Assembly (NCBI RefSeq): GCF_021729155.1
Contig: NZ_JAJQYA010000024.1
Location: 1-64,000 of the forward strand
DNA length: 64,000 nt
Reading direction: 5' to 3'
Source of the DNA: Membranihabitans marinus
GTDB lineage: Bacteria > Bacteroidota > Bacteroidia > Chitinophagales > Saprospiraceae
The translations under genes and the position numbers were made by a program. This document shows, piece after piece, positions 1-64,000 of the stretch. The notes under the pieces are model-generated. The model was given only the letters and a program-made list of their open reading frames with translations. It was not told where the DNA came from and did no database searches. Each line of letters starts with the position of its first letter. Position 1 is the stretch's first letter.

Positions 1-3000
1 TAGAAGTAAATACACAATTAACGACCCCAGGCGAACTTACTCCATTACTACTTCCATTATTATAAATAGCACCTCCATCTTCGGCTGAGTTAGATTCAAA
101 TACACAATTGATCATCATAGGTGAACTTACACCATCAATACTTGCATTATTACAAATAGCACCTCCATATTGAGCAGAGTTAGACTCAAATACACAGTTG
201 ATCAAGTCAGGTGAACTTTCACTCTGATATCCTCGATTATAAATAGCCCCTCCAAACAATTCTGCAGCGTTGGATATAAATAAGCAATTGACTAATTCAG
301 GGGAACTTTCTCCATTATCTTCTGTATCATTTAAAATTGCACCTCCACGTACATTAGCATAGTTGTTCGTAAATTCATTATCTGCGAATACTGGAGAACT
401 ATTTCCCTCTATTCTTCCATCATTGTATATAGCGCCAGCCTTATCAGCTGAGTTAGAAGTAAAATCACATTTAATAAAATTAGGAGAACTTTGACCTTGT
501 AATTTTCCATCATTAAATATAGCACCGGCCTCTTCGGCAGAGTTAAATAAAAATTCACAATCGATGAAATCAGGTGAACTATTCCCTTCAAATCTACCAT
601 CATTATACATCGCGCCTCCACGAAAATCAGCATAATTGAAAGCAAAGACACAATTTTCAATCCTTGGATTGGACACATTCCCAATTCCAGAGCCATCGTT
701 ATACCACCCACCTCCATAGTCATGATTAAATCCGCCATCGGCATTACCTTCGGTGATGGTAAATCCATCCACTGTGGTAGCAGCACTTACATTCTGAGTA
801 TACACTACGTGGTAGCTATTGTCGGTACTGTCGTTCTGAGTCCCAATATCTCCACTAAGAATGGTCTCGTAAGAATTCCAATCTCTGTTTTCAATATCAT
901 CTCCACCTGCTGGGAATCCTCCGTAAACTCTTACACTATCCGGTATCACAAAGGATATTTCTCTTTCCATAGTCGTTACATTTCCAGGATCTGAGGGACT
1001 TACTGGATGATAGGTTCCCTCAGCTACAAAAATAGAATCGGCAGCATTGGGACATACCTTTAACAGTTGAAGAGCGGACTGCAAATCTGTATAGGCATCG
1101 GTCCAAGATGTTCCATTGTTTCCTCCCGTTGCAGATAAATCCACATAAATAATATCATCCGTAAAACTATAGTCATCACAACTAAATTCATAGACCCCCA
1201 TGTCGATAATGCCGGAAAACCTAGGACTCAGATCCAAATCCACTTCTTGTCCATCTACTGTAAATAAAGTATCAATGGTAGATGGATCTCCACTATTGAT
1301 GGCAGGCGAAGTCAGCTGCAAATGAAAATCTCCATTTGGCCCATCTACAAATAAGGGATCTGCTTCAAATAAATTACCTCCAGCATTCGAGACTCCAGGA
1401 TAATTGACCTCAGAAAAATCAACATCAAATAAACAGTGGGAAATAGAAACAAAAGCGTCATGATTAAAAAACACAGGTCCCCCACTTTGTGCAGTATTTT
1501 CATAAAATATACTATTTTTCAGTATAGAAGAACTTACTCCTCCAACACCTCCATAAATATAAATAGCACCACCTTCATCAGCTGAGTTAGACTTAAAAAC
1601 ACAATTAAACAACACAGATAAACTTGTTCCTTCTTTTCCATCATTATAAATAGCGCCTCCATAGTCAGCTGAGTTAGAATCAAATACACAATTGATCACC
1701 TTAGGTGAACTTGCTCCACCATAACTTCCATTATTACAAATAGCACCACCTTCATCAGCTGAGTTAGACTCAAACACACAATTAACCAACTCAGGTGAAC
1801 TTACTCCTCCATTATTTCCTCCATAATTTAAAATAGCGCCGCCTTGACCACGAGTAGAATTAGAATTAAATACACAATTAACTAACCGAGGCGAACTTAA
1901 TCCCTTATTACTTCCATTATTATAAATAGCGCCTCCTTGATCAACAGCATAATTAGACATAAATTCACAATTAACCAACTCAGGTGAACTCTCCCCAGAT
2001 AATCCATCATTAAAAATAGCGCCTCCATCGCCAGCTGAGTTAGAATCAAATTCACAATTAACCAACTCAGGTGAACTTTCTCCACCAAATCTTCCATAAT
2101 TTAAAATAGCACCTCCTTGACCACCAGTAGAATTAGACGTAAAAACACAATTGATTAACTCAGGTGAACTTTCTCCTCCATTATCTCCAAAATTTAAAAT
2201 AGAACCTCCACCATTTTCTGCGGCATTCGACGTAAATACACAATTTTGAATCCTAGGATTAGATACATTCCCCAATTCTCTGCCGTCATTAAACCATCCA
2301 CCTCCAAAGCTATCGTATATTGCTCCATCGGCATTACCTCCAGTAATCACAAATCCATCCACTAGGGTAGAATCACTGACATTCTGGGTATATACTACGT
2401 GGTAACTATTGTCAGAACTGTCTCCTGTCACACCAATGTCTCCGCTGAGAATGGTCTCGTAAGAGTTCCAATCTCTGTTGGCAAATAAATCTCCTCCTGA
2501 GGGAAATCCTCCATATACTTTTACACTGTCTGGAATGATAAAGGATATGGTTCTTTCCCCAGTTGAAGTAGGCTTATAAGTACCCTCTGCCACATATATC
2601 TTATCGGGAGCATCGGGACAGGCTTTCAATATCCCAAGAGCTGATTGCAAATCGGTAAAGGCATCGGTCCATGATGTTCCATTGTTTCCTCCTGTAGCCG
2701 ATAAATCCACATAAATAATACCATCCGTGAAACTATAGTCATCACAACTAAATTCATAGAGGCCCATATCTATAGTTTGGCTAAATCTAGGTTTTAAATC
2801 CTGACCCACTGCACTCCCATTAAGGAAATAAAATAAATTTTCATCAGTGACAGGATCACCACTATTGATAGCAGGAGAATTAAGTTGTAAATGAAAATCT
2901 CCAAAATCAGGATTTACAAATAAGGGGTTGGTATTGATAAAGTTATTATTGGTGGTATTGGAGCGCAGCATCAGCATTTCTCCTGTTTGCCCAATTGCTG

Positions 3001-6000
3001 ATCCATCGAACATAGAATAAGAAACTGCAATTACCCCATCACTCACTGCATGAATGACTGGAATGTCTTCGTCCATGTTATTTTTATAAAATATACTATT
3101 CTTCAGCGATACTTGCCCCCCTTCGCTATGTATTATATTGATATTGGAAGTGGGATTATTCTGATAGAAAACTGAATTAACAATCGGGGACTGAATCGCT
3201 TGAGAGGGAGACCCAACATAAGAAATAGCGCCTCCATTTCCTGAAGCTTGATTTTCATCAAACAAACAATTAATAATTTCAGGTCTTACTTCTCCACCAC
3301 TTTCTAAATTAAAAATGGCTCCTCCTTTTTCTGCCTTATTGCTAGAAAATCTATTGTTGATAATTTTAGGTGAGGACTTACCAGTATTGCTTCCTTCATT
3401 ATAAATAGCCCCTCCATCATCAGCAGTGTTGAAATCAAATAGAATATTGATCAACTTAGGCGAACTTTCTCCATCATTTCCACTATTAAAAATAGCCCCT
3501 CCTTTATCGGCCGAATTATATATAAATCCACAATTGATCAACTCAGGCGAACTATTTCCATTTTTGCCATAATTATAAATAGCACCTCCATTACCACTAG
3601 CTGCGTTGAACGCAAAAATACAATTTTGAAGCCTGGGATTAGATGAATTCCCTGTACCCGAACCATGGTTAAACCATCCACCTCCATTGCCATAGCTATC
3701 AACTCCATCGGCATTACCTCCGGTGATAAGAAATCCTTCCAACAAAGTAGAATCACTGACATTCTGGGTATATACCACGTGGTAGCTATTGTCTGTACTG
3801 TCATTCACCACACCAATATCCCCACTAAGGAAAGTCTGATTGCTTTGCCAATTTCTATTTTCAAAATCATCGCCTCCAGGTGGAAATCCTCCATATACTT
3901 TTACACTATCGGGAATGATAAAGGATACTTCTCGTTCCTGTATGGTTACATTCATGGGATCATCAGGAATTACGGGAAAATAATCCCCCTTCGCTACATA
4001 AATCTTATCGGCAGCATCGGGGCAAACATTTAATATCTCGAGGGCTGATTGCAAATCAGTATAGGCATTGGCCCAATCCACTCCTGTGTTCCCACCTATA
4101 TTTGCTGAATGATCTACATAGATTACATTATCCAGAAAGCTAATGCCAACACAGCTGTATTCATACACGCCCATATCGATGTCATTCCTAAATCTCGGTT
4201 GCAAATCCAGGTCTACGACATTGCCATCATTATAATAAAATATCCCCTCTTCTGTCATTGGATCTCCACTATTGATAGCTGGAGAAGACAATTCTAAATG
4301 GAAATCTCCGATTACCCCATCTACAAATAAGGGATCGGTATTGAATAAATTATCTCCTGCGTCAAGGAAACCGGTATTAGGATCAACCTCAGAATCCTCA
4401 ACATCAAATAAACAGTGAGATATTGAAACGGTAGCATTTACAATAAAGGTTACAGGACCATTAACTGCATTATTTTGATAAAAAATACTATTCGTGATCA
4501 CCGGCTTATATTCTCCATCATCTCCAATAATAAACATAGCACCACCATCACTACCGGCTGAATTATATGCAAATACACAGTTGGTAGATACCATCGAACT
4601 CTCACCATCATTTTGCTCATCATAAACACCACCACCAATTTCAGCAGAATTAAATGAGAATTCACAATTGATTAACTTAGGCGAATTTTTTCCTTGAACT
4701 CCTGCATTAAAAAAACCTCCGCCAACTTCAGCAGAATTAAACTTAAACACACAATTGATCAGTACAGGAGAACCTTCGCCTCCTTCCACATAATTAGCGA
4801 AACCTCCGCCAATTTTTGCGGCATTGAAGAAAAATAAACAATTTTGGATGGTGGGATTGGACGAATGCCCGGCTCCCCAACTATAGTTAAGCCATCCACC
4901 TCCGGTACCTAATTCGGAAGATCCATTGGCATTACCTCCGGTGATGAGAAATCCATCCACTAGGGTATAATCTCTGACATTTTCCGAATAAATAACGTGG
5001 TAGCTATTGTCCGTGCTGTCATTCTGTATTCCGATATCACCACTGAGAATGGTCAAATTGTCCTTCCAATTTTTGTTAACAAATTCATCTCCACCTGTTG
5101 GAAATCCTCCGTACATTTTCACACTATCCGGGAGAACAAAGAATACCTCTCTATTGAATGTCGCAGTCGGTTTATAGGTTCCCTTCGCTACATAAATCTT
5201 ATCGGCGGCATCGGGGCAAGCTCTTAACATACCAAGCGCTGATTGCAAATCGGTAAAAGCATCGTTCCACGATGCACCATTGTTTCCACCATTTATGGCT
5301 GCAGAATCCACATAGATAATATCATCTGTAAAACTATATGAATCACAAATAAACTCATACACCCCCATATCGATATCATTCCTAAATCTGGGTTGCAAAT
5401 CCAGATCTACGGCATTGTCATTAAGGGAGTAAAAAATATTCTCATCAGTCATTGGTTCTCCCCTATTGATAGCTGGAGAAGGCAACTGTAAGTGAAAATC
5501 GCCATTATTAGGATCTACAAATAAGGGATCTGCCTCAAATAAATTACCTCCATCATCAGAGACTCCTGAAGGATAATTGACCTCAGAAAAATCAACATCA
5601 AATAAACAGTGGGAAATAGAAACCGAAGCGTTACTATTATGAAACACAGGACCTTCATCATTAACCATATTTTCATAAAATATACAATTGATCAGCACCG
5701 GTTCACTTTCTCCACCACCTCCAAAACTAGATATCGTACCATCTTCCTCTGAAAAGTTAAACGCAAAGACAGAATTGGTTATATATGGTGAACTTTCTCC
5801 AGAAGAACCATAATTAGAAATAGCGGATGCACGATCTTCGGCATGATTAAACGAAAACATACAATTGATCAAGTCTGGTGAACTCGCTCCGTTGGAAGAT
5901 CCATTATTGTACATTCCCCCACCTTCATAAGCGGAGTTATAAGAGAATATACAGTTGATTAACCTAGGCGAACTCAGCCCATCATCGCTTCCATTATTAA

Positions 6001-7900
6001 AAATACCACCTCCTTCATAAGCGGAGTTAGTCGTAAAATCACATTGAATGATAACAGGCGAACTTTCCCCATCCTCACCTTCATTGAAAATCCCTCCACC
6101 CCATTCATCAGCATAGTTGGAAAGGAATTTACAATTGGTGATCACAGGCGAACTTTCTCCCGCTCTTCCATTATTATAAATACCGCCTCCTTCCTCATCC
6201 GCTGAGTTATCGACAAACACAGAATTTAGGATAATAGGGTTGGATACATTTCCCGATTCAGAACCGTCGTTATACCATCCACCTCCATTATCATGGAAAG
6301 ATCCACCATCGGCATTCCCACCAGTGATGACAAATCCATCTACAATAGTGGAATCCTTGGCGTTCTTGGTATATACCACATGGTAACTATTGTCTGTAGT
6401 ATCATTCTGAATTCCAATATCTCCACTGAGAATGGTCTTATTGTCCTCCCAATTTCTTGCTGCAAAACTTCCTCCACCAGTTGGAAACCCTCCGTAAATT
6501 TTTACACTATCGGTGATAAAAAAGGAAGCTACTCTATTCATGGATGAGGTGGGCTTATAGGTTCCCCGAGCCACATAGACAGTATTTACATCGATGGGAC
6601 ACGCATTTAATATCCCGAGGGCTGACTGTAAATCCGTAAAGGCATCGCTCCATGAAGTTCCATCGTTTCCACCACTCACAGCTGCAGAATCTACATATAT
6701 AATATTATCTGGGAAACTATATGAATTACAATTGTACTCATAAACGCCCATATCTATAGCATTTCTAAATCTCGGTTGTAAAGCAAAATCTACTGCATTT
6801 CCATTAATAGAATAAAATAATCCTTGGCCAGTCATTTCATCCCCTCTATTAATAGCCAAAGAAGAAGGTTGTAAATGAAAATCGCCATTCTGAGGATCTA
6901 CAAATAAAGGGTCTGCCTCAAATAAATTACCTCCATCGTCAGAGACATCCGAAGTATAGTTGATTTCAAAAAAGTCTACATCAAATAAACAGTGAGAGAT
7001 CGAAACCGAAGCTTCATAACTATAAAACACAATTCCATCATTATTGACGCTGTTTTTGTAAAATATACAATTGATCAACTTCGATAAACTTTCACCTTCA
7101 TCTCCATCATTGTATATTGTACCAATATCGTCAGCTGAATTAAACGCAAAAACACAATTAGTCAACTTAGGAGAACTCTTGCCTCCATCACTTCCTATAT
7201 TGTAAATAGCACTGCCAAATTCAGCGGTATTAGAGGAAAGTATACAGTTGATCAAGGTCGGTGAACTTTCTCCCTCATCTCCAAAATTATAAATACCTCC
7301 TCCTGAATCTTCAGCAGTATTAGAGGTAAATACACAATTAATCAAGGTCGGTGAACTTTCTCCATTCTCTCCATAATTATAAATACCCCCACCATTATCT
7401 TCAGCAGTGTTTGTGACAAACACAGTGTTGAGGATACTGGGATTAGACAGGTTCCCCGATCCTGAGCCGTCGTTATACCATCCACCCCCATCACTATACT
7501 GAGATCCACCGTCAGCATTCCCTCCAGTTATGGTAAACCCATCTACCGTGGTAGCAACACTTACATTCTGGGTATATACTACGTGGTAACTATTGTCTGA
7601 ATCGTCATTCTGAGCACCAATATCCCCACTGAGAATGGTCTTATACATTTCCCAGTCTCTGTTGTCAAAATCATCCCCATCAGTTGGAAATCCTCCGTAT
7701 AGTTTTACATTATTGGGGATAACAAAGGATATAGTCCTATCCCCAGTAGTAGTCGGGAAATAAGTTCCCTCCGCTACAAAAATAGAATCACCACTACTGG
7801 CCGCTGTCAATGCTTCTTGTAAATCGTCATAGGCCGTAGTCCATGTGCTGCCATCACCTCCGGGCGAAACACTGGCATCGACATAAATTTGTCCACTTAA
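1..7900 (-). repeat. Six degenerate tandem modules of 1.2-1.6 kb within the giant gene
   Basis: Module starts (the IYVD codons, read leftward) lie near 7885, 6696, 5315, 4118, 2712 and 1146; the sixth runs off the window. Spacings are roughly 1189, 1381, 1197, 1406 and 1566 bp. The conserved half (from IYVD to ITGGNADG, about 390 bp) is well kept at DNA level. The length difference comes from the number of 30-residue rungs (about two to nine) in the second half, so modules seem to grow and shrink by rung gain and loss. Confidence 0.85.
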
Positions 7901-7978
7901 AGGCAAAGCCAAAATAGACAAAGTAAATACCAATAAACAACTTAAAAATGAATTTTTTAGGGGTAAGGTTTTATACAT
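1..7978 (-). CDS. Giant exported beta-helix repeat protein, partial (3' end outside window)
   Basis: One minus-strand frame stays open from the ATG at 7978-7976 to base 1, giving 2,659 codons without a stop. I checked the frame at six repeated landmarks (the IYVD motif of each module) and all are in phase, so there is no net frameshift. The N-terminus (MYKTLPLKNSFLSCLLVFTL, hydrophobic run, then LSGQ) is a signal peptide. The rest is about six modules that each begin with IYVD.S, GG..GTSW.DAFTDLQSAL, then a YGGFP segment, LSGDIG, DNSYHVVYTQNV and DGF.ITGGNADG. Each continues with rungs of about 30 residues of the type NC.F..N.A..GG.IYN.G..GESSP.LI. This is the right-handed parallel beta-helix, polymorphic outer-membrane-protein or choice-of-anchor-Q type of surface protein. 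A role as adhesin or cell-surface protein, probably with a type IX sorting domain at the unseen C-terminus, is inference. Confidence 0.9.
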   Translation of the reverse strand, partial: MYKTLPLKNSFLSCLLVFTLSILALPLSGQIYVDASVSPGGDGSTWTTAYDDLQEALTAASSGDSIFVAEGTYFPTTTGDRTISFVIPNNVKLYGGFPTDGDDFDNRDWEMYKTILSGDIGAQNDDSDNSYHVVYTQNVSVATTVDGFTITGGNADGGSQYSDGGGWYNDGSGSGNLSNPSILNTVFVTNTAEDNGGGIYNYGENGESSPTLINCVFTSNTAEDSGGGIYNFGDEGESSPTLINCILSSNTAEFGSAIYNIGSDGGKSSPKLTNCVFAFNSADDIGTIYNDGDEGESLSKLINCIFYKNSVNNDGIVFYSYEASVSISHCLFDVDFFEINYTSDVSDDGGNLFEADPLFVDPQNGDFHLQPSSLAINRGDEMTGQGLFYSINGNAVDFALQPRFRNAIDMGVYEYNCNSYSFPDNIIYVDSAAVSGGNDGTSWSDAFTDLQSALGILNACPIDVNTVYVARGTYKPTSSMNRVASFFITDSVKIYGGFPTGGGSFAARNWEDNKTILSGDIGIQNDTTDNSYHVVYTKNAKDSTIVDGFVITGGNADGGSFHDNGGGWYNDGSESGNVSNPIILNSVFVDNSADEEGGGIYNNGRAGESSPVITNCKFLSNYADEWGGGIFNEGEDGESSPVIIQCDFTTNSAYEGGGIFNNGSDDGLSSPRLINCIFSYNSAYEGGGMYNNGSSNGASSPDLINCMFSFNHAEDRASAISNYGSSGESSPYITNSVFAFNFSEEDGTISSFGGGGESEPVLINCIFYENMVNDEGPVFHNSNASVSISHCLFDVDFSEVNYPSGVSDDGGNLFEADPLFVDPNNGDFHLQLPSPAINRGEPMTDENIFYSLNDNAVDLDLQPRFRNDIDMGVYEFICDSYSFTDDIIYVDSAAINGGNNGASWNDAFTDLQSALGMLRACPDAADKIYVAKGTYKPTATFNREVFFVLPDSVKMYGGFPTGGDEFVNKNWKDNLTILSGDIGIQNDSTDNSYHVIYSENVRDYTLVDGFLITGGNANGSSELGTGGGWLNYSWGAGHSSNPTIQNCLFFFNAAKIGGGFANYVEGGEGSPVLINCVFKFNSAEVGGGFFNAGVQGKNSPKLINCEFSFNSAEIGGGVYDEQNDGESSMVSTNCVFAYNSAGSDGGAMFIIGDDGEYKPVITNSIFYQNNAVNGPVTFIVNATVSISHCLFDVEDSEVDPNTGFLDAGDNLFNTDPLFVDGVIGDFHLELSSPAINSGDPMTEEGIFYYNDGNVVDLDLQPRFRNDIDMGVYEYSCVGISFLDNVIYVDHSANIGGNTGVDWANAYTDLQSALEILNVCPDAADKIYVAKGDYFPVIPDDPMNVTIQEREVSFIIPDSVKVYGGFPPGGDDFENRNWQSNQTFLSGDIGVVNDSTDNSYHVVYTQNVSDSTLLEGFLITGGNADGVDSYGNGGGWFNHGSGTGNSSNPRLQNCIFAFNAASGNGGAIYNYGKNGNSSPELINCGFIYNSADKGGAIFNSGNDGESSPKLINILFDFNTADDGGAIYNEGSNTGKSSPKIINNRFSSNKAEKGGAIFNLESGGEVRPEIINCLFDENQASGNGGAISYVGSPSQAIQSPIVNSVFYQNNPTSNINIIHSEGGQVSLKNSIFYKNNMDEDIPVIHAVSDGVIAVSYSMFDGSAIGQTGEMLMLRSNTTNNNFINTNPLFVNPDFGDFHLQLNSPAINSGDPVTDENLFYFLNGSAVGQDLKPRFSQTIDMGLYEFSCDDYSFTDGIIYVDLSATGGNNGTSWTDAFTDLQSALGILKACPDAPDKIYVAEGTYKPTSTGERTISFIIPDSVKVYGGFPSGGDLFANRDWNSYETILSGDIGVTGDSSDNSYHVVYTQNVSDSTLVDGFVITGGNADGAIYDSFGGGWFNDGRELGNVSNPRIQNCVFTSNAAENGGGSILNFGDNGGESSPELINCVFTSNSTGGQGGAILNYGRFGGESSPELVNCEFDSNSAGDGGAIFNDGLSGESSPELVNCEFMSNYAVDQGGAIYNNGSNKGLSSPRLVNCVFNSNSTRGQGGAILNYGGNNGGVSSPELVNCVFESNSADEGGAICNNGSYGGASSPKVINCVFDSNSADYGGAIYNDGKEGTSLSVLFNCVFKSNSADEGGAIYIYGGVGGVSSSILKNSIFYENTAQSGGPVFFNHDAFVSISHCLFDVDFSEVNYPGVSNAGGNLFEADPLFVDGPNGDFHLQLTSPAINSGDPSTIDTLFTVDGQEVDLDLSPRFSGIIDMGVYEFSCDDYSFTDDIIYVDLSATGGNNGTSWTDAYTDLQSALQLLKVCPNAADSIFVAEGTYHPVSPSDPGNVTTMEREISFVIPDSVRVYGGFPAGGDDIENRDWNSYETILSGDIGTQNDSTDNSYHVVYTQNVSAATTVDGFTITEGNADGGFNHDYGGGWYNDGSGIGNVSNPRIENCVFAFNYADFRGGAMYNDGRFEGNSSPDFIDCEFLFNSAEEAGAIFNDGKLQGQSSPNFIKCDFTSNSADKAGAIYNDGRIEGNSSPVFADNEFTNNYANVRGGAILNDTEDNGESSPELVNCLFISNAAELFGGAIYNRGYQSESSPDLINCVFESNSAQYGGAICNNASIDGVSSPMMINCVFESNSAEDGGAIYNNGSSNGVSSPGVVNCVFTS

Positions 7979-8337
7979 AGCCAAATAGTAATATTGAAAA
8001 ATCAGTATCTGAAATATAAATTTCTGATTATAATATTAATTATAAAATACTAACAACAAAGTACTTACGACACAAAAAATAAAAAACTATTCAATTTCAA
8101 TATTTATTAAAAATATAAAAAAGGAATGGAGGCCTCTTTGTTATTTTCCAACAAAAAACAAACGTCAATTTATAATAAAACACAAACAAATTCAAATATA
8201 CCAACTCCTACACAGCGAACCTTCCCTCGTTTTTTCTTCAACATATATTAGATGACAGCTTAATCTTTGCCCTAAAATAGCGCAACAAAGTCGTGAGATA
8301 AACCTTAAATTAATCGACAATAAAAACCAAAAATTTA
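7979..8337. other. Intergenic spacer upstream of the giant gene
   Basis: About 360 bp, strongly AT-rich. It must hold the 3' end of the 206-residue gene and the promoter of the giant gene. I see no ORF, repeat or clear terminator in it. Confidence 0.5.
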
Positions 8338-8958
8338 TTAAAAATTAAAGCCAAAATGAAGACCGGGCTCACCTATAATATAATTGGGCCATTTGTCGTT
8401 TAATTGAGCAAAAGATTGGGGCATTTTAGTCTGAATAGGTCGATGTGTGACTGCTATAGACGGCTCAATAAAAAATTTGTTTTTGAAAAATCTAAATTGA
8501 TACCCAAGCCGATAGGTATTAAACATTTGATAGCCCTTTTTGAGTTGATTCCCGTCGTCATCCACAAAACTCTGTCGCGCATTCATGATATGAATTGATG
8601 TAAATAAATCTTTCCACCAAAATCGCTGATAAACGAAGGCTATTCCGAATTCTCTAATATAACCTGGAAATTTTTCTTCTGGAGCTTCAAATGAATCTCC
8701 ATAGGGAATACCTAATGACCAAGCGTATTTCCAAGTTTTAAATTCTATAGAAACCACATCCTTTTGGGTAATTCGATACCCTAAGTTTAGCTGAGCAAAA
8801 TCAGGCTTATTTTTCTGAGATAATACATTACCCAAGACAAAAAATGTACTTCCAACAAAGCACTTTTTATCCGTGGTATCCCGATGAATATCCTGACCGA
8901 AAGCCGTTGTAATAGAGAACAATAAAGTGGAGATAATTAAATACAGTTGTTTTTGCAT
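8338..8958 (-). CDS. Exported outer-membrane barrel-like protein, unknown function
   Basis: 206 residues. The N-terminus MQKQLYLIISTLLFSITTAFGQ is a clear signal peptide with an AFGQ cleavage site. The mature part alternates aromatic and polar residues and ends in GEPGLHFGFNF, with a C-terminal Phe as in outer-membrane beta-barrels. I do not recognise a named family. The ATG start sits 25 bp downstream of a -7 box (8983-8990). A Crp/Fnr regulator lies directly upstream on the same strand, so co-regulation is possible but not shown. Confidence 0.75.
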   Translation of the reverse strand: MQKQLYLIISTLLFSITTAFGQDIHRDTTDKKCFVGSTFFVLGNVLSQKNKPDFAQLNLGYRITQKDVVSIEFKTWKYAWSLGIPYGDSFEAPEEKFPGYIREFGIAFVYQRFWWKDLFTSIHIMNARQSFVDDDGNQLKKGYQMFNTYRLGYQFRFFKNKFFIEPSIAVTHRPIQTKMPQSFAQLNDKWPNYIIGEPGLHFGFNF

Positions 8959-8982
8959 AACATTTAAATTTTAATGATAATG

Positions 8983-8990
8983 CAAAAGTA
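8983..8990 (-). promoter_or_regulatory. Bacteroidota -7 box for the 206-residue gene
   Basis: On the minus strand the bases read TACTTTTG, an exact match to TAnnTTTG, 25 bp before the ATG at 8958. No convincing -33 TTG lies at the usual distance. Confidence 0.5.
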
Positions 8991-9062
8991 AGATGAGGCC
9001 AAGCCAAGATTCGTTCACTTAAGTTAAGAAAATCGCCTCCACCAATATTCCCACTCCCGGCC

Positions 9063-9650
9063 TTAGCTATTCTGTGAAGGATTATCCACCAATCGATTTC
9101 TCATTCGACTCAATGATTGAGGAGTTATACCAAGGAAACTAGCGATTTGGTATTGAGGAACTCTTTGAAAGAGATCTGGTCTTGTGTTAAGCAAATTTAA
9201 GTAGCGTTGCTCAGGTGAGGAGGTTCTAAATTCATCGAATTCAGCTTTCTTATTGGCCAATAGTTCCTCAGAAAGCAGACGGCAAAGGGTTTCAAATCTG
9301 GGAAATTTTTCAAAAACTTCCACCTCCATAGCAGAGTTGGCGACGACTAAAATGGAGTCCTCTACACAGGCAACATAGGAAGTAGAAGGTTTCTTATTAA
9401 TCTTGCACAGAGGTTCGCAGGATTCGGCCTCAGTATAAAATGCCGTAGTTTTCTCGACACCATCTACCATGGTAAATGATCGGATACAACCTTTGATGAC
9501 GAAATATCCAAAATCGGATACCTGACCTTCTCTCAATAATATACTGCCTTTTTTGTATTGTTTAAAGACATCTAGATCGAGAAGAATCTTCTTTTCCTCT
9601 TCCGTTAGTGTAATGTACTTCGCTAGATAATCAAAAAGAATAGTTTCCAT
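9063..9650 (-). CDS. Crp/Fnr-family transcriptional regulator
   Basis: 195 residues, the usual length of short Bacteroidota Crp/Fnr proteins. Residues about 25-120 form a cyclic-nucleotide-binding jelly roll (KKGSILLREGQVSDFGYFVIKG and following). Residues about 150-190 form the helix-turn-helix with RVPQYQIASFLGITPQSLSR, the recognition-helix pattern of this family. The cNMP pocket signature is poorly kept, as is common for this subgroup, so the ligand is unknown. It lies 105 bp upstream of the barrel-like protein gene on the same strand. Confidence 0.88.
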   Translation of the reverse strand: METILFDYLAKYITLTEEEKKILLDLDVFKQYKKGSILLREGQVSDFGYFVIKGCIRSFTMVDGVEKTTAFYTEAESCEPLCKINKKPSTSYVACVEDSILVVANSAMEVEVFEKFPRFETLCRLLSEELLANKKAEFDEFRTSSPEQRYLNLLNTRPDLFQRVPQYQIASFLGITPQSLSRMRNRLVDNPSQNS

Positions 9651-9977
9651 TTTTCTGTTCTATTATTGTGGTGACAGAGAATACATAAAGATAATACCAA
9701 TTGGGGGTTAATTCTAATAAAAGAGAGATGCAACCTCTTAGACCTTACTTTCTTCGACGAAATAATACGAATTATATTTAAAGAAATTTAAATATTCATT
9801 TTGCATTTAATCACCAATGCTATCAGCCTTCGTCCTTTCCTGATTTTACAACAATCTTTGACCTTGTTCATTGACCCAAAATCTATTCTTAATAGTCAAA
9901 GCTCTTTGTGTTTTTTGAGAAATAATTCGTATGCTTATTGGTGAAGCAAACTGCCTATTGAAAAATATCCAATGAAA
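9651..9977. other. Intergenic spacer with a solitary repeat end
   Basis: AT-rich, no ORF. At 9762-9780 the sequence AATACGAATTATATTTA resembles one terminal inverted repeat of the hairpin-chain elements, but no partner or hairpin chain follows. It may be a remnant. Confidence 0.35.
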
Positions 9978-10385
9978 TCATTTGGTCTTAGACCGTACCT
10001 TATTCACAATAACAGGAATGGCTAATGTAATTAATAAGGCAACGCATGCGGCAATGCCCAGACCTCCTCCAAAACCGTGAAACAACCGACTAGAATTTAA
10101 AAATAAACAGGTAAAAATTCCTCCAGATAAGGCAATTAAAAAATAATTACTCAGAACCTCAGAAGAAACCATACCTATAAAAGAGGCCCCAAAGAAAACC
10201 AATGGCAAGGTATGGGTTAAATAGTCGGACATTACATGAGGAAATAATAGGACAAAACCACCTGCCAAACAGCCAACCAATGCAGAAGCGCGTACAGCGC
10301 CCAAGTTCAATTTATTATTGAGGACATAAGTTAAAATGGCAGAAAAACAACCAGAACAAAAAACCAAGACAAGTTCTATATTCAT
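9978..10385 (-). CDS. Polytopic membrane protein, similar to its upstream neighbour
   Basis: 135 residues with about four hydrophobic segments. Its central and C-terminal part (ALVGCLAGGFVLLFPHVM, FFGASFIGMVS, LFHGFGGGLGIAACV) matches in order the same segments of the protein encoded directly upstream (IVGLIFSFIPNLM, YCGTFVGMTK, AFHGYGGKLGSLAFV). The ATG overlaps the upstream stop codon by 4 bp, so translation is probably coupled. I do not recognise a named family; a two-subunit membrane complex is inference. Confidence 0.75.
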   Translation of the reverse strand: MNIELVLVFCSGCFSAILTYVLNNKLNLGAVRASALVGCLAGGFVLLFPHVMSDYLTHTLPLVFFGASFIGMVSSEVLSNYFLIALSGGIFTCLFLNSSRLFHGFGGGLGIAACVALLITLAIPVIVNKVRSKTK

Positions 10386-10897
10386 TGCAAGACTATATTG
10401 TAGAAATAAAAAGCCAATCCCACTCCGACAAAGGCCAAACTGCCCAACTTGCCACCATATCCGTGAAAAGCGTTCTTTGTCCCCAATAATATCAGTCCTG
10501 TCAATATACTGGCTATGGAAATAAACAGAAAATTGGGGCTATCTCCCACCTTGGTCATCCCTACAAAGGTTCCACAATATACCGCGGCTGGCAGGTTTTG
10601 TAATTCTTGGTGACTGGCCATCAAATTGGGAATAAAACTAAATATCAGTCCTACTATGGATGCCGAAAATACGACATTCCAACCTATGATCCAATGCAAA
10701 ACATAGGTGGTTATTGCCCCGACAAATACAAAACCAATGTTGACAAAGTCCTCAAAACTGTGATCCTCAGCACTAATATTCACTTTTTTATAAGTAATTC
10801 TCAAGAGTAAAAAACCCATTATCAGAAAGAATAGATTGTATCCATTTTGAACATTTTCGACAAGTATTGCCACTAAAAACCCAAAATGACCTAGCAT
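10382..10897 (-). CDS. Polytopic membrane protein, partner of the downstream paralogue
   Basis: 171 residues from the ATG at 10897, with about five hydrophobic segments and a conserved FHGYGGKLG near the C-terminus. The frame could be extended to a TTG at 10963, but that TTG is part of a TACTTTTG -7 box, so a transcript would begin downstream of it; I therefore chose the ATG, giving MLGHFGFLVAILVENVQNGY. The last bases overlap the next gene by 4 bp. Function unknown; the pair reads as two diverged copies of one membrane domain. Confidence 0.7.
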   Translation of the reverse strand: MLGHFGFLVAILVENVQNGYNLFFLIMGFLLLRITYKKVNISAEDHSFEDFVNIGFVFVGAITTYVLHWIIGWNVVFSASIVGLIFSFIPNLMASHQELQNLPAAVYCGTFVGMTKVGDSPNFLFISIASILTGLILLGTKNAFHGYGGKLGSLAFVGVGLAFYFYNIVLQ

Positions 10898-10960
10898 TAC
10901 GGTTATGAAAGACAGTTGTTTTAAACGCTTTTTAATAACAAAATTAAATTTGATAGGTCG

Positions 10961-10968
10961 CAAAAGTA
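10961..10968 (-). promoter_or_regulatory. -7 box for the two-gene membrane operon
   Basis: Minus strand TACTTTTG, matching TAnnTTTG. It lies 63 bp before the ATG at 10897 and overlaps the alternative TTG start, which argues against that start. Confidence 0.5.
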
Positions 10969-11071
10969 TATAAAAATGGCTGATATAAATCCATAAACAA
11001 TATAATATTTATGTCAAAAAACAATGGCCAAACTAGACTGGATAGGGGAAGTTGGACTATTGCGAAAATCA

Positions 11072-11880
11072 TGACAAATCAATGAACATCACCATTCATG
11101 GTATCAGTCAATTCACATCAATCTTTGATTTTAATAGAAAAATGATGTATGCTGACGATAGAAATGAATTCCCTCGTCCCTTCAGGACTTTTTTCTAGGA
11201 ATGCATCCTTTTCATAGGGTTTCACCCTATGCTATTAGACTACGTCCTTTCAGGACTTTCTCTTGTTATATTAGATTGGTTTGCCCAAAGCCAATGGCTA
11301 AAACCTAACGAATTACAATGAGATCATGCCATTCAAGCTTAAAAAAGTCCTGAAAGGACGGAATATGTCAGCGTAGGGTGAAACCCTATGAATTAATGGT
11401 CATCTTGAAAAGAAGTCCTGTAGGGACGACATAATATTAATAAGTAAAATCCTGACGATTTACAAGGCAGTCACGACGGAGCCAGTGGCGTCAGTTCCTT
11501 TAATGCTATTATATTATATTGTAAAATGAAATTTTAAACTTGTCAATTTAAATGCAGTCTCGTCGCAGCGCAGTGGCTGCGACTTCTCTCCCCGTAGACC
11601 GATTAACGGTCTACGATGCTTCGCATTTTGGTCGTTCATATTAAGGGCATTTGCTTGCCATTCTGGCAACTCTACTCAGTCATCCTGAAGGGATGATAGG
11701 TCATAGCCGTGGGTGACCGAATGCAGCTCAAAGAGCCAAATGCCTACTAAAGGCATTTGATGAGGGAACCGAGGGATTATTCCCTCGGGTGGGTGAGGTG
11801 TATAAATCATCAGACAATGTTGATTTGGCGGACTTTTTGCTCTATAGACTTTCTTGGACAGATAATCATTGTTTTAATTC
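11072..11880. repeat. Hairpin-chain repeat block, tandem copy 1
   Basis: Non-coding. It contains palindromes of the type GTCCTTTCAGGAC and CATAGGGTTTCACCCTATG (11176-11420), a GTAGACCG-ATTAA-CGGTCTAC hairpin near 11595-11615, and a hairpin chain at 11700-11800 (AAATGCCT-ACTAA-AGGCATTT, then CCGAGGG paired with CCCTCGG). Bases 11072-11653 are repeated with few changes at 11921-12525. Bases 11691-11840 recur almost unchanged, inverted, at 19672-19823. Confidence 0.85.
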
Positions 11881-11920
11881 AACGATACGAGATATAATAT
11901 GATTATTTGAGCAAAAAGTG

Positions 11921-12560
11921 TGACAAATCCCTGAGCATAACCATTCATGGTATCATTCAATTCACAGCAATCTTTGATTTTGATAGAAAATGATGTTTGC
12001 TGACGATAGAAATGAATTCCCTCGTCCCTTCAGGACTTTTTTCTAGGAAGGCATCCTTTTCATAGGGTTTCACCCTATGCTATTAGACTACGTCCTTTCA
12101 GGACTTTCTCTTGTTATATTAGATTGGTTTGCCCAAAGCCAATGGCTAAAACCTAACGAATTACAATGAGATCATGCCATTCAAGCTTAAAAAAGTCCTG
12201 AAAGGACGGAATATGTCAGCGTAGGGTGAAACCCTATGAATTAATGGTCATCTTGAAAAGAAGTCCTGTAGGGACGACATAATATTAATAAGTAAAATCC
12301 TGACGATTTACAAGGCAGTCACGACGGAGCCAGTGGCCTACCCACCCGAATCACGGAGGTTTCGGTTCCTTCAATTTTAATATATTATTATTGAAAAATG
12401 AAATTTAATACTTATCAATAAAAATGCAGTCTCGTCGCAGCACAGTGGCTGCGACTTCTCTCCCCGTAGACCGATTAACGGTCTACGATGCTTCGCATTT
12501 TGGTCGTTCATATTAAGGACATTTGGTTGCTCTATAGAGCAACTACTCTCGGTCATTCAT
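11921..12560. repeat. Hairpin-chain repeat block, tandem copy 2
   Basis: Near-identical to copy 1 over about 590 bp, offset by about 850 bp. It differs by gaining one extra hairpin (12338-12375, reading CCGAAAC-CTCCGT-GATTCGG on the minus strand) between the shared CAGTGGC and TTCCTT sequences. Copy 1 has only a few bases there. No ORF is supported. Confidence 0.85.
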
Positions 12561-12587
12561 TTCCTAATCAAAATTATGATTTACAAC

Positions 12588-12636
12588 AAAAACATTAATA
12601 TAAATGCAACGATGTTGCATTTATATTAATGTTTTT
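12588..12636. promoter_or_regulatory. Perfect palindrome with core operator, upstream of the TonB receptor operon
   Basis: Two 23-base arms (12588-12610 and 12614-12636) are perfectly complementary around the trinucleotide GAT. The core TGCAAC-GAT-GTTGCA (12605-12619) matches the palindrome at the permease promoter (21995-22007). The right arm contains the -33 TTG of the operon promoter, so a bound repressor would block transcription. Binding by a Fur/Zur-type metal regulator is inference; a transcript hairpin is the alternative. Confidence 0.65.
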
Positions 12637-12645
12637 CTATTTTTG
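12615..12645 (+). promoter_or_regulatory. Promoter of the TonB receptor operon
   Basis: -33 TTG at 12615-12617 and -7 TATTTTTG at 12638-12645, 20 bp apart, about 30 bp before the ATG at 12675. The -33 lies inside the palindrome. Confidence 0.55.
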
Positions 12646-12674
12646 CAGCTGCTTAAATCAACCCGCAAAGAAAA

Positions 12675-15449
12675 ATGACCAAGGATATAACCTCTCACAA
12701 ATCAATTGGCAAAAAGCCAAATGTCGATGTTCGAAATATCTGCTCTATAGTATTTCACCTTGTCAGCATCCTGTGCTATACCAACAATATCCAGGCTCAG
12801 AACAATCTCGAATATACCTTAAACGGTCAATTGTTGAACAGCTTAGACTCTAGCCCTATTAGTAGCGCTACCGTTTTGGAAGTCAATTCTGAGATATTCG
12901 CATATACCGATGAATTGGGAAACTTTGTTTTGGAAGGACTGCCCTCTCCTCACCTACGACTCCAATTTTCTTGTCTGGGCTTTCAACCAACAGACATCAT
13001 TGCAACCATTACATCAGATAAACAACGGTTTTATTTAAAAGAAGCCACATTTAGCATAGAAGACATCGTCGTTGTCGGCAAAGAATTGGAAACCGGATCC
13101 TCTACCGCCATAGGCAGAAAAGCCATCGAACACATTCAAGCGGTAAGTTTGAACGATGTATTCCAACTACTCCCTGGACACTTGGCCGAAAACCCGAGTT
13201 TTCTCAGTCCCCAGCAACTAAATCTTCGACAGGGTTCTGCCCTCAGCAGTGCTGGCAAAGCCAATGCACTGGGCACTCAAATAGTAAGCGATGGGATACC
13301 GCAATCCAACAATGCCGATCTGCAAACCGACATCAATATCCTCAATGCCAGCCCAGGTTCCGACCCGGGGTTTTCTACCGTAGCCGGCAAGGGAACTGAT
13401 CTTCGCGAGTGGTCTGCAGACAATATAGAATCCGTGGAGGTTATCAGGGGAATTCCATCCGCCAAATATGGCGACCTAACTTCTGGTTTAGTATTGGTTC
13501 ATTCTCGTATAGGAGACTTCGATCCCGAAGTTATTTTGCGAGTAAACCCCAATCTCATGCAATTTTCATTTACATCGGGGAATAATCTCAATGACAAAAA
13601 CAGCCTAAACACCAGTGCAGATTATCTCCAAACCAATGACGATTTGCGCAATGCAACTTCAGCCTACCAACGCTTCAATGGGCAATTGGCATGGCAGCGT
13701 ATAGGATCTTTGTTCAAAATCAGACAAATAGCCAGTGCATCCTTCGGCATGGATCAATACAGAGGAGAAAACAGTACTCAAGCGGCCAGCCTCAGTGAAT
13801 ACTCTAGCAAAAACTGGCGGTATAAATGGAATTCAGAGATAAGCTTAAGTGCTCCGAGAAAAATATTAAAAAAAGCATCCATTCAAACAGGGATCAATTT
13901 TGCCTCTCAACAAAGCTATTATCAAGATTTAATCACCCGTGATCTATATCCCCTATCTGTTGCCCTCATCGACACCACCATGGTGGGTCAGTATGGACAT
14001 AGCGAATACCTCAACCAAACCACCATCGACGGCCAACCACTCAATCTATACAATCGCATTGAGGGAACTTGGTCTTTCAATGGATGGTGGACCGACCACC
14101 ATCGCCTGATAGCAGGCAGCGAGTTTCGATATGATGAAAACTTTGGCAACGGTCGACAGTTTGACCCATTGACCCCACCACGACAAAATTATAGCATGGG
14201 AGATCGCCCAGATTCATGGGAAGACATTCCAGGCAAGAGCCAAATGGCCGTCTATCTAGAAGATAGGATACTGACTACATTACTCAACAGAGAAGTCGTG
14301 CTATCTATGGGATTGCGGTGGGACTTGATTTCAACCCAAAACTTATTTGCCGGCAACGTGGGCAACATTCTCTCCCCTCGTTTCAATCTCAATTACTCTA
14401 TTCTAGACCATCTTTCCCTACGATTGGGATGGGGGAAGGCGTCAAAATCCCAGACTCTGTCCCAACTATATCCGGGAAAACGATATTTTGACTTGGTCAA
14501 CTTCAACTACTTTGCCAATGCCCCATCAGAACGCTTAGTGATTATTACCACCAAAGTATTGGACCTCAACCATCAGGATCTAAAACCCTTTACTTCCAAT
14601 AAATTAGAAGGTGGTTTTACCTTTAATCAAGGGGGCTGGAATCTTACACTTACGGCCTTTTATGAAAAAACCGACAACGCCATCAGCTATGTCAGACAGG
14701 TGACTCCTCTAGAATATGAAAAATATCAAATAGCCTCAGAACGCGAAGGCCAACCACCATTATTGATGGAAGAAGCCCTCAGTGTTGAAACCTTTTTTGC
14801 AGGCATAGACATTCCTCAAAACAACCTTTACATCGAGAACCAAGGATTGGAATATACTCTATCATTGCCAAAAGTAGAAAGCATCAATACCGAGATAATG
14901 GCCAATGGCGCATGGTATTTTACCGCAAGCCGCAACTATGGCCAGATAGCAGAATCTTCCTTTGTGTATACCAATGATTCGAGCCCAGATCGAATACCCT
15001 TGTATGAAAAAACCGGCGAAGTAGTTTCGGAACGACTCAATTCAAGTATTAGGGCCATTACCCATCTTCCAAAAATAGGTTTTATTGTATCCACTCTGTG
15101 GCAAGCTATATGGCTGGACAAGTCCCATTCTGGCACATTTGATCCATACCCCACAGGATACGTCAATCTTCAAGGTGAAATCGTAAACTTAACTCCAGAA
15201 CAATCTCATTCTGAACAATATAGTGACTTGCAACGAATGGTCAGCAATCGAAAATGGAATAAATATCCATCCTTACATCTATTCAATCTCAAAGTCACCA
15301 AAGAGTGGAAAAACCACAGTCGCTTCTCTTTCTATGCCAATAATATCTTTAATCATCGACCACTTCATTGGAATGAGACTCGACAAGTTTATGTAAGAAG
15401 AAACCTTCCTTTAACTTTTGGATTAGAAATTATTTATAAAATTAATTAA
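12675..15449 (+). CDS. TonB-dependent outer-membrane receptor
   Basis: 924 residues. A long N-region is followed by a signal peptide ending NNIQAQ (about residue 42). Residues about 48-115 are a carboxypeptidase-regulatory-like beta-sandwich (LNGQLLNS..., DELGNFVLEGLPSPHLRLQF). The plug follows (SIEDIVVVGKELE as TonB-box-like region; VEVIRGIPSAKYGDLTSG near residue 265). The rest is a 22-strand-type barrel ending LTFGLEIIYKIN. It imports a scarce ligand across the outer membrane using TonB energy; the ligand is not shown by sequence. It heads an operon with a DUF4876 lipoprotein and a DUF6850-like barrel and has a palindromic operator at its promoter, which suggests metal- or cofactor-dependent control. 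Confidence 0.92.
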   Translation: MTKDITSHKSIGKKPNVDVRNICSIVFHLVSILCYTNNIQAQNNLEYTLNGQLLNSLDSSPISSATVLEVNSEIFAYTDELGNFVLEGLPSPHLRLQFSCLGFQPTDIIATITSDKQRFYLKEATFSIEDIVVVGKELETGSSTAIGRKAIEHIQAVSLNDVFQLLPGHLAENPSFLSPQQLNLRQGSALSSAGKANALGTQIVSDGIPQSNNADLQTDINILNASPGSDPGFSTVAGKGTDLREWSADNIESVEVIRGIPSAKYGDLTSGLVLVHSRIGDFDPEVILRVNPNLMQFSFTSGNNLNDKNSLNTSADYLQTNDDLRNATSAYQRFNGQLAWQRIGSLFKIRQIASASFGMDQYRGENSTQAASLSEYSSKNWRYKWNSEISLSAPRKILKKASIQTGINFASQQSYYQDLITRDLYPLSVALIDTTMVGQYGHSEYLNQTTIDGQPLNLYNRIEGTWSFNGWWTDHHRLIAGSEFRYDENFGNGRQFDPLTPPRQNYSMGDRPDSWEDIPGKSQMAVYLEDRILTTLLNREVVLSMGLRWDLISTQNLFAGNVGNILSPRFNLNYSILDHLSLRLGWGKASKSQTLSQLYPGKRYFDLVNFNYFANAPSERLVIITTKVLDLNHQDLKPFTSNKLEGGFTFNQGGWNLTLTAFYEKTDNAISYVRQVTPLEYEKYQIASEREGQPPLLMEEALSVETFFAGIDIPQNNLYIENQGLEYTLSLPKVESINTEIMANGAWYFTASRNYGQIAESSFVYTNDSSPDRIPLYEKTGEVVSERLNSSIRAITHLPKIGFIVSTLWQAIWLDKSHSGTFDPYPTGYVNLQGEIVNLTPEQSHSEQYSDLQRMVSNRKWNKYPSLHLFNLKVTKEWKNHSRFSFYANNIFNHRPLHWNETRQVYVRRNLPLTFGLEIIYKIN

Positions 15450-15451
15450 AT

Positions 15452-16669
15452 ATGAAATTTAGAAATCTAACTCTTTACACATTGGCCATGCTAGCAATGT
15501 TTGCACTCACAAACTGCAGCAAGGATGACGGTCCCTCCTCAGGAAATCTTAGCGTTACCGTACATTATCCTGAAAATTATGCCGATGAATTTGCTCAAAA
15601 TGTTGAGGTAAAAGTGGTCAACACACTGAATGGCAAAGAAAGTTTTGCACAGACATCGAGCCAGGGCATTGCTACTTTTTTAGAAATCACTCCTGGAAGC
15701 TATACGGTATCCTCTAGTGTTTCCCTGTCCAGTGCTGAGACAGAGGCATTAACAGGGATTGCACAAGAAACCCAACTCAGTGGAGTAGCTTCCAATATCT
15801 CTGTAATGGCTGGTGAAGAAGTCGCTGTGGAAATCGATCTCAATGGAAGTCCCTTGGGCAGTTTACTCTTTAAAGAAGTATATTATACCGGGTCCAAAAC
15901 CCTTTCCGGAGGCAATTACTTCTCTGATCAGTTTGTCGAAATTTACAACAATTCAACAGAGGTCATCTACTTAGACAATCTTTGTATTGCAGACGTTTAC
16001 GGTGTGTCTGGGTTAATCAATTCAAGTAATGTGCCCACAGAATTTCAGGATGATCAAAATGCTGTTTATGTAAACAATGTATGGCGGATTACCGGCAGCG
16101 GAACCGACTACCCACTGGAACCGGGAAGTAGTATAGTGATAGCGCAAGACGGAGTCAACCACCAGCTGGAAGAACTCAACCCCAACAGCCCAGTTGATCT
16201 TTCAGAAGCCGACTGGGAGACCTTCAATGTTCGCGATGACAACAGAGATGCAGATGCCCCTGATGTGGCCAATCTGGAACGATTGTACTTTACTGGGGGT
16301 TTTGATTGGCTGATCACGGTTTTTGGTCCCGGCTTAGTCATTTTCAAATTAGATGACTTCGATAGCCTAGAGCAAGTTCCCTATCCAGTCCCTGAATATG
16401 CCGACATCTTAGCTCCTCGTATTAAAGTTCCCAACGAAATCGTCATCGATGCTTTTGAAGCACTCAAAGACGGCAACAGCGCTTCATTTAAGCGAGTTCC
16501 CGTTGCTCTTGATGCAGGCTTTGTCTATGCCGACGACACTTATACGGCACAAAGTTTTAGAAGAAAAATAGCGGCTACCATTGAGGGTCGTGTGGTTTTA
16601 CAGGATAGCAACAATTCCACTGAAGATTTTGAAAAATTGGATACGCCCACTCCATGGTCATTTAATTAA
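15452..16669 (+). CDS. DUF4876-family surface lipoprotein
   Basis: 405 residues, starting 2 bp after the TonB receptor stop codon. The N-terminus has a lipobox (ALTNC, Cys about residue 22) followed by SKDD, typical of exported lipoproteins of the phylum. Residues about 30-130 resemble a carrier-type beta-sandwich (LSVTVHYPENYADEFAQNVE). The rest (LLFKEVYYTGSK, YFSDQFVEIYNNS) matches my recollection of DUF4876 proteins, which accompany TonB receptors. A role in ligand capture next to the receptor is inferred from position. The stop codon TAA is part of a solitary AATACGAATTACG repeat end (16667-16680). Confidence 0.75.
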   Translation: MKFRNLTLYTLAMLAMFALTNCSKDDGPSSGNLSVTVHYPENYADEFAQNVEVKVVNTLNGKESFAQTSSQGIATFLEITPGSYTVSSSVSLSSAETEALTGIAQETQLSGVASNISVMAGEEVAVEIDLNGSPLGSLLFKEVYYTGSKTLSGGNYFSDQFVEIYNNSTEVIYLDNLCIADVYGVSGLINSSNVPTEFQDDQNAVYVNNVWRITGSGTDYPLEPGSSIVIAQDGVNHQLEELNPNSPVDLSEADWETFNVRDDNRDADAPDVANLERLYFTGGFDWLITVFGPGLVIFKLDDFDSLEQVPYPVPEYADILAPRIKVPNEIVIDAFEALKDGNSASFKRVPVALDAGFVYADDTYTAQSFRRKIAATIEGRVVLQDSNNSTEDFEKLDTPTPWSFN

Positions 16670-16693
16670 TACGAATTACGTTAATCACAGAGA

Positions 16694-18049
16694 ATGAATA
16701 AGGTTCTATTACTCCTGCTCTTACTGACGGCTTTTATAGAGTCTACTTGGTCCCAACAAGCTCAAGATACGACGACACAGGGTTCTGTAGCCATGATTTC
16801 TATTGCGGAAGTCGGTTCATTTCGACCGGCCATGGCCCCTCACCAGAGCTACGATTTTGGCTTTATTACCAAAGGCAAAACAACCATCGACCAATGGCAA
16901 TTAGAGGGTAAATTTGCCTACCAAAGACAGCTTAAACAAGACCTTCTATTTGCAGGAGTACTAGACCCTTACAATGGCAATCCCTTTATTTGGGGCGACA
17001 CCATAAGTGGAAATTGGCAGCATGATGGATTCGACACCTACGTCGATATAACTATGCCCAAATATAAAAACCATATTTTCAGCCTTGCCTTGGACTACAT
17101 CAACGGAACTGGAGCACGCCATAACGGTCCCAAACCTTTTTACCGTTATAGAGAGATCAAAATTGCTCCCCGAGTCAAAACCCTCATTGCCAAAAGAGAA
17201 GATCATTATATTAATTTAGGTCTTTACTATACATCGGCTTTCGAGGAAAATGAAATAGGGTATTACGCCATCGACGACACTTATTTGATCAGAGGAAGGG
17301 GATTTGGATCCCTGCTCAAAGGCCCTATCAATTCATTGGATAGACGACGAAATTCCAATAAATATGGATTGAATCTCAAGTGGTTTTATGCGGATAAATG
17401 GCATATCGACTTCAATTCACAATTTCGCCACGATGGAGTATCAGACGGCCTGTCCAACCCCAATGAAGAAGGTAGTTACACCGAATTTCAATCACTGGCT
17501 CAAGTTAAATATCACAGTGAAGAGATGGGATGGAAACTATTTTTCAATTACCGAACAGGCAGTACAGATGATGCGGTGTATGGTTTTCGCAACAGTGAAT
17601 CACAACACATACAGACCAGAGTAACCATAGATATAAATCGCCATCGCAACATGATTTTTCTACCCGACCTTTCTCTGGAACTACTTTACTGTAAGCAAGA
17701 GGACTACATTGTTCAAGCCGATTACCAGAGTCTCAATCTAATACCTCTATTGGAACAAGTCAGCAATATCGGTCAAGTACAGTTGTCCTACTATATTGGA
17801 TATCAATTCAACCTCGACAAAGAGGAATCCGTTCTCGAATTTGATATATTAAATCGCTTGGTATACACTCCCGATTTTGAATATCTGACATCAGACCATG
17901 TATTTATCGGATTAGCACCCACATTTCATTTGGGTAATCAGAAGACCCATAATAAAAGATATTTTATTTCAATTAAAAATAAGCTCATGGCTCGTCACCT
18001 TTCTTCTATGCGATATCGAGGAGAATTAGCCTTGGGCATTAACCTGTAA
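16694..18049 (+). CDS. DUF6850-like outer-membrane beta-barrel protein
   Basis: 451 residues, third gene of the operon. A signal peptide (MNKVLLLLLLLTAFIESTWS then QQAQ) is followed by alternating strands of barrel type ending GELALGINL. Features such as DPYNGNPFIWGDTISGNWQ and MPKYKNHIFSLALDYINGTG match my memory of DUF6850 proteins, found beside DUF4876 genes. It probably works with the TonB receptor in the outer membrane; the exact role is unknown. The family call is moderately sure, the barrel call more so. Confidence 0.7.
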   Translation: MNKVLLLLLLLTAFIESTWSQQAQDTTTQGSVAMISIAEVGSFRPAMAPHQSYDFGFITKGKTTIDQWQLEGKFAYQRQLKQDLLFAGVLDPYNGNPFIWGDTISGNWQHDGFDTYVDITMPKYKNHIFSLALDYINGTGARHNGPKPFYRYREIKIAPRVKTLIAKREDHYINLGLYYTSAFEENEIGYYAIDDTYLIRGRGFGSLLKGPINSLDRRRNSNKYGLNLKWFYADKWHIDFNSQFRHDGVSDGLSNPNEEGSYTEFQSLAQVKYHSEEMGWKLFFNYRTGSTDDAVYGFRNSESQHIQTRVTIDINRHRNMIFLPDLSLELLYCKQEDYIVQADYQSLNLIPLLEQVSNIGQVQLSYYIGYQFNLDKEESVLEFDILNRLVYTPDFEYLTSDHVFIGLAPTFHLGNQKTHNKRYFISIKNKLMARHLSSMRYRGELALGINL

Positions 18050-18058
18050 AACACAATT

Positions 18059-18916
18059 ATGGTATCAACAAATAAAAAATTCATCGTTCTTGGACTATTT
18101 GCTGCAACTATTGCATGGAGCAGTTGTGCCTCCCTGCCCAGAACCTCTGCGTCAAATAAAAACATTGCGGTCAGCCATCATCATTCTCGTCTGGCCGATT
18201 CCATCTTAGCGATAGGATTGGACCACGAAGCGCTGTACACCTTGGTTTCAGATATCAAACCCATGAGCAGCCTCATTGGATTTACCCTGCCTTTTGAGAT
18301 AGATTCCCTCGAATATATCAAAGGCCATGCCGTAGACCTAGAAGATTAGGCAAAATATGTAGATCAAATCAAACAGTATACGGCTGCTCTAAAAAGTATG
18401 GATTTCGATGACTTGTCATTTATCATGGTTCCATTTAGAGCCAAATCCGATTCGACCAGGGCATTTCAAATCAATGTAATCCGAAAGTCTCGTATGAGTC
18501 AGGTGATTAACGATCATTTGGATTTCTTTTCCTATATGGGAATCGTTCCTGAAACCGATCCTGGGATTGTACTAAGTACGATCGAAAACCATGAACAAAT
18601 CCTTCGTTTGCGTGCCTATGGTTATTTATTTGGCTATCCCGACTACGCCGTTGATTTTTTTGTTGAAGCCTATTATGAAAATCAAAAGACGGGAGAATTT
18701 GTGGAACGAGATTTCTTTCAAATTCCTGTCTACAGTAGAAAGACAGGGCATTTTGTCTATGCTATGCCCAAAAACCACATCCCCACGGCTACGGACAGTA
18801 CATTGTATCAGCGATCGACAGAAGTATTGGAGCGATACAAGAAAGAACGCCCAAAATATTTAAATGCGGACAGCAGTTTATTAGCGTCCCAATTGATTCG
18901 AAAGTTATATAACTAA
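18059..18916 (+). pseudogene. Exported lipoprotein gene interrupted by in-frame TAG
   Basis: The frame starts at ATG 18059 with a lipoprotein-like signal (AATIAWSSCASLP) and is stopped by TAG at 18347-18349 after 96 codons. The same frame continues after it with AKYVDQIKQYTAALKSMDF and stays open to 18916, so the whole would be 285 residues. Codon use and protein character are the same on both sides, which points to a point nonsense change and not to two genes. A HHH motif lies at about residue 41. It is fourth in the uptake operon, 9 bp after the barrel gene. A restart at ATG 18398 could still yield the 172-residue C-terminal part, without a signal peptide. Recognised family: none. Confidence 0.75.
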
Positions 18917-19316
18917 AATAAATACGGTAGTTGATCTACGAATTGCATTTATAATAAATGCTAATATTAAGAGGTATAATCACATCCCCCTAGTAATTTG
19001 AAATCATTATTAATCGATGACTAAAATTTTTTCTTTTTTGAAACGAAACATCGACGAATAAAAATTACATTTTTCACACAGTGAGTTCGGTTAATTTTGG
19101 GGGATGTTTTTTAGTTTTTATTAAAATCTGAACTATACTTCTTTCTTTCCTTTGTCATATTTTTTAAAGTCAACTTAAGTTCCTTAATTTTTTGTTCTAA
19201 TTTACATACTACTACCACTTTTACCTAGAGAATCCTCATTGTAATATTTATACGTAGTTGCTTGGTCACTTATGTTTATTGTAATGGATTAATTTAGGCA
19301 TAGACAATTGTTTATG
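18917..19316. other. AT-rich spacer after the uptake operon
   Basis: About 400 bp without an ORF. I see no strong terminator or named element; the repeat block begins at about 19317. Confidence 0.4.
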
Positions 19317-19930
19317 TTAAAAGAAAAGCCCTGAAAACCGTGCACTGAGCCGCCGCACTGAGCTCTTTCGAAGTGTTGGTCGAAGTGGACGTAGTCTAAT
19401 AGCATAGGGTGACCGAGCAAAGTGCGCGGTACCAGAGCCCGTAAATCGGTCTACGATGAGAGAAGTCATGTCCCCTGGGGTATGACGAGATATTATAAAA
19501 ATAATCGTCAGCAAATATCCTTCCTCTATCAAAATCACAGATTGATCTTAATTGGATGATAACATAAACGGTGATGCTCATGGATTTGTCACACTTTTTG
19601 CCCAGATTATCCAAATATATAATTGTAGAAAATGAAAAAATATGATCTTTTCGTGTCGCGCGATAGTTGATGCAAAAAGTCCGCCAAATCAATATTGTCT
19701 GATGATTTATACACCTCACCCACCCGAGGGAATAATCCCTCGGTTCCCTCATCAAATGCCTTTAGTAGGCATTTGGCTCTTTGAGCTGCATTCGGTCACC
19801 CACGGCTATGACATATCATCCCTGACAGAACGTAGTTGCCCTTTAGGGCAACCAAAGGTCGTAAATCGACCTTTGGTGAAGGAACCGGAGCCACTGTGCT
19901 CCGGCATGACTGCAACGTAATACGATAGGT
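19317..19930. repeat. Hairpin-chain repeat block, largely inverted relative to 11-12.5 kb
   Basis: Bases 19672-19823 are the near-exact reverse complement of 11691-11840. On the minus strand, 19400-19660 also resembles, with more divergence, the sequence at 11860-12100 (GCAAAAAGTGTGACAAATCC, then TGCTGACGAT, then CCCTATGCTATTAGACTACG). At 19835-19905 a plus-oriented chain follows: GTTGCCC paired with GGGCAAC, CAAAGGTCG-TAAAT-CGACCTTTG, CCGGAGC paired with GCTCCGG. So two oppositely oriented elements meet here. Confidence 0.8.
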
Positions 19931-19953
19931 TTATAGCCAGTGGCTCCGATTTC

Positions 19954-20637
19954 TTATTTTACTTTAATGATGTATTGATAAGGCAGTAAATTGACATCGA
20001 CTTCAATGGAAGTAAATCCTGCCTTTTTCAATTCTGTAACCGCTACATCCATGGACAACTTATGGTTAAAGGGAGGACCGACTGGCAGATCTTCTGTTTT
20101 GAAATAATCGATGATGACGATTTCCCCGTTGGTCTTGAGACCTTTTTTGACCTTGGCAAAATAATCAACACGGTTTTCTATATGGTGATAGGTATTTACT
20201 AAAAAAACCAAATCGACTTCCCCGTCCTTCAATCCAGGGCTATCGTAAGGTATTTTGCGCAACTCTATATTTTTCAAATTTTCACTTTGAATACGCTGCT
20301 TTAAATGTTCTTGAAATTCATCATTCACATCAGCGGCGATGACTTCAGCGCCCTTACCAGCGAGTTTTACCGAAAAGTAACCCGATCCTGCTCCTATATC
20401 CATTACCTTTTTACCATTGAGATCCCCTAAATAGGCCATCACTTTCTCGGGTTGTTGGTAGGCATCCCTTTCTGGTGATTCGAAATGTTTAACTAAGCGG
20501 TCCACGGACGACTGATGCATATATTCATTGGCTGATTTCTCACCGTGTTCTTTTTTATGATGGTTTTCTTGAGCCCATAATGGCTTAACCATTACAAAAC
20601 TCAGCAAAATTAATGATAGCAAGATCTTCGTTCTCAT
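19954..20637 (-). CDS. Exported SAM-dependent methyltransferase
   Basis: 227 residues. The N-terminus MRTKILLSLILLSFVMVKPL with WAQ is a signal peptide, followed by a His-rich stretch (ENHHKKEHGE). A complete class I methyltransferase fold follows: motif I VMDIGAGSGYFSVKLA (about residue 75), acidic loop AADVND, then VDLVFLVNTYHHIENR and VIIDYFK. It ends LLPYQYIIKVK. It starts 12 bp after the permease stop, so the two form an operon. The substrate is unknown. The export signal is odd because SAM is not expected outside the cytoplasm. A paralogue with a lipoprotein signal lies at 42107-42793 (shared GPP.N and AGF motifs and YQYI near the end). Confidence 0.85.
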   Translation of the reverse strand: MRTKILLSLILLSFVMVKPLWAQENHHKKEHGEKSANEYMHQSSVDRLVKHFESPERDAYQQPEKVMAYLGDLNGKKVMDIGAGSGYFSVKLAGKGAEVIAADVNDEFQEHLKQRIQSENLKNIELRKIPYDSPGLKDGEVDLVFLVNTYHHIENRVDYFAKVKKGLKTNGEIVIIDYFKTEDLPVGPPFNHKLSMDVAVTELKKAGFTSIEVDVNLLPYQYIIKVK

Positions 20638-20649
20638 TGTATTTATGAT

Positions 20650-21957
20650 TTATGATATGGTAATTGGTTCTTTATAGATTCTTTTATCTAAATAATAAGT
20701 GGCCAATCCCAGAAAAAGGTTCCCCACTCCGGCTATGGCTTCATAGGTATTGTTCATAAATACAAATACGATCATCCACAGCGACAATAAGATATAGAGT
20801 ATTTGAAAAAATGGGAATAATGGACTTTTGTATACCCCATCATTTTGATTGTTCTTATTTCGGCGAAGTTTAAATATTCCCAATACCACGAGCAAGGAAG
20901 AAATAGAGAGCAAAACCCCACAATAGATCAATATTTGTTCAAAAGTTCCGGTAAGGATTAAAAAGCAACTAATAAAGAACTGAAGCCAAAGGGATCTTTT
21001 GGGAATTTCTCTTTCGGATTGGGGTTTAAAATAACTCCATAATCGGTATTCCTTGGCCATACTAGAAGTAACTCTAGGGCCCACCCAGACCATGGCACTG
21101 ATGCCTGAGATCAACAACAAGGAAATTGTTGCACCAAATATGGCACCGTATTCCTGCCCCAACATTTTTTTTATGGCGATCGCTCCGACGTCAATTTGTC
21201 CGAGGAGTTCATTGGCGGGAACGTGTTTTAAAAAAATGAACTGCAACAATACATACATCAGGGTAACCAAGAGGGTTCCGCCCAACAAGGCAAAAGGTAG
21301 TGATTTGCTAGGGCTTTTAAATTCTTCCGTTATATAGGCTGCGGCATTCCAACCTGAATAAGAATAACTTACATATATCAATGCAACGGCGAAAGCGGCG
21401 GATCCAATCTCATCAATGAAATTTCCTCCGGGGGAATATTCCACATGATTTTGACTGGGAAGGAATAATCCAATCAAAATAATAGTAATAATCAAGAGGA
21501 CTTTGAGCAATGTACCTATGTTTTGGAATAGTGAGCTTGTCCGCAAATTTTGTGAATGGATAAAGGTTATAGCGGCTATTAGACCAATGCCCACATATTT
21601 GACATTGAGTTGGCCATAGGGAAAATATTCTACCACCGCAATGGCCGACAGGGCAATGGGGGCTGCAAATCCCACGGTCAATGAAATCCAACCGGCAAGA
21701 TATCCGATGAGAGGGCCGTAGATCGAGGACAGGAAGGCGAATTCACCACCCGATTTTTTGATAGAAGTCCCCACTTCGGCATAGCTAAAGGCCCCAGATA
21801 AGGCCAGTACCCCTCCCAATAGCCAGAGGGTCAAGATGGCTGGTATACTGCTCAAGTCTTTTAATTGGAATCCCAGACTAGTAAAGACACCTGTCCCAAT
21901 CATATTGGCCACTACTATGGCCATACCAGTCATACTCCCTATCTTATATTTTGACAC
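20650..21957 (-). CDS. APC-family amino-acid permease
   Basis: 435 residues with about 12 membrane segments. The first, MTGMAIVVANMIGTGVFTSLGFQL, carries the GTGVF signature of APC transporters. It would move an amino acid or amine across the inner membrane; the substrate is not evident. The start is GTG at 21957; an in-frame TAA lies just upstream. The promoter, with TATATTTG at 22007-22014, carries the same GCAAC-N-ATGTTGC palindrome as the TonB receptor operon, so the two may be co-regulated. It is followed at 12 bp by the exported methyltransferase. Confidence 0.88.
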   Translation of the reverse strand: MSKYKIGSMTGMAIVVANMIGTGVFTSLGFQLKDLSSIPAILTLWLLGGVLALSGAFSYAEVGTSIKKSGGEFAFLSSIYGPLIGYLAGWISLTVGFAAPIALSAIAVVEYFPYGQLNVKYVGIGLIAAITFIHSQNLRTSSLFQNIGTLLKVLLIITIILIGLFLPSQNHVEYSPGGNFIDEIGSAAFAVALIYVSYSYSGWNAAAYITEEFKSPSKSLPFALLGGTLLVTLMYVLLQFIFLKHVPANELLGQIDVGAIAIKKMLGQEYGAIFGATISLLLISGISAMVWVGPRVTSSMAKEYRLWSYFKPQSEREIPKRSLWLQFFISCFLILTGTFEQILIYCGVLLSISSLLVVLGIFKLRRNKNNQNDGVYKSPLFPFFQILYILLSLWMIVFVFMNNTYEAIAGVGNLFLGLATYYLDKRIYKEPITIS

Positions 21958-21994
21958 TATATATTATCATTTTATAATGCAATTCAACTCAAAC

Positions 21995-22037
21995 GCAACA
22001 ATGTTGCAAATATAACCTAATGGAAGGACAATGCAAC
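21995..22037 (-). promoter_or_regulatory. Promoter with palindromic operator for permease-methyltransferase operon
   Basis: On the minus strand, -33 TTG (within a second half-site GTTGCAT, 22031-22037) and -7 TATATTTG (22007-22014) are spaced by 19 bp. The palindrome GCAACAATGTTGC (21995-22007, plus strand) abuts the -7 box. It differs from the TonB-operon core at only one central base. Confidence 0.6.
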
Positions 22038-22280
22038 GATATCGAGAAGGTATGCTAAATATAAACCTTTCTAAGCTTAACTCACATTGAATAAGAAAAC
22101 CTTAAGAGAAGGGAGGATAAATCACATTGTAACATATATCAAGACGATAGTTCATAAAAACTGGGGGCTGGTTCAATAATTAAAAATAGGATAATAAGAT
22201 ACATTTGAAATAACAGAAATCATATAGCATACCGGAAGATCTGTACCTAGAGCATTTTTTTCTATACCTATCTAATATAC

Positions 22281-22350
22281 CCGCTGACGGGTGACCGAGC
22301 GAAGTTGCTCTTTAGAGCAACCCGGATGGACTTAATGTCCATCGGATGAG
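22281..22350. repeat. Short hairpin-chain repeat
   Basis: GACCGAGCGAA connector, GTTGCTC-TTT-AGAGCAAC type hairpin (22304-22321), then GATGGAC-TTAAT-GTCCATC (22325-22343) and GGATGAG. It sits at the 3' end of the AbiEii toxin gene. Confidence 0.75.
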
Positions 22351-22352
22351 TA

Positions 22353-23327
22353 TCATAAGTAATTCGAGTTTATTTCTTTAACCCTATCCCCTAAAAGATT
22401 TAAAGTGTTTTCTATTTCTTTTTCAGCTGGTAAATCACCGTATACTAACATCCTAAAATCATTGAGATAAGTTGTTTTTAACTTTTTCCATACTTTTTCG
22501 GTTTCCGAAAAAATAATGGCTTTAGAAATAGGATAGTTTAGCCAATCATTTTTCGTCTTAAAACTTAATCTATCACATTCTTTAACACTCAATAGCATTT
22601 CAACAAAATCACCACTCTTAAAAAAAATCTGATTTTTTTCTAATTGTAATAATTGATGTATATCGTAAGTATGCCTTATTTTATCCCTCAATTGCTGAAT
22701 TGGATTATCTCCATAAGAAAAACGCACTAAGCTCATTATTTTCTCACAAATAGTTCTTCTTATATCCATTACATTAACTTCAAATGGTTTCATATCAAAT
22801 TCTTCAGCCAATTTTTCTTGATCAATATCTAGCATCATTTGACCTATGTAAGAATTTATTAACTGCTTATGATAAGGCTCATATCCTCCAAAACTACTAG
22901 CTTCTAATACAATTACATCTCGCACTTGTCCAAATGCCCCTTTATATTCCTTAGGATATTGGTGCACTGTTTTACGTAACATTCCCTTTTTATTCGTCAA
23001 TCCCTCTACATTTATTTCAGGCAGTATTGACTCTATGGATTTACTTGGCTTTTTAACCTTTCGCTCCATGCTACTGTTAGTATCCATATCTTTACGCACC
23101 ATAACCAAATCTATGTCTTCAGAAAAACGTTGTATAACTCCAATACATTTACTTAATGCCGTTCCTCCCTTAAATACGGTTTCTAAACCAATGGGCAAAT
23201 GAAATATGTGATATCAAGACAAGGTAATCCAATAGTCTTTTTCTATATATATTTCTGCAATTCCCAATCGCTGAGCTGTAGCTCTTATAGATTGATTAAA
23301 AAGGGTTTTGTTTACGTGCAATTTCAT
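22353..23327 (-). pseudogene. AbiEii/AbiGii-type nucleotidyltransferase toxin, interrupted by in-frame TGA
   Basis: The ATG at 23327 overlaps the stop of the AbiEi gene (ATGA). The frame reads MKLHVNKTLFNQSIRATAQR up to EKDYWITLS, hits TGA at 23214-23216 (codon 38) and continues in the same frame as YHIFHLPIGLETVFKGGTAL and onward to 22353. The part after the stop holds the family's nucleotidyltransferase motifs (FKGGTALSKC and RFSEDIDL). In intact relatives EKDYW.T leads directly into this region, so the TGA is a nonsense change. Only a TTG (23198) could restart before the motifs. Intact AbiEii toxins transfer nucleotides to tRNA and block growth; this copy is probably inactive unless read through. 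Confidence 0.8.
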
Positions 23328-24049
23328 TCTATATTCCAATTATCAGTGGTGCCGACGACTTGACTTACGCCTTCAATAGGATATTTTGTAATCTGATTTA
23401 AAGAATTTTGCAATCTCTCTAAATATTTATCTTCACCTATTTCTTGTAACAAAGCTCCTAATAGAGCTCTTGTAGATGGTGGATATTTTAATGACAAGCG
23501 AACCATTGTTTTTATTTCTTCTATGGACTTTTCTTTTAAAATAGCCATAAAACGAATACAAGCTTTTGCTATCGTGGTATCCGGTATTTTTTTCACATAT
23601 TTTATGGCGTCTAATAATTGCAAATGCGGTATATTCTCTTTAGTAATTGTGTTTTTTTGACGAATAAAGGCAATTTTATAACGACCTCTTTGAAAAGTTG
23701 GTCTTACCTCATTTTTTCCAATTTGAATAGTATTACTAACTTGAGTGGTCAAACCTAATTGATGATAAATACTTAAGCCCGTTAAATAACCAATGGTTTT
23801 GTTGTTCACCTCCAATAAATCTTTTACAACCTGATATTGTTCAGGAGCTAAATCTCCAAACACTGATTGCTCCGGCTTATAATATTTGCCCTTAGATAAT
23901 TTAGCTATTTTACCACTTTTAGCCATTCGATTTAAAGCTTTTATAGTGGCTTCTTTACTTTTAACATCTACAAGAAAATCCTCATAGGTGAACACATACC
24001 CTCGTGGCAGTCTTTTAAGCATACTCCTAATATAATCAGTGGTTTTCAT
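23324..24049 (-). CDS. AbiEi/DUF6088-type antitoxin
   Basis: 241 residues. The N-terminal winged helix (YIRSMLKRLPRGYVFTYEDF, ALNRMAKSGKIAKLSKGKYY) is the DNA-binding part that represses its own promoter in AbiE systems. The C-terminal part binds or counteracts the toxin. The stop overlaps the start of the AbiEii frame by 4 bp, as in intact type IV toxin-antitoxin operons. With the toxin broken, this gene may persist as an orphan antitoxin. An inverted repeat overlaps its promoter. Confidence 0.8.
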   Translation of the reverse strand: MKTTDYIRSMLKRLPRGYVFTYEDFLVDVKSKEATIKALNRMAKSGKIAKLSKGKYYKPEQSVFGDLAPEQYQVVKDLLEVNNKTIGYLTGLSIYHQLGLTTQVSNTIQIGKNEVRPTFQRGRYKIAFIRQKNTITKENIPHLQLLDAIKYVKKIPDTTIAKACIRFMAILKEKSIEEIKTMVRLSLKYPPSTRALLGALLQEIGEDKYLERLQNSLNQITKYPIEGVSQVVGTTDNWNIE

Positions 24050-24065
24050 AATCTATTATATATTT

Positions 24066-24115
24066 CAAATATAATAAAAACGTCCAGTTTATTAAATAAA
24101 AAACTGGACATTTTT
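24066..24115 (-). promoter_or_regulatory. Promoter and inverted repeat of the AbiE operon
   Basis: Minus strand -7 box TATATTTG (24066-24073), about 17 bp before the ATG. Directly upstream lies an inverted repeat GTCCAGTTT...AAACTGGAC (24082-24109). It could be the operator for AbiEi autoregulation, or a terminator for the fragment upstream, since T-rich bases follow it on the minus strand. Confidence 0.5.
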
Positions 24116-24176
24116 TTTCACACCTTCATAGAGGTCTTTGTGTAAATCCGGATTGCTGGCAAAGGTAAGTGGATAA

Positions 24177-24340
24177 TGTGAGCGAGCGAAATGCGAAGCA
24201 TCGTAGACCGTAAATCGGTCTACGGCGAGTACGACCGAATATAGTACGAAGTATCTAATCCATTAAATATGGATTGGATGAGGGAGCCGAGGTCACTGCA
24301 CCTCGGGTGGGTTAGTCACTGTGCTGTGACGAGACTGCAT
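24177..24340. repeat. Hairpin-chain repeat
   Basis: Hairpins in order: ATGC-GAA-GCAT, GTAGACCG-TAAAT-CGGTCTAC (24203-24223), a second GTAC-GAA-GTAT unit, ATCCAT-TAAAT-ATGGAT (near 24258-24275), CCGAGGT-CACTGC-ACCTCGG (24287-24306) and GTCAC-TGTGCT-GTGAC (24315-24330). Confidence 0.8.
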
Positions 24341-24527
24341 AAAAATTTAAGTCACCTATTTATTAATTGAGAATTGAGAATTAAAAAATACAAAAGCACG
24401 GATAGACTCAAACCGCACTAATCCTTCCGCTATTCTACTCCACATATGAATCCTGTAGCTACAACGCAATGCCCCACATCCTTATTCAATGTCAAAATTC
24501 GACTTTTTTCAAAAAATCCAGTTGATA

Positions 24528-24752
24528 TTATATCCCCCTCACCTGCTGATCATACAATTCATTAAACCACATGTTTTTAAACATCAAATTGATTTTATCC
24601 TCTGTCATCTTATTGTAAAAATCCAGCTTTTTATCTATAAAATTTAACAACTCAGAATCTACTTCTTGATAGAACTTATCCTTTATATTATCCTTCGAAT
24701 TTCCCTTATTGAAATAAGACATCAATGATCCTTCCCCCAAATCTTGGACCAA
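24528..24752 (-). pseudogene. C-terminal fragment resembling a type I restriction HsdR subunit
   Basis: 74 codons with protein-like content (FYQEVDSELLNFIDKKLDFY, MFKNMWFNELYDQQVRG), which I associate with the C-terminus of type I restriction R subunits. No helicase or nuclease domain is present, only TTG could serve as start, and a TAA lies four codons upstream in the same frame. It is best read as a gene remnant. The HsdR assignment rests on memory of the C-terminal pattern and is uncertain. Confidence 0.5.
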
Positions 24753-24792
24753 ATCACCTAATTAAGTGATTTATAATTAATTCAATGAAAAG

Positions 24793-24880
24793 GTGTAAAC
24801 TTTACACTCGTATTTCCTACAAGGGTAATTTTTGACTATATTTACCCTCGTTAACAAAACGTGAGTACTTATTACCCTTG
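24793..24880. promoter_or_regulatory. Operator-like cluster upstream of the Fic fragment
   Basis: A palindrome GTGTAAA-C-TTTACAC (24793-24807) is followed by AAGGGTAA (about 24821), TTTACCCT (24841) and ATTACCCT (24871), i.e. one AGGGTAA and two inverted copies within 60 bp before the ATG at 24887. This looks like a control region of the former Fic gene. Confidence 0.45.
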
Positions 24881-24886
24881 TTAAAT

Positions 24887-25039
24887 ATGGCAGATTTCAA
24901 CAGAAACATACCTTACAATAGCTTACCGTCATTGCCTCCTAAAAAAACGCTAGAGACAACTAAAGTTTTGCGTAAAACTATTGATGCCTGTAGAGCCTTA
25001 GCACAGCTTATACCAATTACGTTTTATGATGTCTGTTAA
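24887..25039 (+). pseudogene. Truncated Fic-family protein, N-terminus only
   Basis: A 50-codon ORF starting MADFNRNIPYNSLPSLPPKK and continuing LETTKVLRKTIDACRALAQL. This matches the N-terminal (DUF4172-like) segment of Fic/DOC AMP-transferases. After about residue 41 the coding sequence changes into a repeat end (ATACCAATTACGTTTTATGATG from 25010) and soon stops. The Fic catalytic motif HPFxxGNGR is absent, so the gene was cut by the repeat or by a deletion ending there. Confidence 0.65.
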
Positions 25040-25405
25040 GATTTTTGAATGACTGAATGTAGTTGCCCTTTAGGGCAACCAAAGGTCGTAAATCGACCTT
25101 TGATGAAGGAACCGAGAGCTCCGTCTCTCGTGTGGGCTAGCCGTTAGACGAGGCAACGACTGAATATAACTGAATGAAGTCACATACTGACCAAATACCC
25201 TCAATGGATGACCGAATGCAGTACATTATCGAACATAATACGTAGTATCATTGACCGTAAATCGGTCAATGGTGAGATCACCACAGCTACCATGCTGTGG
25301 GTGGGTGAGGAAAGGTCGTAAATCGACCTTTGATGAAGGAACAGAGAGCTCCGTCTCTCGGATGGAATGGCCACTGTGCTCCGGGTGGGTCTACCTCCGC
25401 GCATT
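25010..25405. repeat. Hairpin-chain repeat inserted in the Fic gene
   Basis: Left end AATTACGTTTTATGATG matches the element end at 47401-47420. Hairpins: GTTGCCC paired with GGGCAAC (25062-25079), CAAAGGTCG-TAAAT-CGACCTTTG (25080-25102), CCGAGAG-CTCCGT-CTCTCG (25112-25130), a GACCG-TAAAT-CGGTC unit near 25253-25273 and another AAAGGTCG-TAAAT-CGACCTTT at about 25313-25334. No right terminal repeat is recognisable. Confidence 0.8.
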
Positions 25406-25559
25406 GGGTTGGGAGAGAAAAGAATTGAAAATAGCACATATCGCTCTAATCAAAATAATATTAACCCTAAAAAAAATTCAATTACAAAAGAAAAATATAG
25501 AATACAACCTAGATTAAGAATGTGGAATTTGTGAGTATTAAGGATGATTTTTTATAGTA

Positions 25560-26996
25560 TTATATGGGTTTAAAAATTGTTTCAGGGTTTTCAGAAGTCA
25601 GTCTACCATAAAATTCTATAGCATATTTATTTGTCATTCCTGCAATAAAATCACAAACTATTCTATTCTTATCTTTTTCGTTTACAGCTAAGTATATGCT
25701 TTGAAAATCTTCTGGTAAAAGTCGATAATCCCCATTAATTATTGTATTGAAAATCCTTTTAACAATTTCTTTACCTCTCAATTCCGCAATTTTTAGCTTT
25801 GGAGATAAAATTTGAGACTGATAGGTAAAAGTCTTCAATACTTCTACCTCTTTACGAATATCTTGCTTAAGATAAACTGTTGAAAGCATTGGACAATTAA
25901 CATTGATATCAATCTCTACGCCTCTTAAAAATTTGCCAACAAGTTTTGATGTCAATTCAGTTCTTAAAGCACCATTTATACTTATAATTTTCGACTGTTC
26001 ATATGCATATCCCGTATAATAATATATCAGATCCTCTCTATTATCCTTAGTAAATTCGACATCTTTCATGTCTTCAGCGTTTAGTATATCTCCGTAAATA
26101 GATATTAAAATATCTAAAACTTCATCAGCATCAATAATAAAGGAATTCCTATTGTTTATAGATTCGACTATATTCTCAACTAGTTGCTTTGGTGGATATA
26201 GTAAATCCATAGGTGTAAGAAAACCAGCTTTAAAACTATCTTCTAAATCATAATTTGAATATGCAATATCGTCAGCAATGTCCATTATCGAACACTCCAC
26301 AGTTTTAAATTTTTCACCCAGACTATATCCCTTCAGTAGAGTTTCCTTAATTCTTTGTACTAAACTCTCTTCGGATTTATAGTAGCCTTTTATTGGTTTT
26401 ATACTTTCTGACCTCTCTTCATGATAGGTTCTTCTTTCTTCTTCATTATCTGGGATAATATTATCATATTTTAAGACGGAGGCTAAACTTCTCAATGTTA
26501 AATTTAAGCCTATTCTCTTATCAGTGCCTTCTTCAGATATTCCATAATTTGGATAGCGGGGATTATATATTTTCTTTTCAACTTTTGATATAATTCTTAA
26601 TGTTTGTGCATTTCCTTCAAACCCTCCTTGAAATTGCATACATTCATCTAATGCTTCTTCTCCCTGATGCCCAAAAGGTGGATGTCCTAAATCGTGGGCA
26701 ATGGCCGCGAAAGAAACTAAGTCTTCGTCAATATTTATGTTGTTTAAGAAATTGAGCCTTTTTGATATAGATTTAGCAATCTGAGCCACCTCAAGTGAAT
26801 GAGTTAACCGATTCCTAAAAAAATCAGACTCATTGTTTGGGAATAATTGTGTTTTCCCAACTAACCTCCTAAAACTTGGCGAGTGAATTAGCCTCGCATA
26901 ATCTCTCCAAAATGGACTTCGATACTCTTCTTTTTCTAGACCAGAATCTCTTTCTGATCCAAATCTTTTATAGTCATGTTTAGAGTAAAAATCCAA
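25560..26996 (-). CDS. dgt: dGTP triphosphohydrolase (HD superfamily)
   Basis: 478 residues, family length. N-terminal FRRLVGKTQLFPNNESDFFR and NRLTHSLEVAQIA, then AAIAHDLGHPPFGHQGEEAL give the H...HD...D metal site of HD phosphohydrolases; DIADDIAYSNYD supplies the last aspartate. The enzyme splits dGTP into deoxyguanosine and triphosphate, which adjusts nucleotide pools; relatives restrict phage replication. Base composition is AT-richer than the housekeeping genes at the window's right end, and the gene lies beside AbiE, HsdR-like and Fic remnants, so a defence role is plausible but inferred. A 51-residue ORF ends 21 bp upstream. Confidence 0.88.
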   Translation of the reverse strand: MDFYSKHDYKRFGSERDSGLEKEEYRSPFWRDYARLIHSPSFRRLVGKTQLFPNNESDFFRNRLTHSLEVAQIAKSISKRLNFLNNINIDEDLVSFAAIAHDLGHPPFGHQGEEALDECMQFQGGFEGNAQTLRIISKVEKKIYNPRYPNYGISEEGTDKRIGLNLTLRSLASVLKYDNIIPDNEEERRTYHEERSESIKPIKGYYKSEESLVQRIKETLLKGYSLGEKFKTVECSIMDIADDIAYSNYDLEDSFKAGFLTPMDLLYPPKQLVENIVESINNRNSFIIDADEVLDILISIYGDILNAEDMKDVEFTKDNREDLIYYYTGYAYEQSKIISINGALRTELTSKLVGKFLRGVEIDINVNCPMLSTVYLKQDIRKEVEVLKTFTYQSQILSPKLKIAELRGKEIVKRIFNTIINGDYRLLPEDFQSIYLAVNEKDKNRIVCDFIAGMTNKYAIEFYGRLTSENPETIFKPI

Positions 26997-27017
26997 TAGG
27001 ATACAATTTTGAGAACA

Positions 27018-27173
27018 TCAATTAGAATTTTGTGCTAGCCTTGTACCAGCTGAAGTTTTAACAGTTTTTACGTGACTCCTTAGTTTAAGCGGGACATATA
27101 CTTTTGAAGCAGAAATTTTTGATGATTTTGCGATTACCTTCCCTGTAACTGATATTTTAGTTTGCTTTCCCAT
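27018..27173 (-). CDS. Small basic protein upstream of dgt
   Basis: 51 codons from ATG 27173 (MGKQTKISVTGKVIAKSSKI and on) to TGA, rich in Lys, Ser and Thr, with no Asp or Glu. It ends 21 bp before the dgt start on the same strand, so it is probably co-transcribed. No family recognised. The even codon choice and tight spacing favour a real gene, but length alone gives little support. Confidence 0.5.
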   Translation of the reverse strand: MGKQTKISVTGKVIAKSSKISASKVYVPLKLRSHVKTVKTSAGTRLAQNSN

Positions 27174-27373
27174 ATGTCGATTATAACATAAAATCTATTA
27201 TCAAAGTTCAATTATAACGTAATTCCAAATATATCAAATAATTATGAGTTTTCAAATGAATTGAAACTAAATCAATTTTAACTAATTATGTAACAAAAAT
27301 CCAGAATTTTTCAAGTCAAAAAAACAAACTACTTTTAAACTTACCTATTACACGCTACAATCGTGTCCTAAAT

Positions 27374-27410
27374 AAAAAAAGAGTTACAACGATAAACGCT
27401 ATAACTCTTT
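27374..27410 (-). terminator. Terminator downstream of tRNA-CAT
   Basis: Minus strand: AAAGAGTTA pairs with TAACTCTTT across a 12-base loop, followed by a run of Ts. It begins about 11 bp after the tRNA 3' end. Confidence 0.75.
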
Positions 27411-27420
27411 GATATTGAAG

Positions 27421-27494
27421 TGGTCCCACATGGGCTCGAACCATGGACCCCCTGATTATGAGTCAGGTGCTCTAACCAGCTGAGCTATGGGACC
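27421..27494 (-). tRNA. tRNA with anticodon CAT (Met, possibly Ile2)
   Basis: 74-base cloverleaf: acceptor GGTCCCA, D arm GCTCAGCTGGTTAGAGC, anticodon stem CCTGA-CTCATAA-TCAGG with anticodon CAT, T arm CATGGTTCGAGCCCATG, discriminator A. The CAT anticodon serves elongator Met or, when lysidine-modified, Ile; sequence alone does not decide. No 3' CCA is encoded. Confidence 0.93.
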
Positions 27495-27557
27495 GAAAAT
27501 TAAGGATTGCAAATTTATAAGAATTTGCCATTTAAAAGAACAAAATTAATAATTTTA

Positions 27558-28103
27558 TTACGAAATAATGCGCCCGGGATTGTTTTTCATAAAATCACCC
27601 CAATTGCCTCCCTTGCTGGTCACCAAATTGTTCTTCTTGCTGTATGCCATACAGACGGCAGTGGCCAATGCATCGGTGGCATCCAAGGTGGCCGCCTCCA
27701 AATTTTCACCCAATATAATCTGCAACATGCCAGCCACTTTTTCTTTGCTCGCATTGCCATTGCCCGTAATCGACTGCTTGATTCGCTTCGGTGAAAATTC
27801 TTGCACCTCCAATCCCATGGCCGCACCAGCCGCAATAGCTACTCCTTGAGCCCGTCCCAACTTGAGCATTGATTGGGGATTTTTACCGAAAAATGGCGCT
27901 TCAATGGCCATCAATTCTGGATTAAACCGCTCAATGACGTCTTGAATCTTGAAAAAGATCTCCTTTAGCTTTTCTTGATGAGTCTCGAATTTGGACAGCT
28001 TGAGAATGCCCATGGCCTCCACTGTAATAATATCGTTCTTTGACGATATCACCGCATATCCTGTAATATTACTGCCTGGATCCACTCCCAATATCCTCAT
28101 CAT
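27558..28103 (-). CDS. ruvC: Holliday junction resolvase RuvC
   Basis: 181 residues, usual length. The RNase H-like fold carries the four acidic catalytic residues: GVDPGSNITGYAV (first Asp, about residue 8), MAIEAPFFGKN (Glu, about 67), and DATDALATAVCMA (two Asp, about 140-143). RuvC cuts four-way junctions made during recombination with RuvAB. Two Met codons head the frame; the second (MRILGVDPG) would match the family start better. It stands alone here. Confidence 0.95.
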   Translation of the reverse strand: MMRILGVDPGSNITGYAVISSKNDIITVEAMGILKLSKFETHQEKLKEIFFKIQDVIERFNPELMAIEAPFFGKNPQSMLKLGRAQGVAIAAGAAMGLEVQEFSPKRIKQSITGNGNASKEKVAGMLQIILGENLEAATLDATDALATAVCMAYSKKNNLVTSKGGNWGDFMKNNPGRIIS

Positions 28104-28546
28104 TCGCTTTTGTTTTTGTTGTCGTTCTAACGAAAGTAGTCATATTATTGATATAATTTTCGATTTTAAGTAGCTTATTCCATCCATTATCCCCGACCTA
28201 GCCACCATATATTTCAACAGAGTAAAGCCACTAATTACCCTACCACCTAAAGAACTCAACACTAAGCCTCAACCAAAAAATTCATCAGAAAATCAGTACT
28301 TTAACATATCTTTTATTGTTTTTCCCCTATTTCAACCGTCTTAATGACAACTGTGTTCTATTCTGGGAAACACTTTAATAAATTAAAGACTCGAAGGGCA
28401 GCTTCCTTAAAAACACAGTTTCACCATCCATCTGTAAAGAAGATCGATGAAAGAACAAAATTGGATAACTAATTACTAAATATTTATAAATGGAAAAGAA
28501 ATATACATAATTGACTATTTAAAAAAATCCATTTTTAATAATCATT
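28104..28546. other. Divergent intergenic region
   Basis: About 440 AT-rich bases between ruvC (minus) and the DUF3108 gene (plus). It must hold promoters for both; I found no exact TAnnTTTG at a suitable distance and no repeats. Confidence 0.4.
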
Positions 28547-29461
28547 ATGGACTCTAAATCGTTATTAATACGAATTCATCAATTGTCCGTAAACAGACAT
28601 TTATTTATGAAATTGCACAACTTTCTAATATTTCCATTTTTCCTCGTACTAGTCTTTCCTTTTATATTTGGAATATCAGACCAGTCCGAACCACTCCAGG
28701 AGCAAGATCTACCCAGATACGACGACTACTGTCGTACCAATAACAATACTTTCTCCAATGCTGAAGTACTGACTTATAAACTGTACTACAATGTCAATTT
28801 TTTATGGATTGGAGCCGGTACCGTGACCTTTAAGATCGAAGATCGAGGCGACCATTTTTTTGCCGAAGCCATTGGACGTACTCACGGCGGATATGATTGG
28901 ATATTTAAGGTGAGAGACACCGTTCAGTCCATCATCAACAAGGAAACCCTGTTGCCAGAAGAAACGGTGCGCATTGTCAACGAAGGCAGTTATACTCGAT
29001 ACGACCATGTAAAATATTTGAGAAATAGTAGATTGGCCAAATCGGAAATGGGCAAGACCCGCGACCAAACTACATCGGAGACCATATATATCGATCAATG
29101 CGTACACGATATACTGTCTACGGTCTACGCTTTTAGAAATACACCAACGGACCACCTTGGCGAACAATCTATATTTTCACTCGACATGTTGCTCGATCGA
29201 AAAAAATACCCCATCTCCATGCGTTTTCACAATGCTGAAAAAGACAAAAAGATAAAGGGCATAGGACCAGTGGACACCTATATGATTGAACCCAAACTCA
29301 TAGTAGGTAATGTGTTTAGCGAAGAAGACGGCATGAAGATTTGGGTGTCACAAGACAACAACAAGGTGCCCCTCCTTATAGAATCCCCCATTGCCGTGGG
29401 TAAGATAAAAGCCGTACTCGAATCTCACAGCGGATTGAAATATACACCAAATGGCTATTAA
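28547..29461 (+). CDS. DUF3108 domain-containing exported protein
   Basis: 304 residues. The segment VLTYKLYYNVNFLWIGAGTV followed by GRTHGGYDWIFKVRDTV is the DUF3108 pattern; the fold is a beta-barrel-like sheet placed in the cell envelope. Its exact function is unknown. The ATG at 28607 (MKLHNFLIFPFFLVLVFPFI) gives a much more typical signal peptide than 28547 and may be the true start. The next gene begins directly at the base after the stop codon, so the two are translated as a pair. Confidence 0.82.
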   Translation: MDSKSLLIRIHQLSVNRHLFMKLHNFLIFPFFLVLVFPFIFGISDQSEPLQEQDLPRYDDYCRTNNNTFSNAEVLTYKLYYNVNFLWIGAGTVTFKIEDRGDHFFAEAIGRTHGGYDWIFKVRDTVQSIINKETLLPEETVRIVNEGSYTRYDHVKYLRNSRLAKSEMGKTRDQTTSETIYIDQCVHDILSTVYAFRNTPTDHLGEQSIFSLDMLLDRKKYPISMRFHNAEKDKKIKGIGPVDTYMIEPKLIVGNVFSEEDGMKIWVSQDNNKVPLLIESPIAVGKIKAVLESHSGLKYTPNGY

Positions 29462-30049
29462 ATGAAAAGTATACGCACCATAACCAGACTGTTAATCGTA
29501 GTCGGCCTATTGGGCTTGCTGGGTTTTGGCTATATCTATTTTCAAAAAAATGCCCAGTTAAAAGTCATGAGGCAAAGCGACATCCTAATGACTCAAGTAG
29601 AAAATGTAAAAAAACTCGTGGCTGTAGAAGGTCATTTTTCGGAAATACTTTCCCACAAAGACTACTACACTTTCGATGTCTACCCTTTGCGCAAAAAAGC
29701 ATTGGTGCGAGTAAAAGCCAAGGCCTCCATCGGCTTTGATCTCGGTCAAATAACAGCATACACCGACACGGAAAAGAAAATCCTCTACCTCAGTGAATTT
29801 CCCCAATCGGAACTGTTGTCCCTCGATCACGACATCGACTATTACGACATATCTGAAGGTACATTCAACTACTTTACCACAGAAGACTACAACAATCTAA
29901 ATGCCCAGGCCAAAAGTCTAATTAAACAAAAAATTGCAGAAAGCAATTTATACTCTCAAGCCGATGAACAGGGCAGAATCATGTTTCAAAACCTTCAAGA
30001 CTTAGTGAGTGGTATGGGTTGGCAGTTAGAAATCATCCCTCAGCCATAG
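29462..30049 (+). CDS. DUF4230 domain-containing membrane-anchored protein
   Basis: 195 residues. An N-terminal membrane segment (LLIVVGLLGLLGFGYIYF) is followed by an extracytoplasmic domain with SDILMTQVENVKKLVAVEGH and KALVRVKAKASIGFDL, the DUF4230 pattern. ATG follows the TAA of the upstream gene with no spacer. Function unknown. Confidence 0.8.
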   Translation: MKSIRTITRLLIVVGLLGLLGFGYIYFQKNAQLKVMRQSDILMTQVENVKKLVAVEGHFSEILSHKDYYTFDVYPLRKKALVRVKAKASIGFDLGQITAYTDTEKKILYLSEFPQSELLSLDHDIDYYDISEGTFNYFTTEDYNNLNAQAKSLIKQKIAESNLYSQADEQGRIMFQNLQDLVSGMGWQLEIIPQP

Positions 30050-30194
30050 CAGGGTCTACCACTACTCTCGAATCCTAGGTGAGGATCTACCATTAAATCC
30101 ACAAGCCGGCCAGAATCAAATTTTGATTTTTGGTAAACCATGATTATCTTCCGTGTTTCGCTATTGAAAGATTTACATCGAAAAATAATCGTAC

Positions 30195-31544
30195 ATGACG
30201 GATCAAACCATACCAGCACAGTCAGGTAGACAAATTTTTGGCCACCCGGCGGGTTTATATATTCTCTTCTTCACAGAACTCTGGGAACGATTTAGCTATT
30301 ATGGCATGCGAGCTCTTCTCGTACTGTATATGACGGCTATCTCTACCGGTGACAACCCCGGATTTGGCTGGTCCAATGAAAGAGCGCTGGCTCTCTACGG
30401 ATGGTACACTATGTTGGTTTATATCTCAAGTATCCCCGGAGGATGGTTGGCCGACAAGGTCTTGGGACAAAAGAAAACAGTAATCTTAGGTGGAGCCCTA
30501 CTGTGTATTGGTCACGGTATACTGGCCATTGACCATATTACCGCTTTTTATACCGGCCTCGGCTTTATTATAGCCGGTGTAGGATGCCTAAAGCCCAATA
30601 TTTCGACCATGGTAGGCGGTCTGTACAGTTTTAAGGACGAACGCAGAGACATTGGATTTACTATATTTTATATCGGTATCAATATCGGAGCATTATTGGC
30701 ACCCATTGCCTGTGGTTATTTAGGCGAAAGATATGGATGGCATCTGGGATTTGGTCTGGCCGCCATCGGTATGTTTATCGGACAGATGGTATTTGTATGG
30801 GGACAAAAATACCTAAAAGGCGTTGGAGATTTTATCGGAGACAAAGACAATCCCGATAAAGAATTAATGAAAAAACCCCTTACTGCTGTAGAGAAGGACA
30901 GGGTAAAAGTCCTATTAATCTCTTTCTTATTGGTGATATTGTTCTGGGGAGCCTTCGAACAAGCCGGAGGATTGTTGAACCTATGGGCCGATCAAAATAC
31001 CAATCGAAACTTTTTGGGTTGGGAAATCCCCGCTTCATGGTTTCAATCCGTCAATTCATTTTTCATCATAACCTTGGGAAGTTTGGTGGCAGGATTCTGG
31101 TATAGAAGGAAATTAAAAGGCAAAGAAGCGTCTTCCCTCTTCAAAATGCCCATTGGTCTAGTGATTCAGGGAATCGGATTCTTTTTTATGGCCTATTCCG
31201 CATTAGAATTTGCCAAAACAGACTCTACCTCATTTATCTGGCTTATCATGTTCTACCTCTTTTCCACCGTAGGTGAACTTTGTTTATCGCCGGTGTCATT
31301 GTCATTTATTACCAAATTGGCTCCGGTAAAATATGCTTCCCTTATGATGGGTGCTTATTGGGCGGCCACAGGATTTGGCAATAAATTGGCTGGAGAATTA
31401 GGGGTTTACAGTCAAAATGCTGGAGAATTTGAAATCTTTATCGGCATTTCGATCTTTAGTGTTGTTGCTGGTGGATTGGTGATTATGTTGCTTAAGCCAC
31501 TGAAAAGATTGACCCACGGGGCTGAGGATTTGGCGGTTAGCTAA
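30195..31544 (+). CDS. Proton-dependent peptide transporter (POT/PTR family)
   Basis: 449 residues with about 12-14 membrane segments. FFTELWERFSYYGMRALLVL is the family signature with the E..ER proton-coupling motif, and FTIFYIGINIGALLAPI is the second PTR2 signature. It imports di- and tripeptides with protons across the inner membrane. Single-gene unit; 145 bp separate it from the DUF4230 gene and a repeat element follows. Confidence 0.93.
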   Translation: MTDQTIPAQSGRQIFGHPAGLYILFFTELWERFSYYGMRALLVLYMTAISTGDNPGFGWSNERALALYGWYTMLVYISSIPGGWLADKVLGQKKTVILGGALLCIGHGILAIDHITAFYTGLGFIIAGVGCLKPNISTMVGGLYSFKDERRDIGFTIFYIGINIGALLAPIACGYLGERYGWHLGFGLAAIGMFIGQMVFVWGQKYLKGVGDFIGDKDNPDKELMKKPLTAVEKDRVKVLLISFLLVILFWGAFEQAGGLLNLWADQNTNRNFLGWEIPASWFQSVNSFFIITLGSLVAGFWYRRKLKGKEASSLFKMPIGLVIQGIGFFFMAYSALEFAKTDSTSFIWLIMFYLFSTVGELCLSPVSLSFITKLAPVKYASLMMGAYWAATGFGNKLAGELGVYSQNAGEFEIFIGISIFSVVAGGLVIMLLKPLKRLTHGAEDLAVS

Positions 31545-31640
31545 GGAGATCCATAATAGATCTTATAGACATTGTAAACGTATAATTTCCTAGCATTTAG
31601 TTGGAAAAATTAGGCATTGACTATTGGATGATAATATACC

Positions 31641-31984
31641 TAATACGAATTACATTTGGTAATCACTGAAGGAACCGAAACCACCGTGTTTCGGGAGGGT
31701 CCAGCAAAGCACCAGTACAGCTGTATACATTACATCTCTATTCAAAATAATTTAGATGCAATGCATTGCATCTCTACAATAATTCGAAAAATAACCGAGT
31801 AAAGTACGAAGTACTGAAGGTAGTAAATCTACCTTCAACGAGGATGACCGAGCAAAATCCGAAGGATCAAAGATCGTAAATCGACCTTTGGCGAGGGAAC
31901 CGGAACCTCCGCGTTCCGGGTGCGCTAGCCAACCTCCGTGTCGTGGATGGGTGAGCTTATCAATTATAAACGTACTTGGTATTA
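31641..31984. repeat. Hairpin-chain repeat with both terminal inverted repeats
   Basis: Left end TAATACGAATTACATTT (31641-31657), right end AATTATAAACGTACTTGGTA (from 31962), imperfectly inverted. Inside: CCGAAAC-CACCGT-GTTTCGG (31675-31694), a GATGCAATGCATTGCATC palindrome (near 31755), AGTAC-GAA-GTACT, AAGGTAG-TAAAT-CTACCTT, a TAAAT hairpin at about 31869-31890 and CCGGAAC-CTCCGC-GTTCCGG (31900-31919). Confidence 0.8.
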
Positions 31985-32081
31985 TATCCCAATACTGGCC
32001 ATTAAGGGAATACAACTATGACGGGAACTGATGAAGACAAAAAAAGTATATCGTATTATGCAAACAAAATACATAGGAAAT

Positions 32082-33410
32082 CTAATCTTTTTCTGTCGAC
32101 TCATATAGATTGAAATACCATTTGGCGGGAATAAAACCAAACTCGATCAACAACACCAATCCCAACAATAGATATTCAATTACCACGACAGCCATCATTT
32201 CACTATAGGGATCACTGACATAGCTGATATAACTGAATACGATAAAAAATGACCATACAACGGGATATCGATATTTTGAAAACAGCGAAAAGACCAGGGG
32301 GAAAACAATATACCAAGGATGAACCGTTGTGCTGGCAAATAGAAAGATGGTATATATAAATAGGGCTCTCACCAAGAGTCCCTTGTTGTTGATGTATTGT
32401 AAAACGTACATAAAAAAATAACCTCCCATGGCCGCAATAGACAACAATGGACCGATATAGTGAATCATATTATACCCCTTCCACTGATAACCCAAATACC
32501 GAAAAAAGTAATAGAAGCTGGCATTGAATTCAAACCGCTGAAAGAATAGCTGTAAACTGGCTAGGTAATTGTCCAAGTATACAAATAGCCCCATTCCCCC
32601 ATAGGCCGCCAGTACGATGGCCGCTATTAGCAATCCGGAAAGTATAAAATTTTTCCATCCCAGTCGCTTAAGAAACAGGGGAAACAACAATAATATGGTC
32701 AACTTAGTCAGTATGCCCAAGGCAAATAACACACTAAAATAACCCCAACGTCCTTTGAGCAACCACCAAAATGCAAAGAGAAAGAAAAACAACATAATCA
32801 CTTCTCCGTGTAAATTGGCCGAAAACTCGAGAATGACCAAGGGATTTAAGGCGTATAATAAGACGTTTTTCTGATTAAAATTCATCGCTGGCAACAGCTT
32901 CATCAACAGATAAATCACTCCAATATCGGCCGTTATATTAAACACACGCAATACGATGCTGCTGTGATAAAGGTGATCTTGAGTGAAATAAGTAGAGATC
33001 TGAAAAATCAACTGACTCAAAGGCGGATAGATACTGTAATAATCCTGAGAATTGAGATACGGATATATATCGGTAGATAGAAATCCTCCCACCATATTGC
33101 CATCCATCATTTGGCTTGGCGTATATTCGTAGGGAGAAAAACCCAAGTGGGCAATCGTCCCATCCCAGAAAAATCGATACAAATCATCGGATAATCCAGG
33201 AGCCACAAAGATCAGCCCCAATCTAGCAACAATAGCCACGCCGATAAAAAACACAAAGTCGTGGTGACTTGCTACCCTTTTATGAATCCACAAATACCCG
33301 ATAAACCCCAAGGTATACAATCCCAAAAAGGCATAAATATCCGTTCTCGGCACAAAATACCCAATGGTCCAAATGGTCAAGACAAAACATGTGGCAAAAA
33401 AATACTTCAC
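32082..33410 (-). CDS. GT-C-type membrane glycosyltransferase (mannosyltransferase-like)
   Basis: 442 residues, about 11-12 membrane segments. An early acidic loop (APGLSDDLYRFFWDGTIAHL) followed by SPYEYTP and YYSIYPPLSQLIFQ is the arrangement of polyprenyl-phosphate-sugar-dependent GT-C enzymes (GT87 or MptB-like). It would add a sugar, from a lipid carrier, to a glycan on the outer face of the inner membrane. It lies third in a minus-strand row behind two GT2 enzymes; a mini repeat (33478-33548) separates it from them. Confidence 0.78.
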   Translation of the reverse strand: MKYFFATCFVLTIWTIGYFVPRTDIYAFLGLYTLGFIGYLWIHKRVASHHDFVFFIGVAIVARLGLIFVAPGLSDDLYRFFWDGTIAHLGFSPYEYTPSQMMDGNMVGGFLSTDIYPYLNSQDYYSIYPPLSQLIFQISTYFTQDHLYHSSIVLRVFNITADIGVIYLLMKLLPAMNFNQKNVLLYALNPLVILEFSANLHGEVIMLFFFLFAFWWLLKGRWGYFSVLFALGILTKLTILLLFPLFLKRLGWKNFILSGLLIAAIVLAAYGGMGLFVYLDNYLASLQLFFQRFEFNASFYYFFRYLGYQWKGYNMIHYIGPLLSIAAMGGYFFMYVLQYINNKGLLVRALFIYTIFLFASTTVHPWYIVFPLVFSLFSKYRYPVVWSFFIVFSYISYVSDPYSEMMAVVVIEYLLLGLVLLIEFGFIPAKWYFNLYESTEKD

Positions 33411-33477
33411 AAAAATGAGTTTTTAGAAATATACCTTTTATTCTAAAGATGAATCCTCTACAAAACTGCACCTTTTA

Positions 33478-33548
33478 TTTCGAATAATATAAATTACAAT
33501 TGACGATTACGGAAAAGATTCCCGTTAATTATAAATGTAATTCGAATA
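33478..33548. repeat. Minimal repeat: two terminal repeats without hairpin chain
   Basis: CGAATAATATAAATTACAAT...GATTACGG on the left and CCCGTTAATTATAAATG then TAATTCG on the right form an imperfect inverted pair around AAAAGATT. This resembles both ends of the larger elements joined without the internal hairpins. Confidence 0.6.
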
Positions 33549-33561
33549 AAAATAGACTAGA

Positions 33562-35067
33562 TTATCTAATCCTTAAATCTTTGATGCTGAAGTAAAAGAT
33601 GGAACCGAATCCAAAAACTAAAAATATATGCAACAGAATCATAGAATAATTATGCAATCGCAGACCGGCAACGATGCCAAAAATAAAATATACACAGAGC
33701 AATCCTTCGAGTAAAGTACCCGACTTCAGCTTAGTCAATGCTTTGAGATAAACTCCTTGATTGGTATGGTTGAAGTCAGAATTCAGCTTTTGCAAATTGA
33801 ATTTTGGTGTTCTTACAAATGGACTTTTCTTTCCTCTAAATCCCTGTATCACAGCGATGGAATTGTGCAGGGACAATCCCATAGATATAGATATAAAGAC
33901 GGGGAAAAGAAATATAAATTTAATAATCTTGCGAAATTTTGACAATCCGGGATGGTTGTATGGATTCAAAACATTGGCTTGATAAAAAGTAGCGGTAATG
34001 GCCACAATACCCAGAACGAAGACCATAAAATATCCCATATTGAGGTTGAGTTTGGACACGGCCCACACCATGGGCACAGAAAGCACAGCCATAGAGAACA
34101 CCAATAAAAATATAGTAGACCCCGTCAAATGGGCAATGGCGTGAATCTTGCGTTCCAAAGGAATTTTAGATTTCAAGATGGGGCCGATTAATTTCTTGGC
34201 CGTTTCGGCTCCGCCCTTCATCCATCGGTACTGTTGTGATTTGTAACTATAGATATGGGCAGGCAATTCGGCCGGGGCACCGACACCTTCTTGGTACAAT
34301 ATCTTCCAGCCCTTTAACTGAGCACGATAACTGAGATCCAAATCCTCGGTCAATGTATCCGCATGCCATCCACCGGCATCGAAAATGGCCTCTTTCCGCC
34401 AAATACCAGCCGTTCCATTAAACTGCAATAGATAATCAGAATGACATCGGGCACTTTGTTCGATGGTAAAGTGTACATTCAACTGAAAGGCCTGAACCTC
34501 TGTGATCAATGAATCCTCCTGGTTAATATGTTCCCATCTGGCCTGAACCACAGCTATCTTCTCTTTGCCAAAATATCCAATCGTCTTCTTTAAGAAGTCG
34601 GTATTGGGTAAAAAATCGGCATCGAATATGGCTACAAATTCCCCAGTGGCAAATTGCAGTCCATTTTGCAGGGCTCCGGCTTTATAACCTTTGCGATCTT
34701 TTCGGTGAATTAAGGAAATATCAAATCCCTTTTCTCTGTATTCATCCACCTTTTGCTTAGAAATCTCTAAGGTATCGTCGGTGGAATCATCCAAAACCTG
34801 AATTTGCATTTTTTCCTTGGGATAATCCAATCCAGCAATATTGTCAATCAATCGCCCTACCACATATTTTTCATTAAAGGTGGGTAATTGTATGGTAACA
34901 GTAGGCCAATCAACTACATCTTCGGGAGAAATCTCCACAACACAACTTGGCTTTCGTTTGTAATTGACCAATAATTGAAATTGGACAAGATTGTAAAACA
35001 GAATATATAGTAAAATTAAACTATATATGATAATGATAACGTATGATAAAACTTCGATAATATCCAC
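33562..35067 (-). CDS. Processive GT2 glycosyltransferase, cellulose-synthase-like
   Basis: 501 residues. An N-terminal membrane segment, then the GT2 domain: PTFNEKYVVGRLIDN, VLDDSTDDT, AIFDADFLP (DxD-type), LTEDLDLSYRA (catalytic Asp) and QQYRWMKGGAET (QxxRW motif of processive beta-glycan synthases). Four or so membrane segments follow. It probably builds a beta-linked polysaccharide or a glycolipid headgroup from a nucleotide sugar. The start is GTG at 35067, one base after the upstream TAA, so translation is coupled with the 230-residue GT2 gene. Confidence 0.88.
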   Translation of the reverse strand: MDIIEVLSYVIIIIYSLILLYILFYNLVQFQLLVNYKRKPSCVVEISPEDVVDWPTVTIQLPTFNEKYVVGRLIDNIAGLDYPKEKMQIQVLDDSTDDTLEISKQKVDEYREKGFDISLIHRKDRKGYKAGALQNGLQFATGEFVAIFDADFLPNTDFLKKTIGYFGKEKIAVVQARWEHINQEDSLITEVQAFQLNVHFTIEQSARCHSDYLLQFNGTAGIWRKEAIFDAGGWHADTLTEDLDLSYRAQLKGWKILYQEGVGAPAELPAHIYSYKSQQYRWMKGGAETAKKLIGPILKSKIPLERKIHAIAHLTGSTIFLLVFSMAVLSVPMVWAVSKLNLNMGYFMVFVLGIVAITATFYQANVLNPYNHPGLSKFRKIIKFIFLFPVFISISMGLSLHNSIAVIQGFRGKKSPFVRTPKFNLQKLNSDFNHTNQGVYLKALTKLKSGTLLEGLLCVYFIFGIVAGLRLHNYSMILLHIFLVFGFGSIFYFSIKDLRIR

Positions 35068-35068
35068 T

Positions 35069-35761
35069 TTATAAATACTTAAAAATAGTCCAAATGATTT
35101 TTTGTCCAGCCAGCACAGATCCTCTAAGGGTTCCAGATACTTTTGAAATACCTATTCTCACCTTGTAATCTACCGGCACTTCTACCACTTTCATCTTAAA
35201 TTTGGCTGCTTTCACTTGCATTTCAACCGTCCAACCAAAATCCCGGTCTTGCATATCTATCTTCTCTAAAGCCTGCCACTGTATCGCCCTAAATGGACCA
35301 AGGTCGGTAAAAGTATATCCATACACTAAATGGATCAATCTCGTTGCCAACCAATTTCCAAAAATTTGATGAGGCTGCATCGCTCCTTTCTTCATCTGGC
35401 CCAAGGTTCTAGAACCAATGACCATGTCTACCTTTCCTTCAACAATGGGTCTTACCACATCTGGCATTTGACTGGGGTAGTCCGAATAATCACCATCGAT
35501 AAAGACCACTATGTCGGGCGAAATATCCAAGGACTTGAGATAATCAATACCAGTCAAACAGGCGTTGCCATAACCTTTGTCATAGGCATCGACCACTAGC
35601 GCACCATGTTCAATGGCCACTTTACTCGTATCATCAGTACTGTTGTTATTACAAACAACAATGTTTCTAATTAAATCTTGGGGGATATCAGCGATAACTT
35701 TACCTATAGATTGCTCTTCGTTATAGGCAGGAATAATGACGTCAATAATTGCTTTATTCAT
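35069..35761 (-). CDS. GT2 glycosyltransferase, dolichol-phosphate-mannose-synthase-like
   Basis: 230 residues. PAYNEEQSIGKVIADIP, CNNNSTDDT and VVFIDGDYSDYP (nucleotide-sugar/metal site), VIGSRTLGQMKKGAM and DLGPFRAI follow the DPM1/GtrB-like group. It would transfer a sugar from a nucleotide donor to a polyprenyl phosphate, giving the donor for the GT-C enzyme encoded nearby. First gene of the three-gene glycosyltransferase row. Confidence 0.87.
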   Translation of the reverse strand: MNKAIIDVIIPAYNEEQSIGKVIADIPQDLIRNIVVCNNNSTDDTSKVAIEHGALVVDAYDKGYGNACLTGIDYLKSLDISPDIVVFIDGDYSDYPSQMPDVVRPIVEGKVDMVIGSRTLGQMKKGAMQPHQIFGNWLATRLIHLVYGYTFTDLGPFRAIQWQALEKIDMQDRDFGWTVEMQVKAAKFKMKVVEVPVDYKVRIGISKVSGTLRGSVLAGQKIIWTIFKYL

Positions 35762-35855
35762 TTACTTTCCACAAATTGTAACACCACACTACCTCTTAGA
35801 CCGAAACGAATTCAAAAAATAAATAATCTAAAACGATAAAGAGTGCAAAAATAAT

Positions 35856-35863
35856 TAATTTTG
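35856..35863 (+). promoter_or_regulatory. -7 box for the beta-helix lipoprotein gene
   Basis: TAATTTTG, matching TAnnTTTG, about 70 bp before the ATG at 35932; no clear -33. Confidence 0.35.
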
Positions 35864-35931
35864 TGCGTAACTAATATTATTTTAAAAAATTTAACCGTTA
35901 AAGGTTGGAATTGTTTTACTAATCTCCATCT

Positions 35932-37407
35932 ATGAAATCAATTTTTTACTCTGCATACTATATTTTATTTGCAGCATTGTTGTTTTCCGCAACTTATTCC
36001 TGTCAAAAAATTGAATTCGAAAGTCCTGACAATTTAGATATAAGCTATTCGACGGACACTTTAACCTTTGACACCGTATTTACCCAAGTAGGTTCTACGA
36101 CCAAGTATTTAAAATTGTACAACAATGGGAATAAATATGCTAGAATCGATGAAATCAAATTAGAGAATGAATTTTCTCCTTTTAGATTCAACGTAGATGG
36201 ATTAACGGGCAATACCGTTTATGATGTGGAAATCCCCCCCAACGACAGCATATATATTTTTGTAGAAGTAACAGTGGATCCCGACCTACCCATTAGTGAA
36301 AGTCCATTTATTATTCTAGAGAATCTTATCATAAATACAGGAGTAAAAACCGACCGCGTCGTACTGACAGCCTGGGGCCAAAACGCCAATTACGTTCCCG
36401 CCCTTACTTCAAAACGAAAGCAGTCCCTGGTGACCTGTGATATGGGAGATTGGGTATGGGACGATCCCAAACCATATGTCATCTATGGCGTATTGATCGT
36501 AGATAGTTGCAACCTCGTAATTCCCGCCGGCACAGAAGTCTATATTCACGGTGGGCTGGTAAAAGATGGTCAAACCAGTTATCAAGACGGAGTGCTCTAT
36601 ATCGCCAAAAACGGATCCTTAGAGATCAACGGAAGTAGAGAAAAACCAGTAACCATATCTACCGACAGACTAGAAGAAGATTATCAAACCTATGTAGCTC
36701 AATGGGGAAGGATCCAGCTGGGCCCTGAAAGCAAAAACAACCGAATATCCTATACTAGGATTCTTCATGGAGGTATCGGTATATTGGTCGATTCTCTCGC
36801 TCAATTGAACATCGATCACTCTATTATAGGATTCAATGGAGAAGCTAGCTTGGCTTCATATCGCGGTATCGTATTTGCAGACAATTGTTTGTTTCACAGT
36901 GCTGCTGGATACAACCTTTCATTGACCTTAGGTGGATTTTATCGGTTCAGACATTGCACATTTGCCAATGCTGGATTCGGCCGAGAAGCGGTCTACATGA
37001 GAAACTTCCATTGTTTTGACTCCGAGTGCAATCATGCAGTAGCTGCTGCACTGAATATAGAAATGGAAAATTGCATCCTCTACAGCAATCAAACCGACGC
37101 ATTGGTTATGCAAAACGGATTGGAAGATCCATCATTTTTTAAAGTCAAATTTTCCAATAGTTTAATTCGAGCCAAAGACTTAATCAGCGAAGACGAATAT
37201 CCCAATTTCTTTGTCGACCAACCGAGCAATATGAATTACGAAAACCATGAAGCCTTGTTTTACGATATCAATAATTACAACTTTTCCCTAGACAGTCTTT
37301 CGGTAGCCAAGGACAAAGGAATGACGATTCCTGAGATATCAGATGATTTAATAGGCAATCAAAGGGATGCCCTTCCCGATCTTGGCGCATATGAACTCAT
37401 TGATTAA
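35932..37407 (+). CDS. Surface lipoprotein with right-handed beta-helix
   Basis: 491 residues. The signal ends in SATYSC (lipobox Cys about residue 24). Residues about 35-150 form a beta-sandwich with STDTLTFDTVFTQVGSTTKY, a pattern common in Bacteroidota lipoproteins. Residues about 170-470 are parallel beta-helix rungs (LEINGSREKPVTISTDR, ISYTRILHGGIGI, NIDHSIIGFNGEA), ending LPDLGAYELID, the same DLGAYE-type cap as choice-of-anchor-Q proteins. Carbohydrate or surface binding is likely; no catalytic residues are evident. The 3' end overlaps the convergent MFS gene by 11 bp. Confidence 0.8.
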   Translation: MKSIFYSAYYILFAALLFSATYSCQKIEFESPDNLDISYSTDTLTFDTVFTQVGSTTKYLKLYNNGNKYARIDEIKLENEFSPFRFNVDGLTGNTVYDVEIPPNDSIYIFVEVTVDPDLPISESPFIILENLIINTGVKTDRVVLTAWGQNANYVPALTSKRKQSLVTCDMGDWVWDDPKPYVIYGVLIVDSCNLVIPAGTEVYIHGGLVKDGQTSYQDGVLYIAKNGSLEINGSREKPVTISTDRLEEDYQTYVAQWGRIQLGPESKNNRISYTRILHGGIGILVDSLAQLNIDHSIIGFNGEASLASYRGIVFADNCLFHSAAGYNLSLTLGGFYRFRHCTFANAGFGREAVYMRNFHCFDSECNHAVAAALNIEMENCILYSNQTDALVMQNGLEDPSFFKVKFSNSLIRAKDLISEDEYPNFFVDQPSNMNYENHEALFYDINNYNFSLDSLSVAKDKGMTIPEISDDLIGNQRDALPDLGAYELID

Positions 37408-38707
37408 CAGAGAATTTGAGTTCATCTCCCCTTACTCTAAATAACAATATCAAACCAATAACAAAATAGAGGGCCAGGATCAAAATACTGTTTCTCATAC
37501 CACCGGATAATTGGTCGATAAGACCAAAAGAAAAGGTCCCGAACACAATGGCCAGTTTCTCCAATATTTCATAAAATCCAAAATAGGAATTGTCGTGATG
37601 TGTGTCGGCCTTGGGCAACAACTTGGCGAAGGTAGAACGGCTGGTTGATTGAATTCCCCCCATTACCAATCCCACCAATGCTGCCAACACATAAAACTGT
37701 CCCTTATCATGTACAAAATAAGCCATGGCACAGATGACTATCCATATGATGAGCATAATGACAATGGCCGCCTTATTGCCTCGTTTTTGAGAAACGGCCG
37801 AAAATAAATATGCCCCTCCAATGGCCAACAACTGCAATATCAAGATCACCACTATAAGACCGGTAGTCCCAAACTGCAATTCTTTTTCCGCAAAAGTAGA
37901 CGCTAGGTATAAGACGGTCTGAACACCTGCACTATAGAAAAAGAAGGAATACAAAAACCGCAATAAATTTTTTCTATCCACAATCATTTGGTAGGCTTGA
38001 TACAATTCTGACAAACCTTTTTTCCATGCCGAACTACTCCATGATTCTTTCTCTTTCGGCAGTCGAGCAAATGGAATTTGAGCAAATCCAATCCACCATA
38101 GTCCTACTGTGATAAATGATATTCGGATGGCCAGATTGGGATCGTCAATTCCAAACCAAGAGGGATAAAGAATCATGACGAGATTGAAGATGAGGAGGAT
38201 AACACTGCCTATATAGCCATAGGCAAATCCCATAGCACTCACTTTGTCATAGCGATCTCTACTACAAATCAGAGGCAGATAAGAGTTGTAAAACACCTTG
38301 CCCCCATCGAATCCTATCATGGCCAACACAAAACACCAAAGCCCCCAGAACAAGCGATCCACACCATTGAAAAAAAACAACAACATACAACCTATAGAAC
38401 CCACTAGGGTGAAGATCTTTAGGAAGGTCATTCTCTTGCCACTGTAATCTGCCAAACCAGACAAAAAAGGCAGTAATATCACCAACAACAAATAGGTAAA
38501 AGAGATGGTATAGGAGAACAGGGCACTATTGCTTATCTCAGCTCCCAATACAGAAACAAAGTCGGGACTGTGGTTGATAAAATAAGCGGGAAAAATAGCC
38601 ACGGAAATTACGAGGGCAAAAGCGGAATTTGCCCAATCAAAAAATGCCCAGCCTCTTATTATTTTTTCACGATTCAATGGTTGTTCCATTTTTTCTATTA
38701 TTTTCAT
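37397..38707 (-). CDS. MFS transporter, UMF1/Atg22-like
   Basis: 436 residues, 12 membrane segments. GWAFFDWANSAFALVISVAI near the N-terminus is the UMF1/Atg22 signature. The family includes amino-acid effluxers of yeast vacuoles; the bacterial substrate is unknown. Monocistronic, convergent with and overlapping the beta-helix lipoprotein gene. Confidence 0.87.
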   Translation of the reverse strand: MKIIEKMEQPLNREKIIRGWAFFDWANSAFALVISVAIFPAYFINHSPDFVSVLGAEISNSALFSYTISFTYLLLVILLPFLSGLADYSGKRMTFLKIFTLVGSIGCMLLFFFNGVDRLFWGLWCFVLAMIGFDGGKVFYNSYLPLICSRDRYDKVSAMGFAYGYIGSVILLIFNLVMILYPSWFGIDDPNLAIRISFITVGLWWIGFAQIPFARLPKEKESWSSSAWKKGLSELYQAYQMIVDRKNLLRFLYSFFFYSAGVQTVLYLASTFAEKELQFGTTGLIVVILILQLLAIGGAYLFSAVSQKRGNKAAIVIMLIIWIVICAMAYFVHDKGQFYVLAALVGLVMGGIQSTSRSTFAKLLPKADTHHDNSYFGFYEILEKLAIVFGTFSFGLIDQLSGGMRNSILILALYFVIGLILLFRVRGDELKFSVNQ

Positions 38708-38832
38708 TACTTGAATCCAATTTTAATAAAATTCCCCCATCATCCTTTGAAATTATCGGAATTCTATAAAATGGACTTAAAATTGCATCACAAACATCAG
38801 ATGAAGATAGAAATGTCTGTTAAATTAATGGA

Positions 38833-39741
38833 ATGAAAATATTAATCCTTTCTCGAAGCCTGGCATTGTATTCTACACAAAGCCTAGCGCGCGCCTGTAT
38901 GCGTAGAGGACATGAAGTGGAAATTATAGATCACTTGTCGATTGATTTGTTGATCAAGAATGGGCAGATGGAAGTAAGGTCTTATGGCAATCCCATAGGT
39001 GAGGTCGATGCAGTCTTGCCGCGCATTGGCAGTTCTGTGACTTCTTTGGGCTCATCGATTATCCGTCAATTTGAGTTAATGAATGTATTTTGCACTACTT
39101 CTTCCGATGCTTTAATGCAGTCGAGGGACAAATTGCAAACTCTACAAATCTTAGCCTCTCACAATATCCCCATTCCCGATACGATGATCATGAACTACTT
39201 GGAGTTCAACAACAATTTTTTTAAATCGGAATTAAAATTGCCTGTTATTATTAAACTGTTGGACAGTACACACGGATTAGGGGTCATGATTGCCAATAGC
39301 CAAAAAAGTGTGGAGTCGATTACCGACACCCTATACCACCTCAAACAAAAGGCCATGTTGCAGCAGTTTATTCACGAGTCCAACGGCTGTGATTTGCGTA
39401 TATTTATCGTCGATGGAAAGATTGTTGCCGCCATGGAACGCCAAGCAGCAGAAGGTGATTTTCGATCCAATCTCCACAGAGGAGGAAGAGCATCCATGGT
39501 TCGTCTCACTACTGAGGAACAAAATTATGCTTTAAAAGCGGCTCGGGTATTGGGATTAAAAATAGCCGGTGTAGATATGCTTAGAGGTCAAAAGCACTCA
39601 TACGTCATCGAAGTCAATGCCTCACCTGGTCTAGAAGGGATTGAAAAAACCACAGGCGTCAATGTCGCTGGAAAAATTGTTGAATTTATAGAACAGGGAT
39701 ACCATCAAAAAAAACAAGCCTATGCGGATAAACGGGTTTAA
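38833..39741 (+). CDS. rimK: RimK-type ATP-grasp glutamate ligase
   Basis: 302 residues, family length. N-terminal MKILILSRSLALYSTQSLAR and VDAVLPRIGSSVTSLG, ATP-grasp core with KLLDSTHGLGVMIA and LRIFIVDGKIVAAMER, and the metal-binding end VIEVNASPGLEGIE. RimK adds glutamates to ribosomal protein S6 or makes poly-glutamate, using ATP. The next gene starts 20 bp before this one ends. Confidence 0.92.
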   Translation: MKILILSRSLALYSTQSLARACMRRGHEVEIIDHLSIDLLIKNGQMEVRSYGNPIGEVDAVLPRIGSSVTSLGSSIIRQFELMNVFCTTSSDALMQSRDKLQTLQILASHNIPIPDTMIMNYLEFNNNFFKSELKLPVIIKLLDSTHGLGVMIANSQKSVESITDTLYHLKQKAMLQQFIHESNGCDLRIFIVDGKIVAAMERQAAEGDFRSNLHRGGRASMVRLTTEEQNYALKAARVLGLKIAGVDMLRGQKHSYVIEVNASPGLEGIEKTTGVNVAGKIVEFIEQGYHQKKQAYADKRV

Positions 39742-40657
39742 CATAGATCCGGGAAGTAATCGCGAAATAAAGTTACTGATTTGCAAATTGCCCTCTGGAT
39801 CCAAAGTAAGTGTTCGAGCTAGGGTTTTTCGTTCGACTAATCCTGGTCCAACCGTCCTTATTTTGGCGGGAATGCACGGGGATGAAATCAATGGCATAGA
39901 AATCGTTAGACGATGCATTGAAACAAATCTTTTCAATCAACTCACCTCGGGAAGTGTTATCGCTATTCCCGTTTTGAATACCTATGGCTTTATGAATTTT
40001 TCTCGCTATCTACCTGATGGCAAGGATGTAAATAGAAGTTTCCCCGGCAACAGTAAAGGATCCCTGGCCTCTAGGGTAGCTCATGTAATGACGAAAAAAA
40101 TACTGCCCATCATCGACTTTGGAATTGATATGCATACTGGGGGAGATAATCGATTCAATTTTCCTCAAATTAGATATACCACCGGTTCTGAAGAAGGAAG
40201 GGAATTGGCCTACGCTTTCAAACCGCCCATTGTCATCGCCAATTCTACCATTCGAAAAACTTTGCGAGCCCAAGCAAAAACCAAAAACATCCCCATCATC
40301 GTCTATGAAGCGGGGGAATCTTTGAGGTTGGATCAAGACTCTATAGCCATAGGAATAGAAGGCATCAAAAATGTCTTGCGTCACAAAAACATGTTGGAAC
40401 CAATGCCCCAACATGACACCGACTGTTTGAGCTTTAAAAAGCTCAGTTGGTTGAGGGCTCCACAATCTGGGATTTTTATCTGGAAAACGCCGTCCGGACA
40501 CCATGTCAAAAAAACCGATATCTTAGGCTATATTTATTCTCCCATAGGGGAAGAAAAAATACCTATTTTGGCGACAAGAACGGGTTATATTATAGGCCAC
40601 AACAACAATCCAGTAGTCAACATAGGTGATGCATTATTTCACATAGCCTATGAATAA
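39722..40657 (+). CDS. Succinylglutamate desuccinylase/aspartoacylase-family hydrolase
   Basis: 311 residues. The zinc site is visible: GMHGDEINGIEIVRR (His and Glu) and IDMHTGGDNRFNFPQ (second His); YEAGESLRL is the catalytic Glu region. Family members remove acyl or peptide-like groups from amino acids; relatives often sit beside rimK, where trimming of glutamate tails is an attractive but unproven role. It overlaps rimK by 20 bp and the next gene by 8 bp. Confidence 0.88.
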   Translation: MRINGFNIDPGSNREIKLLICKLPSGSKVSVRARVFRSTNPGPTVLILAGMHGDEINGIEIVRRCIETNLFNQLTSGSVIAIPVLNTYGFMNFSRYLPDGKDVNRSFPGNSKGSLASRVAHVMTKKILPIIDFGIDMHTGGDNRFNFPQIRYTTGSEEGRELAYAFKPPIVIANSTIRKTLRAQAKTKNIPIIVYEAGESLRLDQDSIAIGIEGIKNVLRHKNMLEPMPQHDTDCLSFKKLSWLRAPQSGIFIWKTPSGHHVKKTDILGYIYSPIGEEKIPILATRTGYIIGHNNNPVVNIGDALFHIAYE

Positions 40658-42110
40658 GACCTTTAAAATGAAATCAGTAATACTACTTTTAAGCTTTTTT
40701 ATCTGGACAAATTCACTCTTGTATGCACAGGAGTGGACCCAATCTCTGTTGCAACCCGACTGTCTGAATCATGGCTCCGCATCCATAGTCGTACGCGATG
40801 TGGTCAAGGATGAAGTGGTATTGGAATACGATGGTCAAAGGGCGCTGCCAACGGCCTCCATACAAAAAATACTGCCAACGGCGGCTTCTCTAAAGCTCTT
40901 GGGCTCTGATTACAGGTATTCAACCATAGTTGGCTATACTGGTAAGATCGCAGGCGGTAGCTTGCAGGGCGACCTTATCATCAAGGGATCTGGGGACCCT
41001 ACTTTGGGCTCTGACTACTTTGAAGACAATATATCGGTTCAACAGTGGTTGGACAGCATAGTAGATCAATTAAAAGTCCACAAAATCAATACCATCAAAG
41101 GCAATATCATCATAGATGACAGTGCGGTTAAAGGGCAGAATGTACCCTCGGGTTGGCCATGGGCAGATTTGGGCAATTATTACGGTGCTGGTCATTGGTC
41201 TATCAATGTCAACAACAACGAATACACTTTAATATTTAAACAAAATCCCAACCTCGGTCAACCGACTACGATACTGGGTTTTGAACCTACCTTACCGGGT
41301 TTTGAACTGGCCAATGAAGTACTGTCTGGTCCTGCCAACAGCGGAGATCGCTCATATATATATGCTTCCCCCAATGGGTGGCATGGGACGGTGAGGGGAA
41401 CGATTCCCAAAGGAAATGGCACTTTTAGTATTCGGGGAAGTATTTCCAATCCTCCGACCTATGTAGGACGAATTATTGAAAATCATCTCAGTGTTCACAA
41501 CATCCAGGTATCTGGCGAACTCGTAGTGACCAAAGAATCTCAGTCACCGACACAGACCTTGTATACCCACTGGTCTCCTCCTCTCAAGGACATTGCCCGA
41601 GTCACCAATTTCAAATCGGTCAATCTCTATGCAGAAGCCCTAATGAAATTGATTTGTGACCAACCGTCATCTAGTTCGACTTTTGATTGCGGCAAAAAGT
41701 CAATGATGTCATTTTACGAATCTCAAGGAGTAGATGTCGACCAAGGTTTCATAGTTGACGGCAGTGGCCTCAGTCCCCGGAATGCCAGTTCTGCTCGATT
41801 ATTTACTGACATTTTACAGACTATTTACAAGGATTCCACATGGTTTTCAGATTTTCAAGCCAGTCTGCCAAAAATGGGTAAGGAGGGGACGGTTAAGTCC
41901 ATGTTGAGAAATAAACCCAGCGATATGGTCGTCAAGGCAAAAAGTGGATTTATCGGAAGACAGAGAAGTTATTCTGGATATATTTTTATTTCGACAAACA
42001 AGGTATATAGTTTTTGTATTATTTTAGACAATTATTCCTGTAGTTCTTCAGCTATGAGATATCGGATTCAAAATTTTCTACTGAAATTACCTCAATATTT
42101 AGAACGTTGA
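40650..42110 (+). CDS. dacB: D-alanyl-D-alanine carboxypeptidase/endopeptidase, PBP4 type (S13)
   Basis: 486 residues. Signal peptide (VILLLSFFIWTNSLLYA). The three penicillin-binding motifs are present: SIQK (SxxK, near residue 73), SVN (FKSVNLYAEALMK) and KSG (VVKAKSGFIG). GSGDPTLGS is typical of S13 proteins. It trims peptidoglycan in the periplasm. The start could be the ATG at 40650 or the sixth-codon-later Met at 40668. It overlaps both neighbours, so the four genes 38833-42793 are one transcript. Confidence 0.92.
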   Translation: MNKTFKMKSVILLLSFFIWTNSLLYAQEWTQSLLQPDCLNHGSASIVVRDVVKDEVVLEYDGQRALPTASIQKILPTAASLKLLGSDYRYSTIVGYTGKIAGGSLQGDLIIKGSGDPTLGSDYFEDNISVQQWLDSIVDQLKVHKINTIKGNIIIDDSAVKGQNVPSGWPWADLGNYYGAGHWSINVNNNEYTLIFKQNPNLGQPTTILGFEPTLPGFELANEVLSGPANSGDRSYIYASPNGWHGTVRGTIPKGNGTFSIRGSISNPPTYVGRIIENHLSVHNIQVSGELVVTKESQSPTQTLYTHWSPPLKDIARVTNFKSVNLYAEALMKLICDQPSSSSTFDCGKKSMMSFYESQGVDVDQGFIVDGSGLSPRNASSARLFTDILQTIYKDSTWFSDFQASLPKMGKEGTVKSMLRNKPSDMVVKAKSGFIGRQRSYSGYIFISTNKVYSFCIILDNYSCSSSAMRYRIQNFLLKLPQYLER

Positions 42111-42793
42111 CTAAGCCAAAGAAACATTATCTTTATTTTTTCATGCTCTTGCCCTTATTTCTCGGATGCAAAGGCAATCCCCTAGAATCTGATCAACAAC
42201 AATTATCTAGCGAAGACAGCAATCAATTGTATGATCATATTTCATTCTACGAAAGTGAGCAAAGACATATTTGGCAAAAGCCCAATTACGTAATTGAACT
42301 ATTTGGCAACAATTTAGAAAACAAGGTCATAGCCGACATCGGAGCCAGTACTGGATATTTCACCTTTCACAGTTTACCCAAGGTAAAAAAGATGATAGCG
42401 GTAGATATCGACAGCACCATGGTAGCCTATATGAAGAGTAAGGTTACAGAATTGCCGAAAGATTTACAGGAGAAGGTGGACATTCGCCTTACACAGCCTG
42501 GCACATCTGCCCTTAAACCAGGTGAAGTCGACGGTGCATTGTTGGTGAGCACCTACCCTTATATTGAGAATAAGGCCTCATTCTTAAGTCAAATAAAAAC
42601 GGCACTAAAGCCAGATGGCAAATTAATTTTTATTGAATTTAAAAATGCAGATTTCCCCAATGGTCCACCTGATAACGAGCGTATCGAATATCAAAAATTA
42701 ATTCAAGATCTAACCGACGCAGGGTTTTCTACTCAATTGGACACCTCATCACTGACTTACCAATACATTGTTTTGGGCAGTATCCGTCAATAG
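42107..42793 (+). CDS. Lipoprotein SAM-dependent methyltransferase-like protein
   Basis: 228 residues, starting with TTG that overlaps the dacB stop (TTGA). The N-terminus (YFFMLLPLFLGC) is a lipoprotein signal with Cys at about residue 21. A class I methyltransferase fold follows: IADIGASTGYFTFHSL, AVDIDSTM, VDGALLVSTYPYIENKAS, LIFIEFKNADFPNGPPDNER. It is a paralogue of the exported enzyme at 19954-20637; its motif I has AST in place of AGSG, so SAM binding may be altered. Localisation outside the cytoplasm is puzzling for a SAM enzyme. Confidence 0.8.
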   Translation: MTKPKKHYLYFFMLLPLFLGCKGNPLESDQQQLSSEDSNQLYDHISFYESEQRHIWQKPNYVIELFGNNLENKVIADIGASTGYFTFHSLPKVKKMIAVDIDSTMVAYMKSKVTELPKDLQEKVDIRLTQPGTSALKPGEVDGALLVSTYPYIENKASFLSQIKTALKPDGKLIFIEFKNADFPNGPPDNERIEYQKLIQDLTDAGFSTQLDTSSLTYQYIVLGSIRQ

Positions 42794-44193
42794 GATTTCA
42801 ACTCGTAAATCGCGTAATCATCATCTTCATACTTCAATGGTCTGTCGTATTTATCCTGTGAAAACCGCTTATTGACGATGAGTAAAGTAACCCCTTGATC
42901 AATAATTTTTTGTAAAAATTCATCTTCCAATTTATTCCCCTTGGTCTCCATCCAACCTTTCCGGTGCGCAAAATAAAATCCAATGGGATTGCCAGAACTT
43001 ACCAAACAAATTTTATCATCTTCATTTGAAAACTGAGGAACTAAGACTTCCAATTTTTCCTTGTACTCCTCATTGGGCGAGTTCGAAAAATCTTTTGCCT
43101 GTTGAAACAATCCCTCCAACATGCCGACGACCAAGAGTCCATAGGCCAACTTCTTGGACTTTATATTATCCAAGGTGATCGATACGACGATCGCAAAAAT
43201 AGGTACGTATGGAATGATGTAATAATTATGCCATAAAAAGTAATTGCCACTCTTGACCATATACAAGAGAAAGAGGGCTGTAAACCCACCAATACTTAAA
43301 AAATACCACTTGGCCTTGGTCTTAAACAAATACATCCAACCCCATAAAAAAAGGATAATAAAAATAAAGGATTGACCGCCGTCGTGAAAAAACCGCTGCA
43401 ATACCGTCGGAATATCTTGTAACAAATGTAAAAACCCATCGGTGAATGACTCCCCTAAATTATGCCAATAACCATATTTTTTGGAAATATAGGGCGCATA
43501 TATAAAATACCAAGCAAAACACATTAACACCGATATCCCAGAGCTGACCAACATCATAAATACCCGAGTATTGACATCCTTGTATTTAATGATCAACATC
43601 ATAGGAAAAATAAAGTAAATAACGGCCGGAATCTTGGCCAGACAGGCCAACGATGTCAATAAAAAGTAAAGTATTATATCTCGCCACCTCCCTTTTGAAA
43701 AGTAGGCATCGATGTAATACAAACCGATAATCATCAAAGAAATGGCAAAAGTATCCTGCATGGTCTTGCGTGCAAAAGCCAGCCAAATCGAGGTAAGGAG
43801 GATGGAAGCCGAAAACAGCGCCACCCTTGGATTGAAGTATTTGAGCACCAACAGATAGAAAAAATAAATACCTAGTGAAGAGACTAATAAATTGATAATT
43901 CGACTATAATAATGCTGGTAGCCAAATGGAATAGAGATGGCTGCATGAATATAGTACATAATGGGAAATTCTAAAACCACGATACCAGTCCCACCTGCAT
44001 TGTCATCGATGCGGGGATGAAATATATTGGCATCGGTTTCCAAAAAATTTCGGGCATACATCAGGCCCGTCGACTGTCGCCAAGTATGTTGATATTCTAT
44101 TGGAGGCTGAGTGGTAAAGACCAAACGTCCAATAAAAAACACCACTATTATAGTTAACATTCCATGGTCATACAGCCAATTTGCCATCTTCAT
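42787..44193 (-). CDS. GT39/PMT-like membrane glycosyltransferase
   Basis: 468 residues with about 10-12 membrane segments. QPPIEYQHTWRQSTGLMYAR near the N-terminus and LALFSASILLTS-type segments (here VALFSASILLTSIWLAFARK) follow the GT39-like layout. It likely transfers a sugar from a polyprenyl carrier at the outer face of the inner membrane; the acceptor is unknown. It is convergent with the lipoprotein methyltransferase gene and overlaps its end by 7 bp. Confidence 0.8.
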   Translation of the reverse strand: MKMANWLYDHGMLTIIVVFFIGRLVFTTQPPIEYQHTWRQSTGLMYARNFLETDANIFHPRIDDNAGGTGIVVLEFPIMYYIHAAISIPFGYQHYYSRIINLLVSSLGIYFFYLLVLKYFNPRVALFSASILLTSIWLAFARKTMQDTFAISLMIIGLYYIDAYFSKGRWRDIILYFLLTSLACLAKIPAVIYFIFPMMLIIKYKDVNTRVFMMLVSSGISVLMCFAWYFIYAPYISKKYGYWHNLGESFTDGFLHLLQDIPTVLQRFFHDGGQSFIFIILFLWGWMYLFKTKAKWYFLSIGGFTALFLLYMVKSGNYFLWHNYYIIPYVPIFAIVVSITLDNIKSKKLAYGLLVVGMLEGLFQQAKDFSNSPNEEYKEKLEVLVPQFSNEDDKICLVSSGNPIGFYFAHRKGWMETKGNKLEDEFLQKIIDQGVTLLIVNKRFSQDKYDRPLKYEDDDYAIYELKSY

Positions 44194-44380
44194 ATTGTAT
44201 AAATTTCATCCTAATCAAGTTCAATTTATAAAAAAATAGCCAACTCCTCAGAATAAATTCAGCGTCCATCGCAAGCCAAAAATCGATATGGATCATTACG
44301 GCTTTTTCAAGCTTCATAATTGTTGAGATATTTTTTTAAAAAAACTATCAAACAATATAAGTTAGATCAATAAAACTTTT

Positions 44381-44388
44381 TATGTTTG
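44381..44388 (+). promoter_or_regulatory. -7 box near the second TonB receptor start
   Basis: TATGTTTG matches TAnnTTTG but lies only 5 bp before the ATG at 44393. If used, transcription begins at or past that ATG, which favours the ATG at 44408 as start. Confidence 0.45.
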
Positions 44389-44392
44389 CATT

Positions 44393-46696
44393 ATGAAAAC
44401 AAATATTATGAGACACATTATCTCCCTTTTATTTTCCATCGTATGGGTCTCTACCGTTTCGGCCCAAGAAACTGTGATATACGGTCAAATCAGTTCTGAG
44501 TCCGACATACTCCCTTTTGCAACCATCAGAGTAATGGAATCTTCCGATGTAACTGTAGCCGATGATGGTGGTCAGTACCGTTTAAACTTAGATCAACAAG
44601 GTGAATTCCATCTAGAAATCACCTTTGTAGGTCATTTGAAAAAACAAATCCCCATTTATACCGAAGATTTGGACAGTATGGAATTGAATATTGTCATGGA
44701 ATCCATCTTAGCCATGGACGAAATCGTAGTTACTGGCAGTATGAAACCCACCTATGTATCGGAATCTCCGATAAAGATCGATGTCATCTCTTTTAAACAG
44801 CTCGAAACCTTCATGCCTATTGCTGCATCATCCATAGTTGAAAGCATCCAACTCATCAATGGAGTTGAAGAAGTCATTGCCTGTGGAGTATGCTATACTA
44901 ATAGCATCAGTATCAATGGACTTCCAGGCCCATACACAGCCGTACTTATAGATGGAATGCCTATGTTTGGCAATTTGGCTTCAGTGTACGGTCTCAACGG
45001 TATACCGAGTATGATCATCGATAGAATGGAGGTGATTAAAGGACCCAATAGCACCCTCTACGGTTCGGAAGCTGTGGCTGGAGTAGTCAACATCATTACC
45101 AAGGACGTCAAAGAACAACCATTCCTGTCTCTAGACATCATGGAAACCAGCCATGTGGAAACATTTGGCAATCTAGCCCTTGCCCCAAAATTCAAAAATG
45201 CCAATGGATATATCGGAGTAAATTTTGCCTATATCAACGATTTCGACGACGTCAACCAAGATGGTTTTGGGGATGGTGTCAATCTAGATCGATGGTCGAT
45301 ATTTAGCAAATGGAATATCGACAGAAAAAGTGGCAAGGAGTTTTCCATTGTAGGCCGATATTACTACGAAGATCGCCGAAATGGAGTAGAAGAATACCTG
45401 GTCGATCGAAATTATAGAGATCTGCGTGGCAGTTCTTCCATCTACGGAGAGAGTATATATACTAAGCGTTTGGAATTGTTTGGCAAATATGTATTTAACA
45501 CCAAACCAGATTTAAGATTGGAGTTTTCATGGTCCGACCATCATCAAGATAGCTATTATGGAGATGCTCAATATTTGGCAGATCAATCCATATTGTACAA
45601 TAATTTATTGTGGAATATCAACCCTGGGAATCACGACATATTGATGGGCTGGACGAATCGCTACCAAATATACGATGACAATTCCGAGGCTACATCGGTC
45701 ACCGATGCTATGGGCAATACAGTGAATCAACGCGACATCCAATATATTCCTGGCCTATTTATTCAAGACGAATGGTCCATTAGTCCCAAATGGACACTGC
45801 TTTCCGGCGCTCGATTGGATCATTACAAAGATCATGGACTGATATTTTCACCGCGAATCAATATCAAAAACAAATGGACAGATGGCAGTAGTTTCAGAAT
45901 CAATATGGGGACGGGATTTAGGATAGTGAATCTCTTCACTGAAGACCACGCCTTTGTGACAGGGCAGAGAGAAGTAGTCATTACCGAAGCTCTCAAACCC
46001 GAAAGATCCTACAATATGGCATTAAATTTCAACCGGGTTTTTGCCCTTTTCGAAGGCGCCGGAAGTATAGACATCGATGCTTACTACACCTATTTTACCA
46101 ATAAGATTATTCCCGATTACGATACTCCTGGTCAAATTATTTATGGCAATTCCAATGGCCATGCATCCACCAAAGGCATTGGAGCTAATATAAATTATGG
46201 ATTTTTATTTCCTCTGCGACTGAGCTTGGGCATGAATTTTCAGAATGCCGTAGAAGTTGAACGCAATATTGATGGCGACAATGAAACTCGAAACATAGAA
46301 TTTGCTCCAAACTGGACTGGGGTTTTCACCGCCAATTACAGCTGGGCCAAACATCGTTTTTCCATATCCTATACAGGTCGAATTACAGGCCCCATGACTC
46401 TGCCTACGGTTTATGATCTTTCCTCTGAAGGTCAGCCCCTGACCCATGCCAGACCGACAACTAGTCCGGTCTTTAGCCTCCACAATATCCAGTGCAACAA
46501 AGAATTGGGCAAAAACATATCCATCTATGCCGGCTTACAAAACATCTTCAATTACAGACAGTATTATTCTCCTTTGGTGGGCTACAACGATGTCAATGCC
46601 GATCCCGGATTCAGTCCCTACTTTGATACGGCTTATGCATTTTCCCCAAATCATGGTCGAGAATTTTATCTGGGTATTAAGTTTGATATTTACTAA
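44393..46696 (+). CDS. TonB-dependent receptor with Cys-containing plug
   Basis: 767 residues. Signal peptide best from the Met at 44408 (MRHIISLLFSIVWVSTVSAQ). Residues about 28-110 are a carboxypeptidase-like domain; TonB-box region MDEIVVTGS; plug with INGLPGPYTAVLIDGMPMFG, MEVIKGPNSTLYGSEAVAG and VVNIITKDV; the rest is a barrel ending YLGIKFDIY. The plug holds IACGVCYTNSISINGL, a CGVC pair seen in one receptor subgroup of the phylum. The pair could bind metal or form a disulphide; the ligand is unknown. Single gene; a PorT-like barrel lies convergent downstream. Confidence 0.9.
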   Translation: MKTNIMRHIISLLFSIVWVSTVSAQETVIYGQISSESDILPFATIRVMESSDVTVADDGGQYRLNLDQQGEFHLEITFVGHLKKQIPIYTEDLDSMELNIVMESILAMDEIVVTGSMKPTYVSESPIKIDVISFKQLETFMPIAASSIVESIQLINGVEEVIACGVCYTNSISINGLPGPYTAVLIDGMPMFGNLASVYGLNGIPSMIIDRMEVIKGPNSTLYGSEAVAGVVNIITKDVKEQPFLSLDIMETSHVETFGNLALAPKFKNANGYIGVNFAYINDFDDVNQDGFGDGVNLDRWSIFSKWNIDRKSGKEFSIVGRYYYEDRRNGVEEYLVDRNYRDLRGSSSIYGESIYTKRLELFGKYVFNTKPDLRLEFSWSDHHQDSYYGDAQYLADQSILYNNLLWNINPGNHDILMGWTNRYQIYDDNSEATSVTDAMGNTVNQRDIQYIPGLFIQDEWSISPKWTLLSGARLDHYKDHGLIFSPRINIKNKWTDGSSFRINMGTGFRIVNLFTEDHAFVTGQREVVITEALKPERSYNMALNFNRVFALFEGAGSIDIDAYYTYFTNKIIPDYDTPGQIIYGNSNGHASTKGIGANINYGFLFPLRLSLGMNFQNAVEVERNIDGDNETRNIEFAPNWTGVFTANYSWAKHRFSISYTGRITGPMTLPTVYDLSSEGQPLTHARPTTSPVFSLHNIQCNKELGKNISIYAGLQNIFNYRQYYSPLVGYNDVNADPGFSPYFDTAYAFSPNHGREFYLGIKFDIY

Positions 46697-46732
46697 AAAT
46701 AAGGGTTATGATCCTCGACCAAGGGGGTATCT

Positions 46733-47359
46733 TTATAATTGCAATGAAACGACTAAACTGAAATTTTGCTGGGTTAAATTAATATCTTTTTGAAAAATCC
46801 CGGCAAAACCCTCCAATGGAATTTTCTGGATCGGGGTGAATACCTTATTGTATCTAAGTCCAATAGACAATGGACCTTCGGTATGATAAGTCAATCCGGC
46901 ATTAATTCCAAGGTTAAATTTATTTTTGATTGGATCCATTATGAGAGATAAATAATCTACGTTGGAGTTGACCAAGTAACTTAATTCAGGTCCAACTTCT
47001 GCAGAAATATAATTTCTTGGATAAAACTGAAACAACATAGGCATGTGAATATAATCCATTTTGAGATCGGTCTTTACTGTGGTTATCGAAGGCAGTATAC
47101 CGATCTCACCCCCCTTGCGGATATATCCAGGCTCTATACGCAGTCCCCAATAATCCGATGGTTTATACTGAAGAAATCCATTGACCTGATAGCTGGCTAT
47201 AGGATTGTTAGAAAACACGGGCAAACCATCGAGAACATTTAATTGAAGTTGTGAAATACCTCCACCGACCATAATTCCATAATTGATATCCTGTGCATCG
47301 GCGCGATTACTCCATCCCAACAACATCATCATGGCTATGCCTAATACTATATTTTTCAT
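46733..47359 (-). CDS. PorT-family outer-membrane beta-barrel protein
   Basis: 208 residues. Signal peptide MKNIVLGIAMMMLLGWSNRA then DAQDINYGIMVGGGISQL. Strands such as WGLRIEPGYIRKGGEIG and YISAEVGPELSYLVN, and a C-terminus FSLVVSLQL, fit the small 8-strand barrels of the PorT group. Specific function unknown. Confidence 0.82.
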   Translation of the reverse strand: MKNIVLGIAMMMLLGWSNRADAQDINYGIMVGGGISQLQLNVLDGLPVFSNNPIASYQVNGFLQYKPSDYWGLRIEPGYIRKGGEIGILPSITTVKTDLKMDYIHMPMLFQFYPRNYISAEVGPELSYLVNSNVDYLSLIMDPIKNKFNLGINAGLTYHTEGPLSIGLRYNKVFTPIQKIPLEGFAGIFQKDINLTQQNFSLVVSLQL

Positions 47360-47395
47360 AATTATTCAATTTAAAGGTTGTAATGTAATTTGTAT

Positions 47396-47623
47396 AATAT
47401 GAATTACATTTTATGATGACGGAAAAGATTTCGAATGACCGAGCGAAATGCAAAGCATCGAAGGTCGTAAATCGACCTTCGGCGAAGGAACCGAGGCTAC
47501 CATGCCAAGGCATGACTGCCCTATAAATCATTACGTCTCAATCCAAAATATTTTAGAAGCAATGCATTGCGTCTCTACAATAAATCGAAAGATTACCGTT
47601 AATTATAAATGTAATTTGTATTA
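47396..47623. repeat. Complete small hairpin-chain element with terminal inverted repeats
   Basis: Left end AATATGAATTACATTTTATG (47396-47415) and right end AATTATAAATGTAATTTGTA (47601-47620) are inverted copies with few mismatches; total about 228 bp. Inside: ATGC-AAA-GCAT, GAAGGTCG-TAAAT-CGACCTTC (near 47460-47481), a CCGAGGC hairpin, and GAAGCAATGCATTGCGTCTC near the right end. Confidence 0.8.
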
Positions 47624-47759
47624 CTTGTAAGCTTACAAAAGGGAGACGATGGATTGATGGATGGAAATCTCAATATTTATTTAAATTAATTTGAAAAATG
47701 TTAAATTATTTGAAGTGAAAATAATTACCCACCGGTTATTTCAAACTAGTATAACAATA

Positions 47760-48650
47760 ATAAAGTCCTGAAAGGACCACTTGGAGTAAATACAAAAAAC
47801 ACCCCTAAATTAAGAGCATTTGGTAGTCTATCATACTACTACTTCATTCAGTTGTGGCTCTACAATAAATCGAAAGATAACCGAGTAAAGTACGAAGTAC
47901 TGAAGGTAGTAAACCTACCTTCAACGAGGATGACCGAGCATGACTGAATGCAGTTACTCGAAGAGTAACCCAATTGATTAAATATCAATTGGATGAAGGA
48001 ACCGAGGGTTCCATCCCTCGGGTGGGTGGACAAAAGGATCAAAGATCGTAAATCGACCTTTGACGAGGATGACTGAACATGACTGAATGAAGTTGTCCAG
48101 AGGACAACCCAATCCAGTAAATGTGGATTGGATGAAGGAACCGAGGGTTCCATTCCTCGGGTGGGTGGCCAAGAGTATCCAATCGACTAAATGTCGATTG
48201 GGTGAAGGAACCGAAACCTCCGTGTTTCGGGTGGGTTGGCCACCGCGTTCCGGGTGTGAACGAGCAAAGTGCTTGCACCTGAGCCCGTAAATCGGGCTCT
48301 GGCGAGAACGACCAAATGCAGTACGAAGTACCCAATCCACTTAATGTGGATTGGATGAGGGAGCCGAGGTCTCTGTACCTCGGATGGGTGGCCAGCCTCC
48401 GTGTCGTGACAACACTACATTAAAATCGAGAAGTATTAAATTACATTTTTCAATAATAACATAATAAAATTGAAGGAACCGAAACCTCAGCGTCTCGGGA
48501 GGGAGTGCCAGCATAGCCGTAGCTACGGTGTGACTGAGTAAAGTTGCCAGAATGGCAACCAAATGCCGTAAATCGGCATTTGACGATGGAACCGAGGCCA
48601 CTGTGCCGAGGTATGACTGAGCTTATAAATTATAAATGTAATTCGTATAA
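47760..48650. repeat. Longest hairpin-chain array of the window
   Basis: About 890 bp. TAAAT/TTAAT-loop hairpins at 47970-47992 (stem CCAATTGAT), 48109-48131 (CCAATCCA), 48179-48201 (CCAATCGAC), 48291-48309 (GAGCCCG), 48332-48354 (CCAATCCAC) and 48561-48581 (AAATGCCG). In front of several stands a GTT...AAC hairpin (47953-47969, 48092-48108, near 48543-48558); behind them a CCGA...TCGG hairpin (48002-48021, 48211-48230). The right end (48628-48650) is the terminal repeat; the left limit is unclear. Confidence 0.85.
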
Positions 48651-48673
48651 GAGCCTTGGCTTTGAAATAATGG

Positions 48674-49375
48674 TTATGGAATCATCGTCAGTTGACTTAA
48701 CAATTCTTCCCGACTGATGTATCCATCGTGTTGCCAGACGGCTTTGCCCTTATGGTATAATATCAATCGAGGTACGACGTCAACCACCAGTTCTTTACAC
48801 AGAGATTGATGCTCGTCGGTATCTACTTTAAAAAGGGATAATTGATCTTGTTTTTCTAAAGCTATTTCAGCCAGAACGGGAGCCATTTTCTTACAGGGCG
48901 CACACCATTCGGCATAGAAATCAACTAAGACATAGGGCTTCGACTTCAACGAATCCGTATACATATCCATTGACATTCCCTCAACGGTTTCCAGTTTACG
49001 CTCTGGATAGTCAAATTTTCTCCATTGGAGCAGTCCTCCTTTCATTTCCCATACCTGAGAATAGCCCATCGATCGCAATTCTTTGGCAGCTGCTGCACTT
49101 CGGGCTCCACTTAAACAATAAATATAAATAGGTTTTGATTGGGGGATTAATGCCGCCATTTCTTTGAAGTTATCATCCTTCCAATCGATATTTAAAGCAT
49201 TGTATAGATGTCCGGATTTGAACTCTACTGGAGTTCTGACGTCCAATATTTCGATACCTTCCAAGCTATCGATAGATTTATAAAATTCCTGCGGACTTAA
49301 GGATTGAGCCATGAGTGAACTTAACCCCATAAAAACCACTGCAATGGTAGAAAAACAAAGTCGAGATAGCATCAT
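48674..49375 (-). CDS. Exported rhodanese-thioredoxin fusion protein
   Basis: 233 residues. Signal peptide MMLSRLCFSTIAVVFMGLSS. Residues about 28-125 are a rhodanese domain with the active Cys in IYIYCLSGARSAAAAKEL. Residues about 135-233 are a thioredoxin domain with YAEWCAPCKKMAPVL. It probably handles thiol or sulfur redox reactions in the periplasm. A small lipoprotein gene ends 11 bp upstream, so the two are co-transcribed. Confidence 0.9.
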   Translation of the reverse strand: MMLSRLCFSTIAVVFMGLSSLMAQSLSPQEFYKSIDSLEGIEILDVRTPVEFKSGHLYNALNIDWKDDNFKEMAALIPQSKPIYIYCLSGARSAAAAKELRSMGYSQVWEMKGGLLQWRKFDYPERKLETVEGMSMDMYTDSLKSKPYVLVDFYAEWCAPCKKMAPVLAEIALEKQDQLSLFKVDTDEHQSLCKELVVDVVPRLILYHKGKAVWQHDGYISREELLSQLTMIP

Positions 49376-49386
49376 TTACAAAAATT

Positions 49387-49791
49387 TTAAAAGACATTGG
49401 TTCGCATCAATTCTTGATAGCTCGGCCACTGCACGGTAGCATCGTCTTCTGCGGTAATAAAAAACTGAATAGGTCGATATGGAATAGAGGTTTTAAATTG
49501 TACTGTTCTTGAGGCTTCTGAAGTCAGTTGACCAATGTTTTTCACTCCACTCTCTGCGGTTTTTGCCCATAGTACATAAGTTCTTTTGGAGGGAGAGAGT
49601 CGCTGTGGAGAAGCCAGGTATTTGGCTTTTAATTGAATACCATAATTGTCATTATCGTCTTTTTTCACCTTTACTTCTACTTCTGCTGCTGGAACAACGG
49701 TAGATATAGGAAAGGTCATCTTGGAAGTACCACAACCCATGATTAACCAAAAAACAAGTCCATACAGTCCTACAGAAGACGCGATTCGCAT
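49387..49791 (-). CDS. Small putative lipoprotein
   Basis: 134 residues with a lipobox (WLIMGC, Cys about residue 20). The mature part (VEVKVKKDDNDNYGIQLKAK, KRTYVLWAKTAESGVKNIG) looks like an Ig-like beta-sandwich. I do not recognise the family. First gene of a pair with the rhodanese-thioredoxin fusion. Confidence 0.75.
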   Translation of the reverse strand: MRIASSVGLYGLVFWLIMGCGTSKMTFPISTVVPAAEVEVKVKKDDNDNYGIQLKAKYLASPQRLSPSKRTYVLWAKTAESGVKNIGQLTSEASRTVQFKTSIPYRPIQFFITAEDDATVQWPSYQELMRTNVF

Positions 49792-50055
49792 ATTTTTATT
49801 CTTTTAGTGATGGTAAAATACCTATTGTTAATAACGACTACTTACTCTAAGATAATATTCATTTCCTCAATTATAAATCCTCTCAACCCATATTTAATTC
49901 CCAATGTTTATATTTTAATAAAAACAGAACTGGATTGTTTTTACATCATAGACATTTAAGGTATGTAGCAATTATAATTTTGATGAATTGTGACTTTTAA
50001 TACAATGTTTCGTATAAATAGCGAATGTATTAAACTCAAATAAAATAATTTCAAC

Positions 50056-51165
50056 ATGAAAAATCTTTTACTAATTGCTCTGGGCTTTATGGTTTCAATG
50101 GGCATATCTAAAGCACAAGATCAGGGATTACCACCCAATCCCGAACCGGGCAAATGCTATATTAAATGTATAACGAAAGACGAATTCAAAGAAGAAAGTG
50201 TTCAAGTCATGACCAAAGCGGCCTATAGCAAATTGACCATAGTTCCCGCTACTTACAAAACAGTTACCGAGCGAGTATTGGTCAAAGAAGAAAGCAAGAA
50301 ATACACCTATGTTCCCGCCGTGTACGAAACGGTGGAGGTCGATTTTGTAAAGAAGGAAGGCCGTACGGATTTAACCATCGTCGATGCCAAATTTGGTTCC
50401 GACAGCAGAACCATTGAGGTTTACCCTCAAACAGCGGGCTGGGAATATACCACTTTAGAGGACTGTCCATATCCCAACAAGGAAAATTGTCAGGCCTTGT
50501 GTTGGAAAGAATACCCTTCTCAAAGTACAACTTTGGCGTTGACCACTGTCGTGGCAGATGCCGCTACCAATGATGTCCCCGTCAATAGAATCAATGATAG
50601 TTATACTAAGCAAGTCATCAAAACACCAGCTCGAATGGAGGAAGAAATCATTCCTGCAGTGTACGATGAAATCACGAAAGAAGTCTTGGTTACACCAGCA
50701 TCATACACTAGTGTGAAAGTGCCTGCGGTATACGAAACCGTAACCAAAACCGTATTGGTTAAACAAGGCGGATTAACGGTTTGGGAAGAAGTAGATTGTA
50801 AGTTGACAGAATATTCCATCCTACCCATCTTATATGATTACAACAGTGCAGCCTTAACGGCCAATGCCAGAAAGATAATCGATGAGACCATCTTAGATCT
50901 AATGAAGGACAAAGCCAATATCTCTGTAGAGATCGCATCCCATACAGATGCTAGAGGAAACGATGACTACAATATGGATCTTTCTCAGCGCAGAGCCGAA
51001 TCTGTGGTCAATTATCTCGCTTCTAAAGGCATCAACAGAAATCGTCTTATCGCCAAAGGGTTTGGGGAAACCAGACTTAAGAACAGATGTAGCAATGGAG
51101 TAGATTGCTCTGAAAGTGAGCACCATGCCAATAGAAGAACTGAGTTTAGAGTACTCGGGAATTAA
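50056..51165 (+). CDS. OmpA-family outer-membrane protein with VPAxY repeats
   Basis: 369 residues. Signal peptide MKNLLLIALGFMVSMGISKA. Residues about 55-260 contain four or five copies of a motif like VPAVYETV.....VLVK (IVPATYKTVTERVLVK, YVPAVYETVEVDFVKK, IIPAVYDEITKEVLVT, VPAVYETVTKTVLVKQ). Residues about 265-369 are an OmpA C-terminal peptidoglycan-binding domain (YDYNSAALT, ASHTDARGNDDYNMDLSQRR, AKGFGETR). It anchors the outer membrane to the cell wall. A strong terminator follows. Confidence 0.9.
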   Translation: MKNLLLIALGFMVSMGISKAQDQGLPPNPEPGKCYIKCITKDEFKEESVQVMTKAAYSKLTIVPATYKTVTERVLVKEESKKYTYVPAVYETVEVDFVKKEGRTDLTIVDAKFGSDSRTIEVYPQTAGWEYTTLEDCPYPNKENCQALCWKEYPSQSTTLALTTVVADAATNDVPVNRINDSYTKQVIKTPARMEEEIIPAVYDEITKEVLVTPASYTSVKVPAVYETVTKTVLVKQGGLTVWEEVDCKLTEYSILPILYDYNSAALTANARKIIDETILDLMKDKANISVEIASHTDARGNDDYNMDLSQRRAESVVNYLASKGINRNRLIAKGFGETRLKNRCSNGVDCSESEHHANRRTEFRVLGN

Positions 51166-51216
51166 CCAGCTAAAAATTCGCATTTGAGGTAGTTATTTAT
51201 AAAGGTTGTTTAAGGA

Positions 51217-51251
51217 GAGTAGGTTGTGTTTCACAATCTACTCTTTTTTTT
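51217..51251 (+). terminator. Rho-independent terminator of the OmpA-family gene
   Basis: 12-base stem GAGTAGGTTGTG / CACAATCTACTC (one G-T pair), loop TTT, followed by eight Ts. Confidence 0.88.
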
Positions 51252-51283
51252 ATTTCACCGCCCTAACCTAGGGACACTCCATT

Positions 51284-51538
51284 TTATTTGAAAAAATATG
51301 GAGTATAATGCATGGCGCGCTGCTCTAATAGCACGGCTCTACAATCATCAGAAGGTTTATTATCCACCAGTTGCCACCATTCTTTGTGTCCATTGAAAAA
51401 ACTTTTGTGATCTTTGTGGTGAATGATCTCAAATTCCAAATCTTCAAGAAATGAGTAAAGGTATTTGGTATTACTCCATAGAGCGCAGCAATAAGACATG
51501 TTCCTGGGTCCAACCGACATCCCTGATCTCGATGCCAT
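51284..51538 (-). CDS. Possible small gene overlapping the TlpA-like gene end
   Basis: 84 codons; the part from about residue 20 on (NTKYLYSFLEDLEFEIIHHK, HKEWWQLVDNKPSDDCRA) reads like a real protein, with mixed charges and aromatic residues. It overlaps the last 68 bases of the TlpA-like gene in another frame, so the start is doubtful and the gene may be shorter. Family not recognised. It could be a gene fragment. Confidence 0.3.
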   Translation of the reverse strand: MASRSGMSVGPRNMSYCCALWSNTKYLYSFLEDLEFEIIHHKDHKSFFNGHKEWWQLVDNKPSDDCRAVLLEQRAMHYTPYFFK

Positions 51539-52679
51539 ATTCCGACGCGAGTTGCTCCTCCATCAGGGAATAATGTTTAATATGGATATCCCAATCGTGG
51601 AGGCTACCATCGTCGTACAATACATTGATCTGAGCGCCAATAACAGATCCTAGTTTCTGAGCCAATTGACTCAATGTCTGATTATCCGCCTTTATATTTC
51701 TATCATCAATCAAAAACCCCGGACTGTCCACGCCCCAGTCTATGACGTTGGTCTGCCACAACTGCTGACTATCGACGATATGCATTTCCAATTGTTTTAC
51801 CTGATTTTGCTCTGAAGCCAAAGTGAGGTGGTATTTTTCCAACAATGATTCTGTAATCTGCTGAATGGAAGAGTACAATTGGCTGGTATCACAATACAAT
51901 TCTAAATATTTAGCTTCTTGATCCGAGCGAATTTGATGATTCTCTATAGGCAATATATCACTCAATATATGCTGTAAACTTCCGGTAATATGAAAGTCTG
52001 ATCCCCGTATTTGTTTTGAATATGGACAAGGATAGGGCAATTCTCTAAATCTAAATTCCCCATATTGGATAAATTCAGCCTCCAATTCCTCTTTGACGAC
52101 CGGACGAAGTGCCAATTTTTTACTTAAAGGCAGGGCGACTTCATTATTGTCGGCCATTATCCCACCCAATATCTGTGGATTGAGAGCACTGGGATGGCCT
52201 TTCCATATCAGATGTCCCCCCGGTGACAGCAATACTGCATAGGGCATAGAAGTGACCTTATACCTTTCAAAGGTCCTGCCTTCATCGTCTAGTGCAACTG
52301 CCGTCTGCATTGATCGGCCCTGTAAAAATTGCTCTACCACAAAGGGCGATTCATTGGTCAGGGACAATACAAATAGGTTTTCTCGGTCTTCCCTTTGTAG
52401 GTATTCGATGTGATCTTTTATCTGGTGACAAGGACCGCAATATGTCGCCCAAAATTCGATTAGTATAAATTGATGATCAGCCAATTGAGTCATCTGAGAG
52501 GATTGTATCCACTCACTGAGTTGTATGGCAGGTTGATTGGTTTCTGCATTGGTTTCTGCATTGGTTTTTGCATAGCCATTCAGGAAAACAAACAACAACA
52601 ATACTACATTTTTAAAATATGACATAAGTGAGTGATTATTGGGTATAACGCTGAATCTGTGAATCCCGTATATTTTCAC
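51471..52679 (-). CDS. TlpA-like exported thioredoxin-fold protein with C-terminal extension
   Basis: 402 residues, or 384 from the Met at 52625 (MSYFKNVVLLLFVFLNGYAK), which gives a proper signal peptide. Residues about 60-190 are the thioredoxin fold with FWATYCGPCHQIKDHIEYLQ and a cis-Pro in SMPYAVLLSP. The remaining 200 residues (FHITGSLQHILSDILPIENH and on) form an extra domain resembling DUF3738-type regions of other phylum members. It likely reduces or isomerises thiols in the periplasm. A short repeat AETNAETN follows the signal peptide. Confidence 0.85.
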   Translation of the reverse strand: MKIYGIHRFSVIPNNHSLMSYFKNVVLLLFVFLNGYAKTNAETNAETNQPAIQLSEWIQSSQMTQLADHQFILIEFWATYCGPCHQIKDHIEYLQREDRENLFVLSLTNESPFVVEQFLQGRSMQTAVALDDEGRTFERYKVTSMPYAVLLSPGGHLIWKGHPSALNPQILGGIMADNNEVALPLSKKLALRPVVKEELEAEFIQYGEFRFRELPYPCPYSKQIRGSDFHITGSLQHILSDILPIENHQIRSDQEAKYLELYCDTSQLYSSIQQITESLLEKYHLTLASEQNQVKQLEMHIVDSQQLWQTNVIDWGVDSPGFLIDDRNIKADNQTLSQLAQKLGSVIGAQINVLYDDGSLHDWDIHIKHYSLMEEQLASEYGIEIRDVGWTQEHVLLLRSME

Positions 52680-52730
52680 TCGGTCAAATTAATACATTAT
52701 AATTAAAAATCATAGATTAATGTCTACATT

Positions 52731-53891
52731 TTAAGACTTTACAGGCAAAGAAAGAGAAGATGCTCGCTGAATAGCCTTGGCTCCGAACCGATTTCTTATA
52801 ACATCCATTTGCTTCAACAAATCGATTTCCTCAACGGTATCGTCAAACAAATTAATCTGAAAATTACCATACACCAAACTTCCAAACTTAATCCCAACCA
52901 ATCGAATAAGTTGTCTTCGTTGGTACAATTGTTCGAACAAATGCAAAATATGTCCCAACAATATCTTGTTGTTGGCCGTATACTGAATCCGCTTTTGTTT
53001 AGTGTAAGTATTAAAATCTGCGTACCGTATTTTCACGGTAACCTGACAGGTCAACTTGCCACTCTTGCGCAATTCATAGGCCAAATCGTCGACCATGGCA
53101 ATGATTTTTTGTCGAATAAAGACCATATCCAAGGTATCTTCAACAAAGGTACGTTCCTTGGACATAGATTTTTGTTCGGTGTAGGGAACTACCGGACTGT
53201 TGTCTTTGGCATTGGCCTTGTACCACAACTGTTTACCGTGATCGCCAAATTCTCTTTCGAGCAGACGAATCGGAATATCTCGCAAAGTATAGATGTGACG
53301 GATGCCCATAAAACTTAATTTCTTATAAGTTTGCGGTCCTACACCAGGTATCTTGCGCGTAGATAATGGAGCTAAAAAATTGCGTTCTGTGCCCTTGGTA
53401 ATTTGTTTTTCCCCATTGGGCTTCGCTTCACCAGTACCAATTTTTGAAACCAATTTATTGACGGACAAACCAAAAGAAATAGGCAAACCACTCTCCTTAA
53501 TCACTTTTTGCCGAAGCTCTTGTGTCCATTTAAAGCAGCCAAAGAATCGATCCATTCCACTGATATCGAGATAAAATTCGTCGATAGAAGATTTTTCAAA
53601 CACCGGCGCATCTTCACCGATAATGTCGGTAACCAAGGTCGAATATTTGGAGTATTCATCCATATCACCTCGCATAACAATGGCTTGGGGACATAGCCTC
53701 AACGCCATCTTAACCGGCATGGCAGAATGCACGCCAAACCGCCTTGCTTCATAACTACATGAAGCCACGACACCTCGACTACTCATACCTCCTATCAATA
53801 AGGGCTTACCCAGTAGTTGGCTGTTCTTGAGACACTCTACAGATACAAAAAATGAATCTAAATCCATATGAACGATGGCCCTATCATACAT
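52731..53891 (-). CDS. dinB: DNA polymerase IV (Y family)
   Basis: 386 residues, usual length. Palm motifs HMDLDSFFVSVE (near residue 8) and KSSIDEFYLDISG (catalytic Asp-Glu near residue 105), a VVASCSYEARRFGV finger segment, helix-hairpin-helix RKIPGVGPQTYKKL, and a little-finger domain to the end. It copies past damaged bases with low fidelity. No LexA-like site is obvious. Confidence 0.95.
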   Translation of the reverse strand: MYDRAIVHMDLDSFFVSVECLKNSQLLGKPLLIGGMSSRGVVASCSYEARRFGVHSAMPVKMALRLCPQAIVMRGDMDEYSKYSTLVTDIIGEDAPVFEKSSIDEFYLDISGMDRFFGCFKWTQELRQKVIKESGLPISFGLSVNKLVSKIGTGEAKPNGEKQITKGTERNFLAPLSTRKIPGVGPQTYKKLSFMGIRHIYTLRDIPIRLLEREFGDHGKQLWYKANAKDNSPVVPYTEQKSMSKERTFVEDTLDMVFIRQKIIAMVDDLAYELRKSGKLTCQVTVKIRYADFNTYTKQKRIQYTANNKILLGHILHLFEQLYQRRQLIRLVGIKFGSLVYGNFQINLFDDTVEEIDLLKQMDVIRNRFGAKAIQRASSLSLPVKS

Positions 53892-53986
53892 TGCTACCCT
53901 AATTAAATCAATAAATATGTCGAAATATACAACTATTTAATCAATGAATCACAGACAATGTCGCATTTTTCGACAAAAAATATTGA

Positions 53987-54739
53987 CTAACGCTGTGATG
54001 ATTCTATAAAAGGATATTCAATTTTGGATAAAAACAAACCTTGAGGTGGTACCGACCAATTTTTTTCAAGCCTAGACTGCTCATCCATGGCCGTTTTAAC
54101 TCCAGACAGCTGAATTTTGCCTTCCGCATATAGTAAACTAGCACCCACGATCAGACGAACCATACCTCGGAGGAATCGATCGGCAGAAATATGCATCTCA
54201 TAGCCTCCTTCTATAGCCTTCCAATGACAGCGAGAGAGTTGGCAGCGATAATTATTTACATCGGAATGCAATTTACAAAAAGGGTAAAAATCACCGTAAC
54301 TGAGCAACAACTCACTCATTTCATTTAACCGATGGACATCGAAATGTTTGGCTTTATAATAATAAAATGATCGATCCTGTAAAAAGGGATTTTTTTGAAA
54401 GTGAAGGTTATAGATATAGCTTCTACGCAGGGCATTGAACCTGGCATGGTGGTGATCTTCCACTGGTATAATATCGTAAACGGCAATATCCTGCGGCAGA
54501 AAATTGTTAAGGCGAAACACCAATTCATCATTCACTACAGCATCGGTATCGAAATGGGCATAATAATCGCTGGCGTGAACACCGGTATCCGTCCTGCCAC
54601 ACCCCACAATAGCTATATTACTGCGCAAGATCCGACTCAAACGATCTTCTATCACACCCTGGACGCCCTGAGCATTGGGTTGGGATTGCCATCCAGAATA
54701 ATGACTGCCTTTATATGTAAGATGAATAAAATAACGCAT
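53987..54739 (-). CDS. truA: tRNA pseudouridine synthase A
   Basis: 250 residues, family length. YKGSHYSGWQSQPNAQGVQG at the N-terminus and VGCGRTDTGVHASDYYAHFD with the catalytic Asp at about residue 51; RFLRGMVRLIVGASL near the C-terminus. It makes pseudouridine at positions 38-40 of tRNAs. Stands alone. Confidence 0.95.
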   Translation of the reverse strand: MRYFIHLTYKGSHYSGWQSQPNAQGVQGVIEDRLSRILRSNIAIVGCGRTDTGVHASDYYAHFDTDAVVNDELVFRLNNFLPQDIAVYDIIPVEDHHHARFNALRRSYIYNLHFQKNPFLQDRSFYYYKAKHFDVHRLNEMSELLLSYGDFYPFCKLHSDVNNYRCQLSRCHWKAIEGGYEMHISADRFLRGMVRLIVGASLLYAEGKIQLSGVKTAMDEQSRLEKNWSVPPQGLFLSKIEYPFIESSQR

Positions 54740-54790
54740 AGACTATAAGGTAAATATGCAGGGGTTGAGGAAGACTTCCAGTAGCTCGAC

Positions 54791-54822
54791 AAAAAAAGAG
54801 ATTGATCTATTGATCAACCTCT
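54791..54822 (-). terminator. Terminator downstream of clpX
   Basis: Minus strand: AGAGGTTGATC / GATCAATCTCT stem around AATA (11 base pairs with one G-T), followed by seven Ts. About 80 bp after the clpX stop. Confidence 0.82.
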
Positions 54823-54902
54823 CCTATCTTTTTGTTTCTATAGATATGAATTACATATCCGTAACATTAGCAGTAATAAAGATAACAATTATTCTGATAT
54901 CT

Positions 54903-56159
54903 CTAAGCTGCCTCGTCTAATTTTTTAATTTTCGATTTGCTAAATTCTCGCTTAGCATACTCCTTATCGATAACCAGTCGCTCCACTTTGTCCATAGAAG
55001 GCGCTTCGTACATAGCATCGGTCACTATGGCTTCGCAAATACTTCGCAGCCCTCTAGCCCCCAACTTATAAGCCAGTGCTTGTTCTGCTATATATTCAAT
55101 CGCACCATTGGTAAAATGTAAATCGATGCCTTCCAATTCAAACAATTTCTTGTATTGTTTTAAAATAGCATTTTTGGGTTTGGTCAAAATACTGACCAAG
55201 GTCTCTTTGGTCAAGGGATTCAAATAAGTCAATACCGGTACCCGTCCCAACAATTCTGGAATTAAACCAAACTGTTTGAGATCGTGGTGATTGACATATT
55301 GCAACAGTGTTTCTGGATCTTCTACGGCGTTCTCCTGTGATTTATAACCAATGACTGAAGTATTCTTTCGTCGAGCAATTATCTTTTCAACACCGTCAAA
55401 AGCACCACCACAAATAAACAAGATATTTTCAGTATTAATGGTAATCATTCTCTGTTCCGGGTGTTTTCGACCTCCATAAGGTGGCACATTGACCTCGGCA
55501 CCTTCCAACAATTTCAACAATCCCTGCTGAACACCTTCTCCCGACACATCTCTAGTGATGGATGGATTGTCGCTTTTCCGGGCTATCTTATCGATCTCAT
55601 CGATATACACAATACCTTTCTCTGCGGCATTGACATCATAATCACAGGCTTGTAAGAGTCGAGACAGTATGCTTTCTACATCTTCTCCCACATAACCCGC
55701 TTCGGTAAATACCGTTGCATCAACAATGGCAAAAGGGACATTGAGCATCTTGGCTATGGTTTTGGCAAGTAGGGTTTTACCCGTACCCGTTCTACCGACG
55801 AATAATACATTTGATTTTTCAATCTCTACTTCATCTTCGCCCTTCAGCTGCTGAGAAATACGCTTGTAATGATTATACACCGCTACAGACAAATATTTCT
55901 TGGCCTCAGTTTGACCTATGATATAGTCGTCCAAAAAGCTATTTATCTTCTTGGGAGTAATACCTTCTGGCAGTTGTCCGAGTTTGGAATTGGCCTCAGA
56001 ACTATCCGAATTATCTTCCAATTCTGAATGAATAATATCGTGGGCTTGCTCTACACATAGTTCACAAATATGTCCATTGAGCCCGGCTATTAATACCAGA
56101 GCATCTTTCTTCGTTCTCCCACAAAATGAGCAATTTACATTTTCTTCCATTTCATTCAA
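54903..56159 (-). CDS. clpX: ClpX ATPase, unfoldase of ClpXP
   Basis: 418 residues. The N-terminal zinc domain (CSFC at 10-13, CELC at 32-35), Walker A GRTGTGKT (near 122), the pore loop AGYVGED, Walker [11 protein letters not shown], and PELLGRVP give a complete ClpX. It recognises and unfolds proteins for ClpP. It follows clpP by 18 bp, in the common order tig-clpP-clpX. Confidence 0.97.
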
Positions 56160-56177
56160 AGTTATTGGTGAATAAGA

Positions 56178-56867
56178 TTAGACTGATTTGGCACGTGCCA
56201 ACACTTCATCAACCAAGCCATACTCTTTAGCTTCTATGGCTGTCATCCAATTATCTCTATCGCTATCTTTTTCTATTTCTTCAAAGGTTTTGCCCGTGTG
56301 ATGAGACATTATGTTGTAAAGTTCACCGCGGAGTTGCTTAATCAACTTGTACGATATTTCCATATCGGTAAACTGACCTTGCATCCCACCTGAGGGTTGG
56401 TGAATCATTACTCTTGAATGCGGTAGACAGGTACGCTTGCCGCTGGTACCAGCACACAATAGGACTGCTCCCATAGAAGCGGCCAATCCAGTACAGATGG
56501 TAGCGATATCAGGACCTACGTATTGCATAGTATCATATATCCCCATTCCATCGATTACCGATCCACCAGGACTATTGATAAACAATTGAATGTCGCGTTT
56601 GGCATCGGTACTCTCCAAGAACAACAATTGAGCTTGTACTACATTGGACACATAATCATTTACAGGAACACCCATAAATATAATTCTATCCATCATCAAC
56701 CTTGAAAAAACGTCCATCCCTACAATATTCATCTGTCGTTCTTCAATGACCTGAGGTGTAAATCCATGAATATTGGGTACGGTGGTATTCATAAACTTAT
56801 CCAAGTGTGCCGAGCTAATTCCTCTGTGTTTTACGGCGTATTTTTTAAATTCTTCTTGAAAATTCAT
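56178..56867 (-). CDS. clpP: ClpP protease subunit
   Basis: 229 residues, slightly longer than many ClpPs at the N-terminus. Catalytic Ser in GLAASMGAVLL, His in MIHQPSGG and the Asp in the following helix region; INSPGGSVIDGMGIYD is the usual substrate-groove loop. It degrades proteins fed by ClpX. Gap to tig is 105 bp, so the operon may also have its own promoter. Confidence 0.96.
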   Translation of the reverse strand: MNFQEEFKKYAVKHRGISSAHLDKFMNTTVPNIHGFTPQVIEERQMNIVGMDVFSRLMMDRIIFMGVPVNDYVSNVVQAQLLFLESTDAKRDIQLFINSPGGSVIDGMGIYDTMQYVGPDIATICTGLAASMGAVLLCAGTSGKRTCLPHSRVMIHQPSGGMQGQFTDMEISYKLIKQLRGELYNIMSHHTGKTFEEIEKDSDRDNWMTAIEAKEYGLVDEVLARAKSV

Positions 56868-56972
56868 TTTATATTATTTTAAAGAATAAACAACTAGATA
56901 TGAAATTGTTTAGGCTGACTCCCCATAAAAAACAACATTCTATAGAAATTTAGCCCTTCTCGGTCTTATAAG

Positions 56973-58373
56973 TTACTCTTCCTCCGTTGAATCTACAGCA
57001 CTCCCCTGCTGTTCTGCTCTAAGACCTTGAATTTTTTCCATCAAATCATCTTGAGCAATGGCCTCACTCTCCAAAGTAAGGTCAACTTTCAATGCATCGA
57101 ATAGCTTAGCGGCCAAAGACTCTTCGTAAGCCTCCTCCACTTGCTTCTGATCTTGCATCAATCGCTGAACGGTTTGTTCGATAAATTCTTCTCCGAGATT
57201 GTATCCACCTGCATATTGGATCACACGTCGTCGCAATTCGTTTTGGATATCCTCAGGTAAAATTTCTATTTCTTTGGCTTTAACCAATTTGTTTCTGATT
57301 AATGTCCATCGAAGGTTGTCTGCAAAATAAGAATCGTATTCCGATTCGATCTGCTCCTTGGATACAGTTTCATTGCTCACGGCCAACCATCTCTTCAAAA
57401 ATTCGTCCGGCAAGGTAATATCACTGCTTTCCATCAATTTGGTTTGCACATTGCGAAACAGGATAGCATCGGCCTGAGAATCGTAATAAGTCTTTATTTC
57501 TTTGGCGATAACTTCTTTGGCAGCTTCTTCAGTCTCCACTTCTTCTCCGAAAACAGAGGTTAAGAATTCTTGGTTAACTTCAGCCAATTCCACTCGTTTC
57601 GCCTCGACAATTTCCCCTTCGAAAGTAGGGTTAAATTCTCTATCCATTTCCTCGTCATCCAATTTTAGGATGTATTTGCGAACGTATTCTTCAGTTCTAT
57701 CTTTTTCCAAAGTCAGAACATTGAATTGGATTTTATCGCCTTTTTTGGCTGCGAGTACTTTATCTTTTACTTCTTGGTCGTCGATCAAGGAAACCAAAAC
57801 ACTTACAGTCGCTTCCAAACCATTGGGTTTTTCCACTCCATCTTCCAATTCCTTGGCATTGAAGGTCAAATAGTCATTGTCTTCAAATCCCTCTTCTACA
57901 TCTACTCGCTCACCTTTTTGTTTGCGGTATCGCTCCCACTCAGTCTCTACATCTTCGTCTGGGATAATGGCATCGTAGTAAGTATAGCTGTCTTCCAACC
58001 CTGCAACTTCAAATTCTGGGGTCAAACCCAAATCGAAGATAAATTCATAGGCTTTATTGGACTTGGTATCAAACTGAATCAATGCTTGATCTTCTGAAGG
58101 AATGGGTTGTCCGAGAAATTCAATTTTTTCCTCTTTCAAATAATTGGACAAGCCTTCTTGCAATTCTTGGTTTACAATGTCGGCCAACAATGATTTGCCA
58201 TACATTTTTTCCACCATTGACTTAGGCGTTTTCCCTTTTCTAAAACCCTTCATACTGGATTTTTTCTGATAGGTCTTTAACTCAGAAGCCAATTTTTCCG
58301 CATAATCTTCTACCTCAACAGAAACTTTTATTTGGGCATTTAAATCATCTATCTTATTGAAATCTACATTCAT
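56973..58373 (-). CDS. tig: Trigger factor chaperone
   Basis: 466 residues. N-terminal ribosome-binding domain with SMKGFRKGKTPKSMVEKMYG (signature GFRxGxxP), a PPIase-like middle part, and a helical C-terminal chaperone domain. It binds nascent chains at the ribosome exit. The middle part is poorly conserved compared with proteobacterial trigger factors, as is usual in the phylum. Confidence 0.93.
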   Translation of the reverse strand: MNVDFNKIDDLNAQIKVSVEVEDYAEKLASELKTYQKKSSMKGFRKGKTPKSMVEKMYGKSLLADIVNQELQEGLSNYLKEEKIEFLGQPIPSEDQALIQFDTKSNKAYEFIFDLGLTPEFEVAGLEDSYTYYDAIIPDEDVETEWERYRKQKGERVDVEEGFEDNDYLTFNAKELEDGVEKPNGLEATVSVLVSLIDDQEVKDKVLAAKKGDKIQFNVLTLEKDRTEEYVRKYILKLDDEEMDREFNPTFEGEIVEAKRVELAEVNQEFLTSVFGEEVETEEAAKEVIAKEIKTYYDSQADAILFRNVQTKLMESSDITLPDEFLKRWLAVSNETVSKEQIESEYDSYFADNLRWTLIRNKLVKAKEIEILPEDIQNELRRRVIQYAGGYNLGEEFIEQTVQRLMQDQKQVEEAYEESLAAKLFDALKVDLTLESEAIAQDDLMEKIQGLRAEQQGSAVDSTEEE

Positions 58374-58411
58374 TTGAACAATTTATTTGATCATTTATAT
58401 AAAATAAGAAA

Positions 58412-58434
58412 GGCCTATCTTAGTGCAGTAGGCC
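58412..58434 (-). terminator. Hairpin between tRNA-Leu and tig
   Basis: GGCCTA / TAGGCC stem; on the minus strand it is followed by TTTCTTATTTT. It may end the tRNA transcript or lie in the tig leader. Confidence 0.4.
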
Positions 58435-58584
58435 GAATATTTTAGTTCATTTATTATGGAACTGAAAACCATATCAATATTATTTAAAAAATGTATTCAC
58501 GATGATTTTTGAAGAAACTCTCTATCGACAACTCTGTACAAGGACTTAATTCGCCAAAACAACTACTCACCATCTAGATACATT

Positions 58585-58613
58585 AAAGGCAGATGATTTA
58601 CCAATCTGCCTTA
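58585..58613 (-). terminator. Hairpin just downstream of tRNA-Leu
   Basis: AAGGCAGAT / ATCTGCCTT stem (9 bp) with a loop of about 9, beginning 11 bp after the tRNA end on the minus strand. Only a short T-rich tail follows. Confidence 0.5.
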
Positions 58614-58624
58614 AAAATATTATG

Positions 58625-58706
58625 TGCGGGTGAAGGGACTCGAACCCCCAAGCCTCGCGGCGCTAGATCCTAAGTCTAGTGCGTCTACCAATTTCGCCAC
58701 ACCCGC
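58625..58706 (-). tRNA. tRNA-Leu (anticodon TAG)
   Basis: 82-base class II tRNA: acceptor GCGGGTG, D arm TGGCGAAATTGGTAGACGCA, anticodon stem CTAGA-CTTAGGA-TCTAG (anticodon TAG), a variable arm GCCGCGAGGC, T arm GGGGGTTCGAGTCCC, discriminator A. No encoded CCA. Confidence 0.95.
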
Positions 58707-58876
58707 ATCCACTAAATTCGGGCAAAGATAATAGTATTTATTAATTTAGCTAACAAACTGTCATAAAAAATAAGTTTTTTTACAACAACAATATTAAATT
58801 GGCAGTTGTTGCACCTAGAGGTTAGGAAGTTTTTTACCTTAGTAAGTTTCTAGCAATTTCGCATTTTAATAGTATT

Positions 58877-61084
58877 ATGGATTTATCAAATAACTATACA
58901 GTCGAGGAACAAGAAACGATACGGGAGAGATACCGACTATTGATTGAATCGCTCCAAGGCAAGATGGATACCGAGGATGAAGGTTTTATATATAAGGCTT
59001 ACAAGTTAGCGGCTGAATCTCATAAAAACCAAAAACGAAAGTCGGGCGAACCCTACATTTTACATCCAATAGAGGTGGCCAGAATTTGTGTAGCGGAAAT
59101 GGGATTGGGTCCCACTGCCGTCATCTCAGCCCTATTGCACGATGTAGTAGAGGATACCCATGTCAAGCTATCCGACATTCGAGCCGAATTTGGTGAAAAA
59201 ATTGCCCTCATCGTCGATGGGCTAACTAAATTGGCCAAGTCTTATCAAACCGACACTCCTCAGGCTGAAAATTTTCGAAAAGTACTCAGCACCTTGCTAT
59301 TCGATGTAAGGGTAGTGCTGATAAAGATGGCGGATCGCTTGCACAATATGCGGACCATTAAAAATATGCCCAATGAGAAACAACTCAAAATAGCAGCAGA
59401 AACCAGCTATATCTATGCTCCTTTGGCACATCGATTGGGATTCTACAACCTCAAAACAGAGTTTCAAGACATCTGCATGAAGGTCATGGAGAGCAAGACC
59501 TATAAGGAAATAGCTAAAAAACTCAATCAAACCAAGCGAGAGCGAGATGAATACATCAAGGCTTTCATCGGCCCGTTAGAACCCAAGATCAAAGCCCTCA
59601 ATGTACCTTATCGAATTACGGGGCGACCCAAATCGATCTCCAGCATCTACAATAAGATCAAGACGAAAAACGTACCCTTCGAGGAAATCTACGACTTGTT
59701 TGCCGTGCGGATAATAGTCGACGTTCCCCACGAAATTGAAAAACAAACTTGTTGGCAGATCTACTCTATCGTTACCGATGTCCACACCCCAATTCCCGAA
59801 CGACTAAAAGATTTCGTAACCACCCCAAAATCCAATGGTTATGAATCTCTACACACTACTGTGATTGGACCTACCGGTCGATATGTAGAGGTACAAATAC
59901 GGACCGAGAGGATGGATGAAGTGGCAGAACGGGGTTTTGCAGCCCACTGGAAGTACAAAGGAGTGTCCAGTCACGATCACTTTGGTCCTTGGTTGGACAG
60001 CATTCGCGAAATTATGGAAGACAATGAAAAGGATGCCTTAGAGTTTGTCGATGATTTCAAAAACACCTTGTTTAGCGAAGAAGTATTTGTATACACACCG
60101 AAAGGCCATGTAAGGGTACTTCCCAAAGGTGCCACGGCTTTGGACTTTGCCTTTAGTATACACACCGACATTGGATACCACTGTATCGCAGTCAAAGTCA
60201 ACAACAAATTGGTGCCCATGGGGTATACCTTGCGCAATGGAGATCAAATTAATGTAACCACATCCAAAAACCAGAAGCCCAACGAAGATTGGTTGAAATT
60301 AGTGGTTACCTCTAGGGCGAGAACACGGATAAAATCCGCCATTAAGGAGGAAAAAAGAAGGATTGGAGAAGATGGTAAGGAGGCCCTAGAACGAAAATTT
60401 AGAAATCTCAAGATTTCCTTCGACGACAATATTGACATATTGGTCAAACTCAGCCAATCTCCCAGTCGGATTGACCTTTACTTTGATATCGCTCAAAATA
60501 AAGTGACCATCCAACAATTGTTTAAACACCTGGAAGTAGACCATGGAAAAATCCATAAAATAGAAGTCGTCACTCCAGAAAAAGCAGAGCCTGAAGTGGC
60601 CAAACGCAGACCGCGAAAAAACAAGCCACTAGCCGTCATTATGCTAAATGGAGAACCGGGAGAAAAATTCCAATACTCCTTTGCCAGTTGTTGCAATCCA
60701 GTAAGTGGAGACAACATTTTCGGCTTTGTAACTACGAAGGAAGGCATCAAAATACATCGATACAATTGCCCCAATAGCGAACATATGTTATCGAATTACG
60801 GCTACAGAGTAATGAAGGCGGAATGGGCCAATCGCCAAGAAGAAGAATTCATTGCCGACCTAATGGTAACCGGGATAGATCAAGGGGTTGGAGTCATCCA
60901 AAACCTAACTGGATTAATATCCAATCAATTCAACCTTAACATCAGAGCATTTCATATAGAAGGCAAGGAAGGATATTTTGAAGGAAAAATGAGTATCTTG
61001 GTCCACAATACCAACCAATTAAATCTAATTATTAAGTCACTTGGTGAACTGGAAGGTGTTTCCAATGTTAGTAGAATAGAATAA
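58877..61084 (+). CDS. spoT: Bifunctional (p)ppGpp synthetase/hydrolase, Rel/SpoT
   Basis: 735 residues, full length. The hydrolase HD domain (HKNQKRKSGEPYILHPIEVA; ALLHDVVEDT, residues about 50-200), the synthetase (RITGRPKSISSIYNKIKTKN and SNGYESLHTTVIGPTGRYVE, about 240-360), TGS (EVFVYTPKGHVRVLPKGATA, about 400-465), the zinc-finger region (FASCCNPVSGD) and C-terminal ACT. Both active sites appear intact, so it makes and removes the alarmone. It is followed at 11 bp by a Fur-family gene. Confidence 0.95.
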   Translation: MDLSNNYTVEEQETIRERYRLLIESLQGKMDTEDEGFIYKAYKLAAESHKNQKRKSGEPYILHPIEVARICVAEMGLGPTAVISALLHDVVEDTHVKLSDIRAEFGEKIALIVDGLTKLAKSYQTDTPQAENFRKVLSTLLFDVRVVLIKMADRLHNMRTIKNMPNEKQLKIAAETSYIYAPLAHRLGFYNLKTEFQDICMKVMESKTYKEIAKKLNQTKRERDEYIKAFIGPLEPKIKALNVPYRITGRPKSISSIYNKIKTKNVPFEEIYDLFAVRIIVDVPHEIEKQTCWQIYSIVTDVHTPIPERLKDFVTTPKSNGYESLHTTVIGPTGRYVEVQIRTERMDEVAERGFAAHWKYKGVSSHDHFGPWLDSIREIMEDNEKDALEFVDDFKNTLFSEEVFVYTPKGHVRVLPKGATALDFAFSIHTDIGYHCIAVKVNNKLVPMGYTLRNGDQINVTTSKNQKPNEDWLKLVVTSRARTRIKSAIKEEKRRIGEDGKEALERKFRNLKISFDDNIDILVKLSQSPSRIDLYFDIAQNKVTIQQLFKHLEVDHGKIHKIEVVTPEKAEPEVAKRRPRKNKPLAVIMLNGEPGEKFQYSFASCCNPVSGDNIFGFVTTKEGIKIHRYNCPNSEHMLSNYGYRVMKAEWANRQEEEFIADLMVTGIDQGVGVIQNLTGLISNQFNLNIRAFHIEGKEGYFEGKMSILVHNTNQLNLIIKSLGELEGVSNVSRIE

Positions 61085-61095
61085 AAGTACAAGTC

Positions 61096-61572
61096 ATGAA
61101 TACAGATGAAAAAAGAGCAAGTGTGTTTAAAGAGGTCAAAACCATCTTTACTGCACACCTGGAAAAAAATCAACTTCGAAAAACCCCAGAGCGCTTTGCC
61201 ATTCTTGAAGAAATCTATAGTAGAGACGATCATTTTGATGCCGAAGCATTGTACATTCAAATGAAAAATCAAAATTATCGCGTCAGTCGAGCTACCGTTT
61301 ACAACACCTTGGATTTACTGGTGAGTTCCGATTTAATAAAACGTCATCAATTTGGGAAGAACTTGGCCCAATACGAAAAATCATATGGATTCAAACAACA
61401 CGACCACATCATATGCGTCGACTGTGGGAAGGTATTGGAATTTTGCGATCCTAGGATCCAAGAAATAAAAAATATGATGGGTAACTTAATGAATTTCAAA
61501 ATAACCCACCACAATCTCAATCTTTATGGTCGGTGCACTGGCTCATGTGACAGCAAGCCATTAGAAAATTAA
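61096..61572 (+). CDS. Fur-family metal-dependent repressor
   Basis: 158 residues. Winged helix with KTPERFAILEEIYSRDDHFD and YRVSRATVYNTLDLL; dimer and metal parts with HDHIICVDCGKVLEF (CxxC) and CTGSC near the C-terminus (a second Cys pair of the structural zinc site). Fur versus Zur or PerR cannot be told apart from sequence alone. It starts 11 bp after spoT, a common arrangement in the phylum. It is a candidate regulator for the GCAAC-N-ATGTTGC sites at 12605 and 21995, but this is inference. Confidence 0.88.
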   Translation: MNTDEKRASVFKEVKTIFTAHLEKNQLRKTPERFAILEEIYSRDDHFDAEALYIQMKNQNYRVSRATVYNTLDLLVSSDLIKRHQFGKNLAQYEKSYGFKQHDHIICVDCGKVLEFCDPRIQEIKNMMGNLMNFKITHHNLNLYGRCTGSCDSKPLEN

Positions 61573-61652
61573 GATTAATTCCATTATTTGATTAATTAGA
61601 CTTAAATTTGGCATTCTTTAATTAAATAGCTTCTTTACAATATATTTTATAA

Positions 61653-62924
61653 ATGTCTGTAGATGTAATTTTAGGCCTTCAATGGGGAGATGAAGGTAAA
61701 GGAAAAATTGTGGATTGTTTAGCCACTGATTATGAATTGATTTGTAGATTCCAAGGAGGCCCCAATGCAGGACATACACTCATATTTGACAACAAAAAAT
61801 ATGTTTTGCACACCATTCCTTCTGGTATTTTTCGCGAGAATATTACCAATGTAATTGGTGCAGGTGTCGTTATCGATCCCATTACTCTTTCCAAGGAAAT
61901 AGCTTCGGTAGAAGCAGAAAATATTGTGGTAGCCGATCGTCTTCGGATCTCGAATCGAGCCCATTTTATATTGCCATCACACAGATTGCTAGATAAAGCT
62001 TCTGAAATGGCCAAAGGCAAATCCAAAATAGGATCTACCCTAAAGGGAATTGGCCCCACTTATATGGACAAGACCGGAAGAAATGGTCTGCGATATGGAG
62101 ATTTTTTCTCTCCCAACTTCATGACCAAATACAATCAGCTTAAAGAAAAACACCTCGGCTTATACAAAATGTATCCCGAAGTAGAATTTGACCTAGCTGC
62201 AGAGGAAGAACAATGGTTTGCTAGCCTCGAAGAAATACGCAATATTCAGCAAATCAATGCCGAGTATTTCATCAACAACGCTATCACCAAAGGTCAAAAA
62301 ATATTGGCCGAAGGCGCACAAGGTACCATGTTGGATATAGAATACGGTACTTACCCATTTGTCACTTCATCCAATACTACGACTAGTGGTGTGTGTTCTG
62401 GTCTAGGAGTATCACCACAAAAAATAGGAGATGTAATCGGTATTACCAAAGCCTACTGTACTCGTGTAGGTAGCGGTCCATTCCCCACCGAATTATTCGA
62501 CGGAACAGGTGCCAAATTACAGGAATTAGGACACGAATTTGGAGCAACTACTGGTCGCCCCAGACGTTGTGGATGGTTGGATATCAACCAATTGAAATTC
62601 AGCATCATGATCAATGGTGTCAACAAATTGGTCTTGACCAAACTAGATGTATTGAGTAGTTTTGAAACCATCAAAGCGGCCACGGCCTATGACATCGAAG
62701 GTCAGACTACATATGAAATGCCTTATGACTTAATGGATCATGAGATTACTCCGATTTACCACGATATGCCAGGATGGGCAGATGACATTACTGCGGCCAA
62801 AGAAATGGCTGAATTGCCAGAAGCTGCTAGAGCTTACGTTGATTACATCGCTGCTGAAGCCGGCTGTGAAGTACACATCGTATCCAATGGTCCAGGAAGA
62901 GAACAATTGATCTTCAATTCGTAA
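61653..62924 (+). CDS. purA: Adenylosuccinate synthetase
   Basis: 423 residues, family length. GLQWGDEGKGKIVD (GTP site), NAGHTL, GTTTGR-type loop here TTGRPRRCGWLD, and VLTKLDVL. It joins IMP and aspartate using GTP in AMP synthesis. It lies 80 bp after the Fur gene and ends in a clear terminator. Confidence 0.96.
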   Translation: MSVDVILGLQWGDEGKGKIVDCLATDYELICRFQGGPNAGHTLIFDNKKYVLHTIPSGIFRENITNVIGAGVVIDPITLSKEIASVEAENIVVADRLRISNRAHFILPSHRLLDKASEMAKGKSKIGSTLKGIGPTYMDKTGRNGLRYGDFFSPNFMTKYNQLKEKHLGLYKMYPEVEFDLAAEEEQWFASLEEIRNIQQINAEYFINNAITKGQKILAEGAQGTMLDIEYGTYPFVTSSNTTTSGVCSGLGVSPQKIGDVIGITKAYCTRVGSGPFPTELFDGTGAKLQELGHEFGATTGRPRRCGWLDINQLKFSIMINGVNKLVLTKLDVLSSFETIKAATAYDIEGQTTYEMPYDLMDHEITPIYHDMPGWADDITAAKEMAELPEAARAYVDYIAAEAGCEVHIVSNGPGREQLIFNS

Positions 62925-62979
62925 AATTGTAAAAAACAGACTTCAGTATTTTGAAGTTTTCAATTTAAGATATTATATA

Positions 62980-63012
62980 AAACGGTAGGTCAGGACCTAC
63001 CGTTTTTTTTTT
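62980..63012 (+). terminator. Terminator of purA
   Basis: AAACGGTAGGT / ACCTACCGTTT, perfect 11-base stem with CAGG loop, followed by a long T-run. Confidence 0.92.
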
Positions 63013-63199
63013 GTTTATACCCATGCTATCCGCTGCGTGAAGGTCATCCTCACGAGTGTCCACCGCCTACTGGACTATCTAATAAGTGGGTGGAGAATAA
63101 ACATAGGGATTTGAAAATTCACGCCTATTTCCTACAATAAATACAAGCACACGACGTTTAAAAACAAGGACTTACCCATAACTACAAAACCACATACAT

Positions 63200-63655
63200 A
63201 TGTCGTCTAAAACATTAATTCTACTGAGTTTTTCCCTAATATTCCTCAGTTGTCTTTCGAGAGAACGAAAATCCTCATCTTCTGAGACCCAGAATGATGT
63301 GATGATGGCAGAGGCAGACCCTCCCATCACCTATACTTATAGTGGAACCTTACCCTGTGCGGACTGTCCCGGGATTGAAACCACCCTTACTATAAACGAA
63401 AGCGATCAGGAATTTGCCCTTCAAAGCATTTATTTAGATCGAAAAGACGGACTGTTTGAATCCTCTGGAAATATGGATATAAAATACGGATTTGAAGAGG
63501 ATGATAACGCCAAAGTATATATCCTCCATGTACCGGGAAGACTTAAGCCGGAAGAGGTAATGTATTTACAGGAGAGTCCTGATCAATTAACCTTGCTTTC
63601 GCAATCTGGCGATCGGATCGAATCCAACCTCAATTACCAGTTATCCCTACAGTAA
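63200..63655 (+). CDS. NlpE-like lipoprotein
   Basis: 151 residues. Lipobox (LIFLSC, Cys about residue 19). YSGTLPCADCPGIETTL is the NlpE N-terminal motif with its CxxC pair. E. coli NlpE senses envelope or copper stress; here only the N-terminal domain is present. Single gene, convergent with the partial oxidoreductase. Confidence 0.85.
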   Translation: MSSKTLILLSFSLIFLSCLSRERKSSSSETQNDVMMAEADPPITYTYSGTLPCADCPGIETTLTINESDQEFALQSIYLDRKDGLFESSGNMDIKYGFEEDDNAKVYILHVPGRLKPEEVMYLQESPDQLTLLSQSGDRIESNLNYQLSLQ

Positions 63656-63667
63656 CAGCAAAAGATT

Positions 63668-63708
63668 GTATTGAGAGAAATCCATTTGAAATAAATTTCT
63701 CTCAATAC
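63668..63708. terminator. Bidirectional terminator
   Basis: 14-base perfect stem (63668-63681 with 63695-63708), loop of 13, between two convergent genes. Confidence 0.7.
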
Positions 63709-63716
63709 TATATTTA

Positions 63717-64000
63717 TTACTCTTCTATTATCTCTTTTATCGCTCCTGTAGCTTTGTTTTTAATAATGTATTTCTTGGCTCCGTAATGGGTCATTTCTTC
63801 CTTAATTAAAAAATGATTTTCATCATAATCCCGTTGAGCAGATATAGGTTGAACACCTTCTTGACCGCGCCAGTCCTCTATTTCTATGGCCTCCCACTTC
63901 TTGGTTTGTACTGATTTGTAGGCGGCATCCATTATGGCATTGACTACATATCCATCGTAAAAAGTCTCATTGGGTTCTTGATCTTCATCCATGGCATCGA
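63717..64000 (-). CDS. Gfo/Idh/MocA-type oxidoreductase, C-terminal part (5' end outside window)
   Basis: The frame is open to the window edge. The last 94 codons contain YDGYVVNAIMDAAYKSVQTK and IEDWRGQEGVQPISAQRDYD; the AAYKS..T..W..IE.W.G pattern matches the C-terminus of NAD(P)-binding Gfo/Idh/MocA sugar oxidoreductases. No Rossmann domain is visible because it lies outside the window. Call is by C-terminal similarity only. Confidence 0.65.
   Translation of the reverse strand, partial: DAMDEDQEPNETFYDGYVVNAIMDAAYKSVQTKKWEAIEIEDWRGQEGVQPISAQRDYDENHFLIKEEMTHYGAKKYIIKNKATGAIKEIIEE

Follow-up and report, generated by a model that had tools for sequence, protein, structure and literature searches.

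What maintains chains of intergenic hairpins that vary in their stems between copies while their loops and linkers stay alike? The question is raised by a 64,000-nucleotide stretch of the Membranihabitans marinus genome (the window), in which a sequence-only reading had described chains of three hairpin types whose two arms change together. A search with model R2 returned 21 matches in the window at E<=1e-4, forming about seven clusters at about 11.5-12.5, 19.4-19.9, 22.3, 24.2, 25.1-25.3, 31.6-31.9, and 47.4-48.6 kb (Table 1). The hairpins sit where they had been placed, and all seven of the hairpin-2 stems and all three of the hairpin-3 stems named at the outset were located. Twelve perfect stems of at least 9 bp surround TAAAT or TTAAT in the window; a chance origin was rejected, as such stems were absent from all 60 random sequences generated to match its first-order composition. 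The structural finding is confirmed as real and well supported.

Architecture of the hairpin units

A full unit consists, in order, of the motif GACYGARYGNAG, hairpin 1, hairpin 2, the linker RYGARGGAA, hairpin 3, and the tail GTGGGT, and units are found singly or as chains. Hairpin 1 has a stem of 4 to 8 bp and a loop of 3 to 6 bases, frequently GAA or TTTA. Hairpin 2 abuts it directly and has a 9-bp stem, and hairpin 3 has a 7-bp stem closed by six loop bases, for instance CACTGT or CTCCGT. The initial description is to be corrected by a further hairpin, hairpin 1, which likewise has a variable paired stem and lies immediately 5' of hairpin 2.

Several elements described as invariant proved to be consensus features. 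The supposedly constant connectors are consensus motifs, with exact GACCGAGCGAAGT occurring once and exact GGATGAAGGAACC twice in the window. The hairpin-2 loop is chiefly, and not always, TAAAT or TTAAT: stretches from the same genome gave 184 TAAAT, 29 TTAAT, and 27 others (n=240), and the window itself has TAAAC at 47910-47914 and ACTAA in units 11715-11796 and 19716-19797. The claim that each stem meets its exact complement on the other arm is true of 195 of 240 hairpin-2 stems, identified by a parser that requires at least 8 of 9 pairs (wobble allowed), 7 of them Watson-Crick, and is thereby biased to perfect stems, and of 149 of 219 hairpin-3 stems, retained only with at least 5 of 7 Watson-Crick pairs; the rest are imperfect. 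One defective hairpin 3, CCGAGGC-CACTGT-GCCGAGG, whose outer bases are partly unpaired, makes up 14 of the 219 hairpin-3 instances in stretches from this genome, indicating that imperfect pairing is no bar to copying.

In alignments A2 and A5, the bases preceding hairpin 1 are variable (GTAG, ATAG, GCAG, GAAG, AAAG, AAAA, among others). The aligned unit starts with GACYGA.. and ends with ..GGGTGGGT, which are not mutually inverted in the manner of MITE termini, and the ends of the mobile piece may differ from these. Long minus-strand frames over the chains (e.g., window 47980-48340) were dismissed by eye as by-products of the repeat. Between 11000 and 12500, the window also contains two near-identical repeat copies of ~400 bp, ~850 bp apart, with hairpin units before each and differing joins.

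Table 1. Hairpin units and associated repeats (window coordinates unless a locus is named)
Feature	Position	Strand	Details
Unit	11555..11637	-	hairpin 2 CGTAGACCG-TTAAT
Full unit	11715..11796	+	loop ACTAA
Unit abutting interrupted hairpin 2	12427..12509	-	..CCAAATGTCCTTAAT then ATGAACGA..
Degenerate unit	19411..19493	+	
Full unit	19716..19797	-	loop ACTAA
Full unit	19824..19912	+	hairpin 2 CAAAGGTCG; hairpin 3 CCGGAGC
Hairpin 1 + hairpin 2 alone	22293..22362	+	
Chain	24180..24314	+	hairpin 1 + 2 module 24180-24232, then full unit 24233-24314
Full unit	25051..25139	+	hairpin 2 CAAAGGTCG
Full unit	25227..25308	+	hairpin 2 CATTGACCG; hairpin 3 CCACAGC-TACCAT-GCTGTGG
Hairpin 2 + hairpin 3, hairpin 1 not recognised	25310..25361	+	AAAGGTCG-TAAAT; CAGAGAG-CTCCGT-CTCTCGG
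Chain	31793..31927	+	hairpin 1 + 2 module, then full unit with hairpin 3 CCGGAAC-CTCCGC-GTTCCGG
Unit (model matches)	47437..47518	+	motif 47437-47447; hairpin 1 ATGC-AAA-GCAT 47448-47458; hairpin 2 CGAAGGTCG-TAAAT 47459-47481; linker 47482-47490; imperfect hairpin 3 47491-47510
Hairpin 1 + hairpin 2, without hairpin 3	47879..47936	+	TGAAGGTAG, loop TAAAC, 47901-47923; abuts next module
Full unit	47942..48029	+	hairpin 1 GTTACTC-GAA-GAGTAAC 47953-47969; hairpin 2 CCAATTGAT-TAAAT 47970-47992; linker 47993-48001; hairpin 3 CCGAGGG-TTCCAT-CCCTCGG 48002-48021; tail GTGGGTGG
Full unit	48081..48168	+	hairpin 1 GTTGTCC-AGA-GGACAAC 48092-48108; hairpin 2 CCAATCCAG-TAAAT-GTGGATTGG 48109-48131, one G.G mismatch adjoining loop; hairpin 3 48141-48160, one G.T
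Hairpin 2 + hairpin 3, hairpin 1 not recognised	48179..48238	+	hairpin 2 CCAATCGAC-TAAAT 48179-48201; linker 48202-48210; hairpin 3 CCGAAAC-CTCCGT-GTTTCGG 48211-48230; tail GTGGGTTG
Hairpin 2	48281..48299	+	GAGCCCG-TAAAT-CGGGCTC
Full unit	48310..48391	+	hairpin 1 GTAC-GAA-GTAC 48321-48331; hairpin 2 CCAATCCAC-TTAAT 48332-48354; linker 48355-48363; hairpin 3 CCGAGGT-CTCTGT-ACCTCGG 48364-48383
Full unit	48532..48619	+	hairpin 1 GTTGCCA-GAA-TGGCAAC 48543-48559; hairpin 2 CAAATGCCG-TAAAT 48560-48582; imperfect hairpin 3 48592-48611
Acido-Lenti-1 Rfam matches	11213-11257, 11346-11390, 12061-12105, 12194-12238; L103 near 1150-1480; L081 5941-5985		
165-bp palindromic repeat	L102 about 1610-1780; L103 about 1995-2175; L104 about 1160-1340; many other loci of the same genome		

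Covarying stems and stem alleles

In an alignment of the 12 window units made with MAFFT and no model fitting, 96.8% of cells are paired and 16 of 18 pairs vary on both sides. Covariation is 0.748 in this alignment, compared with 0.224 after shuffling and at most 0.157 with slid partners. It reaches 0.765 (0.212 shuffled, at most 0.127 slid) in a five-genome alignment (88 rows, 85 distinct) and 0.777 (0.177 shuffled; 94.4% of cells paired) in units of further genera found with model R2 (64 rows, 59 distinct), rows that lay outside model building yet were aligned to the model. Alignments A3, A4, and A5 were fitted to the model structure and favor it, and the shuffle controls leave relatedness among units in the scores. 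Units from congeneric genomes differ in the stems of all three hairpins while their linkers are much alike, and loops and linkers are conserved across genera.

These patterns bear on the two causes first proposed, selection on a fold or replacement of whole stems. Covariation in the window, the five genomes, and other genera supports selection on a paired strand or its active maintenance, and wholesale replacement is not required. The counter-proposal, that all stem variants trace to a few copied ancestors, holds insofar as hairpins 1 and 2 co-occur in sub-families (MI 2.36 versus 0.83 permuted, n=184) and fails insofar as sub-families and genera still covary.

We consider it probable that the units are a non-autonomous, intergenic, chain-forming repeat of the Saprospiraceae, propagated as a folded single strand in which a stem may vary provided that both arms change. 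The machinery would recognise the unpaired linkers and loops; stems would need only to pair and would therefore be free to drift when both arms change. Paired changes could arise by ordinary two-step mutation, perhaps aided by replication template switching between arms. Integron attC sites are likewise recombined as a folded single strand and are recognised by shape, with variable stem sequence; they are found beside gene cassettes and contain R/L boxes.

Stems that covary strongly beside conserved loops and linkers would also fit a functional structured RNA family (a 3' UTR element, attenuator, or small RNA) that has been amplified in this genome and in which RNA folding preserves pairing, an explanation that we judge improbable. 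Intergenic hairpins that covary strongly need not be functional RNAs. Mismatches in the stems speak on both sides. Among distinct stems, G-T outnumbers A-C by 33 to 14 in this genome and by 27 to 16 in other genomes, the latter count leaving out incomplete or poorly paired stems (pooled 60 versus 30, p 0.002); other mismatches are about as common as G-T and A-C. The excess fits folding of the plus strand, which is compatible with RNA and a point in its favor. G-T nevertheless accounts for only 12 of 2160 hairpin-2 pairs, as counted by a parser that accepts no more than two non-Watson-Crick pairs in a stem, and this scarcity of G-U pairs argues against RNA. Further, a single base pair separates the two members in 15 pairs of perfect hairpin-2 stems, through a transition in 8 and a transversion in 7, and transversions cannot go via G-U, which favors DNA. 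The low G-T level and the transversions thus speak rather for DNA, and the strand in which the repeat spreads is more likely DNA than RNA.

The same differences are relevant to an account that dispenses with selection on the fold, in which template switching or conversion between arms and copies keeps the palindromes perfect and recombination between repeats spreads them. Template switching is able to generate and preserve perfect stems, compensatory changes of several bases included (PMC8794818), and perfect stems that differ by transversions as well as transitions agree with this account, as do mosaic stems and junctions. Arm correction leaves the conservation of loops and linkers across genera unexplained, inverted loops expected from some switches are rare (ATTTA 0 and ATTGA 1 of 240), and the excess of G-T makes the mismatches strand-asymmetric; we give this account a low probability.

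The DNA examined from this genome contains 240 distinct hairpin 1+2 modules, in which the hairpin-2 stem pairs take 63 distinct forms, 27 of them perfect; the commonest stems are CAAAGGTCG (36), CATTGATCC (16), CAAATGCCG (14), and CCAATCGAC (13). One-arm intermediates are present for 5 of the 15 one-base-pair differences, and stems look as if they change stepwise with both arms kept paired, beside any wholesale replacement. At a locus of another genus (L276), two neighboring tandem copies of 80 bp differ by a paired change, one having CCTCAAC/GTTGAGG and the other CCTCGAC/GTCGAGG. Hairpins 2 and 3 occur in 32 combinations from 13 x 9 alleles (MI 1.43, permuted 0.77, entropy 2.59, n=81); in this and the hairpin 1/hairpin 2 comparison, alleles seen fewer than 4 times were dropped, leaving 81 and 184 modules. 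The stems are discrete alleles that are in part reassorted between hairpins. This large natural set of hairpins, with conserved loops and linkers and nearly free stems within one genome and across genera, makes it testable whether compensatory changes come about step by step or through template switching, and how repeats without a recognisable transposase spread.

Distribution, genomic context, and relation to known repeats

Searching the genome and its relatives with a covariance model, as the sequence-only reading had suggested, proved productive. Model R1, built from the 12 window units, gave at least 164 matches at E<=0.1 in the 5.4-Mb genome with 150 of 3515 candidates scored (weakest among the matches listed, 9.5e-13), and 5 of 40 genomes searched as relatives were positive, this one included. 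With R2, units were found in at least 28 of 150 sampled Saprospiraceae genomes and at least 25 of 112 genera, in widely varying numbers, and in a phylum-wide sample at least 3 of 395 genomes were positive, all of them Saprospiraceae. At most 30 candidates per genome were scored in the family sample and at most 11 in the phylum sample, with stricter filters, so these counts and absences are lower bounds, above all in the phylum sample. Presence is patchy within one family, the Saprospiraceae.

The units avoid genes. None of 68 merged loci of this genome lies within a gene (826 kb, ~80% coding by ORF calls; long stretches picked around known units, and frames of <700 nt spanning a unit set aside beforehand). 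A count on short loci had placed 5 chains inside open frames, which were afterwards judged to be repeat frames. The 61 classifiable loci fall between convergent (27), tandem (28), and divergent (6) genes, compared with 78, 405, and 78 among 561 background gene pairs. Location between convergent genes, the site of 3' UTRs, favors a structured RNA; the absence of a preferred sense orientation between tandem genes (17 units antisense, 11 sense) speaks against one. An antisense bias of 19 to 6 on short loci, where 56 of 158 chains were classifiable, was not upheld on these longer stretches.

Orientation is opposite to GC skew at 43 loci and the same at 21 (loci not independent). Over 42 regions, several of which share contigs, the relation has a Spearman coefficient of -0.41 (p 0.007) and by sign is 25 to 15 (p 0.15), which is weakly suggestive of a tendency of units to oppose regional GC skew. 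Neighboring units on contigs have the same orientation in 33 of 53 cases (p about 0.06). Gene strand and unit orientation showed no clear relation in the loci and regions of this genome, and a search for synteny around the chain in two congeneric genomes returned nothing beyond fragments of repeats and a single distant match.

Among 92 clusters of similar frames near the units, none stood out as transposase-like, and the absence of a mobilising gene from these searches counts against the mobile-repeat reading: the largest cluster, with 153 distinct members, consists of frames reading through the repeats, and the next ones have 8 members, all from genome G002, and 7 members from this genome that are sulfatase-like by eye. 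One alternative is an ordinary REP/REPIN mobilised by a host Y1 (RAYT/IS200-type) transposase. In Pseudomonas REPINs, which form intergenic clusters, compensatory changes involving both arms are reported to be common (PMC3116915), and this genome has three Y1 genes, one of which (L103) has two units within ~1.1 kb upstream. Across 150 genomes, presumed identical in the two samples compared, 110 have a Y1 transposase, which occurs in 20 of 28 unit-bearing and 90 of 122 other genomes and is thus not associated with the units; genomes G015 and G067 have 28 and 27 unit matches and no Y1 match. When 33 Y1 loci were scanned, units were found near L103 only and at 0 of the 30 loci from other genomes. 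Together with the lack of a constant GTAG or CGTC tag, this makes the Y1 explanation very unlikely, and we rejected Y1/RAYT as the mobiliser on the missing association across genomes and at Y1 loci.

Known RNA families were rejected as well. Rfam 15 has no family above its gathering score on the units, the best chain matches being 19.4 and 19.3 bits against thresholds of 63 and 80; only tRNA and Acido-Lenti-1 matched, outside the units, and this lack of a match counts against a structured RNA. The original remark that no described family matches the pattern holds against Rfam 15 and among the open-licence PMC papers listed, where, by title and abstract start, neither the family nor its mosaic grammar was found described. 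The Acido-Lenti-1 matches fall in repeated DNA with GTCCTGAAAGGAC / CATAGGGTGAAACCCTATG hairpins. By eye, similar hairpins lie upstream of a Y1 transposase gene at L103, and the Acido-Lenti-1 "RNA" may therefore be a REP of that transposase.

The further remark that REP-type repeats do not explain the pattern did not stand, as compensatory hairpin changes are common in the Pseudomonas REPINs of PMC3116915 and the principle is therefore already known. Like REPINs and BIMEs (REP doublets of Pseudomonas and enterobacteria) as portrayed there, the units are short, intergenic, palindromic, high-copy repeats that cluster and show compensatory hairpin changes. REPINs end in conserved 16-mers that overlap with the REP, and their spacer pairs (PMC3116915), whereas our units have three successive variable-stem hairpins with conserved loops and linkers. 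They differ from REPs and REPINs also in having no fixed GTAG/CGTC tag and no Y1 association. The CGTC- and GTAG-tagged REP super-families are also small palindromic repeats and occur across phyla; the CGTC families apparently have no dedicated transposase (PMC3733652), and both super-families have a fixed unpaired tetranucleotide, unlike the units aligned here.

BOX elements of Streptococcus pneumoniae and S. suis are similarly modular: their internal modules vary in number, hairpins are predicted in them, they cluster with other repeats, and open frames lie inside the element (PMC3049150). They are defined by boxA, boxB, and boxC sequences and IS-like terminal inverted repeats (PMC3049150); by that description, the units differ in that their stems covary and reassort and in having no apparent terminal inverted repeat. 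The family unites REPIN-, BOX-, and GTAG/CGTC-like traits in a single element whose three hairpins have variable stems, and it is likely a REPIN/BOX-like repeat family and not a new RNA class. Its unusual features are the mosaic grammar and the junctions formed at hairpin loops.

Chains, junctions, and insertion

The 162 chains contain 1 to 5 hairpin 1+2 modules each (107, 39, 10, 5, and 1 chains, respectively), and the junctions between their parts recur. Among 304 module starts, counted only with a recognisable hairpin 1 and sorted by simple text patterns, the preceding element is the hairpin-2 linker in 62, the hairpin-2 loop directly in 21, the hairpin-1 5' arm in 12, the hairpin-3 tail in 12, GACYGARC in 18, another repeat in 12, and an inverted hairpin 3 in 10; 29 lie within a 165-bp palindromic repeat or GTAGAGAC context, and 128 are unclassified. 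Twelve loop junctions were read out, and in all 12 the module start replaces the 3' arm right behind the loop. In 7 of the 12, the sequence picks up past the inserted unit near a GARGGAACC-type linker (a variant linker at L101).

A unit also interrupts a serine-recombinase gene in two paralogs of genome G067, for which two intact paralogs are available for comparison. Here (L270 versus L291 and L292) ~14 bp are replaced with no evident target duplication, a single clear event. Among 158 units of other genomes searched for further interrupted genes, the serine recombinase alone was convincing. Copy number, mosaic joins, and gene interruption are repeat-like and weigh further against a structured RNA.

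For a repeat that would spread as a folded single strand, these junctions suggest how chains could form. The start of a new module (RTGACYGA..) may join next to or within a resident hairpin, in many cases with loss of a target arm, and chains and mosaics would grow for this reason. A more specific version is a self-targeting element, whose single-stranded copies would be pasted in by the loop or arm of resident like hairpins, replacing part of them; the outcome would be chains of interchangeable hairpins, made by a machinery other than Y1/RAYT, with stems drifting freely. It is hinted at by the 21 starts after a hairpin-2 loop and the 12 after a hairpin-1 arm, by the missing 3' arm in the junctions read out, and by the gene insertion with its replaced bases, and as a joint claim it is tentative and on the doubtful side.

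The DNA examined from this genome has many copies of the 165-bp palindromic repeat (ACGAATTACATTTT..AAATGTAATTCGT), which forms mosaics with the hairpin chains and is itself mosaic. Its left breaks lie mostly at consensus 40-42, 65, 92-94, or 140, and its right side resumes mostly at 75, 121, or 143, in many left/right combinations. In genome G097, from another genus, locus L262 has two plus-strand units 248 bp apart (1253-1585) and, on the minus strand at 1853-2251, three matches 162 bp apart; the tandem repeats of this locus carry a recurring translated frame. In genome G100, tandem units (L275, 242-1058) adjoin a tRNA gene, and part of the end of that gene recurs between the units.
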